A DNA stretch of 64,000 nt. Source: Mucilaginibacter frigoritolerans. GTDB taxonomy: Bacteria > Bacteroidota > Bacteroidia > Sphingobacteriales > Sphingobacteriaceae. Where the stretch lies: the NCBI RefSeq assembly GCF_007830615.1, contig NZ_VLLI01000005.1, positions 248,001 to 312,000 on the forward strand. The letters run 5' to 3'. Shown here one piece after another: positions 1 through 64,000 of this stretch (position 1 is the stretch's first letter; every line of letters begins with the position of its first letter). The position numbers and the translations under genes are program-made. The notes below the pieces were generated by a model, which worked only from the letters and a program-made list of their open reading frames with translations, was not told the origin of the DNA and ran no database searches.

Positions 1-612
1 TACAGCATTGTGTGCATCGCACAGGCTTCTTATTTTTTGTAAAAAGCTTTCTGGAGCTACCTGTATCCCACCAACACCCTGTATGCCTTCAATAATTACC
101 GATGATATTTCATTTTCAGCAAAGGCTTTTTCTAACGATGCTTCATCTTTCCATGGTAAAAAGATAGCATTTGGGGTTTCGTTAACAGGGGCAACAATTT
201 TAGGGTTATCAGTAACCGCAACTGCTAAAGAGGTACGGCCATGAAATGATCCGGTAAAGGCAATCACTTTCTTTTTGCCATTGTAAAATGATGCCAGCTT
301 TAAAGCGTTCTCATTGGCCTCGGCTCCTGAGTTACACAGAAACAACTGGTAATCTTCTTTATCCGAAACATGACCCAGTTTCTCAGCTAGTTCTTTTTGC
401 AGAGGAATCTCGATAGAGTTAGAGTAGAAACCTATTTGATGCAACTGATCTTCCAATCGTTTTACATAGTGAGGGTTAGTATGGCCTATGGATATAACAG
501 CATGACCGCCATAAAGATCCAGGTATTCCTGCCCTTTATCGTCAAACACCAAACTGCCAACACCTTTTACAATGTTGATTGGATTAATGGGATATACGTC
601 AAATAGTTTCAT
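1..612 (-). CDS. argD: Acetylornithine aminotransferase-like class III aminotransferase (3' part missing)
   Basis: PLP-dependent aminotransferase of arginine synthesis, converting N-acyl-glutamate semialdehyde to N-acyl-ornithine in the cytoplasm. The N-terminal 204 codons are present. They begin at the ATG ending at 612 with MKLFDVYPINPI, followed by LDLYGGHAVISIGHTNPHY, typical of ArgD. The window edge cuts the gene just after GGIQVAPESFL, before the PLP-binding lysine, so catalytic competence cannot be checked. It lies about 100 bp downstream of argC on the same strand and is the last visible gene of the arg operon. Other class III aminotransferases are possible from sequence alone, but the operon context argues for ArgD. 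Whether the natural substrate is acetylated or succinylated is open in this phylum. Confidence 0.9.
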   Translation of the reverse strand, partial: MKLFDVYPINPINIVKGVGSLVFDDKGQEYLDLYGGHAVISIGHTNPHYVKRLEDQLHQIGFYSNSIEIPLQKELAEKLGHVSDKEDYQLFLCNSGAEANENALKLASFYNGKKKVIAFTGSFHGRTSLAVAVTDNPKIVAPVNETPNAIFLPWKDEASLEKAFAENEISSVIIEGIQGVGGIQVAPESFLQKIRSLCDAHNAV

Positions 613-710
613 TCTGTGTTAAAGTTTAAAGCTAAACAACAAAGCAAGGCTCGTTTATTCAGTTTTATAATAATTAATTTATCAAAAGCTTTCGGCTTGC
701 GGCCTCCGGC

Positions 711-1703
711 TTAAAATCCTGTTGCTTTTAATCTTAATCCGGCTTTTTCATCCAGCCCAAACATTAAGTTCATATTTTGAACGGCTTGCCCTGATGCTCC
801 TTTTAAAAGGTTATCGATTATGCTGATGATTAACAGTTTGTTACCATGTTTTTTCACCTGGATAAAGCACTTGTTGGTATTTACCACCTGTTTCAAATCA
901 ATATCATGATTAGTAACATGGGTAAACGGATGCTCTGCATAGTATTGCTTGTATAACTTTAAAGCCTCAGCTTCGGTTATGTCACAATCAATATACATGG
1001 AGGCTATAATGCCACGTGTATAATCACCGCGATAGGGGATGAAGTTTATTGTCTGTCCAAACTGTGGCTGTAACTGGTTAAGCGATTGCCCTATCTCGTT
1101 TAAATGCTGATGTTCAAAAGCTTTGTAAACCGAAAGGTTGTCGTTTCTCCAGGTAAAGTGGGTAGTGCCTGATAAACTTTGTCCGGCGCCTGTTGATCCT
1201 GTAGTTGCTGTGATATGCACCTCGTGGTTCAATAGTTTTTTTGAAGCAAGTGGCAGTAAACCCAATTGCAGGCAGGTAGCAAAGCAACCCGGGTTAGCAA
1301 TGTTTTGTGCCTGTTTAATTGCATCGCGGTTTAACTCTGGTAGACCGTAAACAAAGGTTTTGGTTTTATGCTTTGCATTTTGGGTTAACCTGAAATCCTG
1401 ACTAAGATCAATTACCTTAATATGGTCGGGAATATTATTGGCATCCAAAAACTTTTTAGCATCGCCATGACCTACACAAAGAAACAATACATCAATATTA
1501 AAGGCCAGTTCGGCAGCAAACTTCAGGTCGGTATCGCCAAACAGATCGGTGTGCACGGCATATACATAGTTACCGGCATTGCTGGTGCTATGTACAAAGG
1601 CAATTTCCACATCAGGGTGGTTAATCAGAATGCGCAGCATTTCGCCGCCTGTATAACCTGCTCCGCCAACTATGCCCGCTAATATTTTTTTATTGTTATT
1701 CAT
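711..1703 (-). CDS. argC: N-acetyl-gamma-glutamyl-phosphate reductase
   Basis: NADPH-dependent reductase that turns N-acyl-glutamyl phosphate into the semialdehyde, the third step of arginine synthesis. The 330-residue length fits the family. The Rossmann motif GGAGYTG is at residues 13-19 and the catalytic cysteine is C140 in NPGCFATC. The start is an ATG with MNNNKKILAGIVG. It lies 10 bp downstream of argG and upstream of argD, so it belongs to the arg operon. The kinase ArgB and a carbamoyltransferase are not in the visible part and may follow argD outside the window. No oddities were seen. Confidence 0.96.
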   Translation of the reverse strand: MNNNKKILAGIVGGAGYTGGEMLRILINHPDVEIAFVHSTSNAGNYVYAVHTDLFGDTDLKFAAELAFNIDVLFLCVGHGDAKKFLDANNIPDHIKVIDLSQDFRLTQNAKHKTKTFVYGLPELNRDAIKQAQNIANPGCFATCLQLGLLPLASKKLLNHEVHITATTGSTGAGQSLSGTTHFTWRNDNLSVYKAFEHQHLNEIGQSLNQLQPQFGQTINFIPYRGDYTRGIIASMYIDCDITEAEALKLYKQYYAEHPFTHVTNHDIDLKQVVNTNKCFIQVKKHGNKLLIISIIDNLLKGASGQAVQNMNLMFGLDEKAGLRLKATGF

Positions 1704-1713
1704 TGTATTAAAC

Positions 1714-2907
1714 TTAAGAAGTTTGGTTAACCTTATGATAGATCATTACCTGGTTGCCAAATATTTTCGAAAATCCTTTCACATCTTCACCTGTCCAGGC
1801 GTTGTTCATCTCACCATAGCTGCCAAATTTATTTGACATCAGATCATGTGCTGACTCTATGCCAATTACCTGGAAACGATATGGATGCAGTTGTACAAAT
1901 ACCTTACCGCTCACATTGTGTTGAGTGTCTGACAGGAAAGCTTCGATGTTGCGCATGATAGGATCATGGAACTGACCTTCGTGCAACCAGTTACCGTAGA
2001 AGCTGGAAAGCTGGTCTTTCCATGATAGCTGCCATTTGGTTAATACGTGTTTTTCTAAGGTATGGTGTGCCTTGATAATGATCATTGGTGCAGCAGCTTC
2101 AAAGCCTACGCGGCCCTTAATGCCGATAATGGTATCGCCCACGTGGATGTCCCTGCCAATTCCGTAAGGCTGTGCAATGGCCTGTAAGGCTTGTATGGCT
2201 TTGGTTGGATGATCGAAAGTTTCGCCATCAATGCCAATCAATTCGCCTTTTTCAAATACCAGTTCCAGGTTTTTAACTTCTGATGATGTAACCTGTGTTG
2301 GCCATGCTTCTTCAGGTAAACCTAAGTTTGAGGTCAGTGTTTCTTTACCTCCAACAGAAGTTCCCCAGATACCTTTATTGATAGAGTATTTTGCTTTTTC
2401 GAAGTTCATATCCACACCATGATCTTTCAGGTATTGGATCTCTGCTTCCCTGCTCAGTTTTAAATCACGGATAGGAGTGATGATCTGTACATCAGGAACC
2501 AGGATATTAAAGATCATGTCAAAACGTACCTGGTCATTACCGGCACCGGTACTGCCATGTGCTACAAATTCGGCACCAATTTCTTTTGCATAGTTAGCAA
2601 TAGCAGTTGCCTGGCTAACACGCTCTGCACTTACTGATAACGGGTAGGTGTTGTTTTTTAACACGTTACCATAAATCAGGAACCTTACGCAGGTATTATA
2701 AAAGTTTTTCGTTTCGTCTACTACGTGGTGCGAGGTAACACCCATTTTATAGGCACGTTCTTCAACGCCTTTCAGCTCTTCATTACTAAAACCACCTGTA
2801 TTTACAATTACTGAGTGAACTTCATATCCTAAATCCTGTGTCAGGTAAATACAGCAAAATGAGGTATCTAAACCGCCGCTGTAGGCTAAAACTACTTTCT
2901 TTTTCAT
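1714..2907 (-). CDS. argG: Argininosuccinate synthase
   Basis: ATP-dependent ligase joining citrulline and aspartate, the penultimate step of arginine synthesis. I place the start at the ATG ending at 2907 (MKKKVVLAYSGGLDTS). An in-frame GTG eight codons upstream, at 2931, overlaps the stop of the preceding gene and would add a non-conserved tail. The ATP-pyrophosphatase loop AYSGGLDTS is at residues 8-16 and HGSTGAGNDQVRF follows near residue 115. The protein is 397 residues. It sits between the four-helix-bundle gene and argC. Placing argG ahead of argC and argD resembles the Bacteroidota arg cluster order. Confidence 0.96.
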   Translation of the reverse strand: MKKKVVLAYSGGLDTSFCCIYLTQDLGYEVHSVIVNTGGFSNEELKGVEERAYKMGVTSHHVVDETKNFYNTCVRFLIYGNVLKNNTYPLSVSAERVSQATAIANYAKEIGAEFVAHGSTGAGNDQVRFDMIFNILVPDVQIITPIRDLKLSREAEIQYLKDHGVDMNFEKAKYSINKGIWGTSVGGKETLTSNLGLPEEAWPTQVTSSEVKNLELVFEKGELIGIDGETFDHPTKAIQALQAIAQPYGIGRDIHVGDTIIGIKGRVGFEAAAPMIIIKAHHTLEKHVLTKWQLSWKDQLSSFYGNWLHEGQFHDPIMRNIEAFLSDTQHNVSGKVFVQLHPYRFQVIGIESAHDLMSNKFGSYGEMNNAWTGEDVKGFSKIFGNQVMIYHKVNQTS

Positions 2908-2927
2908 ATTATTTGTTGGAGCTAAAA

Positions 2928-3326
2928 TCACAAGCCTGTCAAACTAAATCTTTTATCGCCTGCTGATCTTTTGTTATTTATTTTTCTGATTATGCCAATT
3001 AACATGGCTTTTACTTCATCTAATAGTTGAGTTGTTTTAAGTTGTTCGTCGCTGTTAAAATAAGCTAAGTCACTACTTAATAAACAACAAAACTCTAATT
3101 CGTAAACAGCGCCTAATGCTGCTTCTAAATAAAGTGCAAAATCTACTTCCCTGAATTTGCCGCATCCTTTAACAATATTGGATGAAATGGCGAACGCTGC
3201 TTTTTTGGTTTGACTTAATAAATCTTGGTGTTCACTTAATGGAAATTTTGGAAGAAGATTTGAGTAGACGAACAAATTCAGTTCGTGCGATTTTTTCCAT
3301 ACTTCTAATTTTTTAAAATCTCTCAT
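2928..3326 (-). CDS. Four-helix bundle protein (S23 / 23S rRNA intervening-sequence family)
   Basis: A 132-residue all-helical protein of the family first noted in ORFs inside 23S rRNA intervening sequences and related to the Avd proteins of diversity-generating retroelements. The signature is visible: FKKLEVWKKSHEL at the N-terminus, then SQTKKAAFAISSNIVKG, then FALYLEAALGAVYELE. Biochemical function is unknown for this family. The gene is inserted between the GNAT gene and argG of the arg operon, and its stop overlaps the alternative GTG start of argG. It is probably co-transcribed with arginine genes but has no obvious role in the pathway. No reverse transcriptase, variable repeat or rRNA is nearby, and I see no flanking direct repeats. 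Confidence 0.85.
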   Translation of the reverse strand: MRDFKKLEVWKKSHELNLFVYSNLLPKFPLSEHQDLLSQTKKAAFAISSNIVKGCGKFREVDFALYLEAALGAVYELEFCCLLSSDLAYFNSDEQLKTTQLLDEVKAMLIGIIRKINNKRSAGDKRFSLTGL

Positions 3327-3380
3327 TTTATGAACTAAAGGGAAGCCAAAGCCGTGACCTCTATTTTAAATTGTAAACAC

Positions 3381-4025
3381 TCAACTTTCCGAACCTATAC
3401 GTTTCTTAATGGCATTTTCAATACGCTCCAGCAGGGTAGCTTTATGCGTAATTTTTTTCATTTTGTCTTCGTATTCTTTTTGTTTTTCGGCAGGATCAAA
3501 CAGCATGGCTGTACACATACAGTTTTTGCGGTTTTTGCTCATCAGGATGTCGTAATTAACGCAGCTTTTGCATCCGGCCCAAAAATCTTCATCCTGCGTA
3601 AGCTCTGAATAGGTTACCGGCTCGTAACCCAAATCAGAATTTATTTTCATTACGGCTAAGCCGGTAGTAAGGCCAAATATCTTAGCCTCCGGGAACTTTG
3701 TACGTGAAAGTTCAAATATTCGTTCCTTAATGGCTTTTGCTAACCCGGCTTTTCTGAAGATAGGGTTTACAATTAAACCCGAGTTGGCTACGAAATCGCC
3801 GTGGCTCCAGGTTTCAATATAGCAGAAACCTGCCCAGGTGCCATCTTTATGTAAAGCAATAACGGCTTTACCTTCTAGCATTTTATTAGCAACATATTCA
3901 GATGAACGCTGCGCTATACCTGTGCCGCGTGCTTTAGCCGATTCGGCCATTTCTTCGCATATATGAGGTGCAAAATCAACATGCTGTGCTGATGCTACCT
4001 GAATATCAAAATCTTGTATGGTCAT
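3381..4025 (-). CDS. GNAT acyltransferase, candidate N-acylglutamate synthase
   Basis: A 214-residue Gcn5-related acyltransferase. The acyl-CoA pyrophosphate loop is RKAGLAKAIKE near residues 91-101, after the strand NSGLIVNPIF. The C-terminal part carries four cysteines as CxxC (152, 155) and CxC (169, 171), unusual for GNATs and suggestive of a metal site. It is the first full-length gene of the arg operon, in the position where a glutamate N-acyltransferase would be expected. I recall genetic work linking the equivalent Bacteroides gene to N-acylglutamate synthesis, but cannot verify that here. Function as the first arginine step is therefore inference from position; the GNAT fold is seen directly. 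Confidence 0.75.
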   Translation of the reverse strand: MTIQDFDIQVASAQHVDFAPHICEEMAESAKARGTGIAQRSSEYVANKMLEGKAVIALHKDGTWAGFCYIETWSHGDFVANSGLIVNPIFRKAGLAKAIKERIFELSRTKFPEAKIFGLTTGLAVMKINSDLGYEPVTYSELTQDEDFWAGCKSCVNYDILMSKNRKNCMCTAMLFDPAEKQKEYEDKMKKITHKATLLERIENAIKKRIGSES

Positions 4026-4107
4026 TGAAATAGAAAAATTACCGTTAAATTATTTGCCTTTTACAGCGTTAAATAATTAGATGATCTTTTAGTTGTGAAG
4101 TTTAACG

Positions 4108-4152
4108 AAAAAACTCCGGGAGGGTTTGTAATCAGAGGAGTAAATCAAACCC
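4108..4152 (-). terminator. Putative arg operon attenuator hairpins
   Basis: Read on the minus strand, GGGTTTG (4152-4146) can pair with CAAACCC (4128-4122), 7 bp. The alternative ACTCC (4141-4137) can pair with GGAGT (4117-4113), which runs directly into six T (4113-4108). The second left arm lies inside the loop of the first hairpin, so the two structures exclude each other. The leader peptide stop codon overlaps the first arm. The terminator stem is only 5 bp with a 19-nt loop, so strength is doubtful. Confidence 0.45.
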
Positions 4153-4270
4153 GTGGCATATAGGGCCTTCGTCGTGACGGAGAAAATACAAAAACGGTTG
4201 AAATCAAAGCAGCGGCAACAGGAGCAAATATTGCTCTTATTGAGGGCTTGTTTAAGCTTTGTTGTTTCAT
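4145..4270 (-). CDS. Putative arginine-rich leader peptide of the arg operon
   Basis: A 41-codon ATG-to-TGA frame starting at 4270 (MKQQSLNKPS) and ending SPSRRRPYMPRV. It has three consecutive arginine codons (CGA CGA AGG, 4166-4174) and another arginine (CGG) two codons before the stop. It lies about 120 bp upstream of the first arg operon gene on the same strand and is followed by competing hairpins and a run of T. This matches the architecture of ribosome-mediated attenuation, where stalling at starved codons controls read-through. The middle is hydrophobic, so a small membrane peptide is an alternative. Coding is inferred from position and composition, not homology. Confidence 0.6.
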   Translation of the reverse strand: MKQQSLNKPSIRAIFAPVAAALISTVFVFSPSRRRPYMPRV

Positions 4271-4304
4271 TTTTTAGCGTGTTTTGTTCTTTTTTTAATT
4301 TTGG

Positions 4305-4337
4305 TGCAAATTATTGCATTAATTTTTACTTATGCAA
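4305..4337. promoter_or_regulatory. Candidate ArgR (ARG-box-like) tandem dyads
   Basis: TGCAA-ATTA-TTGCA (4305-4318) has the 5-4-5 geometry of an ARG box. It overlaps a longer dyad with arms TTGCAT (4314-4319) and ATGCAA (4332-4337). The pair sits 35-67 bp upstream of the leader peptide start, where an operator would be expected. No ArgR gene is in the window, so the assignment is inference. Confidence 0.35.
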
Positions 4338-4435
4338 GAAAAAAGTTAATTAGTTTACCTGTGCTTAGTGCTGCCAGAGTTTTTTTACTATCAGATGATT
4401 AGTTTAACCAGTCTGCCCAACCAAGGTGGTCATAA

Positions 4436-5395
4436 TCAATCAAGCTTCTTCAAAATATCCTCCATAATCATTTCGGCATGTACCCTTGAGTTTTCTATGA
4501 ACCATAAATGAGTATCAAGCCCGCCACACACCACGCCGGCAAGGTATAGGCCCGGTAAATTGGTTTCCATGGTATCCGGATGATAATGAGGAATATACTT
4601 ATCATCAGATAATATGATGCCTAGGCTTTTCAGGAACTCAAAATTAGGCTTATAACCCGTCATAGCCATCACAAAATCATTGGGGATGGTGATAATGCCT
4701 TCAGGGGTTTCAATGTCTACTTCCTGCTCTCGGATGGCCCTTAAATGGGAATTAAAATGCGCCTTGATGCTGCCCTCTTTAATACGGTTAATAATATCGG
4801 GCCTAACCCAATATTTTACGCGGCTGCTTACTTCATCACCACGAATAACCAGTGTTACTTCTACGCCCTTACGGTAGGTTTCCAGTGCCACATCAATAGC
4901 CGAGTTGCTTGAACCCACTACCACCACCTTTTGCATGGCATAATAATGCGGGTCCTTATAGTAATGTTTTACTTTGGGCAGCTCTTCGCCGGGAATGCCC
5001 AGCTTAACAGGAATATCATAAAACCCGGTAGACAGGATCACCTTTTTAGCTTGGTAGCTTGTTTTGCTGGTAGTGATGATAAATGCTTCCCCTTCTTTTT
5101 TTACCGATTTTACTTCTTCAAAAAGATTAATGGGCATGTTGTTTGATGTAGCCACACGGCGGTAATATTCAAGCGCTTCGGAGCGGGTAGGTTTGTTGCT
5201 GATGGTTACAAAGGGGACTCCGCCTATTTCCAGTTTTTCGGAAGTTGAGAAAAAAGTCATGGTGGAAGGGTAGTTATACAGGGAGTTTACCAGGCAGCCT
5301 TTTTCAACAATTAAAAAACTTAGTCCTGCCTTTTGTGCTTCCAATCCGCAGGCAATACCAATAGGGCCGCCGCCTATTATTAAAATATCAAGCAT
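4436..5395 (-). CDS. ypdA: YpdA-family bacillithiol disulfide reductase (putative)
   Basis: A 319-residue FAD/NADPH flavoprotein. The FAD-binding motif GGGPIGIACG is at residues 8-17 and the NADPH-binding motif GSSNSAIDVAL starts at residue 161. The active-site CxxC of thioredoxin reductases is absent, as expected for YpdA proteins, which are linked to recycling of oxidised bacillithiol in Firmicutes and Bacteroidota. The conserved C-terminal segment LPGLYLAGVVCGGLDTH is present. Transcribed divergently from the SNF2 gene with an 85-bp gap. Family membership is clear. The substrate is inferred, since bacillithiol synthesis genes are not in the window. Confidence 0.88.
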   Translation of the reverse strand: MLDILIIGGGPIGIACGLEAQKAGLSFLIVEKGCLVNSLYNYPSTMTFFSTSEKLEIGGVPFVTISNKPTRSEALEYYRRVATSNNMPINLFEEVKSVKKEGEAFIITTSKTSYQAKKVILSTGFYDIPVKLGIPGEELPKVKHYYKDPHYYAMQKVVVVGSSNSAIDVALETYRKGVEVTLVIRGDEVSSRVKYWVRPDIINRIKEGSIKAHFNSHLRAIREQEVDIETPEGIITIPNDFVMAMTGYKPNFEFLKSLGIILSDDKYIPHYHPDTMETNLPGLYLAGVVCGGLDTHLWFIENSRVHAEMIMEDILKKLD

Positions 5396-5480
5396 AGCAC
5401 AAAAATACGAATAAAGGCTGATTTTCGGCAGAATTTAAAGTACAGGACGTTATAATTCTTCTCATATTTGATGTTCTAAT

Positions 5481-8400
5481 ATGTCGGAAAACAAAACAGC
5501 GCATCATTTATTCGTACTGGAAGGCATCACCTTTCAAAATTTAACCGAAACGGAGATTTCAAGACATACTGCTATCAATTTTAATCCTGATCAATTGGAT
5601 GCCCGCTATGTTTTCCCTTCGGAGATAAGTATTAATAAGGGCTCATTTAATAATAAGGATGTAAAGCTTACCTTTTCGGATGTAACCTTACTGCAAGAAG
5701 ATAACCGGCTGATTGTGGGTTGTGAATGCGCCGCTGCTCCTCATAAAAAATTATGTGCCCACCAGGCTGCTGTTTTATTGGCAGTTTTAAAAAAGGATGA
5801 TTATCGCGTTTTCTTTGATAAACCACTTCGGGATATAAAATTAAGAAGGTTTGCAGTAGATTATGGAATGGAGGATGAAGCCGGTCTGGATGATTTTTTT
5901 CAAATAGAGAACACCAGGAATGGCAACACCATACATGCACGATTACCATCATTGTTAGCTGTCAATAAAGAAAGTATAAATGCGCTCAGGGCCGTGATAG
6001 TGCCTGATGCCGAACCTGTGATAAACGAAGAACAGCCCATTTGCATCATTATAAGGGAACATAAGTATTACAAATACCTGTATATTGATCTTTATGAGGC
6101 TCAGTTTACTAAAGATGGTAATATAAAGAATCCTTTAAAAGCTGTTGCTCCGCTTGATTTGATGTGGAAAACCAATGATGCAGAACAGTTAAAGTTTTTT
6201 GCAGGGGTACATAAGTTTCAAAATCATTTAAACAAAACACCTGCCGATGCAGATATTACGGCATTAAAAGCCATTGTCAACAACCCCCTGAAATATGATT
6301 TCTATTTCCACGATGCAGAGGTTTCTGAAAAAATAACAGCCAGTTCTGTTTTTCCGGTTAAAGTTGGTTCCATAACAGACGAGCCCAAACTGGCAATAAA
6401 CCCCAAAGAGCAATTTTTTGAGCTTTCGGGAAGTATCTCCATCGCGAGGCGGATATATGAGCTAAAGGACCTGGCCGTAAGGTTTACCTATTTTGTTTGG
6501 ACCGGCGATGGGCTGTATCTGGCGGCAAACCTGCAGCAGCTAAAAGTTATGGCATTGCTTACCCGTAAAAGTGATAACCTGCTGGTGCATGCCTCTAAGT
6601 TTGAGGAATTACGAAAACAATTACTTTCTCAGCTGGAAGATAAAGTGAGCATTGACTATAAGCATATCCCTGCTGCTACACCAAAACAATTGGAGGCCGA
6701 AGGATTCAATAAAGAGACAGAGCGGATTATTTATCTTTCAGATTTCGGTGCCCACGTAATGATTATCCCGGTGATGCGCTATGGCGAAGTGGAAATTTCT
6801 ATCCGCACAAAAAAACAAATCTATTCAGCTGATAAAAAAGGAAAGCCGTTTCTGGTAGCCAGAAATTACACTGAAGAGGATGATTTTACTGCCCTGCTGG
6901 TTAAACAACATACCTGGTTTGAAGAGCAGCTGGAAGATGATCTCTACTATTTTTATCTGCATAAAAAGTATTTTTTGGATGAAGAATGGTTCCTGAATGT
7001 GTTTGAAGAGTGGCGAACCCAGGGTATTACCATACTTGGATTTAATGAGCTGGAGGGCAATAAGCTAAACCCCTATAAGGTTAAAATAAATATAAAGGTG
7101 CTCAGTGGCATCAATTGGTTCAATGTTGTGGTCGACGGGCGTTTCGGCCGGAAAAAGGCTGCGCTTAAACAGATATACCGTGCCGTTAAAAACAAAACCA
7201 AGTATGTGCAGCTGGATGACGGAACGCTGGGTATTTTACCGCAGCAATGGATAGAAAAGTTTACCGATTACTTTAACGCCGGCGAAGTTGCTGAAGATGA
7301 CTCTTTGCAGGTATCCAAATCTAATTTTACAACTATTGAGTGGTTATTTGATAACGCTATGCTGGATGAGCGCGTTAAAGAAGAGATCTCCGTTTATCAT
7401 CAAAAATTATCGGGCTTTGAATCGGTACAAAGCATAACCACACCTAAAGATTTTAATGGCGAATTGCGCCCTTACCAGCAGCAGGGACTCAGCTGGCTTA
7501 ACTTTTTGGATGATTTCAACTTCGGCGGTTGCCTGGCCGACGACATGGGCCTTGGTAAAACAGTACAGGTTATCGCATTCATTCTTTCGCAGCGCGCCAA
7601 GGTGAGCCATAATGTGAACCTCATAGTGGTACCTACCTCGTTAATATTTAACTGGCAGCATGAAATTGAAAAATTTGCCCCTTCCATACGTGTTCATACT
7701 ATTTATGGGGCCGAGCGTATTAAGCATACCGAATATTTTGGCCATTACGAAGTGGTGCTTACATCATACGGCACTTTGCTGGCTGATATAGTGTTTTTAA
7801 AGAACTATGAGTTCAATTATATCTTTCTGGATGAGTCGCAGCAGATTAAAAATCCCGAGTCGCAGCGATATAAAGCCACACGGCTTTTAAAATCAAGAAA
7901 CAAGATAGTACTGACCGGAACCCCTTTTGAAAACAACACCTTTGATTTGTACGGGCAATTGTCTTTTGCCTGCCCGGGGCTTTTGGGAAGCAAAACCTAT
8001 TTTAAACAGATTTACTCCATGCCGATAGATATGTTTAAAAGCAGTAAACGGGCAACGGAGTTACAGCAAAAGATAAGTCCGTTTGTTTTGCGCCGCACCA
8101 AACAGGATGTGGCTACAGACCTGCCCGAAAAAACGGAAATGGTATTGTACTGCGAAATGAAGCCGGAACAACGCAGCATTTACGAGGCCTACGAAAAGGA
8201 GTTTAGGGATTATATTGCGGCAACTACCGGCGAAGAACTGAAAAAAAGCCCGATGAACGTACTGAAAGGCTTAACACGGTTAAGACAAATATGCGATTCG
8301 CCCTTATTGATTAAGGGAGAAAAGATGCCAGGCCATTCTTCAGCTAAAATTGATATGCTGATGGAGGAGATTGAAGGCAAAATGCACCGGCACAAAATCC

Positions 8401-8867
8401 TGGTTTTTTCGCAATTTGTTACTATGCTTGATTTGATCAGAGCAGAACTGAAGAAAAAAGCGATAAGGTTTACCTACTTAACAGGGCAAACCCGTAACCG
8501 GCAGCAAGTGATAGAAGAGTTTCAAAACGATAGTGAAGTAAGGGTTTTCCTCATAAGCTTAAAAGCAGGAGGGACCGGGCTAAACCTTACCGAGGCTGAT
8601 TATGTTTACCTGGTTGACCCCTGGTGGAACCCTGCGGTAGAGAACCAGGCTATTGACCGCTGCCACCGTATAGGACAAGATAAGAATATTGTTGCCGTGC
8701 GGCTTATTTGCCCGGATACCATTGAAGAGAAAATAATGGTTTTACAGGAAACTAAGCATAGTTTGGCTAAAGATATCGTGACAACCGATAATTCGTTTAT
8801 TCAGTCGCTATCCAAAAAGCAGCTGGTGAGGCTTTTTGATAAGGACGCTGAGCAAAGAGTCCTGTAA
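5481..8867 (+). CDS. SWIM zinc-finger SNF2-family DNA-dependent ATPase
   Basis: An 1128-residue Swi2/Snf2 ATPase. An N-terminal SWIM zinc finger is formed by C81-x-C83 and C92-x-H94, followed by a long family-specific region. The helicase core has Walker A ADDMGLGKT (K693), a DESQ box (D784), LTGTPFEN, and a C-terminal lobe with SLKAGGTGLNL and DRCHRIGQ. Bacterial members are thought to translocate on duplex DNA and remodel DNA-bound proteins such as RNA polymerase (RapA-like). The precise role here is unknown. The gene is monocistronic, divergent from the ypdA-like gene and convergent with the SRP RNA. No methylase or nuclease partner is adjacent, which argues against a restriction or DISARM-type system. 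Confidence 0.93.
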   Translation: MSENKTAHHLFVLEGITFQNLTETEISRHTAINFNPDQLDARYVFPSEISINKGSFNNKDVKLTFSDVTLLQEDNRLIVGCECAAAPHKKLCAHQAAVLLAVLKKDDYRVFFDKPLRDIKLRRFAVDYGMEDEAGLDDFFQIENTRNGNTIHARLPSLLAVNKESINALRAVIVPDAEPVINEEQPICIIIREHKYYKYLYIDLYEAQFTKDGNIKNPLKAVAPLDLMWKTNDAEQLKFFAGVHKFQNHLNKTPADADITALKAIVNNPLKYDFYFHDAEVSEKITASSVFPVKVGSITDEPKLAINPKEQFFELSGSISIARRIYELKDLAVRFTYFVWTGDGLYLAANLQQLKVMALLTRKSDNLLVHASKFEELRKQLLSQLEDKVSIDYKHIPAATPKQLEAEGFNKETERIIYLSDFGAHVMIIPVMRYGEVEISIRTKKQIYSADKKGKPFLVARNYTEEDDFTALLVKQHTWFEEQLEDDLYYFYLHKKYFLDEEWFLNVFEEWRTQGITILGFNELEGNKLNPYKVKINIKVLSGINWFNVVVDGRFGRKKAALKQIYRAVKNKTKYVQLDDGTLGILPQQWIEKFTDYFNAGEVAEDDSLQVSKSNFTTIEWLFDNAMLDERVKEEISVYHQKLSGFESVQSITTPKDFNGELRPYQQQGLSWLNFLDDFNFGGCLADDMGLGKTVQVIAFILSQRAKVSHNVNLIVVPTSLIFNWQHEIEKFAPSIRVHTIYGAERIKHTEYFGHYEVVLTSYGTLLADIVFLKNYEFNYIFLDESQQIKNPESQRYKATRLLKSRNKIVLTGTPFENNTFDLYGQLSFACPGLLGSKTYFKQIYSMPIDMFKSSKRATELQQKISPFVLRRTKQDVATDLPEKTEMVLYCEMKPEQRSIYEAYEKEFRDYIAATTGEELKKSPMNVLKGLTRLRQICDSPLLIKGEKMPGHSSAKIDMLMEEIEGKMHRHKILVFSQFVTMLDLIRAELKKKAIRFTYLTGQTRNRQQVIEEFQNDSEVRVFLISLKAGGTGLNLTEADYVYLVDPWWNPAVENQAIDRCHRIGQDKNIVAVRLICPDTIEEKIMVLQETKHSLAKDIVTTDNSFIQSLSKKQLVRLFDKDAEQRVL

Positions 8868-9022
8868 AATCATGCTTATTGTATTAGTAAATCTGAACCG
8901 TTGATAGCTATGGAGAACAGGGTAGAAGCTTGTTTATCCGTTAGGGAAATAGCGTAATTAAAAATCAGGCGCGTGATAGAAGGGGATGTTTTCCGGACAT
9001 GGAAAAAAAAGAAAATAAAAAA

Positions 9023-9119
9023 GGGTAAGCTACTTCTATCGCGCCGCTCAACTCTCTACCCTTGCTGTGTTCCCACCCTGGGGGAGTTCAAGAGGAGCTG
9101 GCCGTAAAAGACTTACCCC
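9023..9119 (-). ncRNA. ffs: Signal recognition particle RNA (small bacterial type)
   Basis: About 97 nt on the minus strand. The ends pair (GGGTAAG at the 5' side with CTTACCC at the 3' side). The tip reads CAGG-GTG-GGAA-CAC-AGCAAGG: a GGAA tetraloop closed by a 3-bp stem, next to an asymmetric AGCA loop, the Ffh-binding core of 4.5S/SRP RNA. A T-rich tail (minus-strand TTTTTTATTTTC, 9009-9022) follows as terminator. The exact 5' end is estimated from the promoter. It acts with Ffh and FtsY in co-translational membrane targeting. Confidence 0.88.
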
Positions 9120-9123
9120 GGCG

Positions 9124-9131
9124 CAAAGATA
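9124..9131 (-). promoter_or_regulatory. Bacteroidota -7 promoter element of the SRP RNA gene
   Basis: TATCTTTG on the minus strand is a perfect TAnnTTTG match, ending 5 nt before the inferred first SRP RNA base. No convincing -33 TTTG is visible. Confidence 0.6.
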
Positions 9132-9161
9132 GAAAAAGGTTTGTTTTTGGTTAATAAATTG

Positions 9162-9788
9162 TTAAAAAAGACTAAATTGCTGAGTGTTAGACTTGTTAAT
9201 GGTTAAAAGAGGCGTTTTTAGCTTCAGGTTGGCAAAATCATCAAAGTTTATATGCTGGTTAAACGGCATTTCCTTGTAAATTTTATAGCTTTTATCGTAA
9301 CCGATGTGTTCACGCCTCAGTATGGTGAGCTGATCGACCTTAAATTCATGCCGCCATTGCTTGTTTTTAAAGTGTGGCCATAGCTTGTTAAAGTTATCCT
9401 TGCTGATTGATCTTGCTATGGTGATGTGCGGCTCGAAGGGTGGCGTATTAAAATACCTGCGCAAAGTTTTAAACCACACTTTAGTTAATGGGGTTGAAAC
9501 CAGTTTGGCATAAATAGAGGCGGTTTCCTGCTGATCGAAATAATCAAAGCCATCAATAGTTAGGGTTATTGGCGGCAGGTTTTGCAAGTCGCGTTCTAGT
9601 TTAGGGATAAGCGGACCTACCCAAACCGGCTTTTTGCGCATCCAGGGTTGAACGGTAATATGGGCCTTAGAGAACAATCCCTCGTACTCACCAATTACGG
9701 CGGCACTGCTGAGCTTTAGTTTTTTTACCTGTTGGCTTACTTCTGCCGGTGGGGCAAGTATAATTAAATAGTTCTGGTAGCCTGTCAT
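9162..9788 (-). CDS. 2'-5' RNA ligase-like 2H phosphoesterase (LigT fold)
   Basis: A 208-residue protein of the 2H phosphoesterase superfamily. Both catalytic motifs are intact, H43-I-T and H121-I-T, spaced as expected. Characterised relatives act on 2',5' or cyclic phosphodiester bonds in RNA or nucleotides; the substrate here is unknown. A diverged paralogue lies at 14793-15353 with a nearly colinear sequence but damaged motifs. A 21-bp palindrome begins 24 bp upstream of the start, and a similar one precedes the paralogue and dinB, suggesting common control. Monocistronic as far as visible. Confidence 0.85.
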   Translation of the reverse strand: MTGYQNYLIILAPPAEVSQQVKKLKLSSAAVIGEYEGLFSKAHITVQPWMRKKPVWVGPLIPKLERDLQNLPPITLTIDGFDYFDQQETASIYAKLVSTPLTKVWFKTLRRYFNTPPFEPHITIARSISKDNFNKLWPHFKNKQWRHEFKVDQLTILRREHIGYDKSYKIYKEMPFNQHINFDDFANLKLKTPLLTINKSNTQQFSLF

Positions 9789-9812
9789 CGCTTTAAAATT
9801 TAATAAAACTAA

Positions 9813-9833
9813 ATTACTAATATTTTTAGTAAT
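9813..9833. promoter_or_regulatory. 21-bp palindromic operator upstream of the 2H phosphoesterase
   Basis: Perfect 8-bp arms ATTACTAA and TTAGTAAT separated by five bases. The dyad starts 24 bp before the start codon ending at 9788, in the expected -33/-7 region. A closely related dyad lies at 15380-15400 between the paralogue and dinB. Confidence 0.55.
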
Positions 9834-9884
9834 TGTAAAATTAATTTGAATTTTTTTAGCAGATAAAATGCTGATAAAGCTGAG

Positions 9885-9919
9885 TGGCCGGCCGGCCGTA
9901 GGGGTGGACAGGCCAGCCA
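9885..9919. repeat. GC-rich hairpin with TGGCCGGCC core
   Basis: TGGCCGGCC (9885-9893) can pair with GGCCAGCCA (9911-9919), 8 of 9 bases, in otherwise AT-rich DNA. The same core occurs in the terminator-like hairpin at 39582-39619. It could be a repeat-family remnant; no T-run follows. Confidence 0.4.
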
Positions 9920-10026
9920 GGAATGGTTACAACCTCACAAAAAAATAATAAAATTATATTTAGTGATTAAAGTCATTTTAATTTAGTGATAATGAGTTAG
10001 TTTTATATGCTGAAACTGGAGGTAAT

Positions 10027-10224
10027 ATGTTAGATGACGAGTTTGCCATAGCATATCTTAAAGCAGTTGAGAAGAAACATAAGGATTACTTTAAATCTTC
10101 AAAACTGGGTATAATGAATTGTGTGGTTATTAAAGGCAAATCACTCGTATCTGTTCATGTTATAAACAAAGACTTACCATTTGAAATCAGGCATGACATC
10201 GAAATGATGTTTTGGGTAGAATGA
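10027..10224 (+). CDS. Small hypothetical protein, 65 residues
   Basis: A short charged protein (MLDDEFAIAYLKAVEKK, ending EMMFWVE) with no signal peptide, membrane segment or motif I recognise. It is kept because GGAGG lies 5 bases before the ATG, an unusually good ribosome binding site for this genome, and because the gene fills the gap between the 2H phosphoesterase and VOC genes without overlap. Upstream are two copies of TTTAGTGAT about 25 bp apart. Function unknown; a chance ORF cannot be excluded. Confidence 0.5.
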   Translation: MLDDEFAIAYLKAVEKKHKDYFKSSKLGIMNCVVIKGKSLVSVHVINKDLPFEIRHDIEMMFWVE

Positions 10225-10247
10225 TTGTGCCACCCTTAATCAAACCC

Positions 10248-10748
10248 TTACTTTGTAGTAACCTTAGTCAGTTTGCTGTATTCGGCGTCGTTGGGTTCCC
10301 ATAGTTCAATCTTGTTGCCTTCGGGGTCCATAATATGTACAAAGCTGCCGTAGCTGGCTTTTTCTACACTATCAACAGGCAGTATTCCAGCGGCTTTAAG
10401 GTTGATGAGCAACTGGCTCAGCTGTTCTACCCGGTAATTGATCATAAACTGCTTGTCTGACGGTTGGAAGTATTTAGTGGTTTCCCTAAACGGAGCCCAA
10501 AGGGTAAAGCCTTTTTTGGTACTATCCAAGCCCTGGTGCCATTCAAAACTGGTACCGCTCTGATCTATTTGCAGACCCAAATTTTTGCCATACCAGGCCT
10601 TTAACGCAGCAGGATCTTTCGCCTTAAAAAATATACCGCCAATGCCCGTTACCCGCGGACCTTTATTAGCAGTATTGGTTAAGCGACTAAAGCCATAGCC
10701 GAGCAAAAAAGCAAGGCTCAACATAATGCCCAGGGTTAGTTTTTTCAT
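10248..10748 (-). CDS. VOC (glyoxalase-fold) protein with N-terminal membrane anchor
   Basis: A 166-residue protein with a hydrophobic N-terminal helix (LTLGIMLSLAFLLGYGF, about residues 4-20), then a single vicinal-oxygen-chelate domain: GIGGIFFKAKDPAALKAWYGKNLGL and the C-terminal strand VHIMDPEGNKIELWEP. The helix may be a signal peptide or anchor, so the domain is probably periplasmic. VOC proteins include glyoxalases, dioxygenases and resistance proteins, and the substrate cannot be told. It is convergent with the 65-residue ORF and stands alone. Confidence 0.8.
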   Translation of the reverse strand: MKKLTLGIMLSLAFLLGYGFSRLTNTANKGPRVTGIGGIFFKAKDPAALKAWYGKNLGLQIDQSGTSFEWHQGLDSTKKGFTLWAPFRETTKYFQPSDKQFMINYRVEQLSQLLINLKAAGILPVDSVEKASYGSFVHIMDPEGNKIELWEPNDAEYSKLTKVTTK

Positions 10749-10870
10749 TGTAATGGTTTTGAGTATTTAAAGATAGGGAATTTGGATGGAGAGATGCAAG
10801 CTGTAAAATGCTGTTGTTTGAAGGGTTGGTAAGGGGCTATAAAGCTCAATAATTTTTTTCGTTTGATATA

Positions 10871-10888
10871 TTACTATATTAGTAGTAA
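10871..10888. promoter_or_regulatory. TTACTA-N6-TAGTAA dyad upstream of the membrane protein gene
   Basis: Perfect 6-bp arms TTACTA and TAGTAA with a 6-bp spacer, 31 bp before the ATG at 10920. It resembles the dyads at 9813 and 15380, but the half-site spacing is one base shorter, so relatedness is uncertain. Confidence 0.3.
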
Positions 10889-10919
10889 ATAATTGAATTT
10901 AAATTAGATATATAAACAT

Positions 10920-11591
10920 ATGGACGAAGTCAGTAAATTCATATTTGGCTCAGGAAATGGATACAATGGATTTGATCGGGTAGCTTTTTGGACGTCTTTA
11001 CTAGGATTAATTGCTTTGTATCAATTGATAGGGCTAAAAAAAGTCTCGAAGGCTGATTTTATTAATCAATTTACAAAAGACTTTTTTAATGCCTCAACGC
11101 AAAATCTAATAATTCTTTTAAACTACAATGCCTTGGACTTTAAAGTAAAAGAAGTAAATCTTGGCAATGATGTTCCCTGTGAACATTTTCCTTATTTTGA
11201 AGTAAATAGAAAATCTGTCAAGCAACTTCCAATTGATGGAAAAAATGCTAAAAAGTACTTGTACAGAGACAATTATAGCGGTTTTGAAATGGACGACTTG
11301 CTTTTGGGCCTTTTTGAGGATATTGGGTGCTTTGAAAAACAGGGTCTAATTGGTATTCAAGCAGTTTATGATACTTTTAGCTGGTATATTGAAACGGCAT
11401 GGAATAGCCCTGCAATTAAGAATTATATAGAATATAGCCAAAATTTAGAAAAAGATGGTGATGATATTTATGAGAATTTTAAATACATCTTCACTAAAAG
11501 CGAATCATTCGGTAAAGCAAAATTAAATGGAGACTGGATTTGGTTTTGGAAATTAAAGTGGTTTGTTTCCAATAAAATTTTGAAAAGATAG
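10920..11591 (+). CDS. Hypothetical protein with one N-terminal membrane segment
   Basis: A 223-residue protein I do not recognise. There is one predicted membrane helix, FWTSLLGLIALYQLIGL, around residues 23-41; the rest is soluble, rich in aromatic and charged residues (DNYSGFEMDDLLLGLFEDIG; WIWFWKLKWF near the end). Base composition is visibly AT-richer than the neighbouring housekeeping genes, as is the convergent Pif1-like gene next to it, suggesting a shared acquired island. The start codon has no strong Shine-Dalgarno sequence. A TTACTA/TAGTAA dyad lies just upstream. Conservation cannot be judged from sequence alone. Confidence 0.6.
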   Translation: MDEVSKFIFGSGNGYNGFDRVAFWTSLLGLIALYQLIGLKKVSKADFINQFTKDFFNASTQNLIILLNYNALDFKVKEVNLGNDVPCEHFPYFEVNRKSVKQLPIDGKNAKKYLYRDNYSGFEMDDLLLGLFEDIGCFEKQGLIGIQAVYDTFSWYIETAWNSPAIKNYIEYSQNLEKDGDDIYENFKYIFTKSESFGKAKLNGDWIWFWKLKWFVSNKILKR

Positions 11592-11639
11592 GTCTAAAGA
11601 AATTGAGTCATAGACCTGTCCTGTGAGATTTACTTCTGA

Positions 11640-13109
11640 CTAATTAATAAAGTACTGTTTCTTTTCCTTTATGAAATTTGCTACTTTAGAATCTAAAATG
11701 ATGTCTTGATACCTAATTTGTGACTTCAATACAATACCCTCTAAGGAGGTACATCTGCTTAAGGCTACATAAGTCTGACCATGAGCAAATGCACCATTAC
11801 CTAAATCAATTATTACGTTATCAAATGTTTGCCCCTGACTTTTGTGTATGGTCATGGCCCAAGCTGGTTTTAAAGGATATTGAGTAAATGAACCGGTTAC
11901 TATGGCTTCTATCTTATTTTCTTCTTTATTGTATTCATATTCAATCACTTCCCATGTGGCCTTTTCAATGGTATATGTGACATTATCTATTTTTATTAAA
12001 ATATTAGAACTTGAAAGATCTTGAATGATACCAAGGCTACCATTCACCCATCTTTTTTGACTGTCATTTTTCAACATCATGATTTGCGCACCTTTTTTTA
12101 AACTAAGATAAGGTTCAGTAGGATAAGAAGCCTTGTCGAATTTACCCGAAATTGTAGCATTGTAAATATATTCTTTTGATTGTAAACTGTTCATCTGATT
12201 TCTATTCACATCATCAGCAATATTATTTGTGGTAGTTAACGTTAAGCTCACATTTTTTGTATCGTTAATATAATAAGGAATATATCTTTTATTGAGTACT
12301 AGTAACTCTAATGCAGATACTTTAGCTTCCCTAATACTGTTCAATATGTCTTTAAAATCGGAATCCTTTTGGCGGAATATCTTTTGTAATTCAATATATT
12401 CCAAGTTTATTTCTCTAAAGACTTTCGCATTGAAAAAATAAATGCCCCCAAAATGCTCTTCAAAATATTGAGTAAGGTCTTTTCCTACAACCACCGGGGG
12501 CAACTGATAAAGATCACCAAAGAAGACCATTTGAACGCCTCCAAATGGGGTATTATTATTCCTATTTATTCTAAGTGCATAATCTATGCCATCCAATAAA
12601 TCAGCTCGCACCATTGAGATTTCATCGATAATGATCATGTTGACTTTATTAAATAAGTCTTGCCTTGCATAATCCTTTGATATGTGTTTCTTTTCTAAAA
12701 GTTGAGGCGCAAATCGAAAAAAGGAATGTATTGTAGATCCTTCTACCTGAATAGCTGCTATACCGGTAGGGGCCAAAACAATTACATTTTTTCGAGTCTT
12801 TTGCCTGAAATAAGTTAGTAATGTGGATTTACCTGTACCAGCCTTACCTGTGATATATGCACACTTGGTGCTATTTTCCATTAAATCAAAAGCTTTATTA
12901 AATTCATCAGTAATGATTAAGCCTTCAGGCAACTTATTTTTGCCAATAAACTTTTTTTTTGATGGTATGCTGTAATTAGTTGGTGCTTTTTTAGTGACCG
13001 GATATATTGTTGGATATTTTGTAATAGCTTTTGTGGTGCTTTTACTTCCAGATTTAGAAAACATATTTGAAATAACTATGATAAAAATAATTAAAAGAAT
13101 TATCCACAT
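11640..13109 (-). CDS. Pif1/RecD-like superfamily 1 helicase with N-terminal membrane anchor
   Basis: A 489-residue SF1B helicase of the Pif1 type. Walker A is GKAGTGKST (residues 88-96), Walker B IIIDEISM (D162-E163), motif III GDLYQLPP (199-205), then an Asn-rich middle and the C-terminal AWAMTIHKSQGQTFD and YVALSRC motifs. Pif1 helicases unwind DNA 5' to 3', including G-quadruplexes and stalled forks. The first 15 residues (MWIILLIIFIIVISN) form a strongly hydrophobic helix followed by a basic, Ser/Thr/Lys-rich linker, implying membrane tethering. If translation instead began at Met16, the anchor would be lost. The gene is AT-rich and convergent with the 10920 gene. Inverted repeats lie upstream. 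Confidence 0.88.
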   Translation of the reverse strand: MWIILLIIFIIVISNMFSKSGSKSTTKAITKYPTIYPVTKKAPTNYSIPSKKKFIGKNKLPEGLIITDEFNKAFDLMENSTKCAYITGKAGTGKSTLLTYFRQKTRKNVIVLAPTGIAAIQVEGSTIHSFFRFAPQLLEKKHISKDYARQDLFNKVNMIIIDEISMVRADLLDGIDYALRINRNNNTPFGGVQMVFFGDLYQLPPVVVGKDLTQYFEEHFGGIYFFNAKVFREINLEYIELQKIFRQKDSDFKDILNSIREAKVSALELLVLNKRYIPYYINDTKNVSLTLTTTNNIADDVNRNQMNSLQSKEYIYNATISGKFDKASYPTEPYLSLKKGAQIMMLKNDSQKRWVNGSLGIIQDLSSSNILIKIDNVTYTIEKATWEVIEYEYNKEENKIEAIVTGSFTQYPLKPAWAMTIHKSQGQTFDNVIIDLGNGAFAHGQTYVALSRCTSLEGIVLKSQIRYQDIILDSKVANFIKEKKQYFIN

Positions 13110-13131
13110 GTTTTAGGTTTAAATAGAAATT

Positions 13132-13189
13132 TAACTAAGTAACATTAAATTAACTATAAAAGTAATGTTAAACATTGTAAATTTAGTTA
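13132..13189. promoter_or_regulatory. Nested inverted repeats upstream of the Pif1-like gene
   Basis: Perfect arms TAACATTA (13140-13147) and TAATGTTA (13163-13170) lie inside outer arms TAACTAA (13132-13138) and TTAGTTA (13183-13189). They fall 23-80 bp upstream of the helicase start, where a repressor might act. AT-richness makes chance dyads likelier. Confidence 0.35.
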
Positions 13190-13206
13190 CATATTTCTTT
13201 ACCCCC

Positions 13207-13290
13207 TCACTCCAAATCCCTCAAACCCCATTCGCGTTCCATTTCCCATTCCAGTAGTTTGGTTTCAATAAATTGGTCGGCTATGTTTTG
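13207..13290 (-). pseudogene. C-terminal gene remnant (27 codons)
   Basis: A minus-strand frame without a start codon reads NIADQFIETKLLEWEMERE, then WGLRDLE and a TGA stop. It is blocked upstream by an in-frame TGA at 13291-13293. Composition (acidic, amphipathic, GC-richer than its surroundings) looks like the tail of a real protein rather than noise. I cannot name the parent. It lies between the AT-rich helicase gene and the bPH-like gene, as expected for a gene truncated when the island arrived. Confidence 0.35.
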
Positions 13291-13364
13291 TCAATAATAG
13301 CTGTTTATGATAAAATCTGTTATTTTTACTGCATAGATCATATTCAGCTATACACCTTATCTAA

Positions 13365-13835
13365 ATGACTGAACCCGTAACTTCAAAATTCGCCAGTTAT
13401 TATTGGTTAAAAGTAACGTTTCTATCCATTTTTGTACCCTTGGCAATAAGCGCCTGCCTGTGGGCTGTTATTGTAAAACATAATAACTATAGCCAGGTGC
13501 AATTAATAGCATTTACGCTATTTCCGGCATGGCTGGTGCTATTATACATTTACCAGGTTGTATTTACATGTGTTAGGATCACCACTGCCCCCGAGGGGCT
13601 GATTTGGCTTAATTTGCTCACCAAAAAGAGGATGGTAATTAATTACTCAGATATTGAACACGTAGATAATCATAAAGTGATTGACAATAATAGGGGTATG
13701 TCGCCTTTTACCACTGCACATAAACTGGTAATTGAACTATCAACCGGAAAATTCCTTAGTTTTAAGGATGACCAGTATGCAAATTACGAAGAGCTTAAAG
13801 AAGCGGTAAGGCGCCGCCGGTTTAATTTGGATTGA
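13365..13835 (+). CDS. Membrane protein with two N-terminal helices and a PH-like domain
   Basis: A 156-residue protein. Two membrane helices (about residues 14-36 and 46-66) are followed by a soluble beta-rich segment (VRITTAPEGLIWLNLLTKKRMVINYSDIEHV) resembling bacterial PH-like domains. The charged tail ends EAVRRRRFNLD. Function unknown. The last 33 bp of the gene, including its stop codon, are repeated 500 bp downstream as a near-perfect direct repeat bounding a small cassette, so this 3' end may be an insertion site. Confidence 0.7.
   Translation: MTEPVTSKFASYYWLKVTFLSIFVPLAISACLWAVIVKHNNYSQVQLIAFTLFPAWLVLLYIYQVVFTCVRITTAPEGLIWLNLLTKKRMVINYSDIEHVDNHKVIDNNRGMSPFTTAHKLVIELSTGKFLSFKDDQYANYEELKEAVRRRRFNLD
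13803..13835 (+). repeat. 33-bp direct repeat, copy 1 (3' end of the PH-like gene)
   Basis: Contains GCCGCCGGTTTAATTTGGAT and the stop codon of the upstream gene. It matches copy 2 at 14303-14335 in 31 of 33 positions, exactly 500 bp apart. Confidence 0.85.
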
Positions 13836-13910
13836 AATCTACTAAAAGCACGTCATGCTGAGTTTGTTTAAGTACCCCAATTGCAAAGTATACACCAAGC
13901 AGGCCGATTG

Positions 13911-14267
13911 CTAATAACTAAACCCTGCACCATCAGGAAGTTTTACAACCAGATCGTTATTTTTCGGACTGCCACTTTCATATCTAACAATTACAGTATC
14001 GCCCACCTGACAACATTTATGGTTGCATTCGCTACAGAAACTGCTTGGCACAAATCCTTTAAAATCATCTCCATACGCTGAAAATGTATAATCTAAGGTG
14101 AGGTTGCCTTTTACTCCCTTATTTATTCCTTGAGATATTCCCTTTGTATAAACAGCATTTTTTTCCCTGTTGTATTTCTTCAAAAAAACAAATGAGAATA
14201 TTATAATAAAAAGGAATATTATAGTCAGGTTACTCCAACCAATTTTTTGTGTTATTTTTTCTATCAT
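13911..14267 (-). CDS. Small membrane-anchored hypothetical protein in a repeat-bounded cassette
   Basis: A 118-residue protein with one N-terminal membrane helix (LTIIFLFIIIFSFVFL, about residues 14-29). Then comes a basic turn KKYNREKN and a beta-rich domain containing C-x2-C-x3-CC (CSECNHKCC) and the ending VGDTVIVRYESGSPKNNDLVVKL. The pattern of anchor, YxFxxxG, then CxVGDxxxVxY resembles small proteins I associate with accessory regions of Bacteroidota; function unknown. It is the only gene between two 33-bp direct repeats and runs opposite to the gene at which the cassette sits. Confidence 0.65.
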   Translation of the reverse strand: MIEKITQKIGWSNLTIIFLFIIIFSFVFLKKYNREKNAVYTKGISQGINKGVKGNLTLDYTFSAYGDDFKGFVPSSFCSECNHKCCQVGDTVIVRYESGSPKNNDLVVKLPDGAGFSY

Positions 14268-14302
14268 TTTTCTATTCTGTTGTTGGTTATAAAATAAATT
14301 GA

Positions 14303-14335
14303 GCGATAAGTCGCCGCCGGTTTAATTTGGATTGA
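14303..14335 (+). repeat. 33-bp direct repeat, copy 2
   Basis: Second copy of the PH-like gene 3' end (two mismatches to 13803-13835). Similarity stops sharply upstream of 14303, so this is not a truncated duplicate of the whole gene. Confidence 0.85.
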
Positions 14336-14350
14336 TGGGAGGAGTCAGTT

Positions 14351-14743
14351 TTAATTATGATTTTTGGCAGCTAATTGCTTTCGCCATTTAGCTAAGGGGA
14401 TAAGCTTATCGTTTATCACATCCCAATAATAAATAGCATAGGTTTTTGAGTCGACCATAAACTTAAAGTGAGGAACCATATTCATTCCGTTATCTTCTGA
14501 TACAGTTAACTGATAATACTTTCCATCTTTGCGTGGCCTGTCTTCAATATAGGTTTGCAAATGCCTTTTGCCTTTGGTGGTTTTAATCATGTAATTATCA
14601 GCCTTAATTACTTCGGGTAAGGATGCAATAAGATCACAGATTTTGTCTTCCTTTTGCGCTACCGATAATTGATGTTTTTGGGCATAATCCCCTTGCGAAA
14701 ACAGGACAGCAAAAAGTAAAAAGGTTAGGGTGATTTTTGTCAT
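14351..14743 (-). CDS. Secreted hypothetical protein
   Basis: A 130-residue protein with a signal peptide (KITLTFLLFAVLFSQGDYAQ, cleavage about residue 21). The mature part is unremarkable: LPEVIKADNYMIKTTKGKR, YYQLTVSEDNG, then FMVDSKTYAIYYWDV and a Lys-rich tail. No cysteine pair or recognised domain is seen beyond a resemblance to small periplasmic beta proteins. It ends just downstream of the second 33-bp repeat and starts about 50 bp from the 2H paralogue. Function unknown; coding is supported by the signal peptide and length. Confidence 0.65.
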   Translation of the reverse strand: MTKITLTFLLFAVLFSQGDYAQKHQLSVAQKEDKICDLIASLPEVIKADNYMIKTTKGKRHLQTYIEDRPRKDGKYYQLTVSEDNGMNMVPHFKFMVDSKTYAIYYWDVINDKLIPLAKWRKQLAAKNHN

Positions 14744-14792
14744 TTAGTGAAGTAAAGCTAATACTTATTGGCAAATTTCAAAACTGCAATCC

Positions 14793-15353
14793 TCAAAAAG
14801 CCAGCAACCTGTTACCAAAGGTTAGCTCCTTGTACAATGTCCATTCGCAGTACTCAGCAAAAGTGTCACGGTGCAGTATGGTGAGGCTGTTTACAGTAAA
14901 TGAAGTAATCAGGGGTTTACTTACCAGGTTGGGCCATAGCTTATTGAAGCCTGTTAGTGGGATATTGGGTACCAGCGGGATATGCGGAACGGCATTGGGC
15001 GTTTTTAAGCCTATTTGCTTATTTAGCAGCCTGAACCAGTTATTCACCTTTTCATCTGCCGCAATTTGGGTATAAATTGTTTTGGCATTATATCCTTTGC
15101 TACAATTACCGAAGCCGTTTATCTGCAATTCAATGGGCGGCATGGTGCTAATTCTTTTGGCCATTAATTCAATAGCCGGTTGTACCAAAAAAGGCTTGCA
15201 GCGTACCTGGTGCGTAATAATTAAGTTTGGTGTTCGCTTTATCCCCTCAAACTCACCAATCAGCTTTGCCGATGCGCGTTTATATCTCCCTATCTGATTT
15301 TTTACATCATCGGGCAGCGATATAACAATCAAATAATCGGCATAGCTTAACAT
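14793..15353 (-). CDS. Degenerate 2H phosphoesterase paralogue (probable pseudoenzyme)
   Basis: A 186-residue paralogue of the intact 2H protein at 9162-9788. The two align almost without gaps (GEFEGIKRTP against GEYEGLFSKA; GFNKLWPNLV against NFNKLWPHFK). In motif 1, His43 and Thr45 have become Asn43 and Ile45. In motif 2, HIT has become H124-I-P. Three of four catalytic residues are thus lost while the frame stays open, suggesting a retained non-catalytic function such as RNA or nucleotide binding, or recent decay. It is divergent from dinB over 73 bp containing a 21-bp dyad. Confidence 0.8.
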   Translation of the reverse strand: MLSYADYLIVISLPDDVKNQIGRYKRASAKLIGEFEGIKRTPNLIITHQVRCKPFLVQPAIELMAKRISTMPPIELQINGFGNCSKGYNAKTIYTQIAADEKVNNWFRLLNKQIGLKTPNAVPHIPLVPNIPLTGFNKLWPNLVSKPLITSFTVNSLTILHRDTFAEYCEWTLYKELTFGNRLLAF

Positions 15354-15379
15354 TTACAACAGATTTTTCGGACCGCTAA

Positions 15380-15400
15380 AATGCTAATTTTTTTAGTAAT
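15380..15400. promoter_or_regulatory. Shared dyad between the 2H paralogue and dinB
   Basis: Arms AATGCTAA (15380-15387) and TTAGTAAT (15393-15400) with a 5-bp spacer, the same geometry as the perfect dyad at 9813-9833. It is 27 bp from the 2H start and ends 14 bp before the dinB -7 element, overlapping its -33 region. A damage-response repressor site is plausible. Confidence 0.5.
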
Positions 15401-15414
15401 TTCAATTTATTTTT

Positions 15415-15422
15415 TACCTTTG
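15415..15422 (+). promoter_or_regulatory. -7 promoter element of dinB
   Basis: TACCTTTG, a perfect TAnnTTTG match, ends only 4 bases before the dinB ATG at 15427, so the transcript is probably leaderless or nearly so. Confidence 0.6.
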
Positions 15423-15426
15423 TTCA

Positions 15427-16611
15427 ATGTCTTTTCAACGCCAAATTGTACATATTGACCTCGATTCGTTCTTTGTATCGGTTGAGCGGAAGTTTGATCC
15501 TTCGCTTATCGGCAAGGCGGTAATTATTGGTGGCTCGGCAGATAGGGGCGTGGTGGCATCATGCAGTTATGAGGCCCGTGCATTTGGCGTACATTCGGCT
15601 ATGCCTACGCGGCAGGCTTTGCAGCTGTGCCCGCATGCTATACTGATAAGAGGTAGTCACGGGCGCTATGGCGAGGCTTCACGCGAAGTTACGGAGATCA
15701 TCCATAATGCAGTGCCACTGTATCAAAAAACATCGGTAGATGAGTTTTATATCGATTATACAGGCATGGATCGTTTCCATAACGCTTACCAGCATGCCAG
15801 CGAGTTAAGGCAGAAGATTATGCGGGATACAGGTTTACCTATTTCCTTCGGGATGGCATCGGGCAAAACGGTGGCCAAGATGGCTACCAACGAGGCCAAA
15901 CCTAACGGACAATTGCTGATACCACATGGTAAGGAAAAAGAGTTCCTGGCACCCTTAAACATTAACAAGATACCGGGATTGGGCGAAAGCACCAGCCAGA
16001 AGCTGTACCAGTACGGCATTGAAAAGATAGGCGACCTGCAAAAGGCAGATATCCGCTTTCTGGAAGCCATTTTGGGCAAGGCGGGCAAGTTTATCTGGGA
16101 ACGGGCCAATGGTATTGACCATAGTGAGATTATTCCGTATAGCGACCGTAAATCCATCTCTACCGAGCATACTTTTCATACCAATATAGCCGATAAGAAT
16201 GCCATAGAAACCATCCTCGTATCCATGACGGAGGAATTGGCCTACAAGCTGCGCAAGGAGAACAAAGTAGCTTCCTGCCTGGCTATAAAGGTGCGCTATG
16301 CCAATTTTGAAACCCATACCCAGCAGGAAAAGATAAGCCTAACCGCAGCTGAGCATATTTTAATACCGGGTGTTAAAAACCTATTGAAAAAAGCCTGGAA
16401 CCAGTACCGCCCCATCAGGCTGATAGGCGTAAGATTGAGCGACCTATGCAGCGGCAGCTATCAGATAAATCTTTTTGATGATAACGAGGAGCGCATAAAG
16501 CTATACAAGGCCATGGATAAGATCAACTTTAAGTTCGGCGAAAAAACCGTGTGCCGGGCCGCCGGTATGGAAATTGGTACGAGGAACTTTAATCCGTTTA
16601 TGAGGGGGTAA
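15427..16611 (+). CDS. dinB: DNA polymerase IV (Y-family, translesion)
   Basis: A 394-residue translesion DNA polymerase. Catalytic acidic residues are D11 (IDLDSFF) and D105-E106 (SVDEFYID). The fingers/palm motif SCSYEARAFGVHSAMP and the KTVAKMATNEAKPNG segment are intact, followed by helix-hairpin-helix INKIPGLGE and a little-finger domain. A beta-clamp-binding motif QINLF lies at residues 346-350, followed by an extra 44-residue tail, so the motif is internal rather than C-terminal. It is divergent from the degenerate 2H gene, with a shared dyad over its promoter. Damage-inducible control is inferred; function as Pol IV is well supported. Confidence 0.95.
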   Translation: MSFQRQIVHIDLDSFFVSVERKFDPSLIGKAVIIGGSADRGVVASCSYEARAFGVHSAMPTRQALQLCPHAILIRGSHGRYGEASREVTEIIHNAVPLYQKTSVDEFYIDYTGMDRFHNAYQHASELRQKIMRDTGLPISFGMASGKTVAKMATNEAKPNGQLLIPHGKEKEFLAPLNINKIPGLGESTSQKLYQYGIEKIGDLQKADIRFLEAILGKAGKFIWERANGIDHSEIIPYSDRKSISTEHTFHTNIADKNAIETILVSMTEELAYKLRKENKVASCLAIKVRYANFETHTQQEKISLTAAEHILIPGVKNLLKKAWNQYRPIRLIGVRLSDLCSGSYQINLFDDNEERIKLYKAMDKINFKFGEKTVCRAAGMEIGTRNFNPFMRG

Positions 16612-16666
16612 GGAAGGTGAAAGTTCTTAGGCCTTAAGCTGTTAAAAAACAGTATATTTATAACCT

Positions 16667-17998
16667 ATGATCTTATCTAAAAGATGTATTCTGTTTGTAG
16701 CCTTGTTTATTTTTGCTGCCTGTAAAAAGCAATCCCAGCCTCCTTTAAAACCGGTAACACCATCATCAATTTATAAAATTGAGCTGGTTAGCGGGGCTAA
16801 TCAAACCGATACGGTTGGTCATCAGCTTAAAACAGAGGTGCTAGTTAACGTTTATAAAAATGGCGCTCTTTATGGCAATTCATTAGTGTATTTCCAGGTT
16901 AGCGGGGGCTGTTCTGACGATTATTCGGTATATTCTTTTACCGCAGTGCAGGAGGGTATTAATGGCTACAACTGGAACCTGAATGAAGTACCAGGTGTAC
17001 AAACCTTAAAGATAGTTTTGTGCGATCTTCAAAAAAATCATCTTGACTCTATCTCCATTACTGCAAATGCTTTAAAAGCTTCAGGAAAAGGAATACTCAC
17101 ACCAGCTTGTGTAGGGGTTGTACCAACCAATGGCCCCGAGTTTTATAAGCTTAATTCAGGCCGTATTATTGCAAACTTTGTTGGCTCACCCAGATATTCG
17201 GATGATAATGGGATAAGCTGGCGGCCAATCACTGCGCTTAATAACGCTATGGTTCGTAAAATGGTAATAGCTCCCGATGATAAGATCTTCGCATTGGTGT
17301 CAGGCGGTTTAATTTACTCTGCCGATAAGGGCATTACCTGGTCATTATTGGTTAAAGATGATCCGTTTAATATTTCCCTTACAGATATTACCTATACCCG
17401 TAACGGTAAGCTTTTTTATGCCGATAATACCGGTTCAAGAAATATTTACCTGTCAACAAATAACGGTAAGTCGTTTAAAACAATTTCCTTACCTGGTATT
17501 TATGGAGATTTGAACTTTTATGGATTAGCTGAACAAAGCAACGGTAATTTATACATTTTGGGTGATGCCGGAGCCTTATTGAAATCAACAGACGGAGGGG
17601 TAAACTGGAGCCTGGTTAATGCTTACAATAGTGCCAGCAGGGTACTTTACGAAGCTATGTTTATTGATGATAACGATAATATTTACCTATGGAGGAATGA
17701 TTATACCCCGGGTTTATACGTATCAACAGACAATACCCAAACTGTTAGCCGGATAAACTTTAACCCCGATGTTTTTGCTGCGCCCGATATTTATGCTGAC
17801 CAAATAACCAAACAGCATGATGGTTATTACTACATCCGTACAGTGGTGGATGGGGTTTACCGTACAAAGGATTTTGTAAATATTGAGCATCTGAACTCCA
17901 GGTATAATTTAAAGGTAACTGATGCAGTGATAGCTAATAATAATAATCTGATAGTGGCAACAGGCGAATACAGGGCATTATGGTATATTCCTAATTAA
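16667..17998 (+). CDS. Lipoprotein with BNR/Asp-box (sialidase-like) beta-propeller repeats
   Basis: A 443-residue lipoprotein. The signal peptide ends in the lipobox FAAC (C19) followed by KKQS. After an Ig-like N-terminal part there are repeated Asp-box motifs, S-x-D-x-G-x-x-W or variants: SDDNGISW, SADKGITW, STNNGKSF, STDGGVNW, STDNTQTV. These mark a beta-propeller as in sialidases and Ycf48-like proteins. No sialidase catalytic Arg triad can be confidently assigned, so a binding or scaffold role at the outer membrane is as likely as hydrolysis. Monocistronic. Confidence 0.8.
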   Translation: MILSKRCILFVALFIFAACKKQSQPPLKPVTPSSIYKIELVSGANQTDTVGHQLKTEVLVNVYKNGALYGNSLVYFQVSGGCSDDYSVYSFTAVQEGINGYNWNLNEVPGVQTLKIVLCDLQKNHLDSISITANALKASGKGILTPACVGVVPTNGPEFYKLNSGRIIANFVGSPRYSDDNGISWRPITALNNAMVRKMVIAPDDKIFALVSGGLIYSADKGITWSLLVKDDPFNISLTDITYTRNGKLFYADNTGSRNIYLSTNNGKSFKTISLPGIYGDLNFYGLAEQSNGNLYILGDAGALLKSTDGGVNWSLVNAYNSASRVLYEAMFIDDNDNIYLWRNDYTPGLYVSTDNTQTVSRINFNPDVFAAPDIYADQITKQHDGYYYIRTVVDGVYRTKDFVNIEHLNSRYNLKVTDAVIANNNNLIVATGEYRALWYIPN

Positions 17999-18060
17999 CA
18001 GGTTATGTTTTATTAGAAAATGCTTTTTAACTTTGTGAGCGTTGTTTAAATAGAACTTAG

Positions 18061-18572
18061 TTATAGCTCTTTCCTCATCAGTAAATCAACCTGGCGGTCA
18101 TCGCCTAAAAAGAAATCGTGGCTGCCGAATGGTTTAAATCCGCTGTGTTCATAAAACCCGATGGCTTGTTTGTTATGTTCCCATACCCCCAGCCAGATAT
18201 AGCCGAATTGTTTGTTTAGGGCGATATCTATGGCAAAGTTCAGCAACAGTTTCCCGATTTTTTTACCATGATGTTCGCCCGATACGTAGATGCGCTCGAT
18301 CTCCAGCGTGTCATTACTCTGTGGTTCCGTTTGGGCATTGCCGAAATTTAACTTCATGTAGCCACCAATTTCATTGTCAACAATGGCAAAATAAAACTCA
18401 GAATCAGGATTACTCAGCTCGGTGTGGATTTTTTCGGGAGTAAAAGCCACAGCAGAGTAGGCCTCCATGTTTTCGGGCGTATTTAAATGGGCAAAGAATT
18501 CGTAAAATGTTTTTTACTGAACGCTCGCAAAGCATCCGCATCGGCTATTGTTACTTTTTGGATAGAAACCAT
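18061..18572 (-). pseudogene. GNAT acetyltransferase disrupted by a -1 frameshift
   Basis: The intact downstream frame (135 codons from 18468) encodes most of a GNAT: LEIERIYVSGEHHGKKIGKLLL (acyl-CoA loop) and IGFYEHSGFKPFG. The missing N-terminus is present in another frame: from the ATG ending at 18572, MVSIQKVTIADADALRAF runs to the six-T run at 18510-18515 (AAAAAA on the coding strand). Adding one A there restores SKKTFYEFFAHLNTPEN into MEAYSAVAFTPEKI. The full protein would be 170 residues. The cause is either a recent inactivating slip, slippage-based switching, or a homopolymer sequencing error. Confidence 0.85.
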
Positions 18573-18630
18573 TTTGACTTGAATAGGACGCTAATTTGAA
18601 AATGTTTTTTAATTTTTTATAATCAATTCC

Positions 18631-19221
18631 TTAGTCAAACTGCTCTTGCAAACGTATCAGCCTGTCGATCATTAAATTGAGCTTTTCCTCTTCGTTTTTA
18701 AACATGCGTGGTTTCACGTAAAAAGTAATAAACAGAAACCAGGTAGTGATGGAGCCGTAAGTGATTAGCTTAAAATATAGCGGGGCATCTTCCAGTACTT
18801 CAACAAAGTAAAGGCCAAGCCCGGTGCTGATCATCAGCATAAAAATATAATAAAACCAGCCTATAACCTTGCTGCGGTTGCGTTGATATTCTTTTAAACT
18901 ATTGAGGTATTCGGTTGGGTTAAGGGTTAAATCGTGTTTGTTTAAAATATGGTAATGCCTGATAACCAGTGACAGGTAGGTGATCATGGTAACCAGTATA
19001 ATTAATATACCGATGGTGGTAGCAGGGGAGCGGAAGGCAAAAAACAACGTGACGATAAACGAACACACAATAAGGGCTATCATAGCCACAATAACCCAGT
19101 ATAGTTTATTGGTTATGCCCCGGATACCTTTTTTTACCTGCTTCAGCACATCATCCACCGAAAGCTTGTCGGCTGCTGGCTGTCCCTGCCATACCGACAT
19201 TAAGTGCTCAAACTCTTTCAT
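18631..19221 (-). CDS. Four-helix membrane protein co-encoded with an ECF sigma factor
   Basis: A 196-residue integral membrane protein. A cytoplasmic N-terminus of about 40 residues (FEHLMSVWQGQPAADKLSV) is followed by membrane helices at about 43-62, 68-87, 120-140 and 150-168, then a charged tail. Its start overlaps the end of the sigma factor gene by 14 bp, implying translational coupling and an anti-sigma or signal-sensing role. It lacks a recognisable zinc anti-sigma motif. Proteins of this architecture are common behind ECF sigma genes in Bacteroidota; the anti-sigma role is inference. Confidence 0.8.
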   Translation of the reverse strand: MKEFEHLMSVWQGQPAADKLSVDDVLKQVKKGIRGITNKLYWVIVAMIALIVCSFIVTLFFAFRSPATTIGILIILVTMITYLSLVIRHYHILNKHDLTLNPTEYLNSLKEYQRNRSKVIGWFYYIFMLMISTGLGLYFVEVLEDAPLYFKLITYGSITTWFLFITFYVKPRMFKNEEEKLNLMIDRLIRLQEQFD

Positions 19222-19705
19222 AGTGGTTGTATAATTCTGTTAATTTCTGTTTTATACGATATATTTTCACCCGCAGATTTCCCTCCGATATCCCTGAAAC
19301 TTCCGCAATTTCAGGATATGGCACCTCATCAAGCACCAATGTAATAATTATTCTTTCCGACTCTTCCAACTTCGATATACATTTATAGAGCAGTGCAACC
19401 TGCTCGTTTTTTTCTGATAGTTCTTCTTTTTTTGTTTCTGCAATAAGTGGTGTAAGTTCATCCTTTGCCTGTCGCTTTTCCGAGCGCAGGTAAGTTAAAC
19501 AGGTATTAACAGCAATGCGGTAAATCCAGGTTGATATCATGGCCTGATTTCTGAATTTATCGAGATTTTGCCAAACCTTTAAAAAAGTTTCCTGTAACAG
19601 ATCGCTCGCAGCATCATCGTCCCCCGTATAGCCATAGCACAAGTGATAGATCTTTTTTGAATTGGCTTCGTAAATCTTCTTAAAAGCTGCTTCTTTGTCT
19701 GCCAC
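19208..19705 (-). CDS. ECF-type RNA polymerase sigma factor
   Basis: A 165-residue sigma-70 family factor. Region 2 is seen as YHLCYGYTGDDDAASDLLQETFLKVWQNL and STWIYRIAVNTCLTYLR (about residues 19-75). Region 4 is seen as ISKLEESERIIITLVLDEVPYPEIAEV-type helix-turn-helix ending NLRVKIYRIKQKL. It is co-transcribed with the membrane protein at 18631 through a 14-bp overlap, the usual arrangement for a sigma factor held by a membrane partner. A conserved hypothetical gene lies 44 bp upstream on the same strand. Targets are unknown. Confidence 0.93.
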   Translation of the reverse strand: MADKEAAFKKIYEANSKKIYHLCYGYTGDDDAASDLLQETFLKVWQNLDKFRNQAMISTWIYRIAVNTCLTYLRSEKRQAKDELTPLIAETKKEELSEKNEQVALLYKCISKLEESERIIITLVLDEVPYPEIAEVSGISEGNLRVKIYRIKQKLTELYNHYERV

Positions 19706-19749
19706 TATCAGTTAATTTTTATTGTTTAGATGTTGTGTTGTATCAAATG

Positions 19750-20277
19750 TTACAACGGATATTCATTCTTATAAAACCACGGAAACTTCTTGTCTGCCTC
19801 TTCCAGCAAAGTGTTGTATTCCTGGTGATAATCAAACTGCATATCCTCGTGCAATTTACTAATCAGTGTTTTTATTTTTTCTACCTGCCTGGTCAGTATC
19901 AGCCTTAAAGGCTTGTATCCTGATTTTCTTTCTGTATACTGGAGGTAATTATAGCAAAAGTTCAGCAACAGGTCAATCTCCGCCTGTTTGGATGCCATAA
20001 ATTTGGTGTACTTGGTTATCAGTCTTAAAATTTTACGGATGCTCTTAGCCGCCGCATAGCTCTGTGATGGCAGCTGACTAAACATAAAACCAACCTCACC
20101 CTTCACTTTCTCTGTAAAGGCTTGCTCATCGTTCGCTTCAAAAAGAAGGTAAGCCAATAGCTCCTTATTCTCTTTTTTATAACGAGCCAAACGCAGGCAC
20201 AGTTCGGCAACTTGTACGGACGACAAATGCTGAACTTCTTTCTTTATATCACTTAATCCATAGGTGGTGATGCTCAT
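19750..20277 (-). CDS. Conserved hypothetical helical protein
   Basis: A 175-residue predicted all-helical soluble protein (LSSVQVAELCLRLARYKKENKELLAYLLFEA; YCYNYLQ-like segment near residue 110; ending DKKFPWFYKNEYPL). No enzyme motif or signal peptide is visible. It is the first gene of the minus-strand set with the ECF sigma factor, 44 bp upstream, so it may share a promoter. The start lies close to the intergenic palindromic repeat. I do not recognise the family with certainty. Confidence 0.65.
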   Translation of the reverse strand: MSITTYGLSDIKKEVQHLSSVQVAELCLRLARYKKENKELLAYLLFEANDEQAFTEKVKGEVGFMFSQLPSQSYAAAKSIRKILRLITKYTKFMASKQAEIDLLLNFCYNYLQYTERKSGYKPLRLILTRQVEKIKTLISKLHEDMQFDYHQEYNTLLEEADKKFPWFYKNEYPL

Positions 20278-20310
20278 GGTGGTGCAAATTAGTAAAATAT
20301 GGTGAAATTA

Positions 20311-20471
20311 TTAACTCACCCGATCGACGCTTCGCTGGATCACTCTCTCTACGACAAGTCGTAAAGAGGGAAGAGAAAACAGTTTAAATTATTCACCTAT
20401 CCATTTTTATTCCCTCTTTTTTGCTTGCAAAAGAGAGGGATGTCGAGCGAAGCAATGACAAGGTGAGTAAA
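20311..20471. repeat. Intergenic composite palindromic repeat (REP/MITE-like)
   Basis: About 160 bp with outer arms TTAACTCACC (20311-20320) and GGTGAGTAAA (20462-20471), inner matching arms around GCTTCGCT / AGCGAAGC, and two internal hairpins: ACGAC-AA-GTCGT flanked by CTCT/AGAG near 20342-20370, and CCCTCTTTTTTGC-TT-GCAAAAGAGAGGG near 20412-20440. It fills most of the 335-bp gap between the divergent genes at 20277 and 20613. No coding potential. Probably a dispersed non-autonomous element; copy number cannot be judged here. Confidence 0.7.
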
Positions 20472-20612
20472 CTATGCGCCATACACAGTAACAATTTCAT
20501 AGTTAAATGTTTTATCAACAATTATTCTCTTGATAATTTGGTTTAAATGAATAATATTGTGTTACCAATTATTAATCCTTTACGTGCTTTAATTTCTTTA
20601 ACCAGTTAAATT

Positions 20613-22328
20613 ATGTCTGCAGACACTGTTAATATAAACGGTAAGGCTAAGGCCAATAATACTTATGATGCAATTGTAATAGGCTCCGGTATAAGCGGTG
20701 GCTGGGCAGCCAAAGAGCTAACCGAACGTGGTCTTAAAACGATTATGTTAGAGCGCGGACGTAATTTTGAGCATCTGAAAGATTATAAAACTGCTGCAAA
20801 AGATCCCTGGGAATTTGAACACCGGGGTGCCATTACACTGGAGCAGCGCAAAGTTAGGCCGGTAATATCACGCGGATGGGGAGCTACAGAGCCTATAATG
20901 GACTACTGGGCCAACGAAGAAGAGGCCCCTTATACGGAGATTAAACCTTTTAACTGGTGGCGCTCATACCAATTGGGCGGTAGATCTATTTTATGGGGCA
21001 GACAAAGCTACCGCTGGAGCGATTTTGATTTTGAAGCGAATTTAAAAGATGGCTGGGCCATTGACTGGCCTATACGCTATAAAGATTTGGCACCATGGTA
21101 TGATCATGTAGAGAAGTTTGCGGGAGTAAACGGCACACTGGAAGGGCTTCCCCAATTACCGGACGGACACTTTTTAAAGCCGATGGAGCTGAATGTAGTG
21201 GAAAAAGATGTAGCGGCACGTATCAAAAAACACTATAACAATACACGCCATATGATTATTGGCCGCAGTGCCAATTTAACGGAGGCCATACCGGGCAGAA
21301 CAGCTTGTCATTTCCGCAACCGTTGCTGGGAGGGATGCCCGTTTGGAGGATATTTCAGTACACAATCATCAACCTTACCGGCCGCAGTGGCTACTGGTAA
21401 TTTAACGGTGAGGCCGTTTTCTATCGTTACCAAAATCATCTATGATAAAGATACCCAAAAGGCTACCGGCGTAGAGATTATAGATGCAGAAACGCATCAA
21501 ACCTATGAATATCACGCTAAAATAGTTTTCGTAAATGCATCCACCCTAAACAGTGCCTGGGTGCTGATGAATTCGGCTACCGACATTTGGCCGGGTGGCT
21601 TAGGCAGCAGCAGCGGTGAGCTGGGGCATAATATTATGGATCATCACTATAATCTCGGTGCATCAGGCGTAATGGAGGGTTATGAAGATAAATATACTTT
21701 CGGGCGCAGACCAAATGGTGTTTATGTAGTGCGTTTTGCCAACCTGTTTAATGATAAGCGCGATTATATCCGCGGCTTTGGTTACCAGGGCGGTGCGGGG
21801 CGTGAAGGATGGAGCCGCAACGTAGCGGAACTGAATATCGGTGCAGCCTTTAAAGAAGCCTTAACAGAACCGGGACAATGGACGATAGGTATAGGCGGTT
21901 TCGGCGAATTGCTGCCTTACCACGAAAATAAGATCACCCTCGATCCCGTAAGGAAAGATAAATGGGGGCTGTCTATATTGGCTATGGACGCCGAAATAAA
22001 AGATAATGAGAAAAAGATGCGGGTAGATATTGTGAAGGAAGCCAGGGAGATGCTGGAAGTTGCCGGAGTGAAGCAAATTACCACATGGGATCATGGACAT
22101 AACGTTGGCGATGGCATCCACGAGATGGGTACTGCACGTATGGGTCGCGATCCTAAAACATCAGTGTTGAATGGCAATAACCAGGTTTGGGATGCTAAAA
22201 ACGTATTTGTAACCGATGGTGCCAGCATGGTATCGTCAGCCTGTCAAAATCCATCATTAACCTACATGGCTTTAACTGCCAGGGCTGCTAACTTTGCTGT
22301 AGATGAATTAAAAAAAGGGAATATCTAA
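20613..22328 (+). CDS. GMC-family FAD-dependent oxidoreductase
   Basis: A 571-residue glucose-methanol-choline oxidoreductase. The FAD Rossmann motif GSGISG is at residues 24-29. C-terminal catalytic candidates are H503 (GIHEMGTARMG) and N546 (CQNPSLTYMA). A cysteine-bearing insert (CHFRNRCWEGCPFGG) lies near residue 230. There is no signal peptide or Tat motif and no small gluconate-dehydrogenase-type subunit nearby. Relatives in Bacteroidota oxidise sugars or glycosides, some at C3; substrate not determinable. A ThuA-like gene follows after 13 bp, linking it to the 3-keto-sugar type of metabolism (inference). Confidence 0.88.
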   Translation: MSADTVNINGKAKANNTYDAIVIGSGISGGWAAKELTERGLKTIMLERGRNFEHLKDYKTAAKDPWEFEHRGAITLEQRKVRPVISRGWGATEPIMDYWANEEEAPYTEIKPFNWWRSYQLGGRSILWGRQSYRWSDFDFEANLKDGWAIDWPIRYKDLAPWYDHVEKFAGVNGTLEGLPQLPDGHFLKPMELNVVEKDVAARIKKHYNNTRHMIIGRSANLTEAIPGRTACHFRNRCWEGCPFGGYFSTQSSTLPAAVATGNLTVRPFSIVTKIIYDKDTQKATGVEIIDAETHQTYEYHAKIVFVNASTLNSAWVLMNSATDIWPGGLGSSSGELGHNIMDHHYNLGASGVMEGYEDKYTFGRRPNGVYVVRFANLFNDKRDYIRGFGYQGGAGREGWSRNVAELNIGAAFKEALTEPGQWTIGIGGFGELLPYHENKITLDPVRKDKWGLSILAMDAEIKDNEKKMRVDIVKEAREMLEVAGVKQITTWDHGHNVGDGIHEMGTARMGRDPKTSVLNGNNQVWDAKNVFVTDGASMVSSACQNPSLTYMALTARAANFAVDELKKGNI

Positions 22329-22341
22329 CTATATACACATC

Positions 22342-23061
22342 ATGAAAAACAAACTGCTTCTTATCATTCTTTTGAGCCTGTTTACCTCAGGTTTATTTGC
22401 TAAACAAAGGTTGCTGATCTTTAGTAAAACAGTAGGATGGCACCATACGTCAATCCCGGCAGGTATTACCGCCATTATAAAATTGGGACAGGAGAATAAT
22501 TTTGATGTAGATACTACCATTGATGCCCGCAAGTTTACTTATGCTAATTTAAAGCAATATGCCGCCGTTATCTTTTTGAATACCACCGGCGATGTTTTGG
22601 ATATTGCACAGCAAGCCGAATTTGAAAAGTATATTAAAGCAGGTGGTGGTTTTGTGGGCGTACATTCGGCTACGGATACAGAATACGATTGGCCATGGTA
22701 TGGTAACCTGGTTGGAGCTTACTTTAAGAGCCATCCTGCCCAGCAAACTGCCGTTTTTCATGTGGTTGACCGTGATTTTATTGCTACCAAACACCTGCCT
22801 GCAGAATGGAAAAGGTTTGATGAGCTATACAATTTTAAATGGATATCGCCGGATATTCATGTGCTGATCACTATTGATGAAAAGACTTATACTGGTGGCA
22901 CAAACGGTGATAACCATCCAATGAGCTGGTATCACGATTATGATGGAGGCAGATCATTTTATACTGCTTTGGGTCATACCGATGAATCGTACGTTGATCC
23001 GCTTTATTTGAAACATTTACTGGGTGGTATTGAATATGCCATGGGTAATGCCGGTAAATAA
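22342..23061 (+). CDS. ThuA-like domain protein (secreted)
   Basis: A 239-residue protein with a signal peptide (LLLIILLSLFTSGLFAKQ, cleaved about residue 20), then a ThuA-like class I glutamine-amidotransferase-fold domain: RLLIFSKTVGWHHTSIP, GGGFVGVHSATDTEYDWPWYG, and NHPMSWYHDYDGGRSFYTALGHT. Rhizobial ThuA takes part in use of 3-keto-trehalose-type sugars; in Bacteroidota the domain is frequent near glycoside-oxidising systems. It is tightly coupled to the upstream GMC oxidoreductase. The mature protein should be periplasmic, while the GMC enzyme shows no export signal, so direct substrate channelling is uncertain. Confidence 0.87.
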   Translation: MKNKLLLIILLSLFTSGLFAKQRLLIFSKTVGWHHTSIPAGITAIIKLGQENNFDVDTTIDARKFTYANLKQYAAVIFLNTTGDVLDIAQQAEFEKYIKAGGGFVGVHSATDTEYDWPWYGNLVGAYFKSHPAQQTAVFHVVDRDFIATKHLPAEWKRFDELYNFKWISPDIHVLITIDEKTYTGGTNGDNHPMSWYHDYDGGRSFYTALGHTDESYVDPLYLKHLLGGIEYAMGNAGK

Positions 23062-23089
23062 AGACGATGCAGCAAACGACCTCCTTATT

Positions 23090-23887
23090 TTATTTCACTA
23101 TAAATGTTTCTGTTTGTGTAGTATGGGCGCTAAAATAGCCTAAAGTAGTAGGGGTAATATTAGTAGGCGGATTGGAAGGGGTAACGCCACCACCAGGGCC
23201 GTTTGGATCTTGCTGCATCAGGGTATACCAGTAAGTGTAAATGGGTTTGTCAATACATTGCATTTCAACCTTGGCCGTATCGCCCGGATGAATGTCAATG
23301 TCATTTTCAATCAGATCGATATTGGAATAGCGGCCATCAGAAAAATCATCATTAAAAGCAAAAACGCTTTTCACCTGAACCGAGTTAACATACAATACAA
23401 AGCGGTATTGATTCGGTATTCCTGCCGGATCCTGAAAATGGACAGTTACTTGCCTTAGGTTTTTACTGGTGTTAAAAAAGCTCGCTCTGGATGTTATCGA
23501 ATCAAGGTGTACAAATCCAGGCATGGTTGATTTAGCTGTGTATGTTTTACCACCGGTTACCACTGTCATAGTGTAAGTGTTTCCCGTTTTGCCCGCCATT
23601 GAAGGTATTGAATACGTACCAGCAGGAGATTCAGTAAAAGGATAGATATTACCCAGGCTGTCTGTAACAGAAACAGTAGCGCCTGAAACAGCCGGATAAG
23701 TATTGGTGCTGGTAAATGCTACATTTCTACTCAGTTTAATATATTGAGGGCCTGGTACCTGTGTAACATTGCCTTCAATTACCAGCTGTCCACTAACATT
23801 TCCCAGTTTAAGATCAATTACTTTGGTACATGATGTTATAATGCCAAGGATGATAAAGAAGGATATATATAGTTTTATAGTTCTCAT
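23090..23887 (-). CDS. DUF4249 lipoprotein, partner of the TonB-dependent receptor
   Basis: A 265-residue lipoprotein. The signal peptide ends in the lipobox GIITSC with the acylated Cys at about residue 20. The mature start TKVIDLKLGNVSGQLVIEGNVT is typical of DUF4249, followed by Ig-like beta segments (GATVSVTDSLGNIYPF; YTMTVVTGGKTYTAKS). It is encoded 14 bp downstream of a TonB-dependent receptor on the same strand. DUF4249 proteins often accompany such receptors and probably act at the outer membrane as substrate-capturing or lid proteins, by analogy with SusD. The substrate is unknown. Confidence 0.88.
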   Translation of the reverse strand: MRTIKLYISFFIILGIITSCTKVIDLKLGNVSGQLVIEGNVTQVPGPQYIKLSRNVAFTSTNTYPAVSGATVSVTDSLGNIYPFTESPAGTYSIPSMAGKTGNTYTMTVVTGGKTYTAKSTMPGFVHLDSITSRASFFNTSKNLRQVTVHFQDPAGIPNQYRFVLYVNSVQVKSVFAFNDDFSDGRYSNIDLIENDIDIHPGDTAKVEMQCIDKPIYTYWYTLMQQDPNGPGGGVTPSNPPTNITPTTLGYFSAHTTQTETFIVK

Positions 23888-23901
23888 GGTGTCAGCTGCA
23901 A

Positions 23902-26226
23902 TTAAAATTTAAAATTCCAGGTAACGGATGGTATCCTGGTGGCAAAAATACTGGTTTCAACCGCTTCGGTAGTGTTAGGTACCGTTTTGCTGTCGCGGAA
24001 AGTGATAATATAAGGGTTCCTGTAGGCAAAAACATTGTAGATACCGAAGGTCCAGCTGGAGTGGTATTTTTTATGTTGTTTTCCTTCTAGCGTAGCACCA
24101 ATATCCATACGTTGGGTTGGCGGCAAGCGGTATCCGTTACGTTCGGAATACGAAAAGGTTGTTAATCCGCCAATTTCATATTTACCGGTTGGGTAAGTAA
24201 CGGCATTCCCTGTTCCATAAATATAGGTGGCTGAAAGATTCCAACGTTTGGTGAGTTGGTAGATGCCCACTACAGAAAGATCGTGTGTGCGATCCTGCCT
24301 TGCAGGGTAATAATTGCCGTTATTAATATCAGCAAACTTTAACTCCGTGCGCGATAGGGTATAACCTATCCATCCGTTAAAGCGGCCATATTTCTTCTTT
24401 AAAAACAGCTCCAATCCGTAAGCTCTTCCTGATCCATATGTCAATTGCGATTCTACATCCTGGTTGGCTATAAGCTGGGCGCCGTCTTTATAATCAATCT
24501 GGTTTTGCAGCCATTTATAGTATATCTCAGCAGAAAATTCAAAGATATTATCGCTAAAATTTCTGAAATAACCGGTAGATACCTGGTCGGCTATTTCGGG
24601 TTTAATGTTATTACTGCTCATCACGTAAAGGTCAGTAGGTGTTGCACTGGTTGAATTACTGAGCAGGTGAATGTTTTGTGTATTACGGTTATAGGAAGCC
24701 TTTATTGAACTTTCCTCATTAAGTAAATAGCTTCCGGAAAAGCGAGGCTCCAGGTTAAAATAATCTTTTACCAATTGGCCCGAAGTGTAGGTCTTGGAGG
24801 TTATCGTATTACCCGCTTCGTCATACGTACTGAAAGTGCCTGGACCCAGTAAAAACATGCCGCTAAGTCTTACGCCATACAGAAAGGTTAGTTTGCTGGT
24901 TACGCGCCAGTCGTCGCTTAAGTACGCAGCGTTTTCGTAGCCATAGCGTTCTTCAATGCTTTTGTCATTAAAGCTGGAGGTGGAAGAAGTGGTGATATTA
25001 CCTGGTGCAATAGTATGATGCAGCACATTCAAGCCAAATTTTAAGGTATGGTTATTAGAGATAGAATATTGCAGATCTTCCTTGAAATTAACGTCGGTAA
25101 TTTGTGAGGTAGCCTTAAAGTTATCATCGCTTTCAAAATCCTGTATAGCATAGTTGTAATTACTGTATACAATGGAGGTATTTGAAAACAGGCGATTATT
25201 AAATATGTGATTAAACCTGAGAGTACCGGTTGAATTTCCCCAGTTGGTACCAAATGTATTCTTTAGGCCCAATACGTCCTTACCAAAATATCCCGAGAGA
25301 TAAACAGCATTCTTATCATCAAAATGATAATTGGCTTTGGCATTCAAATCATAAAAATAAAGGGAGCTGCCTTTTACGGTAGAGTCGGATGATGCTTTCA
25401 GGAATAAATCGATATAAGTTCTGCGGGCACTGATCATAAAGGAACCTTTATCCTCCACTATCGGGCCTTCAACCTTGATGCGGGAGGAAATTAGCCCTAA
25501 ACCGCCCTGAACGGTGTAATCTTTGTTATTACCATCATTCATCTTTACATCCAATACTGATGATAACCTGCCTCCATATTCTGCAGGCATACCGCCTTTG
25601 TATAAACTCACATCCTTAATAGCATCCGAGTTAAAAGTGGAGAAAAAACCGAACAGGTGAGACGCATTGTAAACGGTGGCTTCATCTAGTAAAATCAGGT
25701 TTTGGTCAGATCCTCCGCCACGCACGTAAAAGCCTGTATTGCCCTCGCCGGCTGATTTTACACCGGGTAACAGGGATATTGTTTTTAAAATATCTTTTTC
25801 GCCCAAAAGCACAGGTACGTTGTTAATCTGGCTCATGTTGAGCTTTTCGACACCCATTTGTGGCGCGGCGACATTGTCGTTATTGGGTTTGTTGCCGCTG
25901 ATCACCACTTCCTGCAATTCGCTTTTTGAGCTTATAGCGACATTGATGTCGAGGTTTTTTGTTAGTGAGATGCTTTTTTCAATGGTTTGGTAACCAATAT
26001 AGCTGATCTGTAAGGTATAGTCGCCTTTTGGCGCGGTTAGTGAATAAAAGCCGTAGCTATTAGTCGCAGTTCCAATTTGCGGAAGCTCTTTTATGCGTAC
26101 AGAGGCACCAATCAATTGTTCACCGGTTGCATTGTCTTTAATAGTGCCGCTTATTGTAAAGTTTTTCTGGGCAAATGCCTGAAAAGTACTTAGTAAAATT
26201 AAAATAGGTAGTAGAATTTTATTCAT
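23902..26226 (-). CDS. TonB-dependent outer-membrane receptor
   Basis: A 774-residue outer-membrane transporter. Signal peptide (ILLPILILLSTFQAFAQ), then a carboxypeptidase-regulatory-like beta domain (FTISGTIKDNATGEQLIGASV, about residues 22-105), the plug (GVEKLNMSQINNVPVLLGEKDI...VRGGGSDQNLILLDEATVYN, about 125-230) and a beta-barrel ending in aromatic-terminated TWNFKF. It is followed by the DUF4249 lipoprotein, forming a two-gene uptake unit. No SusCD-type SusD, STN domain or sigma/anti-sigma pair is adjacent. A -7 element lies upstream at 26243-26250. Substrate unknown; iron chelates, peptides or glycans are possible. Confidence 0.93.
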   Translation of the reverse strand: MNKILLPILILLSTFQAFAQKNFTISGTIKDNATGEQLIGASVRIKELPQIGTATNSYGFYSLTAPKGDYTLQISYIGYQTIEKSISLTKNLDINVAISSKSELQEVVISGNKPNNDNVAAPQMGVEKLNMSQINNVPVLLGEKDILKTISLLPGVKSAGEGNTGFYVRGGGSDQNLILLDEATVYNASHLFGFFSTFNSDAIKDVSLYKGGMPAEYGGRLSSVLDVKMNDGNNKDYTVQGGLGLISSRIKVEGPIVEDKGSFMISARRTYIDLFLKASSDSTVKGSSLYFYDLNAKANYHFDDKNAVYLSGYFGKDVLGLKNTFGTNWGNSTGTLRFNHIFNNRLFSNTSIVYSNYNYAIQDFESDDNFKATSQITDVNFKEDLQYSISNNHTLKFGLNVLHHTIAPGNITTSSTSSFNDKSIEERYGYENAAYLSDDWRVTSKLTFLYGVRLSGMFLLGPGTFSTYDEAGNTITSKTYTSGQLVKDYFNLEPRFSGSYLLNEESSIKASYNRNTQNIHLLSNSTSATPTDLYVMSSNNIKPEIADQVSTGYFRNFSDNIFEFSAEIYYKWLQNQIDYKDGAQLIANQDVESQLTYGSGRAYGLELFLKKKYGRFNGWIGYTLSRTELKFADINNGNYYPARQDRTHDLSVVGIYQLTKRWNLSATYIYGTGNAVTYPTGKYEIGGLTTFSYSERNGYRLPPTQRMDIGATLEGKQHKKYHSSWTFGIYNVFAYRNPYIITFRDSKTVPNTTEAVETSIFATRIPSVTWNFKF

Positions 26227-26242
26227 TTATGATACTAAGATG

Positions 26243-26250
26243 CAAATGTA
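26243..26250 (-). promoter_or_regulatory. -7 promoter element of the TonB receptor gene
   Basis: Minus-strand TACATTTG, a perfect TAnnTTTG match 17 bp before the receptor start codon. A TTTG further upstream is about 25 bp away, longer than usual. Confidence 0.45.
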
Positions 26251-26326
26251 TTGGATTAGTTACTGTAATTATTAACAAAATGGTAACCGTCGATAAAATT
26301 AATTATAAGATGTTGCAGGCTTAATG

Positions 26327-26334
26327 TATGTTTG
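26327..26334 (+). promoter_or_regulatory. -7 promoter element of the GNAT gene
   Basis: TATGTTTG, a TAnnTTTG match 33 bp before the ATG at 26368; no clear -33 element. Confidence 0.35.
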
Positions 26335-26367
26335 ATGTTAGCGATCATATCAGCCTGAATAACGACC

Positions 26368-26853
26368 ATGCTAACAATAAGAAAAGCCCTGCCCGCAGAT
26401 AACGATGAAATATGGCATATTATAAAAGAGGTGATAGCTTCTGGTGATACCTATGTTTTTTCACCGGATTCATCGAAAGAAAAAATGTTAAACTTTTGGT
26501 GCAGCAATGATAAGCATGTTTATGTTGCCCTTTGGGATGATCAAATCGCCGGGACATTCTTTTTAAAGGATAATCAGCCCGATTTAGGTTCGCATATTGC
26601 CAATGCGGGATACATGGCTTCATCCCAATTTTCGGGAAAAGGTATTGGAAAGCAAATGTGCCTGTTTTCGATAGAAGAAGCTAAAAGGTTAGGATATAAA
26701 GCAATGCAGTTTAATATTGTGATTAAAAGTAATGAAAGGGCTGTAGCTTTATGGCAAAAGTTAGGGTTTGCCATAATTGGTGAAATTCCGGATGCATTTA
26801 ACCATCAGCAAAATGGAATGACTAATGCTTATATTATGTATCGAAAAATATAG
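26368..26853 (+). CDS. GNAT-family N-acetyltransferase
   Basis: A 161-residue acetyltransferase. It starts MLTIRKALPADNDEIWHII, and the acetyl-CoA loop is SQFSGKGIGKQMCLFSIEEAK near residues 92-111, followed by NERAVALWQKLGFAIIGEIP typical of the RimI/phosphinothricin-type fold. The substrate (amino acid, antibiotic or protein N-terminus) cannot be told. It is transcribed divergently from the TonB receptor and ends 7 bp from the end of the convergent DUF2252 gene. No partner gene suggests a pathway. Confidence 0.87.
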   Translation: MLTIRKALPADNDEIWHIIKEVIASGDTYVFSPDSSKEKMLNFWCSNDKHVYVALWDDQIAGTFFLKDNQPDLGSHIANAGYMASSQFSGKGIGKQMCLFSIEEAKRLGYKAMQFNIVIKSNERAVALWQKLGFAIIGEIPDAFNHQQNGMTNAYIMYRKI

Positions 26854-26860
26854 ATATAAA

Positions 26861-28078
26861 CTATTCTTTCTTCTTTATTTCAAAAACGCCATTTTTGTAA
26901 TCCTTCACAAACTGCTCATAATCCTTTTTTACCTTTTTAGCGTATTTTAAGGCATAACCCAGCACTTCTTGTTGCCACTCAGCCGAAGTTCCGAAAGCAG
27001 AAAGGTCATCAATATTGGATGAGCCCTGTATGCCACCGCTACGTAATTGTGCGGAGGCCAGGAGCGAGGCCATATCATCAATTACCTGGTAAATATCACG
27101 GTATTCATCTTTAAGCAGTTTAAACTTTATAGTGTCTTTAACAGGCTGAAGCTCTTGTATTACGTAGGATTCATCTCTGAATACCGTAGTGCTTAAAAGT
27201 GATGACGATACGTTTTGCATCCTTTTTTGAATAGTGATAATGCGTTCTGCCTCAGTTTGCCATTGTAACTGCTTTACCTTTACATAAGGAGCTACTGACG
27301 ACATGGTTGATTGCTTCATGTCCACCAGTAAGTATTTGTTTTTGGTGTTGGTACTTTTAAGTAAAAATAAGTATCGTTTTAAACCTAAACTGCCGGTACC
27401 TGCTAACCTGAAAACAACACCTTTTACCTCGTAATTATAAGGGCCATCGCTGCTGTTGGCTATCCACTCATTAACATGGGCCGTTAACTCATGCTTCAAC
27501 TTTTTATCAACCTTAAAATGCCTTTCATCTTGCAGTGAGAGCATTATTTTCTTTTTCTTGCTAATGGTGCGTTTTTTAAGCAGCTCTTTTTCTGTTGCTT
27601 TATCAGCTGAGTTTAAAAAATTACAAACTATGCCTTTAGCTGTCCTTGGCTCAATACTTATAGCTTTTCCTTTAGCCAGAGTAGTTGAGTAAGTTTTTAA
27701 AAACAGCTGCACCATCTTTTCAGCTTTCTCTGGCTCTATTTCTAAGGCATCAAAGGCGATAAATATACTGGTTGCCATTCTGGCAACTTCATAACATGCA
27801 GGAGCCAATATGCCTTCGTCAAAATCGTTCATATCAAAATAAAGCAATTTGTTGTCGCCTTTATAACTGCCATAATTTTCTATGTGGAGATCACCGCAAA
27901 TCCATGTTAAGGGGGACAAAGGAAGCGGATTGGCATTTGCCAGGTCTTCATAAAACAAATGGCAGGTTCCACGATAAAACCGGAAGGCATTTTCGGTCAT
28001 GGCTTCATACTTTAGTTGTACCATTTCGGGCAATAGGGGGGCGTTGAAGGTTTTTAACCTTTCGGCGAGTTGAGACAT
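26861..28078 (-). CDS. DUF2252 family protein (kinase-like fold)
   Basis: A 405-residue protein matching DUF2252. The hallmark LTWICGDLHIENYGSYKG is near residues 56-73, followed by LLYFDMNDFDEGILAPACYEVARMATSI, a catalytic-loop-like and metal-binding-like pair recalling the aminoglycoside phosphotransferase fold. No substrate is established for the family. The protein is cytosolic, with Lys-rich ends (KKVKKDYEQFVKDYKNG). It is convergent with the GNAT gene and divergent from the ModE-like regulator. The second-Met alternatives are less likely because the N-terminal SQLAERLKTFNAPLLPEM resembles family starts. Confidence 0.85.
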   Translation of the reverse strand: MSQLAERLKTFNAPLLPEMVQLKYEAMTENAFRFYRGTCHLFYEDLANANPLPLSPLTWICGDLHIENYGSYKGDNKLLYFDMNDFDEGILAPACYEVARMATSIFIAFDALEIEPEKAEKMVQLFLKTYSTTLAKGKAISIEPRTAKGIVCNFLNSADKATEKELLKKRTISKKKKIMLSLQDERHFKVDKKLKHELTAHVNEWIANSSDGPYNYEVKGVVFRLAGTGSLGLKRYLFLLKSTNTKNKYLLVDMKQSTMSSVAPYVKVKQLQWQTEAERIITIQKRMQNVSSSLLSTTVFRDESYVIQELQPVKDTIKFKLLKDEYRDIYQVIDDMASLLASAQLRSGGIQGSSNIDDLSAFGTSAEWQQEVLGYALKYAKKVKKDYEQFVKDYKNGVFEIKKKE

Positions 28079-28177
28079 TGAATTTTGATTTTTTGTTTAA
28101 GCCCGCGTGATTTTTGAGGGATTAATTATCAATAAAGGTTTAAGCTTTGTTTATGTTTGAAATAAAATTTGTTGCGT

Positions 28178-28522
28178 ATGCAAAAGCCGGAATTTAAACT
28201 TAATGGCAGGATATGGATTGAAACACCAGAAGGCAAGGTATTAGGTATGGGGCGTGTTGAGTTACTGGAACGGATAAAAGAGTCTGGGTCGATAAGGCAG
28301 GCTGCCTTGCAAATGAAAATGTCGTATAAACAAGCCTGGGACATGGTAAACCATATGAATGATCACTTTGGGGAAGTGCTTGTGATTTCGCACAGAGGCG
28401 GCAAGGGTGGAGGGAATGCTATAGTAACCGAATATGGATTACAGGTTATTGTACAGTATCACATTCTGCAAAGCAAGTTTAAAGCGTTTTTGGAAGATAA
28501 CCTTGGCAGCGTAGTGTTGTGA
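28178..28522 (+). CDS. ModE-like winged-helix regulator (DNA-binding domain only)
   Basis: A 114-residue protein starting at the ATG at 28178 (MQKPEFKLNGRIWIET). An upstream TTG would add three residues and is not needed. The sequence GRVELLERIKESGSIRQAALQMKMSYKQAWDMVNHMN is the N-terminal winged helix of ModE-type regulators, and HRGGKGGGNAIVTEYG is the wing. The C-terminal molybdate-binding domains are absent, so it cannot sense molybdate in the usual way. It precedes a molybdopterin-fold protein by 137 bp, fitting molybdenum-linked control. Divergent from DUF2252. Confidence 0.85.
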   Translation: MQKPEFKLNGRIWIETPEGKVLGMGRVELLERIKESGSIRQAALQMKMSYKQAWDMVNHMNDHFGEVLVISHRGGKGGGNAIVTEYGLQVIVQYHILQSKFKAFLEDNLGSVVL

Positions 28523-28659
28523 ATGATTTCTTTAGGACTTATTAACAGGAATAAATTCTTGATCTTTGGGTTATATTTTAATAAATATAATGAGGCGTTT
28601 ACGTAAAGACATAAAGATCGTGAATTATCTGCTCAAAATAAATCTATAAATCCATCTAA

Positions 28660-29166
28660 ATGAAAAAACAGTTTATCATCATTTTATTAAGTATTACCGG
28701 ATTAACCCGCGTTGCAATTGCACAGGCACAAAATACTGGCAAGCAGCAAACAGTTAAGATTAGTGGTGAAGTTATTACACCACTTGAACTTAAACTGAGC
28801 GATCTGCAGCAATTCCCACAAGCAACAGTTGTGCGTAAAGACAAGGATGGTAAAGATCACCAATATTCGGGTGTTATTTTAGCTGCGATTCTGCAAAAAG
28901 CAGGAGTTACTCTTGGGAAAGATTTAAGGGGCAAAAATTTAACCAAATATGTAAAAGTTGAAGCCAGCGATGGTTACCAGGTGATTTTTGCATTGGCTGA
29001 GCTGGATAAGGATTTTACAGATAGAACTATTATATTAGCTTCACAAGTTGATGGCGCTCCTTTAGCAGCAGGTGATGGCCCCTTCCGGATCATTGTACAG
29101 GATGAAAAGAAACCTGCAAGATGCATTAAGCAGGTTACTGCCATAATTATTCAGTTTGCCAAATAA
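28660..29166 (+). CDS. Secreted sulfite-oxidase-fold (molybdopterin-binding-like) domain protein
   Basis: A 168-residue exported protein. The signal peptide (FIIILLSITGLTRVAIAQ, cleaved about residue 22) is followed by a single oxidoreductase molybdopterin-binding fold: VKISGEVITPLELKLSDLQQFP, HQYSGVILAAILQKAGV, VKVEASDGYQVIFALAEL, DGPFRIIVQDEKKPARCIKQV. The cysteine that ligates molybdenum in sulfite oxidase or MsrP is not visible at its usual place; the only Cys (about residue 158) is near the C-terminus. It may therefore not bind the cofactor, or may bind it differently. It follows the ModE-like regulator and precedes a VOC gene. Confidence 0.82.
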   Translation: MKKQFIIILLSITGLTRVAIAQAQNTGKQQTVKISGEVITPLELKLSDLQQFPQATVVRKDKDGKDHQYSGVILAAILQKAGVTLGKDLRGKNLTKYVKVEASDGYQVIFALAELDKDFTDRTIILASQVDGAPLAAGDGPFRIIVQDEKKPARCIKQVTAIIIQFAK

Positions 29167-29209
29167 GTTGTATTTTGGTGATGTGAGCCTCAATTAAAAT
29201 CAATAATAT

Positions 29210-29644
29210 ATGGTTATGGCTGATGAAGTAAACAATAATCCTTTCAATATTTCAGGTGTTACAGCCCTGTTTCAGGTATTTGATATGCCTCAATCGCTTA
29301 ATTTTTACAGGGATATATTGGGATTTAAAGTAATAATGTCATCTGGCGAAGGTGATGATGTTGACTGGGTTTTAATGCGGTTAAACGATACGGAACTGAT
29401 GTTGAATACCGCTTATGAAAAACCTAACAGGCCACAATCGCCCGATTCACTCAGAAATGACTGGCATAATGATGTCAGTTTATATTTTGGTTGCCCGGAT
29501 ACTGACGATTTGTACGCCTACCTTATTAAAAAAGGTTTAAAAATAAAAAAGCCTGAGATAACCGGCTATGGATGGAAAGCTTTGTCACTACATGATCCGG
29601 ATGGTTACCGTTTATGCTTCCATTGGCCATTACAGAATGCATGA
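29210..29644 (+). CDS. VOC (glyoxalase/bleomycin-resistance-like) protein
   Basis: A 144-residue single-domain VOC protein: VTALFQVFDMPQSLNFYRDILGFKV, then DDVDWVLMRLNDTELMLNTAYE, and the C-terminal KALSLHDPDGYRLCFHWPL. Such proteins bind a metal at an open beta barrel and include resistance proteins and isomerases; substrate unknown. ATG codons at 29210 and 29216 are both possible starts. It lies 43 bp after the molybdopterin-fold gene and may be co-transcribed. A 580-bp gene-free region follows. Confidence 0.82.
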   Translation: MVMADEVNNNPFNISGVTALFQVFDMPQSLNFYRDILGFKVIMSSGEGDDVDWVLMRLNDTELMLNTAYEKPNRPQSPDSLRNDWHNDVSLYFGCPDTDDLYAYLIKKGLKIKKPEITGYGWKALSLHDPDGYRLCFHWPLQNA

Positions 29645-30057
29645 TTTAAATGAGAAAAGTCTTAACTTATCCAAAATCTATATTTCCCTAAAAAATATTA
29701 CTTGAATAGTTGATCCTTTATCTTCACAAAGATTTGATATTGATAACCACAATTTTACAAATGTCTATCTGAATGAAATATTATTAGTGTGATTTGTTGA
29801 TTGATTATTAAAAAAGATCCATCCTCAGCTTAAAATATTTGTTAAAACATTTTTCCTGTTTTTTTATTAATATGTTGCTGATTATCAAATGGAAATTAAA
29901 GCTTTATTTCGGATTTTGTGCTGTAACCTATATCCGTTTCTTTTGCATATCAACCTAAAAAAATATAATAACTATTCTTTATCCAATGAATTAATAAATC
30001 AAACCAACCAGATATTATTTGAACCCTATTAAGTAACAAAAGCATTCGATTAAGCCC

Positions 30058-30086
30058 GGTAACATCAATTTAACAATATTGTTACC
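30058..30086. promoter_or_regulatory. Candidate operator of the RND efflux operon
   Basis: Perfect 7-bp arms GGTAACA (30058-30064) and TGTTACC (30080-30086) around a 15-bp AT-rich centre, about 140 bp upstream of the tolC-like start. The geometry suits a dimeric repressor. No TetR/MarR-type gene is adjacent. Confidence 0.4.
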
Positions 30087-30127
30087 TTAAAGGTGGTATG
30101 TTTTTATCAATTTTACAAAGTCAACCA

Positions 30128-30159
30128 GATAGCCGTAATTGCTAAGCAATCCGGCTATC
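30128..30159 (+). promoter_or_regulatory. Nested hairpin in the efflux operon leader
   Basis: Outer arms GATAGCCG (30128-30135) and CGGCTATC (30152-30159) enclose inner arms ATTGC and GCAAT with loop TAA. It is a strong structured element 66-97 bp before the first gene; it could act in mRNA stability or attenuation. No T-run follows, so it is not a standard terminator. Confidence 0.45.
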
Positions 30160-30224
30160 AAGAATAGTAATATTCACTTATATGAAAACTTATACATTAA
30201 AAATACAAATCATACTGTTTTAAA

Positions 30225-31688
30225 ATGGCGAAGATATATTATAATAAAAGTGCTATACGTGCTTCCCTGCTTATTACCTGTTTGTTTTGTTTGCCTTTTA
30301 TTTCTTACTCACAAACTAAAACTGCCACAAATGCAGGTTCTAAAAGCATTGCCCCTCCGCTGGTAGTGCCTGATACTACCAAAAATAGCTTATTGCTGCC
30401 GGTAGTTATTAAGGATACCGGTAAAGTTCAATATTTTACACTAAAACAATGTATCGATTATGCTTTACAACATCAGCCGGGTTTAAATATAGCGCTCATC
30501 AATGTTGATGTTGCTAAAACAACCAATGCAATTTCTCTTTCAGGATGGCTGCCTCAAGTAAATGCCTCTGGTGATCTTATTCATAACATCCAGACCAACG
30601 GTTCAACAACTACTACTAATAATGGCAGTGGTTCAACAACCACAACAACAAACAAAACAGGGTATACCAATAGTTTTGTGCCGGGCGTTGCGGTTACACA
30701 AACTATATTTAACCCAAGTTTGCTGTATGCTTATAAAAGTGCGCCATTGTATGTTAAACAGGCTCAACAGGTAACGGATAGTACTAAAATTTTCCTGGTT
30801 TCATCAGTCAGTAAATCATTTTATACCTTATTGAATACGCTTGAGCAGATCAATGTTTTTAAGGAAGACACCGCACGTTTAGGTAAAAGCTTAAGGGATG
30901 CCTACCATCAATATAAAGGTGGTATTGTTGATGAGACCGATTATGAACAGGCAGATATTACCTTAAACAATTCAAAAGCGCAATTAAAACAGGCTAATGA
31001 AAATGTTGTACCACAATATGCAACCTTAAAAAAACTATTAGGTTATCCTGTTGATAAACAGTTTAATGTTGTTTTTGATACTTTAGAAATGATGAACAGC
31101 ATTCATATTGATACTACCGAACAGCTTCAGTATGAAAAACGCATTGAGTTTCAATCATTAAAAACAAGTAAAGATTTGCAATCACAACTTGTAAATTATT
31201 ACAAGTTCGCTTGGTTGCCAACATTATCGGCCTTTTTTAATTATGACCTTACATTTGCCAATAATAATTATAACAACCTGTTGAGCTCTTCGTATCCTAA
31301 CTCCTACGTAGGTTTATCATTCAGTTTACCCATTTTTACCGGCTTTTCAAGAGTGAACAATGTTAAAAAAGCCAGATTACAGCAACAGATACTTGACTGG
31401 GATGAAACTGACCTGAAATCGGCCATAAACGTTGAGTATACATCGGCATTAGCCAATTATAAGGGCAATTACTATAATCTGCAATTACTGCAAAGAAATG
31501 TTAACCTGGCCAGAAGGGTTTATTTTGTGGTTGACCTGCAATACAAACAAGGTATAGTAGCCTACCTGAATGTAATTACTGCCGAATCGAACTTAATGAC
31601 ATCAGAAATAAGTTATTTAAATGCTTTATTCCAGGTTTTATCAAACAAGATAGATCTGCAAAAAGCAATGGGAAACATTTCATATTAA
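30225..31688 (+). CDS. TolC-family outer-membrane efflux protein
   Basis: A 487-residue outer-membrane factor. A signal peptide (SLLITCLFCLPFISYSQ, cleaved about residue 30) precedes a linker and the first OEP repeat (FTLKQCIDYALQHQPGLNIALINVDVAK). The second repeat includes ALANYKGNYYNLQLLQRNVNLARRV and GIVAYLNVITAESNLMTSE. A Thr/Ser/Asn-rich insert (GSTTTTNNGSGSTTTTTNK) occurs near residue 130. It forms the outer-membrane channel of the tripartite pump and is the first gene of the operon; the adaptor follows after 22 bp. Confidence 0.95.
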   Translation: MAKIYYNKSAIRASLLITCLFCLPFISYSQTKTATNAGSKSIAPPLVVPDTTKNSLLLPVVIKDTGKVQYFTLKQCIDYALQHQPGLNIALINVDVAKTTNAISLSGWLPQVNASGDLIHNIQTNGSTTTTNNGSGSTTTTTNKTGYTNSFVPGVAVTQTIFNPSLLYAYKSAPLYVKQAQQVTDSTKIFLVSSVSKSFYTLLNTLEQINVFKEDTARLGKSLRDAYHQYKGGIVDETDYEQADITLNNSKAQLKQANENVVPQYATLKKLLGYPVDKQFNVVFDTLEMMNSIHIDTTEQLQYEKRIEFQSLKTSKDLQSQLVNYYKFAWLPTLSAFFNYDLTFANNNYNNLLSSSYPNSYVGLSFSLPIFTGFSRVNNVKKARLQQQILDWDETDLKSAINVEYTSALANYKGNYYNLQLLQRNVNLARRVYFVVDLQYKQGIVAYLNVITAESNLMTSEISYLNALFQVLSNKIDLQKAMGNISY

Positions 31689-31710
31689 CTGTATAAAACC
31701 AACAATCTCT

Positions 31711-32898
31711 ATGAATAGAGTAATATTAAATACCATTTTTATTAGTTGCCTTATTGTTACTGCCTGTAAAAAGAAGCAACCGCCTGTAAATCCAGAGGTG
31801 CCTGTTAATTTAATGACCTTAAAAGCAAAACGGGTTTTGTATTTTGATAAGTATCCTTCAACAACCCAGGCACTGAGTCAGGTTAATTTGCTGCCGCAGG
31901 TAACAGGTTCTATTACCGGCATATTCTTTAAAGAAGGTACCCATGTTGAAAAAGGACAAAAGCTATATGAAATTGATCAACGCCTTTATCAGGCAGCTTA
32001 TGACCAGGCTGTAGCCAATCTGAGGGTTTCACAAGGAACTTTGGTGCAATCACAACAGGATGCTGACAGGTACGAGTATTTAAATAAATATAATGCGGTA
32101 GCCAAGCAGCTTTATGATCACGCGGTTATTACGCTTGAAAATGCAAAGGCTACTGTAAAGGCTTCTGAACAGCAAGTGAAAACAGCTAAAACTAATTTGG
32201 CTTATTCTGTAGTTTATGCACCATTTACTGGAACAATTGGTTTTAGCCAGGTAAAGTTAGGAGATGTGGTGACCCCCGGAACAACTATATTAAATACAAT
32301 TTCGACAGATAGCCCAATGGCGGTTGATTTTATCATTAATGAAAAGAATCTGCCGTTTTTTGAAAAACTGCAGATCAACAAAGTAAATGTAGATTCATTA
32401 TTTACCATTTTGTTGCCCGATAACTCTCTTTATCCATACAATGGAAAAATATCAGTGATTGACCGCGCTGTTGATTCCCAAACTGGTTCTATACGGGTAA
32501 GGCTTGTTTTTGATAACCCTAAAGGCATATTAAGAGTAGGTATGAGCTGCGTTGTGCGCGTGCATAACCAGGAAACCACACCGGTATTGGTATTGCCAAG
32601 CAAAGCAGTTGTTGAGCAAATGGGCGAGTACTTTGTATTTACAGCAAAGGATAGTGTTGTAACTGTATCTAAAGATAGTTTGGCGAAAAACCCTAAAGCT
32701 GATGTATCTGGCAAACCAAGATTATTTGCGCATCAGAAAAAAGTGCAGGTTGGTCAAACTATTGGGCCAAATGTAATTGTTAAGAGCGGTGTTAATGAGG
32801 GTGAAAAAATAATTACTGATGGTGTACAAACACTTCATGACGGAGCGCCGGTAACAACTGCTAATAAAGTAGCGCCTACACAAGGTGGTAAACACTAA
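31711..32898 (+). CDS. RND efflux periplasmic adaptor (membrane fusion) lipoprotein
   Basis: A 395-residue adaptor. The signal peptide ends in the lipobox LIVTAC (Cys about residue 19) followed by KKKQPP, so the protein is lipid-anchored. The lipoyl-like barrel VTGSITGIFFKEGTHVEKGQKLYEIDQ, a coiled-coil hairpin (AYDQAVANLRVSQGTLVQSQQDADRY) and the second lipoyl half APFTGTIGFSQVKLGDVVTPG follow in order, then a membrane-proximal domain. It joins the inner-membrane permeases to the TolC channel. One adaptor serves two permeases here, so both probably share it. Confidence 0.95.
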   Translation: MNRVILNTIFISCLIVTACKKKQPPVNPEVPVNLMTLKAKRVLYFDKYPSTTQALSQVNLLPQVTGSITGIFFKEGTHVEKGQKLYEIDQRLYQAAYDQAVANLRVSQGTLVQSQQDADRYEYLNKYNAVAKQLYDHAVITLENAKATVKASEQQVKTAKTNLAYSVVYAPFTGTIGFSQVKLGDVVTPGTTILNTISTDSPMAVDFIINEKNLPFFEKLQINKVNVDSLFTILLPDNSLYPYNGKISVIDRAVDSQTGSIRVRLVFDNPKGILRVGMSCVVRVHNQETTPVLVLPSKAVVEQMGEYFVFTAKDSVVTVSKDSLAKNPKADVSGKPRLFAHQKKVQVGQTIGPNVIVKSGVNEGEKIITDGVQTLHDGAPVTTANKVAPTQGGKH

Positions 32899-32949
32899 CA
32901 AAAAACCAGGTTTCTTTATAATCTGTGTGTTTTAGATGATGATTAATGT

Positions 32950-35900
32950 ATGATTGCTAATACCTTTATTAAAAGACCCGTTACTGCTATAGTTATATCC
33001 ATTGTATTGGTAATAACAGGTACAGTAAGTATTTTACTTTTGCCGATTGACCAGTATCCGGATATTACCCCGCCTATTGTACAGGTTAACGGGCAGTTTA
33101 CCGGTGCCGATGCACAAACGGTTGAGCAAACCGTTGCCACACCTATTGAAGAGCAGGTTAATGGTACACCGGGGATGGAATACATGCAAAGCAACAGTAC
33201 CAACAACGGGCTGATGACCATGAATGTTACCTTTAAAATAGGTACCGACATTGACGTTGCCGCGCTGGATGTTCAAAACCGTGTTAGTATTGCCACGCCT
33301 TTATTACCGGCAGTAGTGAGCAGGCTTGGCTTAACGGTGCGCGCACTTAACCCCAGTATGCTGATGATGGTGGCTATTTATGCACCAAAAGACAGTCATA
33401 ATATTACCTTTCTGGATAACTACACCAATATCTTTATACAGGATGCGCTTTTACGTGTGCCGGGTGTAGGTAGTATCAGCAGGTTTACAGATGATTTTAG
33501 TATGCGTATCTGGATGAAACCGGATAAAATGGCATCCTATAGCTTAACGCCCTCTGATGTTATTGCCGCTTTAAATGCGCAGAACGTGCAGGTAGCAGCC
33601 GGTACAGCCGGTGTGCCGCCTCAATCGTCCAGCCAGACTTATGAGTTGGGTATCCTGGTTAATGGCCGTTTGAGCAAAGTATCAGAATTTGAAAATATCA
33701 TTGTAAAAACTATCCCTGCAACCGGCGAACTGGTTTATATGAAAGATGTAGCCCGCGTTGAGCTGGGTAAATTTACTTTTTCAAGTAATTCATTTGTTGA
33801 TGGTCACCGGGCTTCGTATCTGCAAATATACCAGGCTCCGGGTAGCAATGCGTTGCAGACAGCAAATGGTGTTTATACCGAGCTGGCTAAACTGCGCCAA
33901 ACCTTCCCAGCCGATGTTGAATACAGTGTACCATTCGAATCAGTTACCGTAGTAAAGGTTTCTATGCAGGATGTTGTTGGAACCTTGCTTAAAACACTTG
34001 CGTTAGTGGCAGTAGTAGTGTTTTTATTCCTGCAAACCTGGCGATCAACACTTATACCTGTATTGGCTATCCCTGTATCCATATTTGGTACTTTCTGTTT
34101 CTTTATACCGTTGGGCTTTACTATAAATACCCTTACCATGTTTGGTTTCGTACTGGCCATAGGTATTGTGGTGGATGATGCCATTATTGTGGTAGAGGCT
34201 GTACAGCATTATATCGACCATGATAAAATGTCGCCTAAAGAAGCTACTTACCAGGCGATGAAGGACATATCTGCACCGGTTGTGGCCATTGCGCTCATTC
34301 TGGCTGCGGTGTTTGTGCCGGTAGGATTTATTCCGGGTATAGTTGGTCGTTTATATCAGCAGTTCGCTATAACCATCGCTATATCGGTAATGATATCTGC
34401 ATTTATCGCATTGTCATTAACCCCTGCGCTTTGTACCTTATTACTAAAACCAACCGATCCCGACAGAAAACCAAATATACTGGACCGTGGCTTTATTAAA
34501 TTTAACGCATGGTTTGATCGTATTACAGCAAGATATACAGAAGGTGTTCGTAAAAGTATAATCGGGGCAAGATATATTATTATCCTTTTGCTTTGTGTTT
34601 GTATCGGAACTTACTTTATGTTCCAGCATAAACCGTCAGGATTTATTCCTTCCGAGGATGATGGAAACCTATACGTTACTTTTCAATTACCTCCGGCGGC
34701 GTCTACTGCTGCTTCGGTTGAGGTAATGCAGAAGATAATGAAAGTTGTTGGTGCAACGCCGGGCGTAGCGCATTATGCGGCGCTATCGGGCTTAAACGTA
34801 GTAACCAATGCCAGTAACTCTAATAACGGTACTATTTATTGCCAGTTGGCTCCGTGGGATGAACGTGGTGAAGAAAGCCAGCAGGTGCCGGGTATCATCA
34901 AGGTTTTACAAAAACGAATAGAGGATGCAGGTGTAAAAGATGCTAACGTTCAAGTAATACAACCTTCACCATTACCTGGTGTAGGTTCAACAGTTGGTTT
35001 CAGTATGCAGATTGAGCAGCGGAGCACCACCGATGATATTCATCAGTTTGAAAATGTTGTAAACAAGTTTGTTAATGATGCCAATAAAAACCCGGCAATT
35101 ACCAAATCATTTAGCTACTTTACTGCCCATACACCAAACTTCAACCTAAAAGTTGATCGTGAAAAATGCGAGAAACTGGGTGTAAATGTTTCTGATGTGT
35201 TTACCACCATACAGGCATTTATGGGTAGTTTGTATATTAATGATTTTACAACCTATAACCGTACTTTCCATGTGGTTGTACAAGCCGATACAGCGTACAG
35301 GGCCGATATAGCCGAAATGAATAAATATTATGTGCGTAACCAGGCAGGAACCATGGTTCCGCTCGGAACTTTAATTAGTTACACGCCTACTGAGGCAGCA
35401 CCGGTTATTTCACATTTCAATATCTTCCGCACAGCGGAAATAGATGGCTCGTCAGCGCCGGGTTACAGCAGTACCGATGCCTTAAATGCATTGCAGCAGC
35501 TGGCAGCCAAAGAATTGCCTGAGGGGTATACCTATGAATTTTCGGGATTAAGTTATGAGGAAGTAAAGGCCGGGTCTACCACCATTTACATCTTCATGTT
35601 TTCTATCACGTTCGTATTTCTTTTCCTGGCGGCGTTATACGAAAGCTGGTCGGTTCCTTTCTCTGTATTGCTCGCTGTACCGATAGGTGCATTCGGTGCG
35701 ATACTGGCATTGGAATTGGTTCCAAGTCTAACAAACAACGTTTACGCGCAGATAGGTTTAATAACGCTGATAGGACTTGCAGCGAAGAACGCTATCCTGA
35801 TAGTTGAGTTTGCCAAAGTGCGGGTTGACAGGGGAGAGGATCTGCTGAAATCTACACTGGATGCAGTAAGCCTGCGTTTGCGCCCCATTATCATGACTTC

Positions 35901-36210
35901 GCTGGCATTTATCTTGGGTGTATTACCACTGGTACTGGCAACAGGCGCAGGTGCAGTAGCCCGCAGAACCATTGGTTATACAGTTTTAGGCGGGATGCTC
36001 GCAGCGTCAACTATTGCGATATTCGTTGTTCCGGTATTGTATGTACTGATAACCAGGATGTCGTACGGTAAAGAAAGACTCGAATATCTGAAAGCCCACC
36101 ACGAAGAGTTGATGGAGAAAGAGCGAAAGGTTGAAGAACAAAATATTGACCCTGAATTGGAATTCGAGATACAAAAATCACGTGAACTGGGTAAATCTGA
36201 TAAAAAATGA
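32950..36210 (+). CDS. RND (HAE1-type) multidrug efflux permease 1
   Basis: A 1086-residue inner-membrane proton-driven transporter with the usual twelve helices and two large periplasmic loops. The start MIANTFIKRPVTAIVISIVL is canonical. The proton-relay pair D409-D410 lies in GIVVDDAIIVVEAVQ, and IGLAAKNAILIVEFAK occurs in the second half. Substrate range is unknown but HAE1 pumps export hydrophobic drugs, dyes or detergents. The last codons overlap the next permease by 4 bp (ATGA), so translation is coupled. The C-terminus has a charged extension (KERKVEEQNIDPELEFE). Confidence 0.96.
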   Translation: MIANTFIKRPVTAIVISIVLVITGTVSILLLPIDQYPDITPPIVQVNGQFTGADAQTVEQTVATPIEEQVNGTPGMEYMQSNSTNNGLMTMNVTFKIGTDIDVAALDVQNRVSIATPLLPAVVSRLGLTVRALNPSMLMMVAIYAPKDSHNITFLDNYTNIFIQDALLRVPGVGSISRFTDDFSMRIWMKPDKMASYSLTPSDVIAALNAQNVQVAAGTAGVPPQSSSQTYELGILVNGRLSKVSEFENIIVKTIPATGELVYMKDVARVELGKFTFSSNSFVDGHRASYLQIYQAPGSNALQTANGVYTELAKLRQTFPADVEYSVPFESVTVVKVSMQDVVGTLLKTLALVAVVVFLFLQTWRSTLIPVLAIPVSIFGTFCFFIPLGFTINTLTMFGFVLAIGIVVDDAIIVVEAVQHYIDHDKMSPKEATYQAMKDISAPVVAIALILAAVFVPVGFIPGIVGRLYQQFAITIAISVMISAFIALSLTPALCTLLLKPTDPDRKPNILDRGFIKFNAWFDRITARYTEGVRKSIIGARYIIILLLCVCIGTYFMFQHKPSGFIPSEDDGNLYVTFQLPPAASTAASVEVMQKIMKVVGATPGVAHYAALSGLNVVTNASNSNNGTIYCQLAPWDERGEESQQVPGIIKVLQKRIEDAGVKDANVQVIQPSPLPGVGSTVGFSMQIEQRSTTDDIHQFENVVNKFVNDANKNPAITKSFSYFTAHTPNFNLKVDREKCEKLGVNVSDVFTTIQAFMGSLYINDFTTYNRTFHVVVQADTAYRADIAEMNKYYVRNQAGTMVPLGTLISYTPTEAAPVISHFNIFRTAEIDGSSAPGYSSTDALNALQQLAAKELPEGYTYEFSGLSYEEVKAGSTTIYIFMFSITFVFLFLAALYESWSVPFSVLLAVPIGAFGAILALELVPSLTNNVYAQIGLITLIGLAAKNAILIVEFAKVRVDRGEDLLKSTLDAVSLRLRPIIMTSLAFILGVLPLVLATGAGAVARRTIGYTVLGGMLAASTIAIFVVPVLYVLITRMSYGKERLEYLKAHHEELMEKERKVEEQNIDPELEFEIQKSRELGKSDKK

Positions 36211-39200
36211 TTGCGAATACATTTATTAAAAGACCGGTAACTGCAATCGTTATATCAGTTGTATTAATGATTTCAGGGACGATATGTCTTTTTAACCTTG
36301 CTGTTGACCAATATCCGAATATATCTCCGCCAAGTGTTGGTGTAAATGCATCCTATACAGGTGCTGATGCCGAAACTGTAGAGCAAACGGTTGCCATCCC
36401 TATTGAAGAACAGGTGAATGGTACCCCAGGCATGGAATACATGCAGAGTACCAGTACCAACAGTGGTGGTATGAGCATTAGGGTAACTTTTAATATAGGT
36501 ACCAATGTTCAAATTGCGGCCTTGAATGTGCAGAACAGGGTGGGCATTGCTGCACCTTTACTGCCGGCTGTAGTAAGTAAACTAGGCGCAACGGTGCGGG
36601 CAAGTAACCCCGATCAGTTAATGCTGATCGCCATCTACTCCCCTAAAAAAACGCACGGAATAACTTTCCTTGATAACTATACCAGTACTTTTATTGAAGA
36701 TGCCATTCTTCGTGTTCCCGGAGTGGGTGACGTAAGCGCACGTACCGATCAGTTCAGTATGCGTATCTGGATGAATCCGGATAAAATGGCTTCCTATAGT
36801 TTAACCCCGGCTGATGTAAGCGCTGCGTTAACGGCGCAGAACGTTTATGTTGCAGCAGGATCGGTAGGGGCGCCACCCCAAAATAATTCACAAGCTAATG
36901 AAGTGGGTATTTTGGTAAACGGGATGCTCAGTAAGGCAAAGGACTACGAGAAAATTATTGTTAAAACCATACCATCAACCGGCGAATTAGTCTATTTAAA
37001 AGACGTAGCCCGCGTTGAATTAGGGAAATTTACCTTTTCGAGCAATGCATTTGTTGATGGTAACAGGGCCTCTACTATCCAGATATATCAATCACCCGGA
37101 AGTAATGCCTTGCAGACTGCTGATAATGTATACGCTGAGTTAGCTAAACTGAAAAAGTCGTTCCCTAATGATGTGGATTATATTGTGCCATTTGAATCGG
37201 TAACCATTATAAAGGTTTCGATGCAGGAAGTGGTAGGCACTTTGTTAAAGGCACTTGCACTGGTGGCAATAGTGGTATTCCTTTTCTTACAAAATTGGAG
37301 GTCAACCATAATTCCTATTCTGGCTATTCCAGTATCCATATTGGCTACATTTTGTCTTTTTATCCCATTAGGCTTCACCATAAATACGTTAACCATGTTT
37401 GGCTTTGTACTGGCCATAGGTATAGTGGTGGATGATGCCATTATTGTGGTGGAGGCGGTGCAGCATTATATTGATGAACAGCATATGTCGCCCAAGGAAG
37501 CTACCTACCATGCGATGAAAGAGATTTCGGCACCGGTTGTAGCTATCGCTTTAATTCTGGCTTCGGTGTTTGTTCCGGTAGGCTTTATACCCGGTATTGT
37601 TGGGCGTTTGTACCAGCAGTTTGCTATAACCATCGCTATATCGGTAATGTTTTCGGCTTTCATAGCCTTGTCATTAACACCTGCTCTTTGTTCTTTGTTG
37701 TTAAGACCATCACATCACGCTAGCCAAAAATCAAACTGGCTGGATAAGTTTTTCGACTGGTTCAACAGTGGTTTTGAAAAAATCACCTTTAAATATTCAA
37801 ATGGCGTAAAACGGAGTATCAAACACTCCAAATTGATTGTTATACTATTGGTAATGATCTGCGCAGGTACTATTCTTTTGTTTAAAACAAAACCATCAGG
37901 ATTTGTGCCTTCTGAAGATGGCGGACGTTTGTATCTTACTTATCAATTACCTGATGCATCATCAACTACTATGTCAGTAAACGTGATGGAGAAGCTGATG
38001 AAAATAGTGAGCTCAACGCCAGGGATATTGCATTTAACGGCTATATCAGGTTTCAATATACTAAACGGAGGTGCCAACTCCAACGCCGGTTCTATGTTTT
38101 GTATGCTTACGCCTTGGGATGACCGTACGACGCAGCAAACACAAATGCAAGGCTTAATGGATAACCTTAGAAAAAGGATTGCCAAAGCCGGTATTAAAAA
38201 TGCAAATGTCGTAGTGATCCAGCCGCCACCAATAAGGGGCATTGGTTTAGCTGCCGGCTTTAGTATGCAGATTGAACAAGGTAACTCAACCGATGATATT
38301 CATCAATTTGAGAAAAATGTACAGAAGTTTGTAGCTGCTGCGAAAAAGAATCCGGCAACATCAACAGCGTTCTGTTATTTCTCAGCGCATACCCCAAGTT
38401 ATAACCTTACTGTCGACAGGGAAAAATGCGAAAAGCTGGGCGTAAACATTTCTGATGTATTCTCCACCATGCAATCATACATGGGTAGTTTGTTTGTAAA
38501 TAACTTTACACTTTACAACCGTACATATCACGTAGTAATACAGGCAGATACTACTTATCGTGCTTTAATCAGCAATATGAATAAGTATTATGTGCGTAAT
38601 TCGGTTGGCAATATGGTGCCGTTGAGTACAGTTATTACCTATAAACCGGATATTGCTGCGCCATTGATTACCCACTTTAATATATTCCGCTCTGCCGAGG
38701 TTGATGGTTCCATACCACCGGGATACAGCAGCGGTCAATCACTGGATGCTTTGAAGCAGATTGCTACTAAAACTTTACCAAGGGGTTATACTTATGATTT
38801 TTCAGGATTAAGCTATGAAGAGATCAAGGCAGGTTCAATTACGGTTTATATATTCCTGTTCTCCATCATCTTTGTATTCCTTTTCCTGGCAGCGTTATAT
38901 GAAAGCTGGTCGGTTCCATTCTCTGTACTACTGGCGGTGCCTGTGAGTGCTTTTGGGGCTATTGTGGCGCTTTTCTGTATGCCGACTATAACTAATAACG
39001 TTTACGCCCAGATAGGCTTAATCACGCTGATAGGATTGTCTGCAAAGAATGCCATCCTGATAGTAGAGTTTGCCAAGTTAAGGGTTGACAGGGGTGAGGA
39101 GCTATTGCAATCAACACTGGAGGCTGTGCGTTTAAGGCTACGCCCTATTATCATGACTTCTATGGCGTTTATATTGGGTGTATTGCCACTGGTATTTGCA

Positions 39201-39515
39201 ACAGGAGCAGGTGCAGAATCAAGGAATACTATCGGTATAACCGTTTTGGGCGGAATGATCGCATCGTCAACTATTTCCATCTTTATTGTGCCTGTATTGT
39301 TTGTGTTGTTTACCCGCTTATCCTATGGTAAAAAAGAATTAGAATGGTTGCAGGCTAATCATGAGTTACTGATGGAGAAAGCCAAAAAAGTAGAGGAGCA
39401 GAACATCGACCCAGAATTGGAATATGATATAGCCCAGGCTAATGCTCAAAACAAAGCTGAAAGGGATGAAATTTACGGTAAGGTAAAAGACAATAAAGAC
39501 AAAGACGAGAAATAG
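36207..39515 (+). CDS. RND (HAE1-type) multidrug efflux permease 2
   Basis: A 1102-residue paralogue of the preceding permease, alike throughout (MIANTFIKRPVTAIVISVVL; GTPGMEYMQSTSTNSGGMSI; D409-D410). It evidently arose by tandem duplication but has since diverged in the periplasmic loops (for example PPIRGIGLAAGF against PLPGVGSTVGF). Both copies keep the relay aspartates and full length, so both should function, possibly as a heterotrimer or with different substrate ranges. The tail is charged (KVKDNKDKDEK). It is the last gene of the operon, followed by a strong GC-rich hairpin. Confidence 0.96.
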   Translation: MIANTFIKRPVTAIVISVVLMISGTICLFNLAVDQYPNISPPSVGVNASYTGADAETVEQTVAIPIEEQVNGTPGMEYMQSTSTNSGGMSIRVTFNIGTNVQIAALNVQNRVGIAAPLLPAVVSKLGATVRASNPDQLMLIAIYSPKKTHGITFLDNYTSTFIEDAILRVPGVGDVSARTDQFSMRIWMNPDKMASYSLTPADVSAALTAQNVYVAAGSVGAPPQNNSQANEVGILVNGMLSKAKDYEKIIVKTIPSTGELVYLKDVARVELGKFTFSSNAFVDGNRASTIQIYQSPGSNALQTADNVYAELAKLKKSFPNDVDYIVPFESVTIIKVSMQEVVGTLLKALALVAIVVFLFLQNWRSTIIPILAIPVSILATFCLFIPLGFTINTLTMFGFVLAIGIVVDDAIIVVEAVQHYIDEQHMSPKEATYHAMKEISAPVVAIALILASVFVPVGFIPGIVGRLYQQFAITIAISVMFSAFIALSLTPALCSLLLRPSHHASQKSNWLDKFFDWFNSGFEKITFKYSNGVKRSIKHSKLIVILLVMICAGTILLFKTKPSGFVPSEDGGRLYLTYQLPDASSTTMSVNVMEKLMKIVSSTPGILHLTAISGFNILNGGANSNAGSMFCMLTPWDDRTTQQTQMQGLMDNLRKRIAKAGIKNANVVVIQPPPIRGIGLAAGFSMQIEQGNSTDDIHQFEKNVQKFVAAAKKNPATSTAFCYFSAHTPSYNLTVDREKCEKLGVNISDVFSTMQSYMGSLFVNNFTLYNRTYHVVIQADTTYRALISNMNKYYVRNSVGNMVPLSTVITYKPDIAAPLITHFNIFRSAEVDGSIPPGYSSGQSLDALKQIATKTLPRGYTYDFSGLSYEEIKAGSITVYIFLFSIIFVFLFLAALYESWSVPFSVLLAVPVSAFGAIVALFCMPTITNNVYAQIGLITLIGLSAKNAILIVEFAKLRVDRGEELLQSTLEAVRLRLRPIIMTSMAFILGVLPLVFATGAGAESRNTIGITVLGGMIASSTISIFIVPVLFVLFTRLSYGKKELEWLQANHELLMEKAKKVEEQNIDPELEYDIAQANAQNKAERDEIYGKVKDNKDKDEK

Positions 39516-39581
39516 CATTCATTCTAAATCCCTGGCATTGATTAGCCGGAAAACAATATCTAATTAATAATCATGTAACAG

Positions 39582-39625
39582 GTGGCCGGCCGGATGGTAA
39601 CGCTACCCGGGCCGGCCACTTAGCT
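39582..39625. terminator. GC-rich terminator-like hairpin after the efflux operon
   Basis: Perfect arms GTGGCCGGCC (39582-39591) and GGCCGGCCAC (39610-39619) with an inner GGTA/TACC stem, followed by TAGCTTTT. It lies between convergent genes. The core is shared with the hairpin at 9885-9919. Confidence 0.7.
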
Positions 39626-39636
39626 TTTGTCGGGAT

Positions 39637-40875
39637 CTATCCCCAGAACAAATAGGATACAAATATTGCGGCAATAATTCCGGCAAAATCAGCTATAAGT
39701 CCTGCCGGTATGGCGTAACGGGATTTCTTTATACCTACTGATCCAAAATATAAGGCTACGATATAAAAAGTAGTATCGGATGAGCCATTGAATACGCATC
39801 CCAGGCGGCCTGCAAAGCTATCGGGGCCATAGGTGGTCATACCGTTAATCATCATGGCTTTTGATCCTGAACCGCTGAGCGGTTTCAAATAGGCAACTGG
39901 CATGGCATCAACAAAGCGTGTGTCGAGGTTAAGGTGTACAATAATCCAGCGCAAACCATCATTAATATAACCCAGCGCCCCGCATGAGCGGAATACACTG
40001 ATGCCCACTAGCATAGCCACCAGATATGGGATTATTTTTACTGAGGTTTCAAAACCTTGTTTGGCACCATCAATAAAAGATTCAAATACATTTACTTTTT
40101 TATACAGTGCGCCGGTTACAAATATTACGGGGATAGAAAACAACATTAAGTTGCTCGCCACTTTTGATACCAGGCTGATCTGTTCTTTGCTTAAATGGGT
40201 ATTAAAATACCAAACCAGTAACAGAATAAAGGCCGTTATACCACCCAACCAGCTAACAATAACCCTATCAAACAGGTTGATTTTTTGTTTAATGGAAACT
40301 GCTATAATACCAATCAAAGCCGCCACATAAGTTGCAATGATGCAGGGAATAAAAACATCTGTAGGGTCTTTAGCGTGCAGAATGGCCCTTTGGGCAATAA
40401 TGGTAACCGGCAGCAATTGTAAGCCGGAGGTGAGCAGTACCAGGTACATGATTTGCGCGTTAGACGCTGTTTCTTTGTCTTTGTTTAATTCCTGAAGACT
40501 GCCTATGGCTTTCAATCCTAGTGGGGTGGCAGCATTATCAAGTCCCAATAAATTTGCCGAAAAGCTCATTAATATTTGTCCTGTGGCAGGGTGGTCTTTA
40601 GGCACTTCGGGAAATAAGCGGCTAAAAAATGGGCCCACTATACGTGAAAGGAACCTGATGGCACCTGCTTTTTCGCCAATGTTCATAATACCCAGCCATA
40701 GGGCCATATTACCGGCCAGCGGCAGCGCAATATCCATTACCGATGCCTTTGATGAATCAAACATGCCGGATACCAGATGCATAAAAATTTCAGTATCGCC
40801 AAAAAATATGAGCCTGATCAACGCAATAACAAAGGCTATCAGAAAAAAGGCTATCCAGATATAATTAAGGGCCAT
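39637..40875 (-). CDS. SpmA/SpmB-like fused membrane protein (nucleoside-recognition domains)
   Basis: A 412-residue polytopic membrane protein with two nucleoside-recognition (Gate) domains, corresponding to SpmA (first half, ALPLAGNMALWLGIMNIGEKAG; LLGLDNAATPLGLKA) and SpmB (second half, SVKIIPYLVAMLVGISVFRSCGA; PLSGSGSKAMMINGM) fused in one chain. In Bacillus these affect spore-core dehydration; in non-sporing Bacteroidota the role is unknown, perhaps transport. Asn-Ala-Ala and SGSGS motifs are the family signature. It is divergent from mqnE and convergent with the efflux operon. Confidence 0.87.
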   Translation of the reverse strand: MALNYIWIAFFLIAFVIALIRLIFFGDTEIFMHLVSGMFDSSKASVMDIALPLAGNMALWLGIMNIGEKAGAIRFLSRIVGPFFSRLFPEVPKDHPATGQILMSFSANLLGLDNAATPLGLKAIGSLQELNKDKETASNAQIMYLVLLTSGLQLLPVTIIAQRAILHAKDPTDVFIPCIIATYVAALIGIIAVSIKQKINLFDRVIVSWLGGITAFILLLVWYFNTHLSKEQISLVSKVASNLMLFSIPVIFVTGALYKKVNVFESFIDGAKQGFETSVKIIPYLVAMLVGISVFRSCGALGYINDGLRWIIVHLNLDTRFVDAMPVAYLKPLSGSGSKAMMINGMTTYGPDSFAGRLGCVFNGSSDTTFYIVALYFGSVGIKKSRYAIPAGLIADFAGIIAAIFVSYLFWG

Positions 40876-41021
40876 GTGGGATTATTATTAAGGCTTTGAA
40901 GATAATGGTTTTTGATAATTAAAGAAGACATCTATTCCAAAAAAATCAACCTGACCTTGTATTCGAAATAAATTAATGGACTTATAAATAAATGTTACAC
41001 CATCATTACATTAACATTTCC

Positions 41022-41029
41022 TATTTTTG
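41022..41029 (+). promoter_or_regulatory. -7 promoter element of the mqn operon
   Basis: TATTTTTG, a TAnnTTTG match ending 15 bp before the mqnE ATG; the -33 region lacks a clear TTG. Confidence 0.45.
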
Positions 41030-41044
41030 TACAAAGTTTTTTGA

Positions 41045-42238
41045 ATGGAAGCTGAAAATAATTTACTGCTATTACTGCAAAATCCTCATTTACCCGCCGG
41101 TTTAAAAGACATCGTCCAAAAAGTGCTAAACGGTGAACGCATTACATTTGATGAAGGTGTTTTACTATATGAACAAGGCGAATTGGGGTATCTGGGTGTT
41201 TTGGCCAACTATATCCGCGAAAAGCGTCACGGTAACAAAACCTATTTTAACCGTAACTTTCATATTGAGCCAACTAACCTTTGTGTTTATGACTGTAAGT
41301 TCTGCTCATACTCCAGGCTGTTGAAACAGAAATCAGAAGGGTGGGAGTATACGATGGAGGAGATGCTGGCCATGGTGTACAGATATGATAATGAACCGGT
41401 TACCGAAGTGCACATTGTTGGCGGGGTTTTACCGCAATACGATGTTGCTTTTTATAGCGAACTATTCAGTAAGATAAGAGAACACAGGCCAGAGCTGCAT
41501 GTAAAAGCCTTAACCCCGGTTGAATATCATTATATCTTCAAAAAAGCTAAAATTGATTATGCTACAGGGATGCGCCTGATGTATGAGGCTGGTCTAGGGT
41601 CGATTCCAGGCGGAGGGGCGGAAATATTCCATCCGGAAGTGAGGGATCTGATCTCCAAAGATAAATGTACCGGCGAGCAATGGCTGGCAATACATGAAGA
41701 ATGGCATAAACTGGGCGGCCGATCAAACGCTACCATGTTATATGGCCATATTGAAAAATTCTGGCACCGGGTGGATCATATGGATCGCTTGCGTAATTTG
41801 CAGGATAAGACAGGTGGTTTCCAGACATTTATTCCACTGAAATTCCGTAACCAGGATAACCAGATGTCGCACGTACCTGAATCAACAGTGGTTGAGGATT
41901 TGCGTAACTATGCCATAGCAAGAATCTACCTGGATAACTTTGATCATATTAAAGCTTACTGGGCAATGATAAGCCGCACCACCGCGCAGTTATCCTTGAA
42001 TTTTGGGGTTGATGATATTGACGGAACGCTTGATGATACTACCAAAATTTATTCAATGGCCGGTGCTGAAGAGCAAAATCCGGGTATGAGTACTAAACAA
42101 TTGGTTGAGCTGATAAAACATGTTGGCAGGCACCCAATTGAGCGTGATACTTTGTACAATGTAGTTACGGACTATACCAACTTTGAATTTCCGGAAGAAG
42201 TAAAACCACAATTTTATAAGTTGCCGGTTATTAATTAG
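41045..42238 (+). CDS. mqnE: Aminofutalosine synthase (radical SAM)
   Basis: A 397-residue radical SAM enzyme of the futalosine route to menaquinone. The cluster motif C80-VYD-C84-KF-C87 lies in HIEPTNLCVYDCKFCSYSR, the form typical of MqnE rather than of MqnC (which reads more like INYTNxCxxxCKFC). It joins 3-enolpyruvyl-benzoate to SAM to give aminodeoxyfutalosine. GGGAEIFHPEVRDLI is the conserved SAM/substrate segment. It heads a set with a histidine phosphatase and mqnA; the nucleosidase, MqnC and MqnD are not in the window. Confidence 0.94.
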   Translation: MEAENNLLLLLQNPHLPAGLKDIVQKVLNGERITFDEGVLLYEQGELGYLGVLANYIREKRHGNKTYFNRNFHIEPTNLCVYDCKFCSYSRLLKQKSEGWEYTMEEMLAMVYRYDNEPVTEVHIVGGVLPQYDVAFYSELFSKIREHRPELHVKALTPVEYHYIFKKAKIDYATGMRLMYEAGLGSIPGGGAEIFHPEVRDLISKDKCTGEQWLAIHEEWHKLGGRSNATMLYGHIEKFWHRVDHMDRLRNLQDKTGGFQTFIPLKFRNQDNQMSHVPESTVVEDLRNYAIARIYLDNFDHIKAYWAMISRTTAQLSLNFGVDDIDGTLDDTTKIYSMAGAEEQNPGMSTKQLVELIKHVGRHPIERDTLYNVVTDYTNFEFPEEVKPQFYKLPVIN

Positions 42239-42277
42239 GTTATTGATTCATTGTCCATAAGTCATTTCTTATTTAAA

Positions 42278-42333
42278 GATGACTCAATGTTGAAATGACC
42301 CAATGACAGAACGACCTAATGATATAATGAACA
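42278..42333 (+). repeat. Octameric tandem repeat (AATGACCC-type), seven degenerate units
   Basis: Units in exact 8-nt register: GATGACTC, AATGTTGA, AATGACCC, AATGACAG, AACGACCT, AATGATAT, AATGAACA. The last unit contains the start codon of the phosphatase gene at 42327. Most units contain ATG, and the 8-nt period places these in different frames. Confidence 0.75.
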
Positions 42334-42944
42334 AAACACTATACATTGTCCGCCATGGGCAAACTGATTTAAATAAGCGTGGGGTTATACAAGGCCGGGG
42401 GATGGACACGGACCTGAATGACGAGGGGCGCAAACAGGCACAACAGTTTTTTAATGCTTATCAATCAGTGCCTTTTGACAAGATCTACATATCAAAATTA
42501 AAGCGTACCCAGCAAAGTATTCAGCCTTTTATTGATTTGGGCATTCCTTTTGAAAAGCTTGCCGGGCTTGATGAGCTTGGATGGGGAATTCATGAAGGAC
42601 AACCATCAACACCTGAAAACAAGATTGAGTTTATGCAGATTATGCGTAACTGGATTGATGGTAAACTTGATGCCAAGTTTGAAGGTGGTGAAAGCCCTAA
42701 TGAAGTAAAGGCCAGGCAACTGGAAGCACTTAAAGTTATAATGAGCCACCCGGAAGAAGAAACCGTGCTTATTTGTATGCATGGCAGGGCGCTGCGTTTA
42801 TTTTTGTGCCTGCTTACTGAAAAACCACTTACCGAAATGGATACCTTTCCTCATCAAAACCTGGTTTTATATAAAGTTTTTTATGACGGTGAAAAATATA
42901 CCATTACCGACTTTAATGATGCCAATCATCTCAAACAATCTTAA
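42327..42944 (+). CDS. Histidine phosphatase family protein
   Basis: A 205-residue protein of the phosphoglycerate-mutase/acid phosphatase superfamily. The catalytic RHG is in LYIVRHGQTDLNKRG near residues 8-10, and a second active-site His lies in VLICMHGRALRLFL. I use the ATG at 42327 (MNKTLYIVRHG) because upstream in-frame codons belong to an 8-nt tandem repeat. No phosphatase step is known in the futalosine pathway, yet it sits between mqnE and mqnA in the same direction, so it may be a general metabolite phosphatase. Confidence 0.88.
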   Translation: MNKTLYIVRHGQTDLNKRGVIQGRGMDTDLNDEGRKQAQQFFNAYQSVPFDKIYISKLKRTQQSIQPFIDLGIPFEKLAGLDELGWGIHEGQPSTPENKIEFMQIMRNWIDGKLDAKFEGGESPNEVKARQLEALKVIMSHPEEETVLICMHGRALRLFLCLLTEKPLTEMDTFPHQNLVLYKVFYDGEKYTITDFNDANHLKQS

Positions 42945-42962
42945 TACTTCTAATTTATACTT

Positions 42963-43706
42963 GTGAACAAGATCAGAATATCAGCAGTTAGCTATACTAA
43001 TACCAAACCATTTATTTACGGCCTGCAGCATACAGGCATCCTTGATAAAATAGAATTGAGCCTGGATAACCCAACGGATTGTGCTCAGAAATTGATTGAT
43101 GATGTTGTGGATATTGGCTTGATTCCGGTGGCCGCAACGCTGAGTTTACCTCAATGGAATATTGTATCAGATTATTGTATTGGCGCGGTGGGAGCGGTGA
43201 ATTCAGTATTCATTTTCAGTAATTGCGATATTAGGGAAATAGAAACCTTACAGCTTGATCCTCAGTCACGTTCGTCAAATAATTTGGCCAAAGTTTTACT
43301 GAAGAATTACTGGAAGTCAGATTATCAGATGATTTCTGATTCGCCAGATTATTCAGAGTCAAAAGATCCCAAAACAGCCTTCGTAATGATAGGTGACCGT
43401 ACGTTTGGGAAGAAGGATAAATACCCATTTGTATATGACCTTGCGGAAGAGTGGCAGCATTTTACAGGCCTCCCATTTACGTTTGCTGCATGGATTGCCA
43501 ATAAACCAATCCCTAAAGAATTTATGGACGAGTTTAATAAAGCACTCAAATACGGACTTGACCATCGTGCCGAATTGTTAAAGGAGCTTCCGCATAGAAA
43601 TGACTTCGATTTAGAAGATTACCTGATGCATAAGCTTGATTTTAATTTGACAGATGATAAAAAGAAAGCCTTGTATTTGTTTCTTGATTATATAAAAGCA
43701 CTTTAA
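42963..43706 (+). CDS. mqnA: Chorismate dehydratase
   Basis: A 247-residue periplasmic-binding-protein-fold enzyme converting chorismate to 3-enolpyruvyl-benzoate, the first step of the futalosine menaquinone route. The start is a GTG (codon context MNKIRISAVSYTNTKPF). The motif RISAVSYTNTKPFIYGL and the later SRSSNNLAKVLLKNYW and FAAWIANKPIP segments fit MqnA. It is 18 bp downstream of the phosphatase gene, completing the mqnE-phosphatase-mqnA operon; a terminator lies about 115 bp downstream. The family is usually 240-290 residues, so length is normal. Confidence 0.92.
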   Translation: MNKIRISAVSYTNTKPFIYGLQHTGILDKIELSLDNPTDCAQKLIDDVVDIGLIPVAATLSLPQWNIVSDYCIGAVGAVNSVFIFSNCDIREIETLQLDPQSRSSNNLAKVLLKNYWKSDYQMISDSPDYSESKDPKTAFVMIGDRTFGKKDKYPFVYDLAEEWQHFTGLPFTFAAWIANKPIPKEFMDEFNKALKYGLDHRAELLKELPHRNDFDLEDYLMHKLDFNLTDDKKKALYLFLDYIKAL

Positions 43707-43822
43707 AGGCTTTTGTGCAGCTTTACTCTTCGTGGTTAAACTAAATTCCTTAAAATGAGTTTAATACTTGTAAAGGATAATTTATTGGTTTGCACCGGTC
43801 ATGAAGGAATTACTATAGCTTT

Positions 43823-43848
43823 AAGCCACCTAACAAGTGGCTTTTTTT
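43823..43848 (+). terminator. Rho-independent terminator of the mqn operon
   Basis: AAGCCAC (43823-43829) pairs with GTGGCTT (43837-43843), followed by a seven-T run (43842-43848). Confidence 0.8.
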
Positions 43849-44085
43849 ATGACCAATAATCTAATATTTCTTTTGAAAAAACTTTCTTTATTGTGCTTAT
43901 TGCTATTTACTATTTTAAGTTTTATTGTGGGCTTTTTCTGTATTGATGCACGTATACACCCTCACGAAAAAGGAATTTCAAAAACAGACATTTTAGACTA
44001 CATATACGTATCTGTAACACTTTTATTTCTATACATAATCTGCAAGATCATTACCTTTATTTTATCTAAAAAATTAAGAGCATAA
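43849..44085 (+). CDS. Small two-helix membrane protein, hypothetical
   Basis: A 78-residue ORF starting at the ATG at 43849, immediately after the mqn terminator; an in-frame GTG further upstream would lie inside the terminator stem and is unlikely. Two hydrophobic helices (LLKKLSLLCLLLFTILSFIVGFF, about residues 8-29, and YIYVSVTLLFLYIICKIITFI, about 51-71) are separated by a charged loop (DARIHPHEKGISKTD). No family recognised. The lack of an obvious promoter between the terminator and start leaves expression doubtful. Confidence 0.45.
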   Translation: MTNNLIFLLKKLSLLCLLLFTILSFIVGFFCIDARIHPHEKGISKTDILDYIYVSVTLLFLYIICKIITFILSKKLRA

Positions 44086-44121
44086 AAAAGCCTTAATTTT
44101 CCTCATGGTCTAACATATATA

Positions 44122-44136
44122 GTCTTGTATCAAGAC
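44122..44136. promoter_or_regulatory. Dyad GTCTTG-TAT-CAAGAC upstream of the SDR gene
   Basis: Perfect 6-bp arms, 159 bp before the SDR start. It shares the 9-mer CTTGTATCA with the palindrome in front of the other SDR gene (59350-59358). A second small hairpin (TCCCGC/GCGGGA, 44152-44172) follows. Function unknown. Confidence 0.3.
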
Positions 44137-44294
44137 AAAAAGGACTAGCCATCCCGCGGCAATTTAGCGGGACGATGATTGTATGAAGCAGAAAATCCTT
44201 TGTTTACTTAATCCTGTTCGAATTATAATATAATTTGCTGAAAGATTATCAATTAAAACATATTCTGTTTATCTTAAGCTCATAAATTACACCT

Positions 44295-45104
44295 ATGAGT
44301 ACAACACCATCATTAAAAGGACAATCGGCATTAGTTACCGGTGCCGATAGCGGCATTGGTAAAGGCGTTGCGCTGGCATTGGCCGCCGCGGGCGCTAACG
44401 TTATTATAAACCACGTAGATGCACATGAAGTTGCACAGCAAACCGTCGATGAGATTACTGCGGCTGGCGGCAATGCTTATGCTATACATGCAGACATCAG
44501 CAAAGAAGATGAAGTGCAGGCCATGTTTGCCGAAATGTATAAACAATATGGTACCATTGACATATTGGTAAACAATGCAGGCTTACAAAAAGATTCGAAA
44601 TTTGTTGATATGACGCTGGATCAGTGGAACACGGTGATCAGCATTAACCTAACCGGTCAGTTTTTATGCGCCAGGGAGGCAGCACGGGAATTTATCCGTA
44701 GGGGAGTTATTCCTGAAAGGAGCAAGGCCGCCGGGAAGATTATTTGTATGAGCAGTGTGCATGAAGTTATTCCCTGGGGTGGGCACGTAAACTATGCTAC
44801 CAGTAAAGGGGGGGTAATGATGCTGATGAAAAGCATGGCGCAGGAACTGGCGCCGCATAAAATACGCGTGGTATCCATTGGCCCCGGTGCCATACAAACC
44901 CATATTAATCAGTCCGCATGGAACACCCCCGAAGCTTTGAACAGTTTATTAACACTTATACCTTATAATAGAATAGGTGAGCCTGATGATATTGGTAAAG
45001 TAGCCGTATGGCTTGCATCAGACGAAGCAGATTATATAACCGGCACTACCATTTTTGTAGATGGCGGAATGACACTGTATCCCGGATTTGCAGACAATGG
45101 ATAA
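44295..45104 (+). CDS. Short-chain dehydrogenase, glucose 1-dehydrogenase-like
   Basis: A 269-residue classical SDR. The NAD(P)-binding motif ALVTGADSGIGKGVA is near residues 12-26, NNAG about residue 94, and the catalytic Ser with YATSK follow in SSVHEVIPWGGHVNYATSKGG. The C-terminus IFVDGGMTLYPGF and overall sequence resemble glucose 1-dehydrogenases. The substrate could be another sugar or alcohol. The gene stands alone between two terminators, with a possible operator 159 bp upstream. Confidence 0.88.
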   Translation: MSTTPSLKGQSALVTGADSGIGKGVALALAAAGANVIINHVDAHEVAQQTVDEITAAGGNAYAIHADISKEDEVQAMFAEMYKQYGTIDILVNNAGLQKDSKFVDMTLDQWNTVISINLTGQFLCAREAAREFIRRGVIPERSKAAGKIICMSSVHEVIPWGGHVNYATSKGGVMMLMKSMAQELAPHKIRVVSIGPGAIQTHINQSAWNTPEALNSLLTLIPYNRIGEPDDIGKVAVWLASDEADYITGTTIFVDGGMTLYPGFADNG

Positions 45105-45246
45105 AAAAGGAAGTTTATAGTTTAGTTTATTTCAGGTAATTTTACTGGTTTGTGTCAGCCGAATCTCATCTTAAAAAGATATCAATCAGTAATTTAAGTT
45201 TTAGGGGATAAAAACCACATAAAATTCAGGTTACTTTAATGTAAAG

Positions 45247-45278
45247 AAGCCGTTACGATACAAGTAATGGCTTTTTTT
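45247..45278 (+). terminator. Terminator downstream of the SDR gene
   Basis: AAGCCGTTAC (45247-45256) pairs with GTAATGGCTT (45264-45273) with one mismatch, followed by a run of T to 45278. Confidence 0.7.
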
Positions 45279-45391
45279 GTGCTTTTTGTGATTGACATAT
45301 TGTAAAAAATACACTAAGTGGGTTGTGATAATTTAAATTTTCTATCAAAAAAGAGCTATAATTATGAAATATTCATAAAAGTGAATTTTAA

Positions 45392-45423
45392 TTGCGATGG
45401 TTTGCAATTATTAGTTATTTTTG
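45392..45423 (+). promoter_or_regulatory. Bacteroidota promoter of the PepSY-like gene
   Basis: TTG (45392-45394), a 21-bp spacer and TATTTTTG (45416-45423), matching the TTG / TAnnTTTG pattern 26 bp before the start codon. Confidence 0.55.
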
Positions 45424-45448
45424 TTGCGGATTTAAAATTAAAAGAAAC

Positions 45449-45931
45449 ATGAAAAAAATATTTTTAACAATCGCAGCCGCTGCCCTGTTCAGCGTTAGTG
45501 TATTTGCCGCAGATGGTGGTAAAAAAGCAACTGAAAACACAGTTAACATTTCTTACAGCGTTCAGCAAGCTTTCAGCGCTGATTTTGCTGAAGCTACTAA
45601 TGTAATCTGGTCTGCAGATAAAAACTGCCAAAAAGCTGATTTCGTTATTGATGGTGTTAAGAAAACTGCATTTTATACTCCTGCTGGTGATTATTTGGGT
45701 TTAACTCAGTATGTTGATTACAAAGCTATCCCAGCAAAATCACAAAAATTAATTGCTGATCAATACAAAGGCTACGAAGCTAAAAGCGTAATCGTTTTCC
45801 AGGCTTACGTATCTGTTGATTCAGCTATTGAACCAACTACTTATTTTGTTGATCTTAAAAACACAGATCATGAAGTATTGGTAAGAGTTACTAACTCTGG
45901 TAACATAGAATTTTTCAAACAGGTAAAGTAA
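45449..45931 (+). CDS. Secreted PepSY-like (putative beta-lactamase-inhibitor-like) protein
   Basis: A 160-residue exported protein. I use the ATG at 45449 (MKKIFLTIAAAALFSVSVFA, a clear signal peptide cleaved near residue 20); in-frame codons upstream would hide it. The mature part has a PepSY-like pattern, FSADFAEATNVIWSADKN, YTPAGDYLGLTQYVDYKAIP, and a repeat-like TYFVDLKNTDHEVLVRVTNSG. It is probably a small periplasmic or secreted beta protein, abundant judging from its uniform AT-ended preferred codons, clean promoter and very strong terminator. Function unknown. Confidence 0.82.
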   Translation: MKKIFLTIAAAALFSVSVFAADGGKKATENTVNISYSVQQAFSADFAEATNVIWSADKNCQKADFVIDGVKKTAFYTPAGDYLGLTQYVDYKAIPAKSQKLIADQYKGYEAKSVIVFQAYVSVDSAIEPTTYFVDLKNTDHEVLVRVTNSGNIEFFKQVK

Positions 45932-45961
45932 TTATCTGGTTTATATTTTTGGTTTAGTTAT

Positions 45962-45994
45962 AGCCACCCTTCTGTTTAGAAGGGTGGCTTTTTT
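45962..45994 (+). terminator. Strong rho-independent terminator
   Basis: Perfect 12-bp arms AGCCACCCTTCT (45962-45973) and AGAAGGGTGGCT (45978-45989) with a 4-nt loop, followed by T to 45994. Confidence 0.92.
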
Positions 45995-46076
45995 GTTTTT
46001 TGTGCTTTTTTGAGGCTTATTTGGCATTTTTTAAAACAACTGGTGGCTTAAAACCTTTTTAAGGAAATGATTTTGT

Positions 46077-48278
46077 ATGGCAAAAACTATAATTGTTTCC
46101 AATAGGTTACCCGTTAAAATATCAAAAACAGACAATGAATATATGTTATCTACCAGCGAAGGTGGTTTAGCTACCGGTTTGGGTTCAATTTATAAACAAG
46201 GCGATAATAAATGGATAGGGTGGCCCGGAATTGAAATTGATGAAAAGGAGGATCAGGATAATGTAAGCGCCCAATTGGCAAAACTGAGTCTGGAACCGGT
46301 GTTTTTAAATCAGGAGGAGATAAATCAGTATTACGAAGGCTTCTCTAATGATGTTTTATGGCCAGTGTTTCATTATTATGTTTCAACCTATAGTGTTTAC
46401 AAACAATCCAACTGGGATTATTATCAAGCGGTAAATAAAAAATTTGCAGAAGCTGTTTTAAAAATAGCAGAGCCTGGCGATGTAATATGGATACATGATT
46501 ACCAGTTATTGCTTTTGCCCGCGTTAATAAGAAAAGAACTACCTGATGTATCTATTGGCTTTTTTCAGCATATCCCGTTCCCTTCAAATGAATTATTCAG
46601 GCTGATACCCTGGCGCAAAGAATTGCTGGAAGGAATGTTAGGGGCAGACCTGATCGGTTTCCACACGTTTGATGATGTACGCCATTTCTTGGGTGCTGTA
46701 ACACGCGTTTTACCTGTGAATGCTTCTGCTAATGTTTTAACAGTTGACGAACGTTTGGTAGTGGCCGAATCATTCCCGATGGGAATTGATAATGAAAAAT
46801 ATGCTTCACTCCCTTTACAGAAGGGTGTCCTTGAACAAAAGGCCTTAATTAAAGAAACTTTTAAAAATTCAAAGCTGATCCTGTCTATTGACCGTTTGGA
46901 TTACAGTAAAGGTATATTACAGCGTTTACAAGCCTTTGAGCAATTGTTGCAGCAACATCCGGAATATTGCGAAAAGGTTACCTTATATATGATTGTGGTA
47001 CCATCAAGAGACTCGGTACCTCAATATGCCCATCTACGGGAGGAGATTGATAAAAGGGTTGGCAACATCAATGCATTATACCGTAAAATGGATTGGACGC
47101 CTATTCATTATTACTATCGTTCATTTCCTATTGAAATGCTATCGGCCTTATATTCTTCTGCTGATGTTTGCCTGGTAACCCCCTTAAGGGATGGAATGAA
47201 CCTGGTGAGCAAAGAGTATGTTGCCAGTAGGGTAAATGATGATGGCGTGCTGATATTAAGTGAAATGGCAGGCGCATCAAAAGAATTGATAGATGCTGTG
47301 ATTGTAAATCCGAATAACAGCGGTGAAGTATGTAATGCGATAATAGAGGCCATTAATATGCCTTTAGATGAACAGAAAAGACGAATGAAGCAAATGCGTC
47401 AGCTGGTTTCTAAATTTAACATTACACACTGGGTTAAGGTGTTTATGGATAAACTGAAAGAAGTAAAACAGATGCAGCGTTCCATGCAAACCCGGCATGT
47501 GAGCTTTGCAACTGAGCAATCAATCGTTAATCGTTATATTAAAACGAAGAAAAGGATCATTTTTTTAGATTATGATGGAACCCTGGTGGGTTTTAAATCA
47601 AACATAGCACAAGCCTATCCTGATGAAGCCCTTTTTTCGATCATCGATAAGCTTAGTGAAGATCCGGCTAATGAACTGGTTTTGATCAGTGGACGCAAAC
47701 ACCAGAATTTGGGTGATTGGTTTGGCGATAAGAATATGTACCTGATAGCCGAACATGGGTCGTGGTTTAAACAGCAGAATAAATCGTGGCACAAGATTTC
47801 AGGACTTTCAGATGCCTGGAAACACGATATTTACCCGATATTAGATACTTATGTTGACCGTACACCCGGTACGTTTATAGAGGAGAAAACCTATTCGCTG
47901 GTTTGGCATTACCGTAATGCACAAAAAGGTTTAGGCGAATTAAGGGCGAATGAACTGATGAATAATTTGAAGTATCATGCCACAGATAAAGGCCTGCAAT
48001 TACTACCTGGCGATAAAGTGCTTGAAGTTAAAAATATGGAAATAAACAAAGGTAAAGCTGCTTCTATACTGCTTGAAAAAAATGATTATGATTTCATAAT
48101 TGCCTTTGGAGATGATTATACCGACGAAGATGTTTTTAAATCGTTACCAGATACTGCTATCACTATAAAAGTAGGGAGTAATGTATCTGCAGCTAAATTT
48201 TACTTACGTAACCCGATGGAGGTACGCAATATGCTTACCCGTTTTACTGAAAGTACTGTTTTAGAGGTAAAAGGATAG
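46077..48278 (+). CDS. Bifunctional trehalose-6-phosphate synthase/phosphatase
   Basis: A 733-residue fusion making trehalose from UDP-glucose and glucose-6-phosphate. The N-terminal GT20 synthase half (about residues 1-465) includes IIVSNRLPVKI, WIHDYQLLLLPALIR, FFQHIPFPSNELFR and DRLDYSKGILQRL. The C-terminal HAD phosphatase half begins FLDYDGTLVGF with nucleophile and acid D498/D500 and ends FGDDYTDEDVF. Both active sites are intact. The fused layout is common in Bacteroidota. It is convergent with the GH15 gene, with which it may form a trehalose turnover pair. Confidence 0.95.
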   Translation: MAKTIIVSNRLPVKISKTDNEYMLSTSEGGLATGLGSIYKQGDNKWIGWPGIEIDEKEDQDNVSAQLAKLSLEPVFLNQEEINQYYEGFSNDVLWPVFHYYVSTYSVYKQSNWDYYQAVNKKFAEAVLKIAEPGDVIWIHDYQLLLLPALIRKELPDVSIGFFQHIPFPSNELFRLIPWRKELLEGMLGADLIGFHTFDDVRHFLGAVTRVLPVNASANVLTVDERLVVAESFPMGIDNEKYASLPLQKGVLEQKALIKETFKNSKLILSIDRLDYSKGILQRLQAFEQLLQQHPEYCEKVTLYMIVVPSRDSVPQYAHLREEIDKRVGNINALYRKMDWTPIHYYYRSFPIEMLSALYSSADVCLVTPLRDGMNLVSKEYVASRVNDDGVLILSEMAGASKELIDAVIVNPNNSGEVCNAIIEAINMPLDEQKRRMKQMRQLVSKFNITHWVKVFMDKLKEVKQMQRSMQTRHVSFATEQSIVNRYIKTKKRIIFLDYDGTLVGFKSNIAQAYPDEALFSIIDKLSEDPANELVLISGRKHQNLGDWFGDKNMYLIAEHGSWFKQQNKSWHKISGLSDAWKHDIYPILDTYVDRTPGTFIEEKTYSLVWHYRNAQKGLGELRANELMNNLKYHATDKGLQLLPGDKVLEVKNMEINKGKAASILLEKNDYDFIIAFGDDYTDEDVFKSLPDTAITIKVGSNVSAAKFYLRNPMEVRNMLTRFTESTVLEVKG

Positions 48279-48311
48279 ATAAAGCATCTAAAAAGAACGA
48301 CACTATTTCAT

Positions 48312-48356
48312 CAGTGTACATGGGGTCCATTTTTGAACACCATGTGCACTGTTTTT
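48312..48356. terminator. Terminator between trehalose genes (bidirectional)
   Basis: CAGTGTACATGG (48312-48323) pairs with CCATGTGCACTG (48340-48351), 11 of 12 bases, followed by five T. Confidence 0.75.
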
Positions 48357-48359
48357 ATT

Positions 48360-50144
48360 TTACAAGAATATTGGCCGGTCAAGCTTCATTGCTATGCGGT
48401 AGGCTGCATTCATTAAACCCACATGACTGTAGGCCTGTGGGAAATTCCCCCATTGGCTGCCGTCATTTTCATCTACATCCTCACTAAATAATAGCAGGTG
48501 GTTGGAGTATTGGAGTAGGTTCTCAAATTCGCGCATAGCATCGTCAAGTCTGCCTACACTAGCTAAAGCTTCTACATACCAGAAAGCGCATATTAAAAAC
48601 GTTGTTTTTGGGCGGCCAAAATCATCTTTATATAAATACCTGTAAAATAATCCGTTGGGAGTTTTTAGTTCTTTTTCCAACGCAATGAGATGGTCTTTAG
48701 CCCTGTCAGACGCAGGGTCAAGGTAATTCATCATAATTAGCTGCAAAGTGCTGGCATCCAGATTAGCGCTGCCTGCCGAATTGGTATATACTTTTCTAAC
48801 CGGGTCGTAACAACTTTCAATATGTTCTGCTGCACGGTTTTTAAGGGCGATGGCTTTGTCTGTCAGTTCTTTATTGTCAATAGTACGGGCCATTTTTTCG
48901 GCAGCCGAAGCACCTGCCCACTGGAAAAGGTTACTATAACAATGCACATTCGCCATGTTACGGAATTCCCAAATACCAGCATCTTTTTCATCAATAGTAT
49001 GTTCTATTTTCTTGAGTAAAAACTCTATCCATTTCACAGAATCCTTTCTTTCTGAAAAAATGAAGCGATGGTCTGTGTAGAGTGGGAGTACGGAGATCAT
49101 CACCTGTCCGTAAATATCATTCTGAATGTGCTCATAAGCCTGGTTGCCAATCCGCACAGGCTGGTTACCCATATAGCCTTCCAGGTCGGTTAATATTTGC
49201 TCGGTTAGCTGTTTCTTGCCTGTTATGCCGTAAAGTGGCTGGTAGCGCTCCGTTTCATTAAATGAAATATCGGTAACGTAATTGAAGTATTTCTCCATCT
49301 CCTCAAAATGGCCAATGTGATTCAACGAGGTTAATACGTAATAGGTATCGCGCAGCCAACAATAACGGTAATCCCAGTTACGGCCGCTGCCAGGAGATTC
49401 GGGTAGGCTGGTTGTGCTGGCGGCTATAATAGCTCCGGTATCTTCAAACTGGTGTATTTTTAAGGCCAATGCAGACCTTATTACAAAAGGTTGGTAATAG
49501 GTAGCTATTGACGAGTGTTTTATCCATGTGCGCCAGTATTGTGTGGTTTCACGTAAAAAACGTTCAGCAGTGCTTATCAGCGGTGCTTCTAAAGGCTCGC
49601 CATAGGTCATTACCAGATACTTGGCTTCACTTATCACAAATGGCTGTTCGTCAAAAACATAGCTTATTGGTATGTTTGTTGTAAGCCTGATGTTTTCTTC
49701 GCCACCTAAAAACTGAATATGGTTACTGCCCCGGTTTACATCAAGTTTTATATTGCCATAATCAGAGACAGGTTCACATTTTACCACAATCTGCGGCGAT
49801 CCGTTCAGTGGCTCTACCTTACGGATCAGCATTAAGGATTTATAATAACGCTGGTGTTCAAAAAAACGTGGAGCAAAGTCTGTAATGCGGTATTTGCTGC
49901 TGTTTTGGGCAGTTATTTCGGTTATCAATACATTGGTGTTTTCCAGGTAATACTGATGGGAGGTATAATCACTTGTAGGGAGTATTGAAAATGCGCCACC
50001 CTTTTTTTGATCCAGTAAACCGCCGAAGATAAAAGTGCTGTCAAATCGCGGCCAGCAAAGCCAGTCGACATTAGTATTTTTATTAATGTGCGCCAGGAAA
50101 GCGCAATTACCGATTATGCCGGTATCATAGGTGTGTCTATCCAT
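48360..50144 (-). CDS. Glycoside hydrolase family 15 protein (glucoamylase or trehalase-like)
   Basis: A 594-residue GH15 enzyme without signal peptide, so cytoplasmic. The start MDRHTYDTGIIGNCAFLAHIN and NVDWLCWPRFDSTFIFGGLLD are the family N-terminal beta domain. GSGRNWDYRYCWLRDTYYVLTSLN and QWAGASAAEKMART lie in the alpha/alpha barrel, and the C-terminal EDVDENDGSQWGNFPQAYSHVGL is conserved. GH15 includes glucoamylases, glucodextranases and cytosolic trehalases (actinobacterial). The convergent trehalose synthase gene makes trehalase a reasonable guess. Specificity is inference. Confidence 0.87.
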   Translation of the reverse strand: MDRHTYDTGIIGNCAFLAHINKNTNVDWLCWPRFDSTFIFGGLLDQKKGGAFSILPTSDYTSHQYYLENTNVLITEITAQNSSKYRITDFAPRFFEHQRYYKSLMLIRKVEPLNGSPQIVVKCEPVSDYGNIKLDVNRGSNHIQFLGGEENIRLTTNIPISYVFDEQPFVISEAKYLVMTYGEPLEAPLISTAERFLRETTQYWRTWIKHSSIATYYQPFVIRSALALKIHQFEDTGAIIAASTTSLPESPGSGRNWDYRYCWLRDTYYVLTSLNHIGHFEEMEKYFNYVTDISFNETERYQPLYGITGKKQLTEQILTDLEGYMGNQPVRIGNQAYEHIQNDIYGQVMISVLPLYTDHRFIFSERKDSVKWIEFLLKKIEHTIDEKDAGIWEFRNMANVHCYSNLFQWAGASAAEKMARTIDNKELTDKAIALKNRAAEHIESCYDPVRKVYTNSAGSANLDASTLQLIMMNYLDPASDRAKDHLIALEKELKTPNGLFYRYLYKDDFGRPKTTFLICAFWYVEALASVGRLDDAMREFENLLQYSNHLLLFSEDVDENDGSQWGNFPQAYSHVGLMNAAYRIAMKLDRPIFL

Positions 50145-50348
50145 AAATAAGCTTAAAGTAGGAGCAACAAAGTTTGCCGTATAATGTTGTGATAGGTTTA
50201 ATTAAGTTGGATTACCTTTAACTGACTGTTTAATTAAGAATAAAACTATAATATCTATGTAAATTGTAGTGTTTTTTCAAAATCACTATTGATTAATGAA
50301 ACAATCAGCTTAACTTAGTGCATTATTAAACAAATAAATTATTAAATT

Positions 50349-50984
50349 ATGAGTTTACGATTAGGAGATAAGGCTCCAAATTTTAAAGCAAAAACATCCG
50401 AAGGCGAGATAGACTTTTACGAATATCTTGGCGATAGCTGGGGTGTGTTATTTTCCCATCCTGCAGATTATACCCCGGTTTGTACCACTGAGTTAGGTAA
50501 AACAGCTTCACTAAAAAGTGAATTTGAAAAACGCAACGTAAAGGTAATTGCATTGAGTGTTGATTCAGTTGAATCGCACAAAGGATGGATAAAGGATATT
50601 AATGAAACACAGGGTGTTGAAGTTAATTTCCCGATAATAGGGGATGAGAACCGAGAGATTGCACTTGCATATGATATGATTCATCCTAATGCGTCATTAA
50701 CAGCTACTGTGCGGTCATTATTTGTAATAGCGCCCGATAAAACCATTAAACTGATCATCACTTATCCAGCCTCAACCGGAAGGAATTTCCAGGAAATATT
50801 AAGGGTAATCGATTCCCTGCAATTAACGGCCAATTATAGCGTGGCTACCCCAGCCGATTGGAAGGATGGTGAAGACGTTGTGGTGGTACCTGCAATTAAA
50901 ACAGAAGACATCCCCGCAAAATTTCCAAAAGGTTTTACACAGGTTAAACCCTATTTAAGGTTAACCCCACAACCAAATAAATAA
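50349..50984 (+). CDS. 1-Cys peroxiredoxin (Prx6-like)
   Basis: A 211-residue peroxiredoxin. The peroxidatic cysteine C45 is in HPADYTPVCTTELG, and the C-terminal extension PADWKDGEDVVVVPAI is characteristic of the Prx6 group. No second cysteine is seen at the 2-Cys resolving site, supporting a 1-Cys mechanism. It reduces hydrogen peroxide and organic peroxides in the cytoplasm; the bacillithiol system suggested by the ypdA-like gene could be a reductant (inference). An AT-rich hairpin overlaps the stop. Confidence 0.93.
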   Translation: MSLRLGDKAPNFKAKTSEGEIDFYEYLGDSWGVLFSHPADYTPVCTTELGKTASLKSEFEKRNVKVIALSVDSVESHKGWIKDINETQGVEVNFPIIGDENREIALAYDMIHPNASLTATVRSLFVIAPDKTIKLIITYPASTGRNFQEILRVIDSLQLTANYSVATPADWKDGEDVVVVPAIKTEDIPAKFPKGFTQVKPYLRLTPQPNK

Positions 50985-50998
50985 TTTTATTTGGTTGT
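50969..50998 (+). terminator. AT-rich hairpin at the end of the peroxiredoxin gene
   Basis: ACAACCAAATAA (50969-50980) pairs with TTATTTGGTTGT (50987-50998), perfect 12-bp arms spanning the stop codon; no strong T-run but AT-rich follow-on. Probable weak terminator or mRNA 3' end. Confidence 0.5.
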
Positions 50999-51124
50999 TA
51001 ATTATTTTATATATTTGAAAAGATTGGTTTTTCTATATCTTTCTGATTATAATACTATTTTATTCAGTTTGGCATAGGTTTTTAATCTGTAACACAATTT
51101 TTTATACAACAATTATAATATTTT

Positions 51125-51322
51125 ATGAAAACTGGAAAAGTAAAATGGTTTAACACACAAAAAGGTTATGGTTTTATTGTTACCGACGATGGTAAGGATC
51201 TTTTTGTACACTTTAAGGATGTACAAGGCGGCGTAAATGCCATTAAAGATAACGATAGCGTTACATACGACGTAGAAGAGGGCAGAAAAGGATTACAGGC
51301 TGTAAATGTAAAAAAAGCATAA
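51125..51322 (+). CDS. CspA-family cold-shock protein
   Basis: A 65-residue single-domain nucleic-acid chaperone. It starts MKTGKVKWFNTQKGYGFI; RNP1 (KGYGFI, residues 13-18) and RNP2 (DLFVHF, 25-30) are intact, with KGLQAVNVKK at the end. It binds single-stranded RNA and DNA and melts RNA structure. The 140-bp AT-rich region before it could be a long 5' leader, as is usual for cold-shock mRNAs (inference). A rho-independent terminator follows directly. Confidence 0.95.
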   Translation: MKTGKVKWFNTQKGYGFIVTDDGKDLFVHFKDVQGGVNAIKDNDSVTYDVEEGRKGLQAVNVKKA

Positions 51323-51345
51323 TTTTTCTAATTTTTAATTAGGAG

Positions 51346-51371
51346 AACCTCTGCCACCCAGAGGTTTTTTT
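51346..51371 (+). terminator. Terminator of the cold-shock gene
   Basis: AACCTCT (51346-51352) pairs with AGAGGTT (51360-51366), followed by T to 51371. Confidence 0.85.
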
Positions 51372-51432
51372 GTTTTATTTTTTTTGGGTTTTTAATAATT
51401 CTGCTACATTAGCCAACCAATTTGTTTAAACT

Positions 51433-52665
51433 ATGACTGATGCAGCTTCGGCTAAAGCCAAAAGAAATGTGATCTTTTTAGTTCTCGTAGCTTCCTTAGG
51501 CTACTTTGTAGATATCTATGATTTACTGGTCTTTTCTATAGTAAGAAAAAGCAGCTTACTCTCTATTGGCGTTAAACCTGCCGATATACTGCCCCAGGGA
51601 CTTTTTATCATTAATTTACAAATGTTTGGCTTGCTTCTTGGCGGTATTTTGTGGGGTATAGTTGGTGATAAATTAGGAAGAATAAAAGTACTTTTTGGTT
51701 CTATATTACTTTACTCATTGGCCAATTTCGCTAATGCCTTTGTACACGACGTAAATACGTACGCAGCTATCCGCTTTATTGCAGGCATAGGCCTGGCAGG
51801 TGAACTAGGTGCGGGAATTACATTGGTTACAGAAACATTAAGCAAAGAGAGAAGAGGTTCGGGAACAACGATTGTAGCTGTAATTGGATTATTTGGTGCA
51901 GCGCTTGCCGTAACCGTGGCCAAACATGGTTGGCAAAATGCTTACATTGTAGGTGGAGTTTTAGGTATTTTATTACTCTTGTTGCGTATAGGTACCTTTG
52001 AATCAGGAATGTTCAAAAATATAGAACAAAGTGAAATTAAAAAAGGTAATTTCCTGATGCTTTTCAATAATTGGGGCCGTTTTAAAAAATATATTTATTG
52101 CATTTTAATTGGTGCACCACTTTGGTACGTTGTGGGTGTTTTGGTTACCCTTTCGCCCGAGTTTGGCAAAGCACTGGGAGCCACCGAGCCATTAAGTGCT
52201 GCTGATGGTATTTTATATACCTATATCGGTATAGCGGTTGGCGGTATATTTGCCGGTTTGCTGGCGCAGTTTACTAAATCAAGAAAAATTACTATGGCGG
52301 TTTTTCTGTCACTTTCAGCAATTAGCGTGGTTTGTTATTTAAGTGCCAAAGGATTAAACAGCAGGGAATTTGTTTGGCTTTGTTTTTTTATGGGCTGTGC
52401 CGTTGGTTATTGGGCAACATTTGTAACCATAGCTGCGGAGCAATTCGGTACCAATATCAGGGCAACAGTAGCTACCACGGTCCCAAATTTTGTAAGGGGA
52501 TCATTAATACCTATCAATTTGGCTTTTACCGCGTTGGTGGTGCATTATGGTATGGTTACCAGTGGCTATATTATGATGGCCATTCTTACTGTTATTGCTT
52601 TACTATCCGTTAGTCAGCTAAAGGAAACGTATGGAAAAGATCTTGATTACGTTGAAGCTTCCTAA
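51433..52665 (+). CDS. MFS transporter (metabolite:proton symporter type)
   Basis: A 410-residue, twelve-helix major facilitator. The start region FLVLVASLGYFVDIYDLLVFSIVR is TM1; the loop GIVGDKLGRIKVLFGS is the MFS signature between TM2 and TM3; RFIAGIGLAGELGAGITLVTE fits the sugar or organic-acid symporter group. Substrate unknown. The length and lack of a large central loop argue against a drug exporter but do not settle it. It is followed 49 bp later by hemF in the same direction; no functional link to heme is evident. Confidence 0.9.
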   Translation: MTDAASAKAKRNVIFLVLVASLGYFVDIYDLLVFSIVRKSSLLSIGVKPADILPQGLFIINLQMFGLLLGGILWGIVGDKLGRIKVLFGSILLYSLANFANAFVHDVNTYAAIRFIAGIGLAGELGAGITLVTETLSKERRGSGTTIVAVIGLFGAALAVTVAKHGWQNAYIVGGVLGILLLLLRIGTFESGMFKNIEQSEIKKGNFLMLFNNWGRFKKYIYCILIGAPLWYVVGVLVTLSPEFGKALGATEPLSAADGILYTYIGIAVGGIFAGLLAQFTKSRKITMAVFLSLSAISVVCYLSAKGLNSREFVWLCFFMGCAVGYWATFVTIAAEQFGTNIRATVATTVPNFVRGSLIPINLAFTALVVHYGMVTSGYIMMAILTVIALLSVSQLKETYGKDLDYVEAS

Positions 52666-52714
52666 CCACATAAAACATTACGAGTCTACATAAAAAATCT
52701 GCAACTTTGCTTCC

Positions 52715-53629
52715 ATGATAACCAAGGAACAAATAGCCGCCGATTACCAGCAAATTCAGGATGAAATATGTGCGGCGTTGGAATTGACGGACGGAAAATC
52801 AGTTTTTGAAGAAGAAAAATGGGAGCGTGAAGGCGGCGGCGGTGGCCGCACCCGTATTATCCAGAATGGTAATATATTTGAAAGAGGAGGAGTGAACTTC
52901 TCAGCAGTTCATGGACAATTACCGGATACCATGAAAAAAGCCCTGAAAGTTGATCAGGACGATTTTTTTGCTACAGGTGTTTCCATTGTGATCCATCCCA
53001 ATCATCCCATGGTTCCTATCATCCATATGAATATCAGGTATTTTGAAATGCCTTCTTCATTCGGAACAGGAACTGAACCTGTAAGATGGTTTGGCGGTGG
53101 TATAGATTTAACACCACACTATATTTTTGATGCTGACTCAGCCTATTTTCACGAATACTTAAGGTCGGTTTGTAACGCATACTCTTCCGACTTCTATCAC
53201 CGTTTTAAATTATGGGCCGATGATTACTTTTTCATTAAACACCGTAATGAGACCAGGGGTATAGGCGGTATATTTTATGACCGTTTAACCGCAACTGAAG
53301 ATACCAGTTGGGATAATATATTTGAGTTTTCAAAAGCTGTTGGACGCTCATTTATCCCAATTTATACAGAATTGGTTAACCGAAATCGGGGTAAAGCTTT
53401 TAATGAAAATCATCAGCAATGGCAGTATCAGCGCCGCAGCAGGTATACCGAGTTTAACCTGGTGTATGATGCGGGTACCAAATTTGGTCTGGAAACTAAC
53501 GGACGTATTGAATCTATTTTGATGAGTCTGCCACCAACAGCCAAATGGGTTTATAATTATCAACCCGAAGCTGGTAGTGAGGAAGAAAAGACTTTATCGC
53601 TTCTGAAAAAAGGAATTAACTGGGTGTAA
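52715..53629 (+). CDS. hemF: Oxygen-dependent coproporphyrinogen III oxidase
   Basis: A 304-residue HemF. The family sequence is clear: EREGGGGGRTRIIQNGNIFERGGVNFSAVHG near residues 37-66, HPNHPMVPIIHMNIRYFEM near 93-111, and RGIGGIFYDRL near 175. It performs the oxidative decarboxylation of coproporphyrinogen III to protoporphyrinogen IX in heme synthesis, requiring molecular oxygen, which fits an aerobic life. The C-terminus NGRIESILMSLPPTAKWVY is intact. It is followed after 13 bp by a small secreted protein. Confidence 0.96.
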   Translation: MITKEQIAADYQQIQDEICAALELTDGKSVFEEEKWEREGGGGGRTRIIQNGNIFERGGVNFSAVHGQLPDTMKKALKVDQDDFFATGVSIVIHPNHPMVPIIHMNIRYFEMPSSFGTGTEPVRWFGGGIDLTPHYIFDADSAYFHEYLRSVCNAYSSDFYHRFKLWADDYFFIKHRNETRGIGGIFYDRLTATEDTSWDNIFEFSKAVGRSFIPIYTELVNRNRGKAFNENHQQWQYQRRSRYTEFNLVYDAGTKFGLETNGRIESILMSLPPTAKWVYNYQPEAGSEEEKTLSLLKKGINWV

Positions 53630-53642
53630 AAAACTGTTTTCA

Positions 53643-54035
53643 ATGAAAAACTGGTTGCTTATTTTATCTGCTTTGCTATTATGCTCTTTCATAAAGCCGG
53701 TTAGCCTTAAAGGTAACTGGGAATTTGAGGGCGGTATTTACAATGGTAAAAAAGAAGGTGCTCCAACTGCATATGCTTTACACCGCAAGTACAATGAAAA
53801 TAGTTATGAAGCCTTTGTGGTAGAAAAAGGTTATGAACCTGAGAAGTTTGAAGCTGGTACCTATGTGTTAAACGGTGATACCTGTGTTGATACAGAAACT
53901 TTTTGCACCCAGCCCTCAAAAATTACCAATATTCCAATCCATTACCTGTATACGATAAAAAATGATACGCTTACTTTAAAGGGTACTTTACCTACCGGAA
54001 TGCAGGTTGAAGAGTACTGGAAAAAAATAAAATAG
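53643..54035 (+). CDS. Small secreted protein, lipocalin-like
   Basis: A 130-residue protein with a signal peptide (NWLLILSALLLCSFIKPVSL). The mature part starts KGNWEFEGGIYNGKKEGA and has two cysteines (CVDTETFC, about residues 81 and 88) and a C-terminal DTLTLKGTLPTGMQVEEYWKK, the pattern of small lipocalin-like beta barrels (GxW motif in KGNWEFEGG). The fold assignment is tentative; function unknown. It is co-directional with hemF at 13 bp spacing, possibly co-transcribed. Confidence 0.65.
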   Translation: MKNWLLILSALLLCSFIKPVSLKGNWEFEGGIYNGKKEGAPTAYALHRKYNENSYEAFVVEKGYEPEKFEAGTYVLNGDTCVDTETFCTQPSKITNIPIHYLYTIKNDTLTLKGTLPTGMQVEEYWKKIK

Positions 54036-54224
54036 CAATACCCAAAAAACCATTACCAAATAAAACCGTCAGCCGGTATAAAATACCCCATTTTGTGGAT
54101 AAAACCTATAAATGTTACTAAAAATGGCATGGTAAAACCATTAATTTTCTTAACTTCGCAGGTCGTTTAAAAACACTTTTTGAACGGGCAATTATAGAGA
54201 GAAGATTCTACAACGAAATAAAAA

Positions 54225-56777
54225 ATGGCCGAAGGAACAGACAACGATAATTCACAAAAAGAAGACAGAATAATTTCGATAAATATTGATGAAGAGATGC
54301 GGTCAGCCTACATTGATTATTCAATGTCGGTTATTGTATCAAGAGCATTACCAGATGTTCGTGACGGCTTAAAACCAGTACACAGACGCGTTTTGTACGG
54401 TATGCTTGATTTGGGCTTAAATAACAATAAACCCTATAAAAAATCGGCCCGTATAGTAGGTGAGGTGCTAGGTAAGTACCACCCGCATGGTGACAAGTCT
54501 GTTTATGATGCCATGGTACGTATGGCACAGGATTGGAGCTTACGCTATCCGTTTGTTGAAGGACAAGGTAACTACGGATCAATTGACGGTGATGAACCGG
54601 CGGCAATGCGATATACAGAGGCAAGGCTTGAAAAGATTGCCGAAGAAATGTTGGCTGATATCAATAAAGACACCATTGATTTTCAATTAAACTTTGACGA
54701 TTCCTTACAGGAACCAACGGTGCTACCTGCAAAATTCCCTAATTTATTAGTAAACGGAGCCTCAGGTATTGCGGTTGGTATGGCCACTAACATGGCTCCG
54801 CATAACTTAACAGAAGTAGTTAACGCAACTCTTGCACTAATAGATAACCGCCAGATTGAGGTTGGGGAACTGATGAAATACATCAAAGGCCCGGATTTTC
54901 CTACAGGAGGTATTATATACGGCTTTGAAGGTGCCCGTGAAGCTTTTGAGACAGGAAGAGGCAGAATTGTAATAAGATCGAGAGCTGAAATTGAAACTTA
55001 TAATAACGATAGAGAACGTATTATAGTAACTGAAGTGCCTTATCAGGTAAATAAATCATTAATGATTGAGCGTACTGCTGAGTTGGTTAATGAAAAGAAA
55101 CTGGAAGGGATTTCTGCTATCAGAGACGAGTCTAATAGGTTAGGTATTCGTGTTGTTTACGAAATAAAACGTGATGCCAATGCTGCTATAGTTCTCAATA
55201 ACCTGTATAAGTATACCTCACTGCAAACATCATTCAGCATAAATAATATTGCGTTGGTGCATGGCAGACCAATGTTGCTAAACCTTAAAGATCTGATTCA
55301 TCATTTTGTTGAACACAGACATGAGGTGGTTATCCGCCGTACGAAATTTGAGCTTTCAGAGGCTCAGAAACGTGCCCATATACTCGAAGGATTATTGATA
55401 GCACTAGATCACCTTGATGAAGTTATCCGGTTGATACGTGCTTCAAATACACCTGATGACGCGAGAGAAGGTTTGATAACCCAATTCGGTTTATCAGATA
55501 TACAAGCCCGTGCTATTCTGGATATGACGCTAAGAAGGTTAACAGGACTTGAGCGTGATAAGATTAAAGATGAGTATGAAAGCTTAATGAAACTGATTGA
55601 CTACTTAAACTCTGTTTTGGCTGATGAAGGGCTGAGAATGCAGATTATTAGAGATGAGTTAATAGAAATAAGGGATAAATACGGTGATGAGCGTAAAACT
55701 GAAATGGTTCACTCATCTGCAGAAATGCAAACTGAAGACTTTATTGAAGATGAGGACGTAGTGATTACCATTTCGCGTGAGGGGTATATTAAACGTACTC
55801 CGTTAACAGAATACCGCAGGCAGGGTAGAGGTGGTAAAGGTTCGATCGGTAGTAACAGTCGCGATTCTGATTTTATTGAACATTTATTAGTGGCGTCAAA
55901 CCACAACTACATGCTGTTCTTTACCGAGTCGGGTCAATGTTTCTGGCTGAGGGTATTCGAAATACCTGAAGGAACCAGAACATCAAAAGGCAGAGCTATT
56001 CAGAATATTATCAATATTCCTAAAGAAGAAAATATCAAGGCATATATCAAATTGATTAATTTGAAGGATAAAGAATACCTTGAAAATAACTTCATTATTA
56101 TGTGTACCAAAAAAGGTACCATCAAAAAGACTTCACTTGAGGCCTATTCACGTCCGCGTGCAAATGGCATCAATGCTATTAATATCAACGAAGGTGATTC
56201 ATTGCTTGAAGCAAGCTTAACCAGCGGCAGCAGCGAAATTGTAATGGCTTTAAAATCTGGTCGTGCAATACGCTTTAATGAATCAAATGTACGTCCGATG
56301 GGTCGTACCGCAACAGGTGTACGTGGTATTACGTTAGAAGATGATAACGACGAGGTTGTAGGCATGATCAGTATTGATAATCCTGAAACAACGGTATTAG
56401 TGGTTTCTGAAAAGGGCTATGGTAAACGTACTGATATTGACGATTATAGAGTAACTAACAGAGGCGGCAAAGGCGTTAAAACCCTAAACGTTACTGAAAA
56501 AACCGGAAAACTGGTTGCCATTAAAGGTGTTACTGATAATGAGGATCTGATGATTATCAATAAATCAGGTATCATTATAAGGATAGCCATTAGTGAACTC
56601 CGTACTATGGGAAGAGCAACACAGGGCGTTAGGTTGATAACCTTGAAAGGAAATGATGAGATTGCATCAATTGCCAAAGTTGAACATGATGAGGATGAAG
56701 ATAAGGAGCTTGATGAAAATGCAGAAAGCAACGGAACAGAGCCTGATGCAGATGATACCATAGAAACAAACGAATAA
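54225..56777 (+). CDS. gyrA: DNA gyrase subunit A
   Basis: An 850-residue type II topoisomerase subunit. The catalytic Tyr130 is in [10 protein letters not shown], and [14 protein letters not shown] and the breakage-reunion core are complete. The GyrA box [11 protein letters not shown] in the C-terminal propeller marks it as gyrase rather than ParC. The acidic tail ([16 protein letters not shown]) is long. In the quinolone-determining region [10 protein letters not shown] carries Lys91 at the position of E. coli Ser83, and Asp95 at that of Asp87. A TPR protein gene starts 5 bp after it, so these are co-transcribed. Confidence 0.96.
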
Positions 56778-56782
56778 ACAGC

Positions 56783-57898
56783 ATGCAAAGCCGTAAAATA
56801 ATAATACCGGTTTTAGTCCTTTTGTTCACCACTTCTGCAGCCTTTTCCCAAAAAGAGGCTTTAAAGAGTGTGGTGAACAATTTGGCTTTTTATAAGCAAA
56901 AAAAGGACCTTAAATATTTAGCCAGCGCCAAAAAGTCTGTAGATAGTTTATTTACAACCCATGAGGACTCATTAGACGTTGAAAAGTTAGTTTACAGGGC
57001 TATAGTCAATACAAGTATTTTATACATTGACAGCTTGAATAAACTGAATCAGCCTGCAAAGTTTTTTACGCAAACAACAGATTTGGTTGATAAGCTAATT
57101 GCCAATAGGAAAATTTACAGATATCCGGAGGAAATTGATTATGTAAGGCGATGTTTAACAAATGTTTATGTTAGAAAAGCATTTGAATACGTCAGGACTT
57201 CCGATTTTATAAATGCTATTCAGTTATTCGAGGCTGCACAGAAATATTCCCCGGACTACAAACAATTAAAGGCTTATATTGCTTATTCCAATAATAAACT
57301 AGGTAATTTACAACTGGCCGCAAAATATTATACCGATTTAATAAATACAGATAGTGTTAAGGCAGAATATGTAGAATCAGCATCTAATATTTACAAATCA
57401 ATAGGGGATACCGTAACGGCGCTTGAAATTATTAAAAAGGGTCGTAGATTATTACCCGATAATAAGTCTTTGTTGCTTGATGAAGCAAATATTTATAATA
57501 ACAGAAAAGATTATAAGGCATTAGGGCCATTATTGCCGGCATTACTTGATATCAATATTAATAATGCAGATATTGCCTTTGTTGCTGCAAACTGTTATGA
57601 CCATTTGAACCAGTATGATAAAGCGGAATCGCTTTATTTAAGAACCATTGAATTAAATAGTTCTGCATTTGATCCTATATTTAATTTGGGATTATTATAC
57701 TTTAAACAAAGCTTGTTAAAAAGGGAGAAAGATACTGAACAAAATGCAGCCCGTGCAGCACAATGGTTGGAAAAAGCGAATGAAATAGACCCCAATGATT
57801 CGAAATGCCTGGAAGTATTAAAATTAGTTTACGCTCAAAGTGGAAATCAAAATCAAGTAAATAAGATAAATAATAAACTAAAACAGTTAACCAATTAA
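56783..57898 (+). CDS. TPR-repeat protein, probably exported
   Basis: A 371-residue protein. An N-terminal hydrophobic signal (KIIIPVLVLLFTTSAAFSQ, cleaved about residue 23) is followed by several tetratricopeptide-like helix pairs, for example DFINAIQLFEAAQKYSPDYKQLKAYI, NLQLAAKYYTDLI and QYDKAESLYLRTIELNSSAFDPIF. It has no enzymatic motif and is probably a periplasmic scaffold. It is encoded 5 bp after gyrA and 9 bp before a second TPR protein, forming a three-gene unit; the link to gyrase is probably only transcriptional. Confidence 0.82.
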   Translation: MQSRKIIIPVLVLLFTTSAAFSQKEALKSVVNNLAFYKQKKDLKYLASAKKSVDSLFTTHEDSLDVEKLVYRAIVNTSILYIDSLNKLNQPAKFFTQTTDLVDKLIANRKIYRYPEEIDYVRRCLTNVYVRKAFEYVRTSDFINAIQLFEAAQKYSPDYKQLKAYIAYSNNKLGNLQLAAKYYTDLINTDSVKAEYVESASNIYKSIGDTVTALEIIKKGRRLLPDNKSLLLDEANIYNNRKDYKALGPLLPALLDININNADIAFVAANCYDHLNQYDKAESLYLRTIELNSSAFDPIFNLGLLYFKQSLLKREKDTEQNAARAAQWLEKANEIDPNDSKCLEVLKLVYAQSGNQNQVNKINNKLKQLTN

Positions 57899-57907
57899 TA
57901 AATAATC

Positions 57908-59197
57908 ATGAAAATCAAACTATTGATGGTGGGCCTTTTGGGCTTGATATCAGCAACAACGTTTGCACAAAAAGGGGAATTAAATAATGCCCAGGACAAA
58001 TACAATCAATACCAGGTTTCTGCCGGATCAAAAGTTCCGGTAATTGTGGCTCAGGGTAAAGCCAGCATTACAGATGCTAAAACATCTATCGACAAAGCTT
58101 CAGTTAACCCGAAAACTTCAGCATTACCGCTTACATACGCATTAAAGGCTGCTATTTATGCTTCCATAGCCGTTGATGATTCAGTGCAAACTACTTCAAT
58201 TGTTGAGTTTAATACAGCATCCGAAGCTTTAAAACAAGCTAAAACGCTTGATACCAAAAATGAAAATGCAAAACTAACCGACCATGCCAATATTCAGTTA
58301 GCGCAATACTTATTAAATAAAGGAATTACTGATTTTCAAAACAAGAAGTTTGATGACGCATACAAATCCTTTGATAGTGCGCGTCAGTTAATACCAACTG
58401 ATACCACAACCATTTTAAATACCGCTATTGCAGCCATCAATGCCAAAAACTATAATGCAGCAATTTTAAATTATAAAGATTTATTGACGACCAATTATTC
58501 AGGCAAAAACAGGATTTATAACGATTTGCCTAATATTTACCTAATGAATAAAGATACAGCAGGTGCGGTGAAGATTATTGACGAAGCTTTAGTTAAATAT
58601 CCCGGAAATACTGCTTTACAAAGAGAAGAGATAGAAATTGCCTTACAAACTGGTAAAACAGCAGATATCACCGGTAAATTACAGGCAGCAATTGCTAATG
58701 ATCCTAAAAACAAGCTTTTATATTACTATGCGGGTTTAACTTACATCCAAATCGGTGATGCTGCAAATACAAGTTCAGCCAAAATGAAAGATGATGCAGC
58801 AAAAAAAGCTACTTATCAAACCGCTTTGGACAATTACTCAAAAGGAGTTGATTACTGTAAAAAAGCTATAGAAATTGACCCGGATTACTTTGAAGCAAAC
58901 TTAAATTGTGGCTATGCATTAATAAGACCGGCAGTTGATTTATATAATGTTGCCAGAAATATCCCTGTAAATAAAGAAAAGGAATATCAGGCAGCCATTG
59001 CAAAAGCAAATGCACAGTTTGATCTGGCAAAACCGTATTTACAAAAAGCTGTTGATTTGAATCCGAAATCTGTTGATGCCTTAACCAACTTAAGAAACTA
59101 CTACAGAGGAAAGACTGATCCGGCTCATGCTGCAGAAAACACTGCAAAAGCAAACGATTTGAAAAAACAAATTGATGCCTTAACAGGAGGCAAATAA
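57908..59197 (+). CDS. TPR-repeat protein, exported
   Basis: A 429-residue protein with a signal peptide (LLMVGLLGLISATTFAQ, cleaved about residue 20) and TPR repeats such as ITDFQNKKFDDAYKSFDSARQLIPTDT, NYNAAILNYKDLL, YAGLTYIQIGDA and YFEANLNCGYALIRPAVDLYNVAR. It is rich in Lys and Ala, with multiple KAxEID-type cores. A partner of the preceding TPR protein is likely from their close spacing and similar exported architecture; such pairs in Bacteroidota often act at the envelope. The strong terminator downstream ends the gyrA transcript. Confidence 0.82.
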   Translation: MKIKLLMVGLLGLISATTFAQKGELNNAQDKYNQYQVSAGSKVPVIVAQGKASITDAKTSIDKASVNPKTSALPLTYALKAAIYASIAVDDSVQTTSIVEFNTASEALKQAKTLDTKNENAKLTDHANIQLAQYLLNKGITDFQNKKFDDAYKSFDSARQLIPTDTTTILNTAIAAINAKNYNAAILNYKDLLTTNYSGKNRIYNDLPNIYLMNKDTAGAVKIIDEALVKYPGNTALQREEIEIALQTGKTADITGKLQAAIANDPKNKLLYYYAGLTYIQIGDAANTSSAKMKDDAAKKATYQTALDNYSKGVDYCKKAIEIDPDYFEANLNCGYALIRPAVDLYNVARNIPVNKEKEYQAAIAKANAQFDLAKPYLQKAVDLNPKSVDALTNLRNYYRGKTDPAHAAENTAKANDLKKQIDALTGGK

Positions 59198-59202
59198 AAT
59201 AG

Positions 59203-59225
59203 AAAGGGACGTGTAGTCCCTTTTT
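59203..59225 (+). terminator. Terminator of the gyrA-TPR operon
   Basis: AAAGGGAC (59203-59210) pairs with GTCCCTTT (59216-59223), 5-nt loop, followed by T. Confidence 0.85.
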
Positions 59226-59346
59226 AAAGGAATTATTACTTAACATAATGTTAATTATATGAATTAATAGGATATGTTTAAAAGGACTTATTTGTCAATA
59301 ATATTCCATCTTTTTTATTGGTTTATTATCATACACAAAACATGTC

Positions 59347-59372
59347 TAACTTGTATCATTTGATATAAGTTA
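59347..59372. promoter_or_regulatory. 26-bp palindromic operator upstream of the SDR gene
   Basis: Arms TAACTTGTATCA (59347-59358) and TGATATAAGTTA (59361-59372) with a 2-bp centre and a single mismatched pair. It ends 9 bp before the SDR start codon, where a dimeric repressor would block transcription or initiation. Confidence 0.6.
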
Positions 59373-59381
59373 ATTGAGATC

Positions 59382-60177
59382 ATGGATTTTAAAATAAAAA
59401 ACAAAACAGCATTAGTAACCGGATCAACTGCCGGCATTGGATACGCGATTGCTAAAGCATTAGCAAATGAAGGCGTCAATGTAATTGTAAACGGACGTAA
59501 AACTGATCGCGTAAATGAGGCTGTAGGAAAATTAAAAAAAGAAACGGGAATGGCAAACATTACCGGCATAGCTGCTGATTTTGAAGATAAAGAACAAGTT
59601 GGGCAATTAATTAATCAGTTACCAGAAGTTGATATCCTCATTAATAATGTAGGCATTTTTGAACCTAAAGCTTTTAATGATATTACAGATGAAGATTGGT
59701 TTAAATTTTATGAGGTAAATGTGCTGAGCGGTATCAGGTTGTCGAGAGCATATTTTAATAAAATGATTGCTAAAAACTGGGGCCGTATTATATTTATTTC
59801 AAGTGAATCTGCCATTCAGATACCAGAAGAAATGATTCACTACGGAATGACTAAAACTGCCCAGATTGCTGTCGCACGAGGGCTTGCCGAATTGACAAAG
59901 GGAACCAATGTTACTGTAAATACCCGTACTACCGGGCCCAACTTTATCCGAAGGCGTGGGTGGTTTTATTGAAAACCTGGCAAATGGTAAAGGTATTACT
60001 ACTGACGAAGTTGAAAAACAATTTTTCCAAACAATGCGTCCTACTTCACTTTTGCGACGCTTTATTGAGCCTGATGAAATTGCCAGTTTAGTAACTTATC
60101 TGGCAAGTGATTTATCAATAGCAACCAACGGTGCAGCTGTACGGGCTGATGGCGGTGTAATTAAAAGTGCATTTTAA
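59382..60177 (+). pseudogene. SDR oxidoreductase broken by a +1 frameshift
   Basis: The first 196 codons (59382-59972) give a normal short-chain dehydrogenase N-terminus: TALVTGSTAGIGYAIAKAL, INNVGIF, and the catalytic Ser and Tyr-Lys in ISSESAIQIPEEMIHYGMTKTA. After NVTVNT the frame goes off at CCC (59923-59925). Removing one C gives VLPGPTLSEGVGGFIENL, joined to the second frame ending DEIASLVTYLASDLSIATNG and ADGGVIKSAF. The repaired protein would be 264 residues. A palindrome is placed directly upstream. Whether the slip is biological or a sequencing error is open. Confidence 0.9.
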
Positions 60178-60193
60178 TAGAATAAAAGTTAAA

Positions 60194-60228
60194 AACAAAT
60201 GGCCGGAAAAGTATTCCGGCCATTTGTT
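60194..60228. terminator. Bidirectional terminator hairpin
   Basis: Perfect 15-bp arms AACAAATGGCCGGAA (60194-60208) and TTCCGGCCATTTGTT (60214-60228) around a 5-nt loop, between convergent genes. Confidence 0.85.
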
Positions 60229-60239
60229 GTATAAAGATA

Positions 60240-60434
60240 TTAATGATGAGTGGTGTCTTTTTTCACGGCTGTGTCCTTTTTTATGGTATCAACCGTTGAT
60301 GCCGGAGCACTCATTTTACTTGTATCTTTACTGGTAGTATCACTGCTGCTTGCATTTTTTTGCGAGCTGCAACTGCTTGTAATCGTGCAAATCATTGCCA
60401 CTATTACCGCGAAACTTAAAATTTGCTTTTTCAT
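60240..60434 (-). CDS. Small Ser/Thr/Lys-rich lipoprotein
   Basis: About 64 residues from the ATG ending at 60434 (MKKQILSFAVIVAMICTITS), with an in-frame ATG seven codons further upstream as an alternative. The lipobox TSSC gives an acylated cysteine. The mature part is low-complexity, rich in Ser, Thr, Lys and Asp (SQKNASSSDTTSKDTSK, then KKDTAVKKDTTHH), as in many small Bacteroidota lipoproteins of unknown function. It ends against a bidirectional terminator shared with the convergent SDR. No regulatory sequence is recognised upstream. Confidence 0.65.
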   Translation of the reverse strand: MKKQILSFAVIVAMICTITSSCSSQKNASSSDTTSKDTSKMSAPASTVDTIKKDTAVKKDTTHH

Positions 60435-60595
60435 AGGTGTTTTAGTTTTATTCATTTATCAAATTTCATAACACTAAAAGTTTCAGCATTGTTTGTATAA
60501 AAACAATCAATTAAGGTAAATGATTACATTATAAAGATGTAAATTATTGTAAGCCGAGTTTAAACATTAACGGATTTTTCTGATATTTAGCCAAT

Positions 60596-61093
60596 ATGTT
60601 AGTATCTGAAGGTGTATTGAAATGGGCTATCAACCTCTACCCTCCTCTGTTTTTTCAGCGCATCCGGGTAATTAAATTTGATAAAGGATTTACTGGTGCC
60701 AGCATTAAAGTCAGCAAAAGTATTTTAAATACAAACTATCATGATTCTATTTTTGGCGGCACCATATTTTCCGCAGCCGATCCATTTTATCCCGTTTTAT
60801 TTTACCAGGTATTAATTCGCAAGGGCTATAAAGTTAAAGCATGGTCACGATCATCAGCTATCAGGTTTGTTAAGCCTGGAAAAACAGATTTATATTTCAG
60901 AGCACAGATTACAGAAAAGGATATATCAGGTTGTGAACATCAATTGAATACAACAGGAAAATTCAGGAAATCGTTTCAGGTGGAGATTTATGATAAAATG
61001 GATAAATTATGTGCATCCCTTATTAATGAAATTTATGTACGTAATTTAAATTTCATTGATGATAAAACGGATGATTTAACTATTGAAGATTAA
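60596..61093 (+). CDS. DUF4442 protein, hotdog-fold thioesterase-like
   Basis: A 165-residue protein with the DUF4442 signature NYHDSIFGGTIFSAADPFYPVLFYQVL near residues 46-72, a hotdog-fold helix resembling PaaI/YiiD-type thioesterases, followed by strands (KVKAWSRSSAIRFVKPGKTDLYFRAQI and FQVEIYDKMDKLCASLINEIYV). An acyl-thioester substrate is inferred from the fold only. It heads a plus-strand group with a GNAT 24 bp downstream and an AlbA_2 protein 2 bp after that. No promoter motif is obvious. Confidence 0.82.
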   Translation: MLVSEGVLKWAINLYPPLFFQRIRVIKFDKGFTGASIKVSKSILNTNYHDSIFGGTIFSAADPFYPVLFYQVLIRKGYKVKAWSRSSAIRFVKPGKTDLYFRAQITEKDISGCEHQLNTTGKFRKSFQVEIYDKMDKLCASLINEIYVRNLNFIDDKTDDLTIED

Positions 61094-61117
61094 TTAATAA
61101 AAGTTCAGAATTTATAA

Positions 61118-61588
61118 ATGCTTGTAATAATGAATGATGACGTTTTCCTTAAAAAAGGGTTTCAAATATCTACAGATAAAAACCTTTTAGACATTGAAGT
61201 GATTTACAAATATCTGAACGAAGATTCTTATTGGGCGCAAGGTATCCCTTCTGAACGATTAACAAGGGCTATTGAAAACTCACTTTGTTTTGGCGTTTAT
61301 AGTCAGGCGCATTTGGCAGGCTTCGCAAGGGTAATAACTGATAAGGCTACTTTTGCATACATTTGCGACGTTTTTATTTTGCCGCAATTCAGAGGTGTCG
61401 GTTTATCAAAATGGCTGATACAAACCATTGTTGAGCACCCAGAATTGCAGGGATTAAGAAGATGGTCATTAGCTACATCAGATGCACATGGCTTATATAG
61501 TCAATTCGGGTTTTCGTCAATAACAAAGCCCGAAAGTTGGATGGAGATATTTAAACCTTATCAACTTATAAAGAAAGAGGAAAAATAA
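61118..61588 (+). CDS. GNAT-family N-acetyltransferase
   Basis: A 156-residue acetyltransferase of the single-domain type. CDVFILPQFRGVGLSKWLIQTIVEHP holds the acetyl-CoA loop (RGVGLSK, about residues 93-99), and WSLATSDAHGLYSQFGF follows. The ATG at 61118 (MLVIMNDD) or the Met four codons later could be the start. The YWAQGIPSERLTRAIENSLCFGVY region is shared by a group of YitI-like GNATs. Substrate unknown. It lies between the DUF4442 and AlbA_2 genes, the latter 2 bp downstream, so the three are likely co-transcribed. Confidence 0.87.
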   Translation: MLVIMNDDVFLKKGFQISTDKNLLDIEVIYKYLNEDSYWAQGIPSERLTRAIENSLCFGVYSQAHLAGFARVITDKATFAYICDVFILPQFRGVGLSKWLIQTIVEHPELQGLRRWSLATSDAHGLYSQFGFSSITKPESWMEIFKPYQLIKKEEK

Positions 61589-61590
61589 CT

Positions 61591-62217
61591 ATGAATGTGA
61601 AAAGGCTGATTTTTGAAGGAGAAGGGGTATCACTAGATTTTAAGAAGACCATTACAAGTTGCGAAAAAATTGCGCGTACAATGGTGTCTTTTGCTAATAA
61701 CAGAGGTGGTAAATTATTGATTGGTGTAGCAGATGATGGCTCTATAAAAGGCGTAAAATCAGAAGATGAAGAACGTTACATGATTACCAAAGCAGCTCAC
61801 CTTTTTGCCCGGCCAGCCCTCGACCCTAGCTTTGAGGAGGTTTATGTTGATGAGAAACTGGTATTAGTAGTTGAAATACCCGGAAGTAACCTGAAACCTC
61901 ATTATGCCCTTGCCGAGGATGGTAAATGGTGGGTGTATGTAAGGGTAAAAGATAAAAGCGTACTGGCCAGCAAAATTGTAGTTGATGTTTTAAAAAGATC
62001 AGCATCAAATGAAGGTGTTCTAATTGAGTATTCAACGCTCGAAAAAACACTTTTGGAGTATTTGGACAAAACTGTAAGGATAACCATAAAAGAGTGCTGT
62101 GAGTTGCTTAAAATAAGTCGTAAGCGTGCACAGCAACTACTGGTAGATTTGATCCTGTCAGGTATCATCCGGATTAATACTACTGAAAAGGAAGAGTTTT
62201 ATACAGCAGTAAGTTAA
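61591..62217 (+). CDS. AlbA_2 (Schlafen-type) domain protein with C-terminal winged helix
   Basis: A 208-residue protein. The N-terminal AlbA_2 domain is EGVSLDFKKTITSCEKIARTMVSFANNRGGKLLIGVADDGSIKGV, with its Gly-rich GKLLIGVADDG core near residues 40-52. A C-terminal helical part (LDKTVRITIKECCELLKISRKRAQQLLVDLILSGII) resembles a winged-helix DNA-binding domain. Such proteins are often transcription regulators, or members of defence and toxin-antitoxin loci; here no toxin is seen. Spaced 2 bp from the GNAT gene, it may regulate its own operon. A helicase or Schlafen nuclease extension is lacking. Confidence 0.85.
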   Translation: MNVKRLIFEGEGVSLDFKKTITSCEKIARTMVSFANNRGGKLLIGVADDGSIKGVKSEDEERYMITKAAHLFARPALDPSFEEVYVDEKLVLVVEIPGSNLKPHYALAEDGKWWVYVRVKDKSVLASKIVVDVLKRSASNEGVLIEYSTLEKTLLEYLDKTVRITIKECCELLKISRKRAQQLLVDLILSGIIRINTTEKEEFYTAVS

Positions 62218-62246
62218 TTTGATAAATAGGGATTATCTGAATCGGG

Positions 62247-63413
62247 TTATTGAATGGCAGGAATAATATAATGGATAAATAATGCCTGAGAATCATTCCT
62301 TAAGCTTTTACCATAATTACCGACTGTTATAATTACTATCATATGGTATGGGTTTAATACAAAGATGCGCTGTCCTCCATTGCCCTTTGCAGCTACTGCT
62401 TCCAACCCTTTTCTGTTAACTTTTATGCTGTCTATCCAAAATTGGTAACCATATCCTCCAGGGCCTTCTTCTTCAGGACGTTTTATTGCAATGGTGCTGG
62501 AGGAATCTACCCATTTTGAGGGTAGTATTTGCTTTTGGTTGTATATGCCATGATTGGCGTATAACATTGCAAATTTTAAAAGATCTCTTGATCGCAAACG
62601 TAATCCTGATGCCGCTGCCGGGTCTCCCCCATCCATTTTTATCCACACATGACTAGTTATCCCCAAAGGGGTAAACAAGTTTTTAGTTGCATAGTTGTTA
62701 ATGTCTTCACCGCTTACTTTCTTTATAATGGCTGCAAGCAGCTGTGTTCCGCCACTGTTATAATTCCAGGTTGTTCCGGGTGTAACAGCAATCGGTCTGC
62801 TAAGAATAAAGGCAAGCGGATTGGAACTATGTTCCATAATGGATTCGCAATTTTTCAATTCATCATTATTCCCTTCATCCCAACTTAAACCCGAACTCAT
62901 GGTGAGCAGCTGGCGGATGGTTATGTTTTTTTTCTCACTGGTATTATATTGACTATACTCGGGAAAGAATGAAAATACAGGCTGATTAATATCCTTGATC
63001 AGGTGTTGATTGATGGCAATACCAATACATGCTGAAACAATACTTTTAGATATGCTTCTCACATCATGCAGATCGTTAACGGAATGCTCCGCATAACCAA
63101 GGTCTTTACCCCATATTTCATCTTTCCCAGCGAAATATTGCTCATAAATCAATTTTCCATCCTTTTCGATAAGCAAGCTATGAATGTTAGGAATACTATC
63201 TGCCAGGATAAGCCGGGTAAGTTTATTTATTTTTTGTGAATCCAGTCCGCAACGATTTACAGTACCCACCGGGATATCATCATTCAATGGCCTGGGTGTT
63301 GAATAAGCATAAAAAGAAATTCGCCGATGTTTGTTGCTACATGAAAATAACACAAATAATAATGCTGCATAAAAGACAGACTTAAGTATATATGCCCTTT
63401 TAACAATTTTCAT
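62247..63413 (-). CDS. Serine hydrolase, class C beta-lactamase/penicillin-binding-like lipoprotein
   Basis: A 388-residue envelope protein. The N-terminal hydrophobic segment ends in the lipobox-like LFSC (Cys about residue 25) followed by SNKHRR. The catalytic SxxK is SISK (in VRSISKSIVSACIG), and YNS follows in NYNSGGTQLLAAI. The protein has LTMSSGLSWDEG and the C-terminal GYGYQFWIDS segment of the class C/esterase group. It could be a peptidase, esterase or beta-lactamase; resistance is not implied by family alone. It is convergent with the AlbA_2 gene and divergent from the YiaA-like gene. Confidence 0.87.
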   Translation of the reverse strand: MKIVKRAYILKSVFYAALLFVLFSCSNKHRRISFYAYSTPRPLNDDIPVGTVNRCGLDSQKINKLTRLILADSIPNIHSLLIEKDGKLIYEQYFAGKDEIWGKDLGYAEHSVNDLHDVRSISKSIVSACIGIAINQHLIKDINQPVFSFFPEYSQYNTSEKKNITIRQLLTMSSGLSWDEGNNDELKNCESIMEHSSNPLAFILSRPIAVTPGTTWNYNSGGTQLLAAIIKKVSGEDINNYATKNLFTPLGITSHVWIKMDGGDPAAASGLRLRSRDLLKFAMLYANHGIYNQKQILPSKWVDSSSTIAIKRPEEEGPGGYGYQFWIDSIKVNRKGLEAVAAKGNGGQRIFVLNPYHMIVIITVGNYGKSLRNDSQALFIHYIIPAIQ

Positions 63414-63568
63414 AAAATGAACCGGATGGTTTAATTACTGGGAAACTGTATTTAGTAATACATGACAAGAAAGAAAATCTGATGTTGCATAGATTTATAC
63501 CTATTAAACGATTTTACCTCAATGGAGGGCATTAATAAATCTTGATATTTTGTAAATATTGATTACCA

Positions 63569-63597
63569 TTGTTTTATTAATTCATCTTATACCTTTT
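63569..63597 (+). promoter_or_regulatory. Promoter-like pair of the YiaA-like gene
   Basis: TTG (63569-63571), 18 bp, then TACCTTTT (63590-63597), one mismatch to TAnnTTTG, 18 bp before the ATG. Confidence 0.4.
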
Positions 63598-63615
63598 ATC
63601 ATAATTAAAAAAACA

Positions 63616-64000
63616 ATGGATCAGAAACCATCAAACGCGTTTATAGGCGCATCATGGGCAGCTTTAATCATCGGTTTTATAGCATACAACATCGGCTTGT
63701 GGAATGCCAAAATGGTACTTAACGAAAAAGGATATTACTTCACCATATTGCTTTTTGGACTCTTTGCTGCAATATCAGTACAAAAAAGTGTTAGGGACAG
63801 ATTGGAGGGTATCCAGGTTACCAATATTTATTATGGCTTAAGCTGGGCCTGTACCCTTATTTGTGTCTTGCTTCTTACTGTAGGTTTGTGGAATGCAGAT
63901 TTAACCTTAAGCGAAAAAGGCTTTTATGCCATGTCGTTTTTACTTACCTTATTTGCAGCTATAGCTGTACAAAAGAATACCAGGGATCTGATTAATTTTG
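63616..64000 (+). CDS. YiaA/YiaB-like inner-membrane protein (3' end missing)
   Basis: The first 128 codons from the ATG at 63616 (MDQKPSNAFIGASWAALIIG). Two tandem two-helix repeats are visible: WAALIIGFIAYNIGLWNAKMVLNEKGYYFTILLFGLFAAISVQKSVRD and a second copy WACTLICVLLLTVGLWNADLTLSEKGFYAMSFLLTLFAAIAVQKNTRD. The internal repeat GLWNAxxxLxEKG(Y/F)Y is the family hallmark. Function is unknown. The window edge probably removes only a short tail, judging by family length near 145 residues. Confidence 0.88.
   Translation, partial: MDQKPSNAFIGASWAALIIGFIAYNIGLWNAKMVLNEKGYYFTILLFGLFAAISVQKSVRDRLEGIQVTNIYYGLSWACTLICVLLLTVGLWNADLTLSEKGFYAMSFLLTLFAAIAVQKNTRDLINF

Follow-up and report, generated by a model that had tools for sequence, protein, structure and literature searches.

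How arginine synthesis might be controlled in a bacterium whose genome yields no ArgR gene is the question raised by a 64,000-nucleotide stretch of Mucilaginibacter frigoritolerans DNA (contig NZ_VLLI01000005.1, positions 248,001 to 312,000), referred to here as the window and numbered from its first nucleotide. Near the start of the window, a short open reading frame (ORF) carrying a cluster of end-product codons, those of arginine, lies directly upstream of an arginine biosynthetic operon. This ORF quite probably encodes an arginine-responsive leader peptide, a ribosome-mediated attenuator of the GNAT-arg operon in Bacteroidota without ArgR. What the sequences show is a conserved ORF, a frozen CGA-CGA codon pair, constraint on the tail of the peptide, a covarying hairpin inside the ORF (H0) and the lack of a conserved U-run terminator, together with a stop-codon hairpin and an alternative pairing in relatives. 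From these features we infer the arginine response, the stalling site, the direction of control and the output.

The operon and its leader ORF

The leader ORF comprises 41 codons (4270-4145, minus strand) and encodes MKQQSLNKPSIRAIFAPVAAALISTVFVFSPSRRRPYMPRV followed by a stop codon, with the tail PSRRRPYMPRV-stop. Its three consecutive arginine codons, CGA CGA AGG, are at 4174-4166 (minus), and a Pro-Arg codon pair at 4156-4151 (minus) precedes the last codon and the stop. A preliminary description of this DNA had pointed out the frame and its arginine triplet, and both are found at the place it gave. The suggestion that the leader is a repeated element was rejected, as the genome contains one match and a second at E=0.12 is noise.

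Profile matches identify the genes downstream of the leader as those of arginine synthesis. The first gene of the operon encodes a GNAT acetyltransferase (3381-4025, minus) with a match to the GNAT PA4794 in the PDB (E=3.9e-6) and a weak match to PF13508 (E=0.009) that falls below the cut-off; no Pfam or NCBIfam model is matched above its cut-off. When searched with the single protein, 39 of 42 genomes contain the gene, at 54-91% identity. Its place in the operon suggests that it may substitute for N-acetylglutamate (or N-succinylglutamate) synthase. Further downstream are argG (1714-2907, minus; PF00764, TIGR00032), whose start was set at the ATG at 2907 with an alternative GTG start further upstream, argC (711-1703, minus; TIGR01850) and argD (1-612, minus; PF00202), which is truncated by the window edge. 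Beyond the window, the next gene on the contig is argF' (PF02729 and PF00185); for argD and argF', the best NCBIfam scores are below the cut-offs of those models. The gene order GNAT-argG-argC-argD of the preliminary description is correct as to the genes present, but it passes over an ORF of 132 amino acids between GNAT and argG (2928-3326, minus), which matches a four-helix bundle family (PF05635, E=2.5e-22; TIGR02436). A member of the 23S rRNA intervening sequence family is embedded here in an arginine operon.

Promoter and absence of ArgR

Upstream of the leader, a TTG at 4337-4335 and a TAATTTG at 4313-4307 (minus) fit the Bacteroidota promoter consensus (-33 TTG, -7 TAnnTTTG). These elements are kept in the alignment of 47 sequences from the genus, with exceptions such as L012, and would place the transcription start near 4300. 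The promoter also contains a conserved palindrome, TTGCAT..ATGCAA (4337-4314, minus). An ArgR operator was considered for this palindrome and dropped because no ArgR domain gene was found in the genome; it is possibly an operator for some other regulator.

Profiles of both ArgR domains (PF01316 and PF02863) gave no match in the 5.66 Mb genome carrying the window, in which control profiles did match. PF01316 was likewise found in none of 58 related genomes (17 of the genus, 25 of the family and 16 of the class). In a sample of the phylum it occurs in 55 of 148 genomes, 54 of them outside the class, and the sole case within the class (G344) matches only weakly, right at the cut-off. Turning to the reverse comparison, the GNAT gene was found in none of 30 ArgR-bearing genomes, a search without its own positive control; with this reservation, ArgR and an arginine operon headed by GNAT seem to exclude each other (0/58 and 0/30).

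Conservation of the leader

The leader ORF is real and conserved. A search with the 41-residue query at E<=0.01 succeeds in 34 of the 36 other genus genomes, the two exceptions being G012 with no match and G005 with only a match at E=0.96 that has an internal stop. At the same threshold, none of 23 genomes from other families is matched. A leader profile at E<=1e-8 finds 55 of 251 family genomes, consisting of 52 from the genus and three from one sister genus, while in a phylum sample of 296 its matches are four from the genus, counting that of the window, plus 13 weak ones that reach 2.3e-4 at best. By sequence, then, the leader looks bound to its genus; by position it does not. With the GNAT gene as an anchor, short leaders appear in the same place in other genera. 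They are mostly 33-45 codons long, have unrelated N-termini and end in arginine-bearing tails such as RFRRPILPRA, RHRRPFMPRV, TSRQNFTPRI and LIRPFPRR.

One alternative is that the ORF encodes a functional, non-regulatory small protein of 41 amino acids, as its full-length conservation within the genus would allow. The N-termini, however, cannot be aligned between genera while the position ahead of GNAT and the stop-proximal arginine codons persist, and part of the N-terminal conservation lies within the covarying hairpin H0 discussed below. A small protein of this kind is therefore highly improbable.

A strict filter was used to count such leaders; it accepts ORFs of 12-70 codons whose last 12 hold three or more arginines, a pair among them. 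Among the best 80 loci listed, it finds an arginine-ended leader before the same GNAT gene in 48, compared with none of 80 on the reverse strand and 118 of 4,000 dinucleotide shuffles; some of the 48 are probably chance matches, for example L190. The 32 misses consist of 19 Pedobacter-type leaders with separated arginines (two; three in L148), five leaders of Flavobacterium/Myroides type with two or three arginines, three that end in RR with only two arginines (L170, L174, L176), one unconvincing ORF (L152) and four loci without a candidate (L153, L171, L178, L187). In other families, reading by eye recovers arginine-bearing ORFs at L097, L098, L099, L104, L106, L107, L108 and L109 and an uncertain one at L101, with none at L094 and L102 and no clear one at L103 and L105. 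Locus L110 precedes a second GNAT match of its genome (G079).

The sets used throughout are defined as follows. The genus set contains 47 distinct sequences; L001, a second copy of the window, was dropped, as were the duplicates or near-duplicates L016, L043, L045, L047, L049, L051, L053 and L055. Elsewhere, the pairs L083/L133, L095/L157, L089/L131, L160/L161 and L179/L183 are identical or almost so, and L092, where the automatic caller picked the wrong ORF, was left out of the leader set. The Sphingobacterium-type group (27 loci) includes nine Mucilaginibacter loci in the folding-z, stop-hairpin and terminator tests, and these were removed, leaving 18, for the alternative-pairing and spacer-composition tests; the Myroides group (five) includes one Mucilaginibacter locus in the same tests, and the Chitinophagaceae group (18) includes L131, an Anseongella.

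Arginine codons and their tRNA

At positions -9 and -8 from the end of the leader, arginine is encoded by CGA in all 47 genus sequences. The third arginine of the cluster (-7) uses four different codons, and the arginine beside the end (-2) is present in 47/47 with five codons, preceded by a proline (-3) in 46/47 with four codons. CGA is the rarest arginine codon in the long ORFs of the window (24 of 578), and its share of arginine codons in other ORFs is 3.8% for the genus loci (duplicates included), 4.6% for the window and 6.4% for the Sphingobacterium type. None of the Arg-Arg pairs in those other ORFs is CGA-CGA (45 pairs in the genus loci, 27 in the window and 21 in the Sphingobacterium type). 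The leaders of Sphingobacterium type have CGA-CGA in 15 of 15 members of one set and 13 of 14 of a second, in which L088 has CGA-CGG. Chitinophagaceae leaders mostly have CGA-CGT before the stop. Leaders of Pedobacter type count against the preferred reading, as they mostly contain two separated arginines, the first of the tail being CGG.

The tRNA-Arg anticodons found in the genome are ACG, CCG, TCT and CCT. A TCG anticodon was not found, and ARAGORN returned no gene for two of the 49 tRNA matches. Since no TCG is among the tRNA-Arg found, CGA should be read by ACG via a weak inosine-A wobble, the weakest reading by an isoacceptor that serves CGU and CGC as well.

RNA structures in the leader region

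The RNA from the leader start into the spacer (4270-4095) folds better than expected, with 2 of 200 dinucleotide shuffles doing as well (z -2.84). No Rfam family reaches its gathering score in the leader region or in eight related loci. Within the ORF, codons 4-22 form H0 (4205-4261, core 4243-4215, minus), a hairpin missed by the first reading of this DNA. Its covariation score is 0.192 compared with 0.140 +/- 0.008 in shuffled alignments (0/500 as high), and the alignment cells changed on both sides number 43 against 16.9 (0/500). Two of the five measures are weaker, namely double-changed pairs and pair types, for which 23 and 122 of 500 shuffles, respectively, are as high. The support is concentrated in the core, the outer helix contributing one double-changed pair, and one slid version of H0 has more double-changed pairs (13 versus 11). 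RNAalifold applied to the full 47-row alignment retains only eight pairs: four belong to the H0 core, and the other four fall in the promoter, which acts as DNA. Covariation in H0 can explain part of the peptide conservation in codons 4-22.

The stop codon of the leader lies in a second hairpin, H1 (4122-4152, minus), in which GGGTTTG at 4152-4146 pairs with CAAACCC at 4128-4122. Its arms were assessed by comparing each sequence's own pairing with swapped pairings. The own pairing is favoured in the Sphingobacterium-type group (-10.3 versus -8.5 kcal/mol, p<0.0005) and in Pedobacter (p=0.0005), with no signal in Chitinophagaceae (p=0.67) or in the five loci of the Myroides group (p=1.0). The preliminary description had made this structure the product of stalling; it holds up in two of the five groups and is only marginal in the window's own genus (p=0.07). 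In the folding model, H1 is blocked by a ribosome at the stop codon.

Two further hairpins lie in the spacer. H2 (4097-4117, minus) pairs GGAGTTT with AAACTTC and often reads GAAGTTT..AAACTTC in relatives; over 50 nucleotides, the folding z of its region has a mean of -1.34 across the 47 sequences. At L004 and L005, and less clearly at L044, a hairpin of GACGC..GCGT type stands in place of H2 as if it were a dispersed repeat. H3 (approximately 4047-4079, minus) is a predicted hairpin about 21 nucleotides before the GNAT start. It was considered as a conserved terminator and rejected, since on all five covariation measures of the A2 alignment 390 to 500 of 500 shuffles are at least as high.

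In Sphingobacterium, Parapedobacter and others, the last codons of the leader (the stop segment) can also pair with the loop of H2. The own pairing is stronger than the swapped one in 18 Sphingobacterium-type loci (-9.0 versus -7.4, p<0.0002), in a second set of 14 loci (p=0.0026) and in Pedobacter (p=0.005). The swap test fails in Chitinophagaceae (p=0.84) and in the genus (p=0.71), which speaks against the preferred reading; for the genus, this long-range pairing was set aside for want of a signal in a test that has little power there, because the sequence is near-invariant. The controls of both pairing tests are not flat (for H1, p=0.001 pooled and 0.07 to 0.77 within groups, Myroides left out; for the alternative pairing, an RR-codon control of p=0.006 pooled and 0.011 and 0.013 in two groups, and another of 0.026 pooled), so part of either signal may be relatedness.

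Folding with a ribosome masking the RNA was modelled in 17 relatives hand-picked for the alternative pairing, 16 of them distinct. Without a ribosome, the mean numbers of base pairs in H1, the alternative pairing and H2 are 7.7, 0.3 and 10.1 in these hand-picked relatives. They change little with the first arginine codon in the A site (5.8, 0.4 and 9.9), shift to 1.5, 2.4 and 7.5 with the second and become 0, 0 and 10.4 with the ribosome at the stop. Three relatives switch nearly fully (L082, L129, L130), five partially (L079, L083, L128, L133, L136) and the others hardly at all (L084, L086, L090, L096, L127, L132, L137, L145, L167). When the genus sequences are folded in this way, a ribosome at the arginine codons or at the stop toggles H1 and the alternative stays at 0.2. 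H2 and H3 do not move with ribosome position in the genus models, a point against the preferred reading, as is the small number of pairs when the spacer is folded by consensus (Pedobacter 6, Chitinophagaceae 3, Sphingobacterium type 0).

Search for a terminator

The preliminary description proposed a classical attenuator, in which stalling at the arginine codons favours GGGTTTG/CAAACCC over an intrinsic terminator near 4108. The elements it listed are indeed in the sequence: ACTCC at 4141-4137 can pair with GGAGT at 4117-4113, followed by six T at 4113-4108 (the whole 4108-4141, minus). With their arms arranged as a-b-a'-b', the two stems exclude each other as nested helices. The putative terminator itself is less convincing, having an energy of -3.7 kcal/mol that 5 of 20 shuffles equal or better, which is not clearly above chance. 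Moreover, L003 has lost the ACTCC arm despite an identical peptide.

Scanning for U-run terminators between the leader stop and the GNAT start gives -1.67 versus -1.45 kcal/mol for shuffled sequences in the genus (47 sequences), which is the level of the shuffles, and 1 of 47 loci scores at or below -6; in Pedobacter the count is 0/19. The Sphingobacterium-type group scores -3.35 versus -1.78 when shuffled, six of its 27 loci reaching -6 or lower, and U-run hairpins do occur in some relatives (L123 at -7.3 and L132 at -6.5 kcal/mol). As a general switch, the ACTCC/GGAGT terminator was rejected because it is not conserved, and the classical attenuator is improbable. In the alignment with relatives that had been proposed as a check, the arginine-ended frame before the arg operon is the part of the earlier claim that stands; the terminator arms fall away and GGGTTTG/CAAACCC is marginal within the genus.

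The histidine operon of the same genus offers a control. The hisG gene was found in 29 of 30 genus genomes searched, and at all 29 loci a short ORF with four to seven histidines in 12 codons lies upstream. In the window's genome, the leader upstream of hisG (L199, on contig C9 of G000) reads MKAYTLHHSHLNHHHHVVIR. A hairpin at the leader end is seen in most of 12 his leaders folded. The U-run scan found no terminator at the his leaders (-0.54 versus -1.24 kcal/mol shuffled), its two scores at or below -6 being one stretch that reads as hisG coding DNA. Because the same scan found none at the his leader either, it may be insensitive for this phylum, or the leaders here may act otherwise.

Factor-dependent termination of the Rho type could leave a different mark in the spacer. 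C exceeds G in the spacers of 47/47 genus sequences, 19/19 Pedobacter, 29/29 his-leader and 16/18 Chitinophagaceae loci, and in only 9/18 Sphingobacterium-type and 2/5 Myroides-group loci. As controls, intergenic DNA upstream of the leader has C over G in 17 of 46 cases and other upstream regions in 19 of 33 (the leader region counted twice). The excess gives a weak hint of Rho-type termination, weak because the sequences are related, the Sphingobacterium type reaches 9/18 and a C/G of 1.5 is attained in 11 of the 33 control regions.

A further alternative keeps the same arginine sensor and places its output in GNAT translation or mRNA decay, as in speF or rbfL. The failure to find a conserved terminator would fit such an output, as would the hairpins that folding places close to the start of GNAT in both the genus and Pedobacter, and the precedent of speF, where a hairpin lies downstream of the leader stop in the portion of the report consulted (PMC6386406). 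Against it, H3 has no covariation support and is unchanged between the modelled ribosome states, and 78-143 nucleotides separate the leader stop from the gene in the genus and in the Pedobacter and Sphingobacterium types, a distance over which a ribosome on the leader would hardly act by simple occlusion. An output through translation or decay is thus possible, though on the unlikely side.

Constraint on the peptide tail

The tail of the genus leaders follows the pattern PSRRRx[FY][IM]PRV-stop, in which Pro -11, Ser -10 and Pro -3 persist through changes of codon. When only the non-arginine residues of the tail are compared pairwise, dN/dS comes to 0.24 for the genus and 0.08 for Pedobacter. 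The last 11 codons of Sphingobacterium-type leaders give 0.21, and the last 13 of Chitinophagaceae leaders, whose tails differ (...VRR-stop), give 0.43. Elsewhere in the genus leader, codons 23-30 give 0.74 and the H0 stretch 0.36; in the his leaders, the flanks of the histidine run give 0.59 and the histidine core 0.13. All values are pairwise averages with no tree behind them; they draw on the 42 genus leaders out of 47 whose length is exactly 41 codons, and on 18 of 19 leaders from Pedobacter, 15 of 18 from Chitinophagaceae and 23 of 29 his leaders.

Because its dN/dS is low next to the his-leader flanks, the arginine tail appears to be under more amino-acid constraint than mere codon counting would call for. 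This is a pointer and not a proof, because no tree underlies the values and the H0 stretch is also low. Codon counting does not account for the constraint on non-arginine residues, which counts against the preferred reading in its simplest form and brings in a nascent-chain sensor, in which high free arginine would make the tail, lying in the exit tunnel, slow down or halt the ribosome at the stop, in the manner of TnaC with tryptophan. The low values in three groups and the residues kept through changing codons agree with such a sensor. Arrest at the stop would also cover the stop segment, just as the OFF state needs, and the sensor may act together with codon-based stalling. On the other side are the frozen CGA-CGA pair, which favours codon or tRNA sensing, the divergent Chitinophagaceae tails at 0.43 and the treeless averages, in which the H0 stretch and the His core are low as well. 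As an account of the leader, nascent-chain sensing is conceivable and is held only tentatively.

Proposed mechanism and its significance

In the preferred reading, that of a leader peptide acting through ribosome position, ribosomes would translate the leader just behind RNA polymerase. When arginyl-tRNA is short, they would stall on CGA-CGA, which should be readable only by tRNA-Arg(ACG), and the stalled ribosome would leave the stop-codon segment free so that H1 could form. In relatives of Sphingobacterium type, the free stop segment may instead pair with the H2 loop and could melt H2. When arginine is plentiful, a ribosome at the stop would cover the segment, and H2 with the spacer would constitute the OFF form. 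For the OFF step, factor-dependent (Rho-type) early termination seems more likely than an intrinsic terminator.

An extension of this mechanism would give the leader two inputs, with CGA-CGA sensing the charging of tRNA-Arg(ACG) and the tail sensing free arginine in the exit tunnel and holding the ribosome at the stop. Such a leader is a speculative and rather doubtful proposal. If true, it would be a stand-in for ArgR in a large part of the Bacteroidota and, operating without an intrinsic terminator, would be to bacterial biosynthesis what the arginine attenuator peptide is to fungi. The attenuator reading itself, if true, would make one deep leader family a source of natural variants for distinguishing reading by codon, by nascent chain or by both. 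It would also bear on whether the leaders of this phylum, the his leader included, act without U-run terminators.

Comparison with known systems

Ribosome-mediated attenuators of the trp/his type have a leader ORF rich in the amino acid that the operon produces. The arginine leader shares this end-product richness and, in some Sphingobacterium-type relatives, the logic of protector, alternative and downstream hairpins. It differs in having no conserved U-run terminator, as does the his leader of the genus by the same scan, and in a tail constrained at the amino-acid level. On present sequence comparisons, the leader is best filed as working like a ribosome-mediated attenuator, short of proven membership in the trp/his class, because the intrinsic terminator of that class was looked for and not found. 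Arrest peptides offer a second comparison. TnaC arrests the ribosome at its stop codon in response to tryptophan, and in TnaC, the SpeFL arrest peptide and the fungal arginine attenuator peptide the nascent chain is conserved at its C-terminus beside the stop, a likeness that for the arginine leader is known from sequence alone.

Within the partial texts covered by a literature search, no account was found of the control of arginine synthesis in ArgR-less Bacteroidota or of an arginine leader in the phylum. The consulted part of one flavobacterial transcriptome study does report clues for leader-peptide attenuation before amino acid operons, which it leaves unnamed (PMC9723704). Control by leaders with arginine codons has precedents in speF of Salmonella (PMC6386406) and rbfL of S. 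aureus (PMC13009471), both compared here on the sections consulted. Like the present leader, rbfL encodes a peptide with rare arginine codons, and it senses arginine limitation, as is proposed here; it differs in being eight codons long, in using AGA/AGG, in occluding the next ribosome binding site and in that arginine shortage lowers expression (PMC13009471).

The nearest described system is speF. Its leader, orf34/SpeFL, is likewise short, with consecutive arginine codons and one arginine beside the stop, and a hairpin just past the stop is proposed to form on pausing at arginine and to be blocked by a ribosome at the stop (PMC6386406). The speF leader governs ornithine decarboxylase and its peptide belongs to DUF2618 (PMC6386406), whereas the leader described here precedes arginine synthesis and has no Pfam match. 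In those same sections, rare and frequent arginine codons are equivalent in speF and the arginine beside the stop is dispensable (PMC6386406); in the Mucilaginibacter leader, CGA-CGA is frozen and the arginine beside the stop is invariant across the genus.
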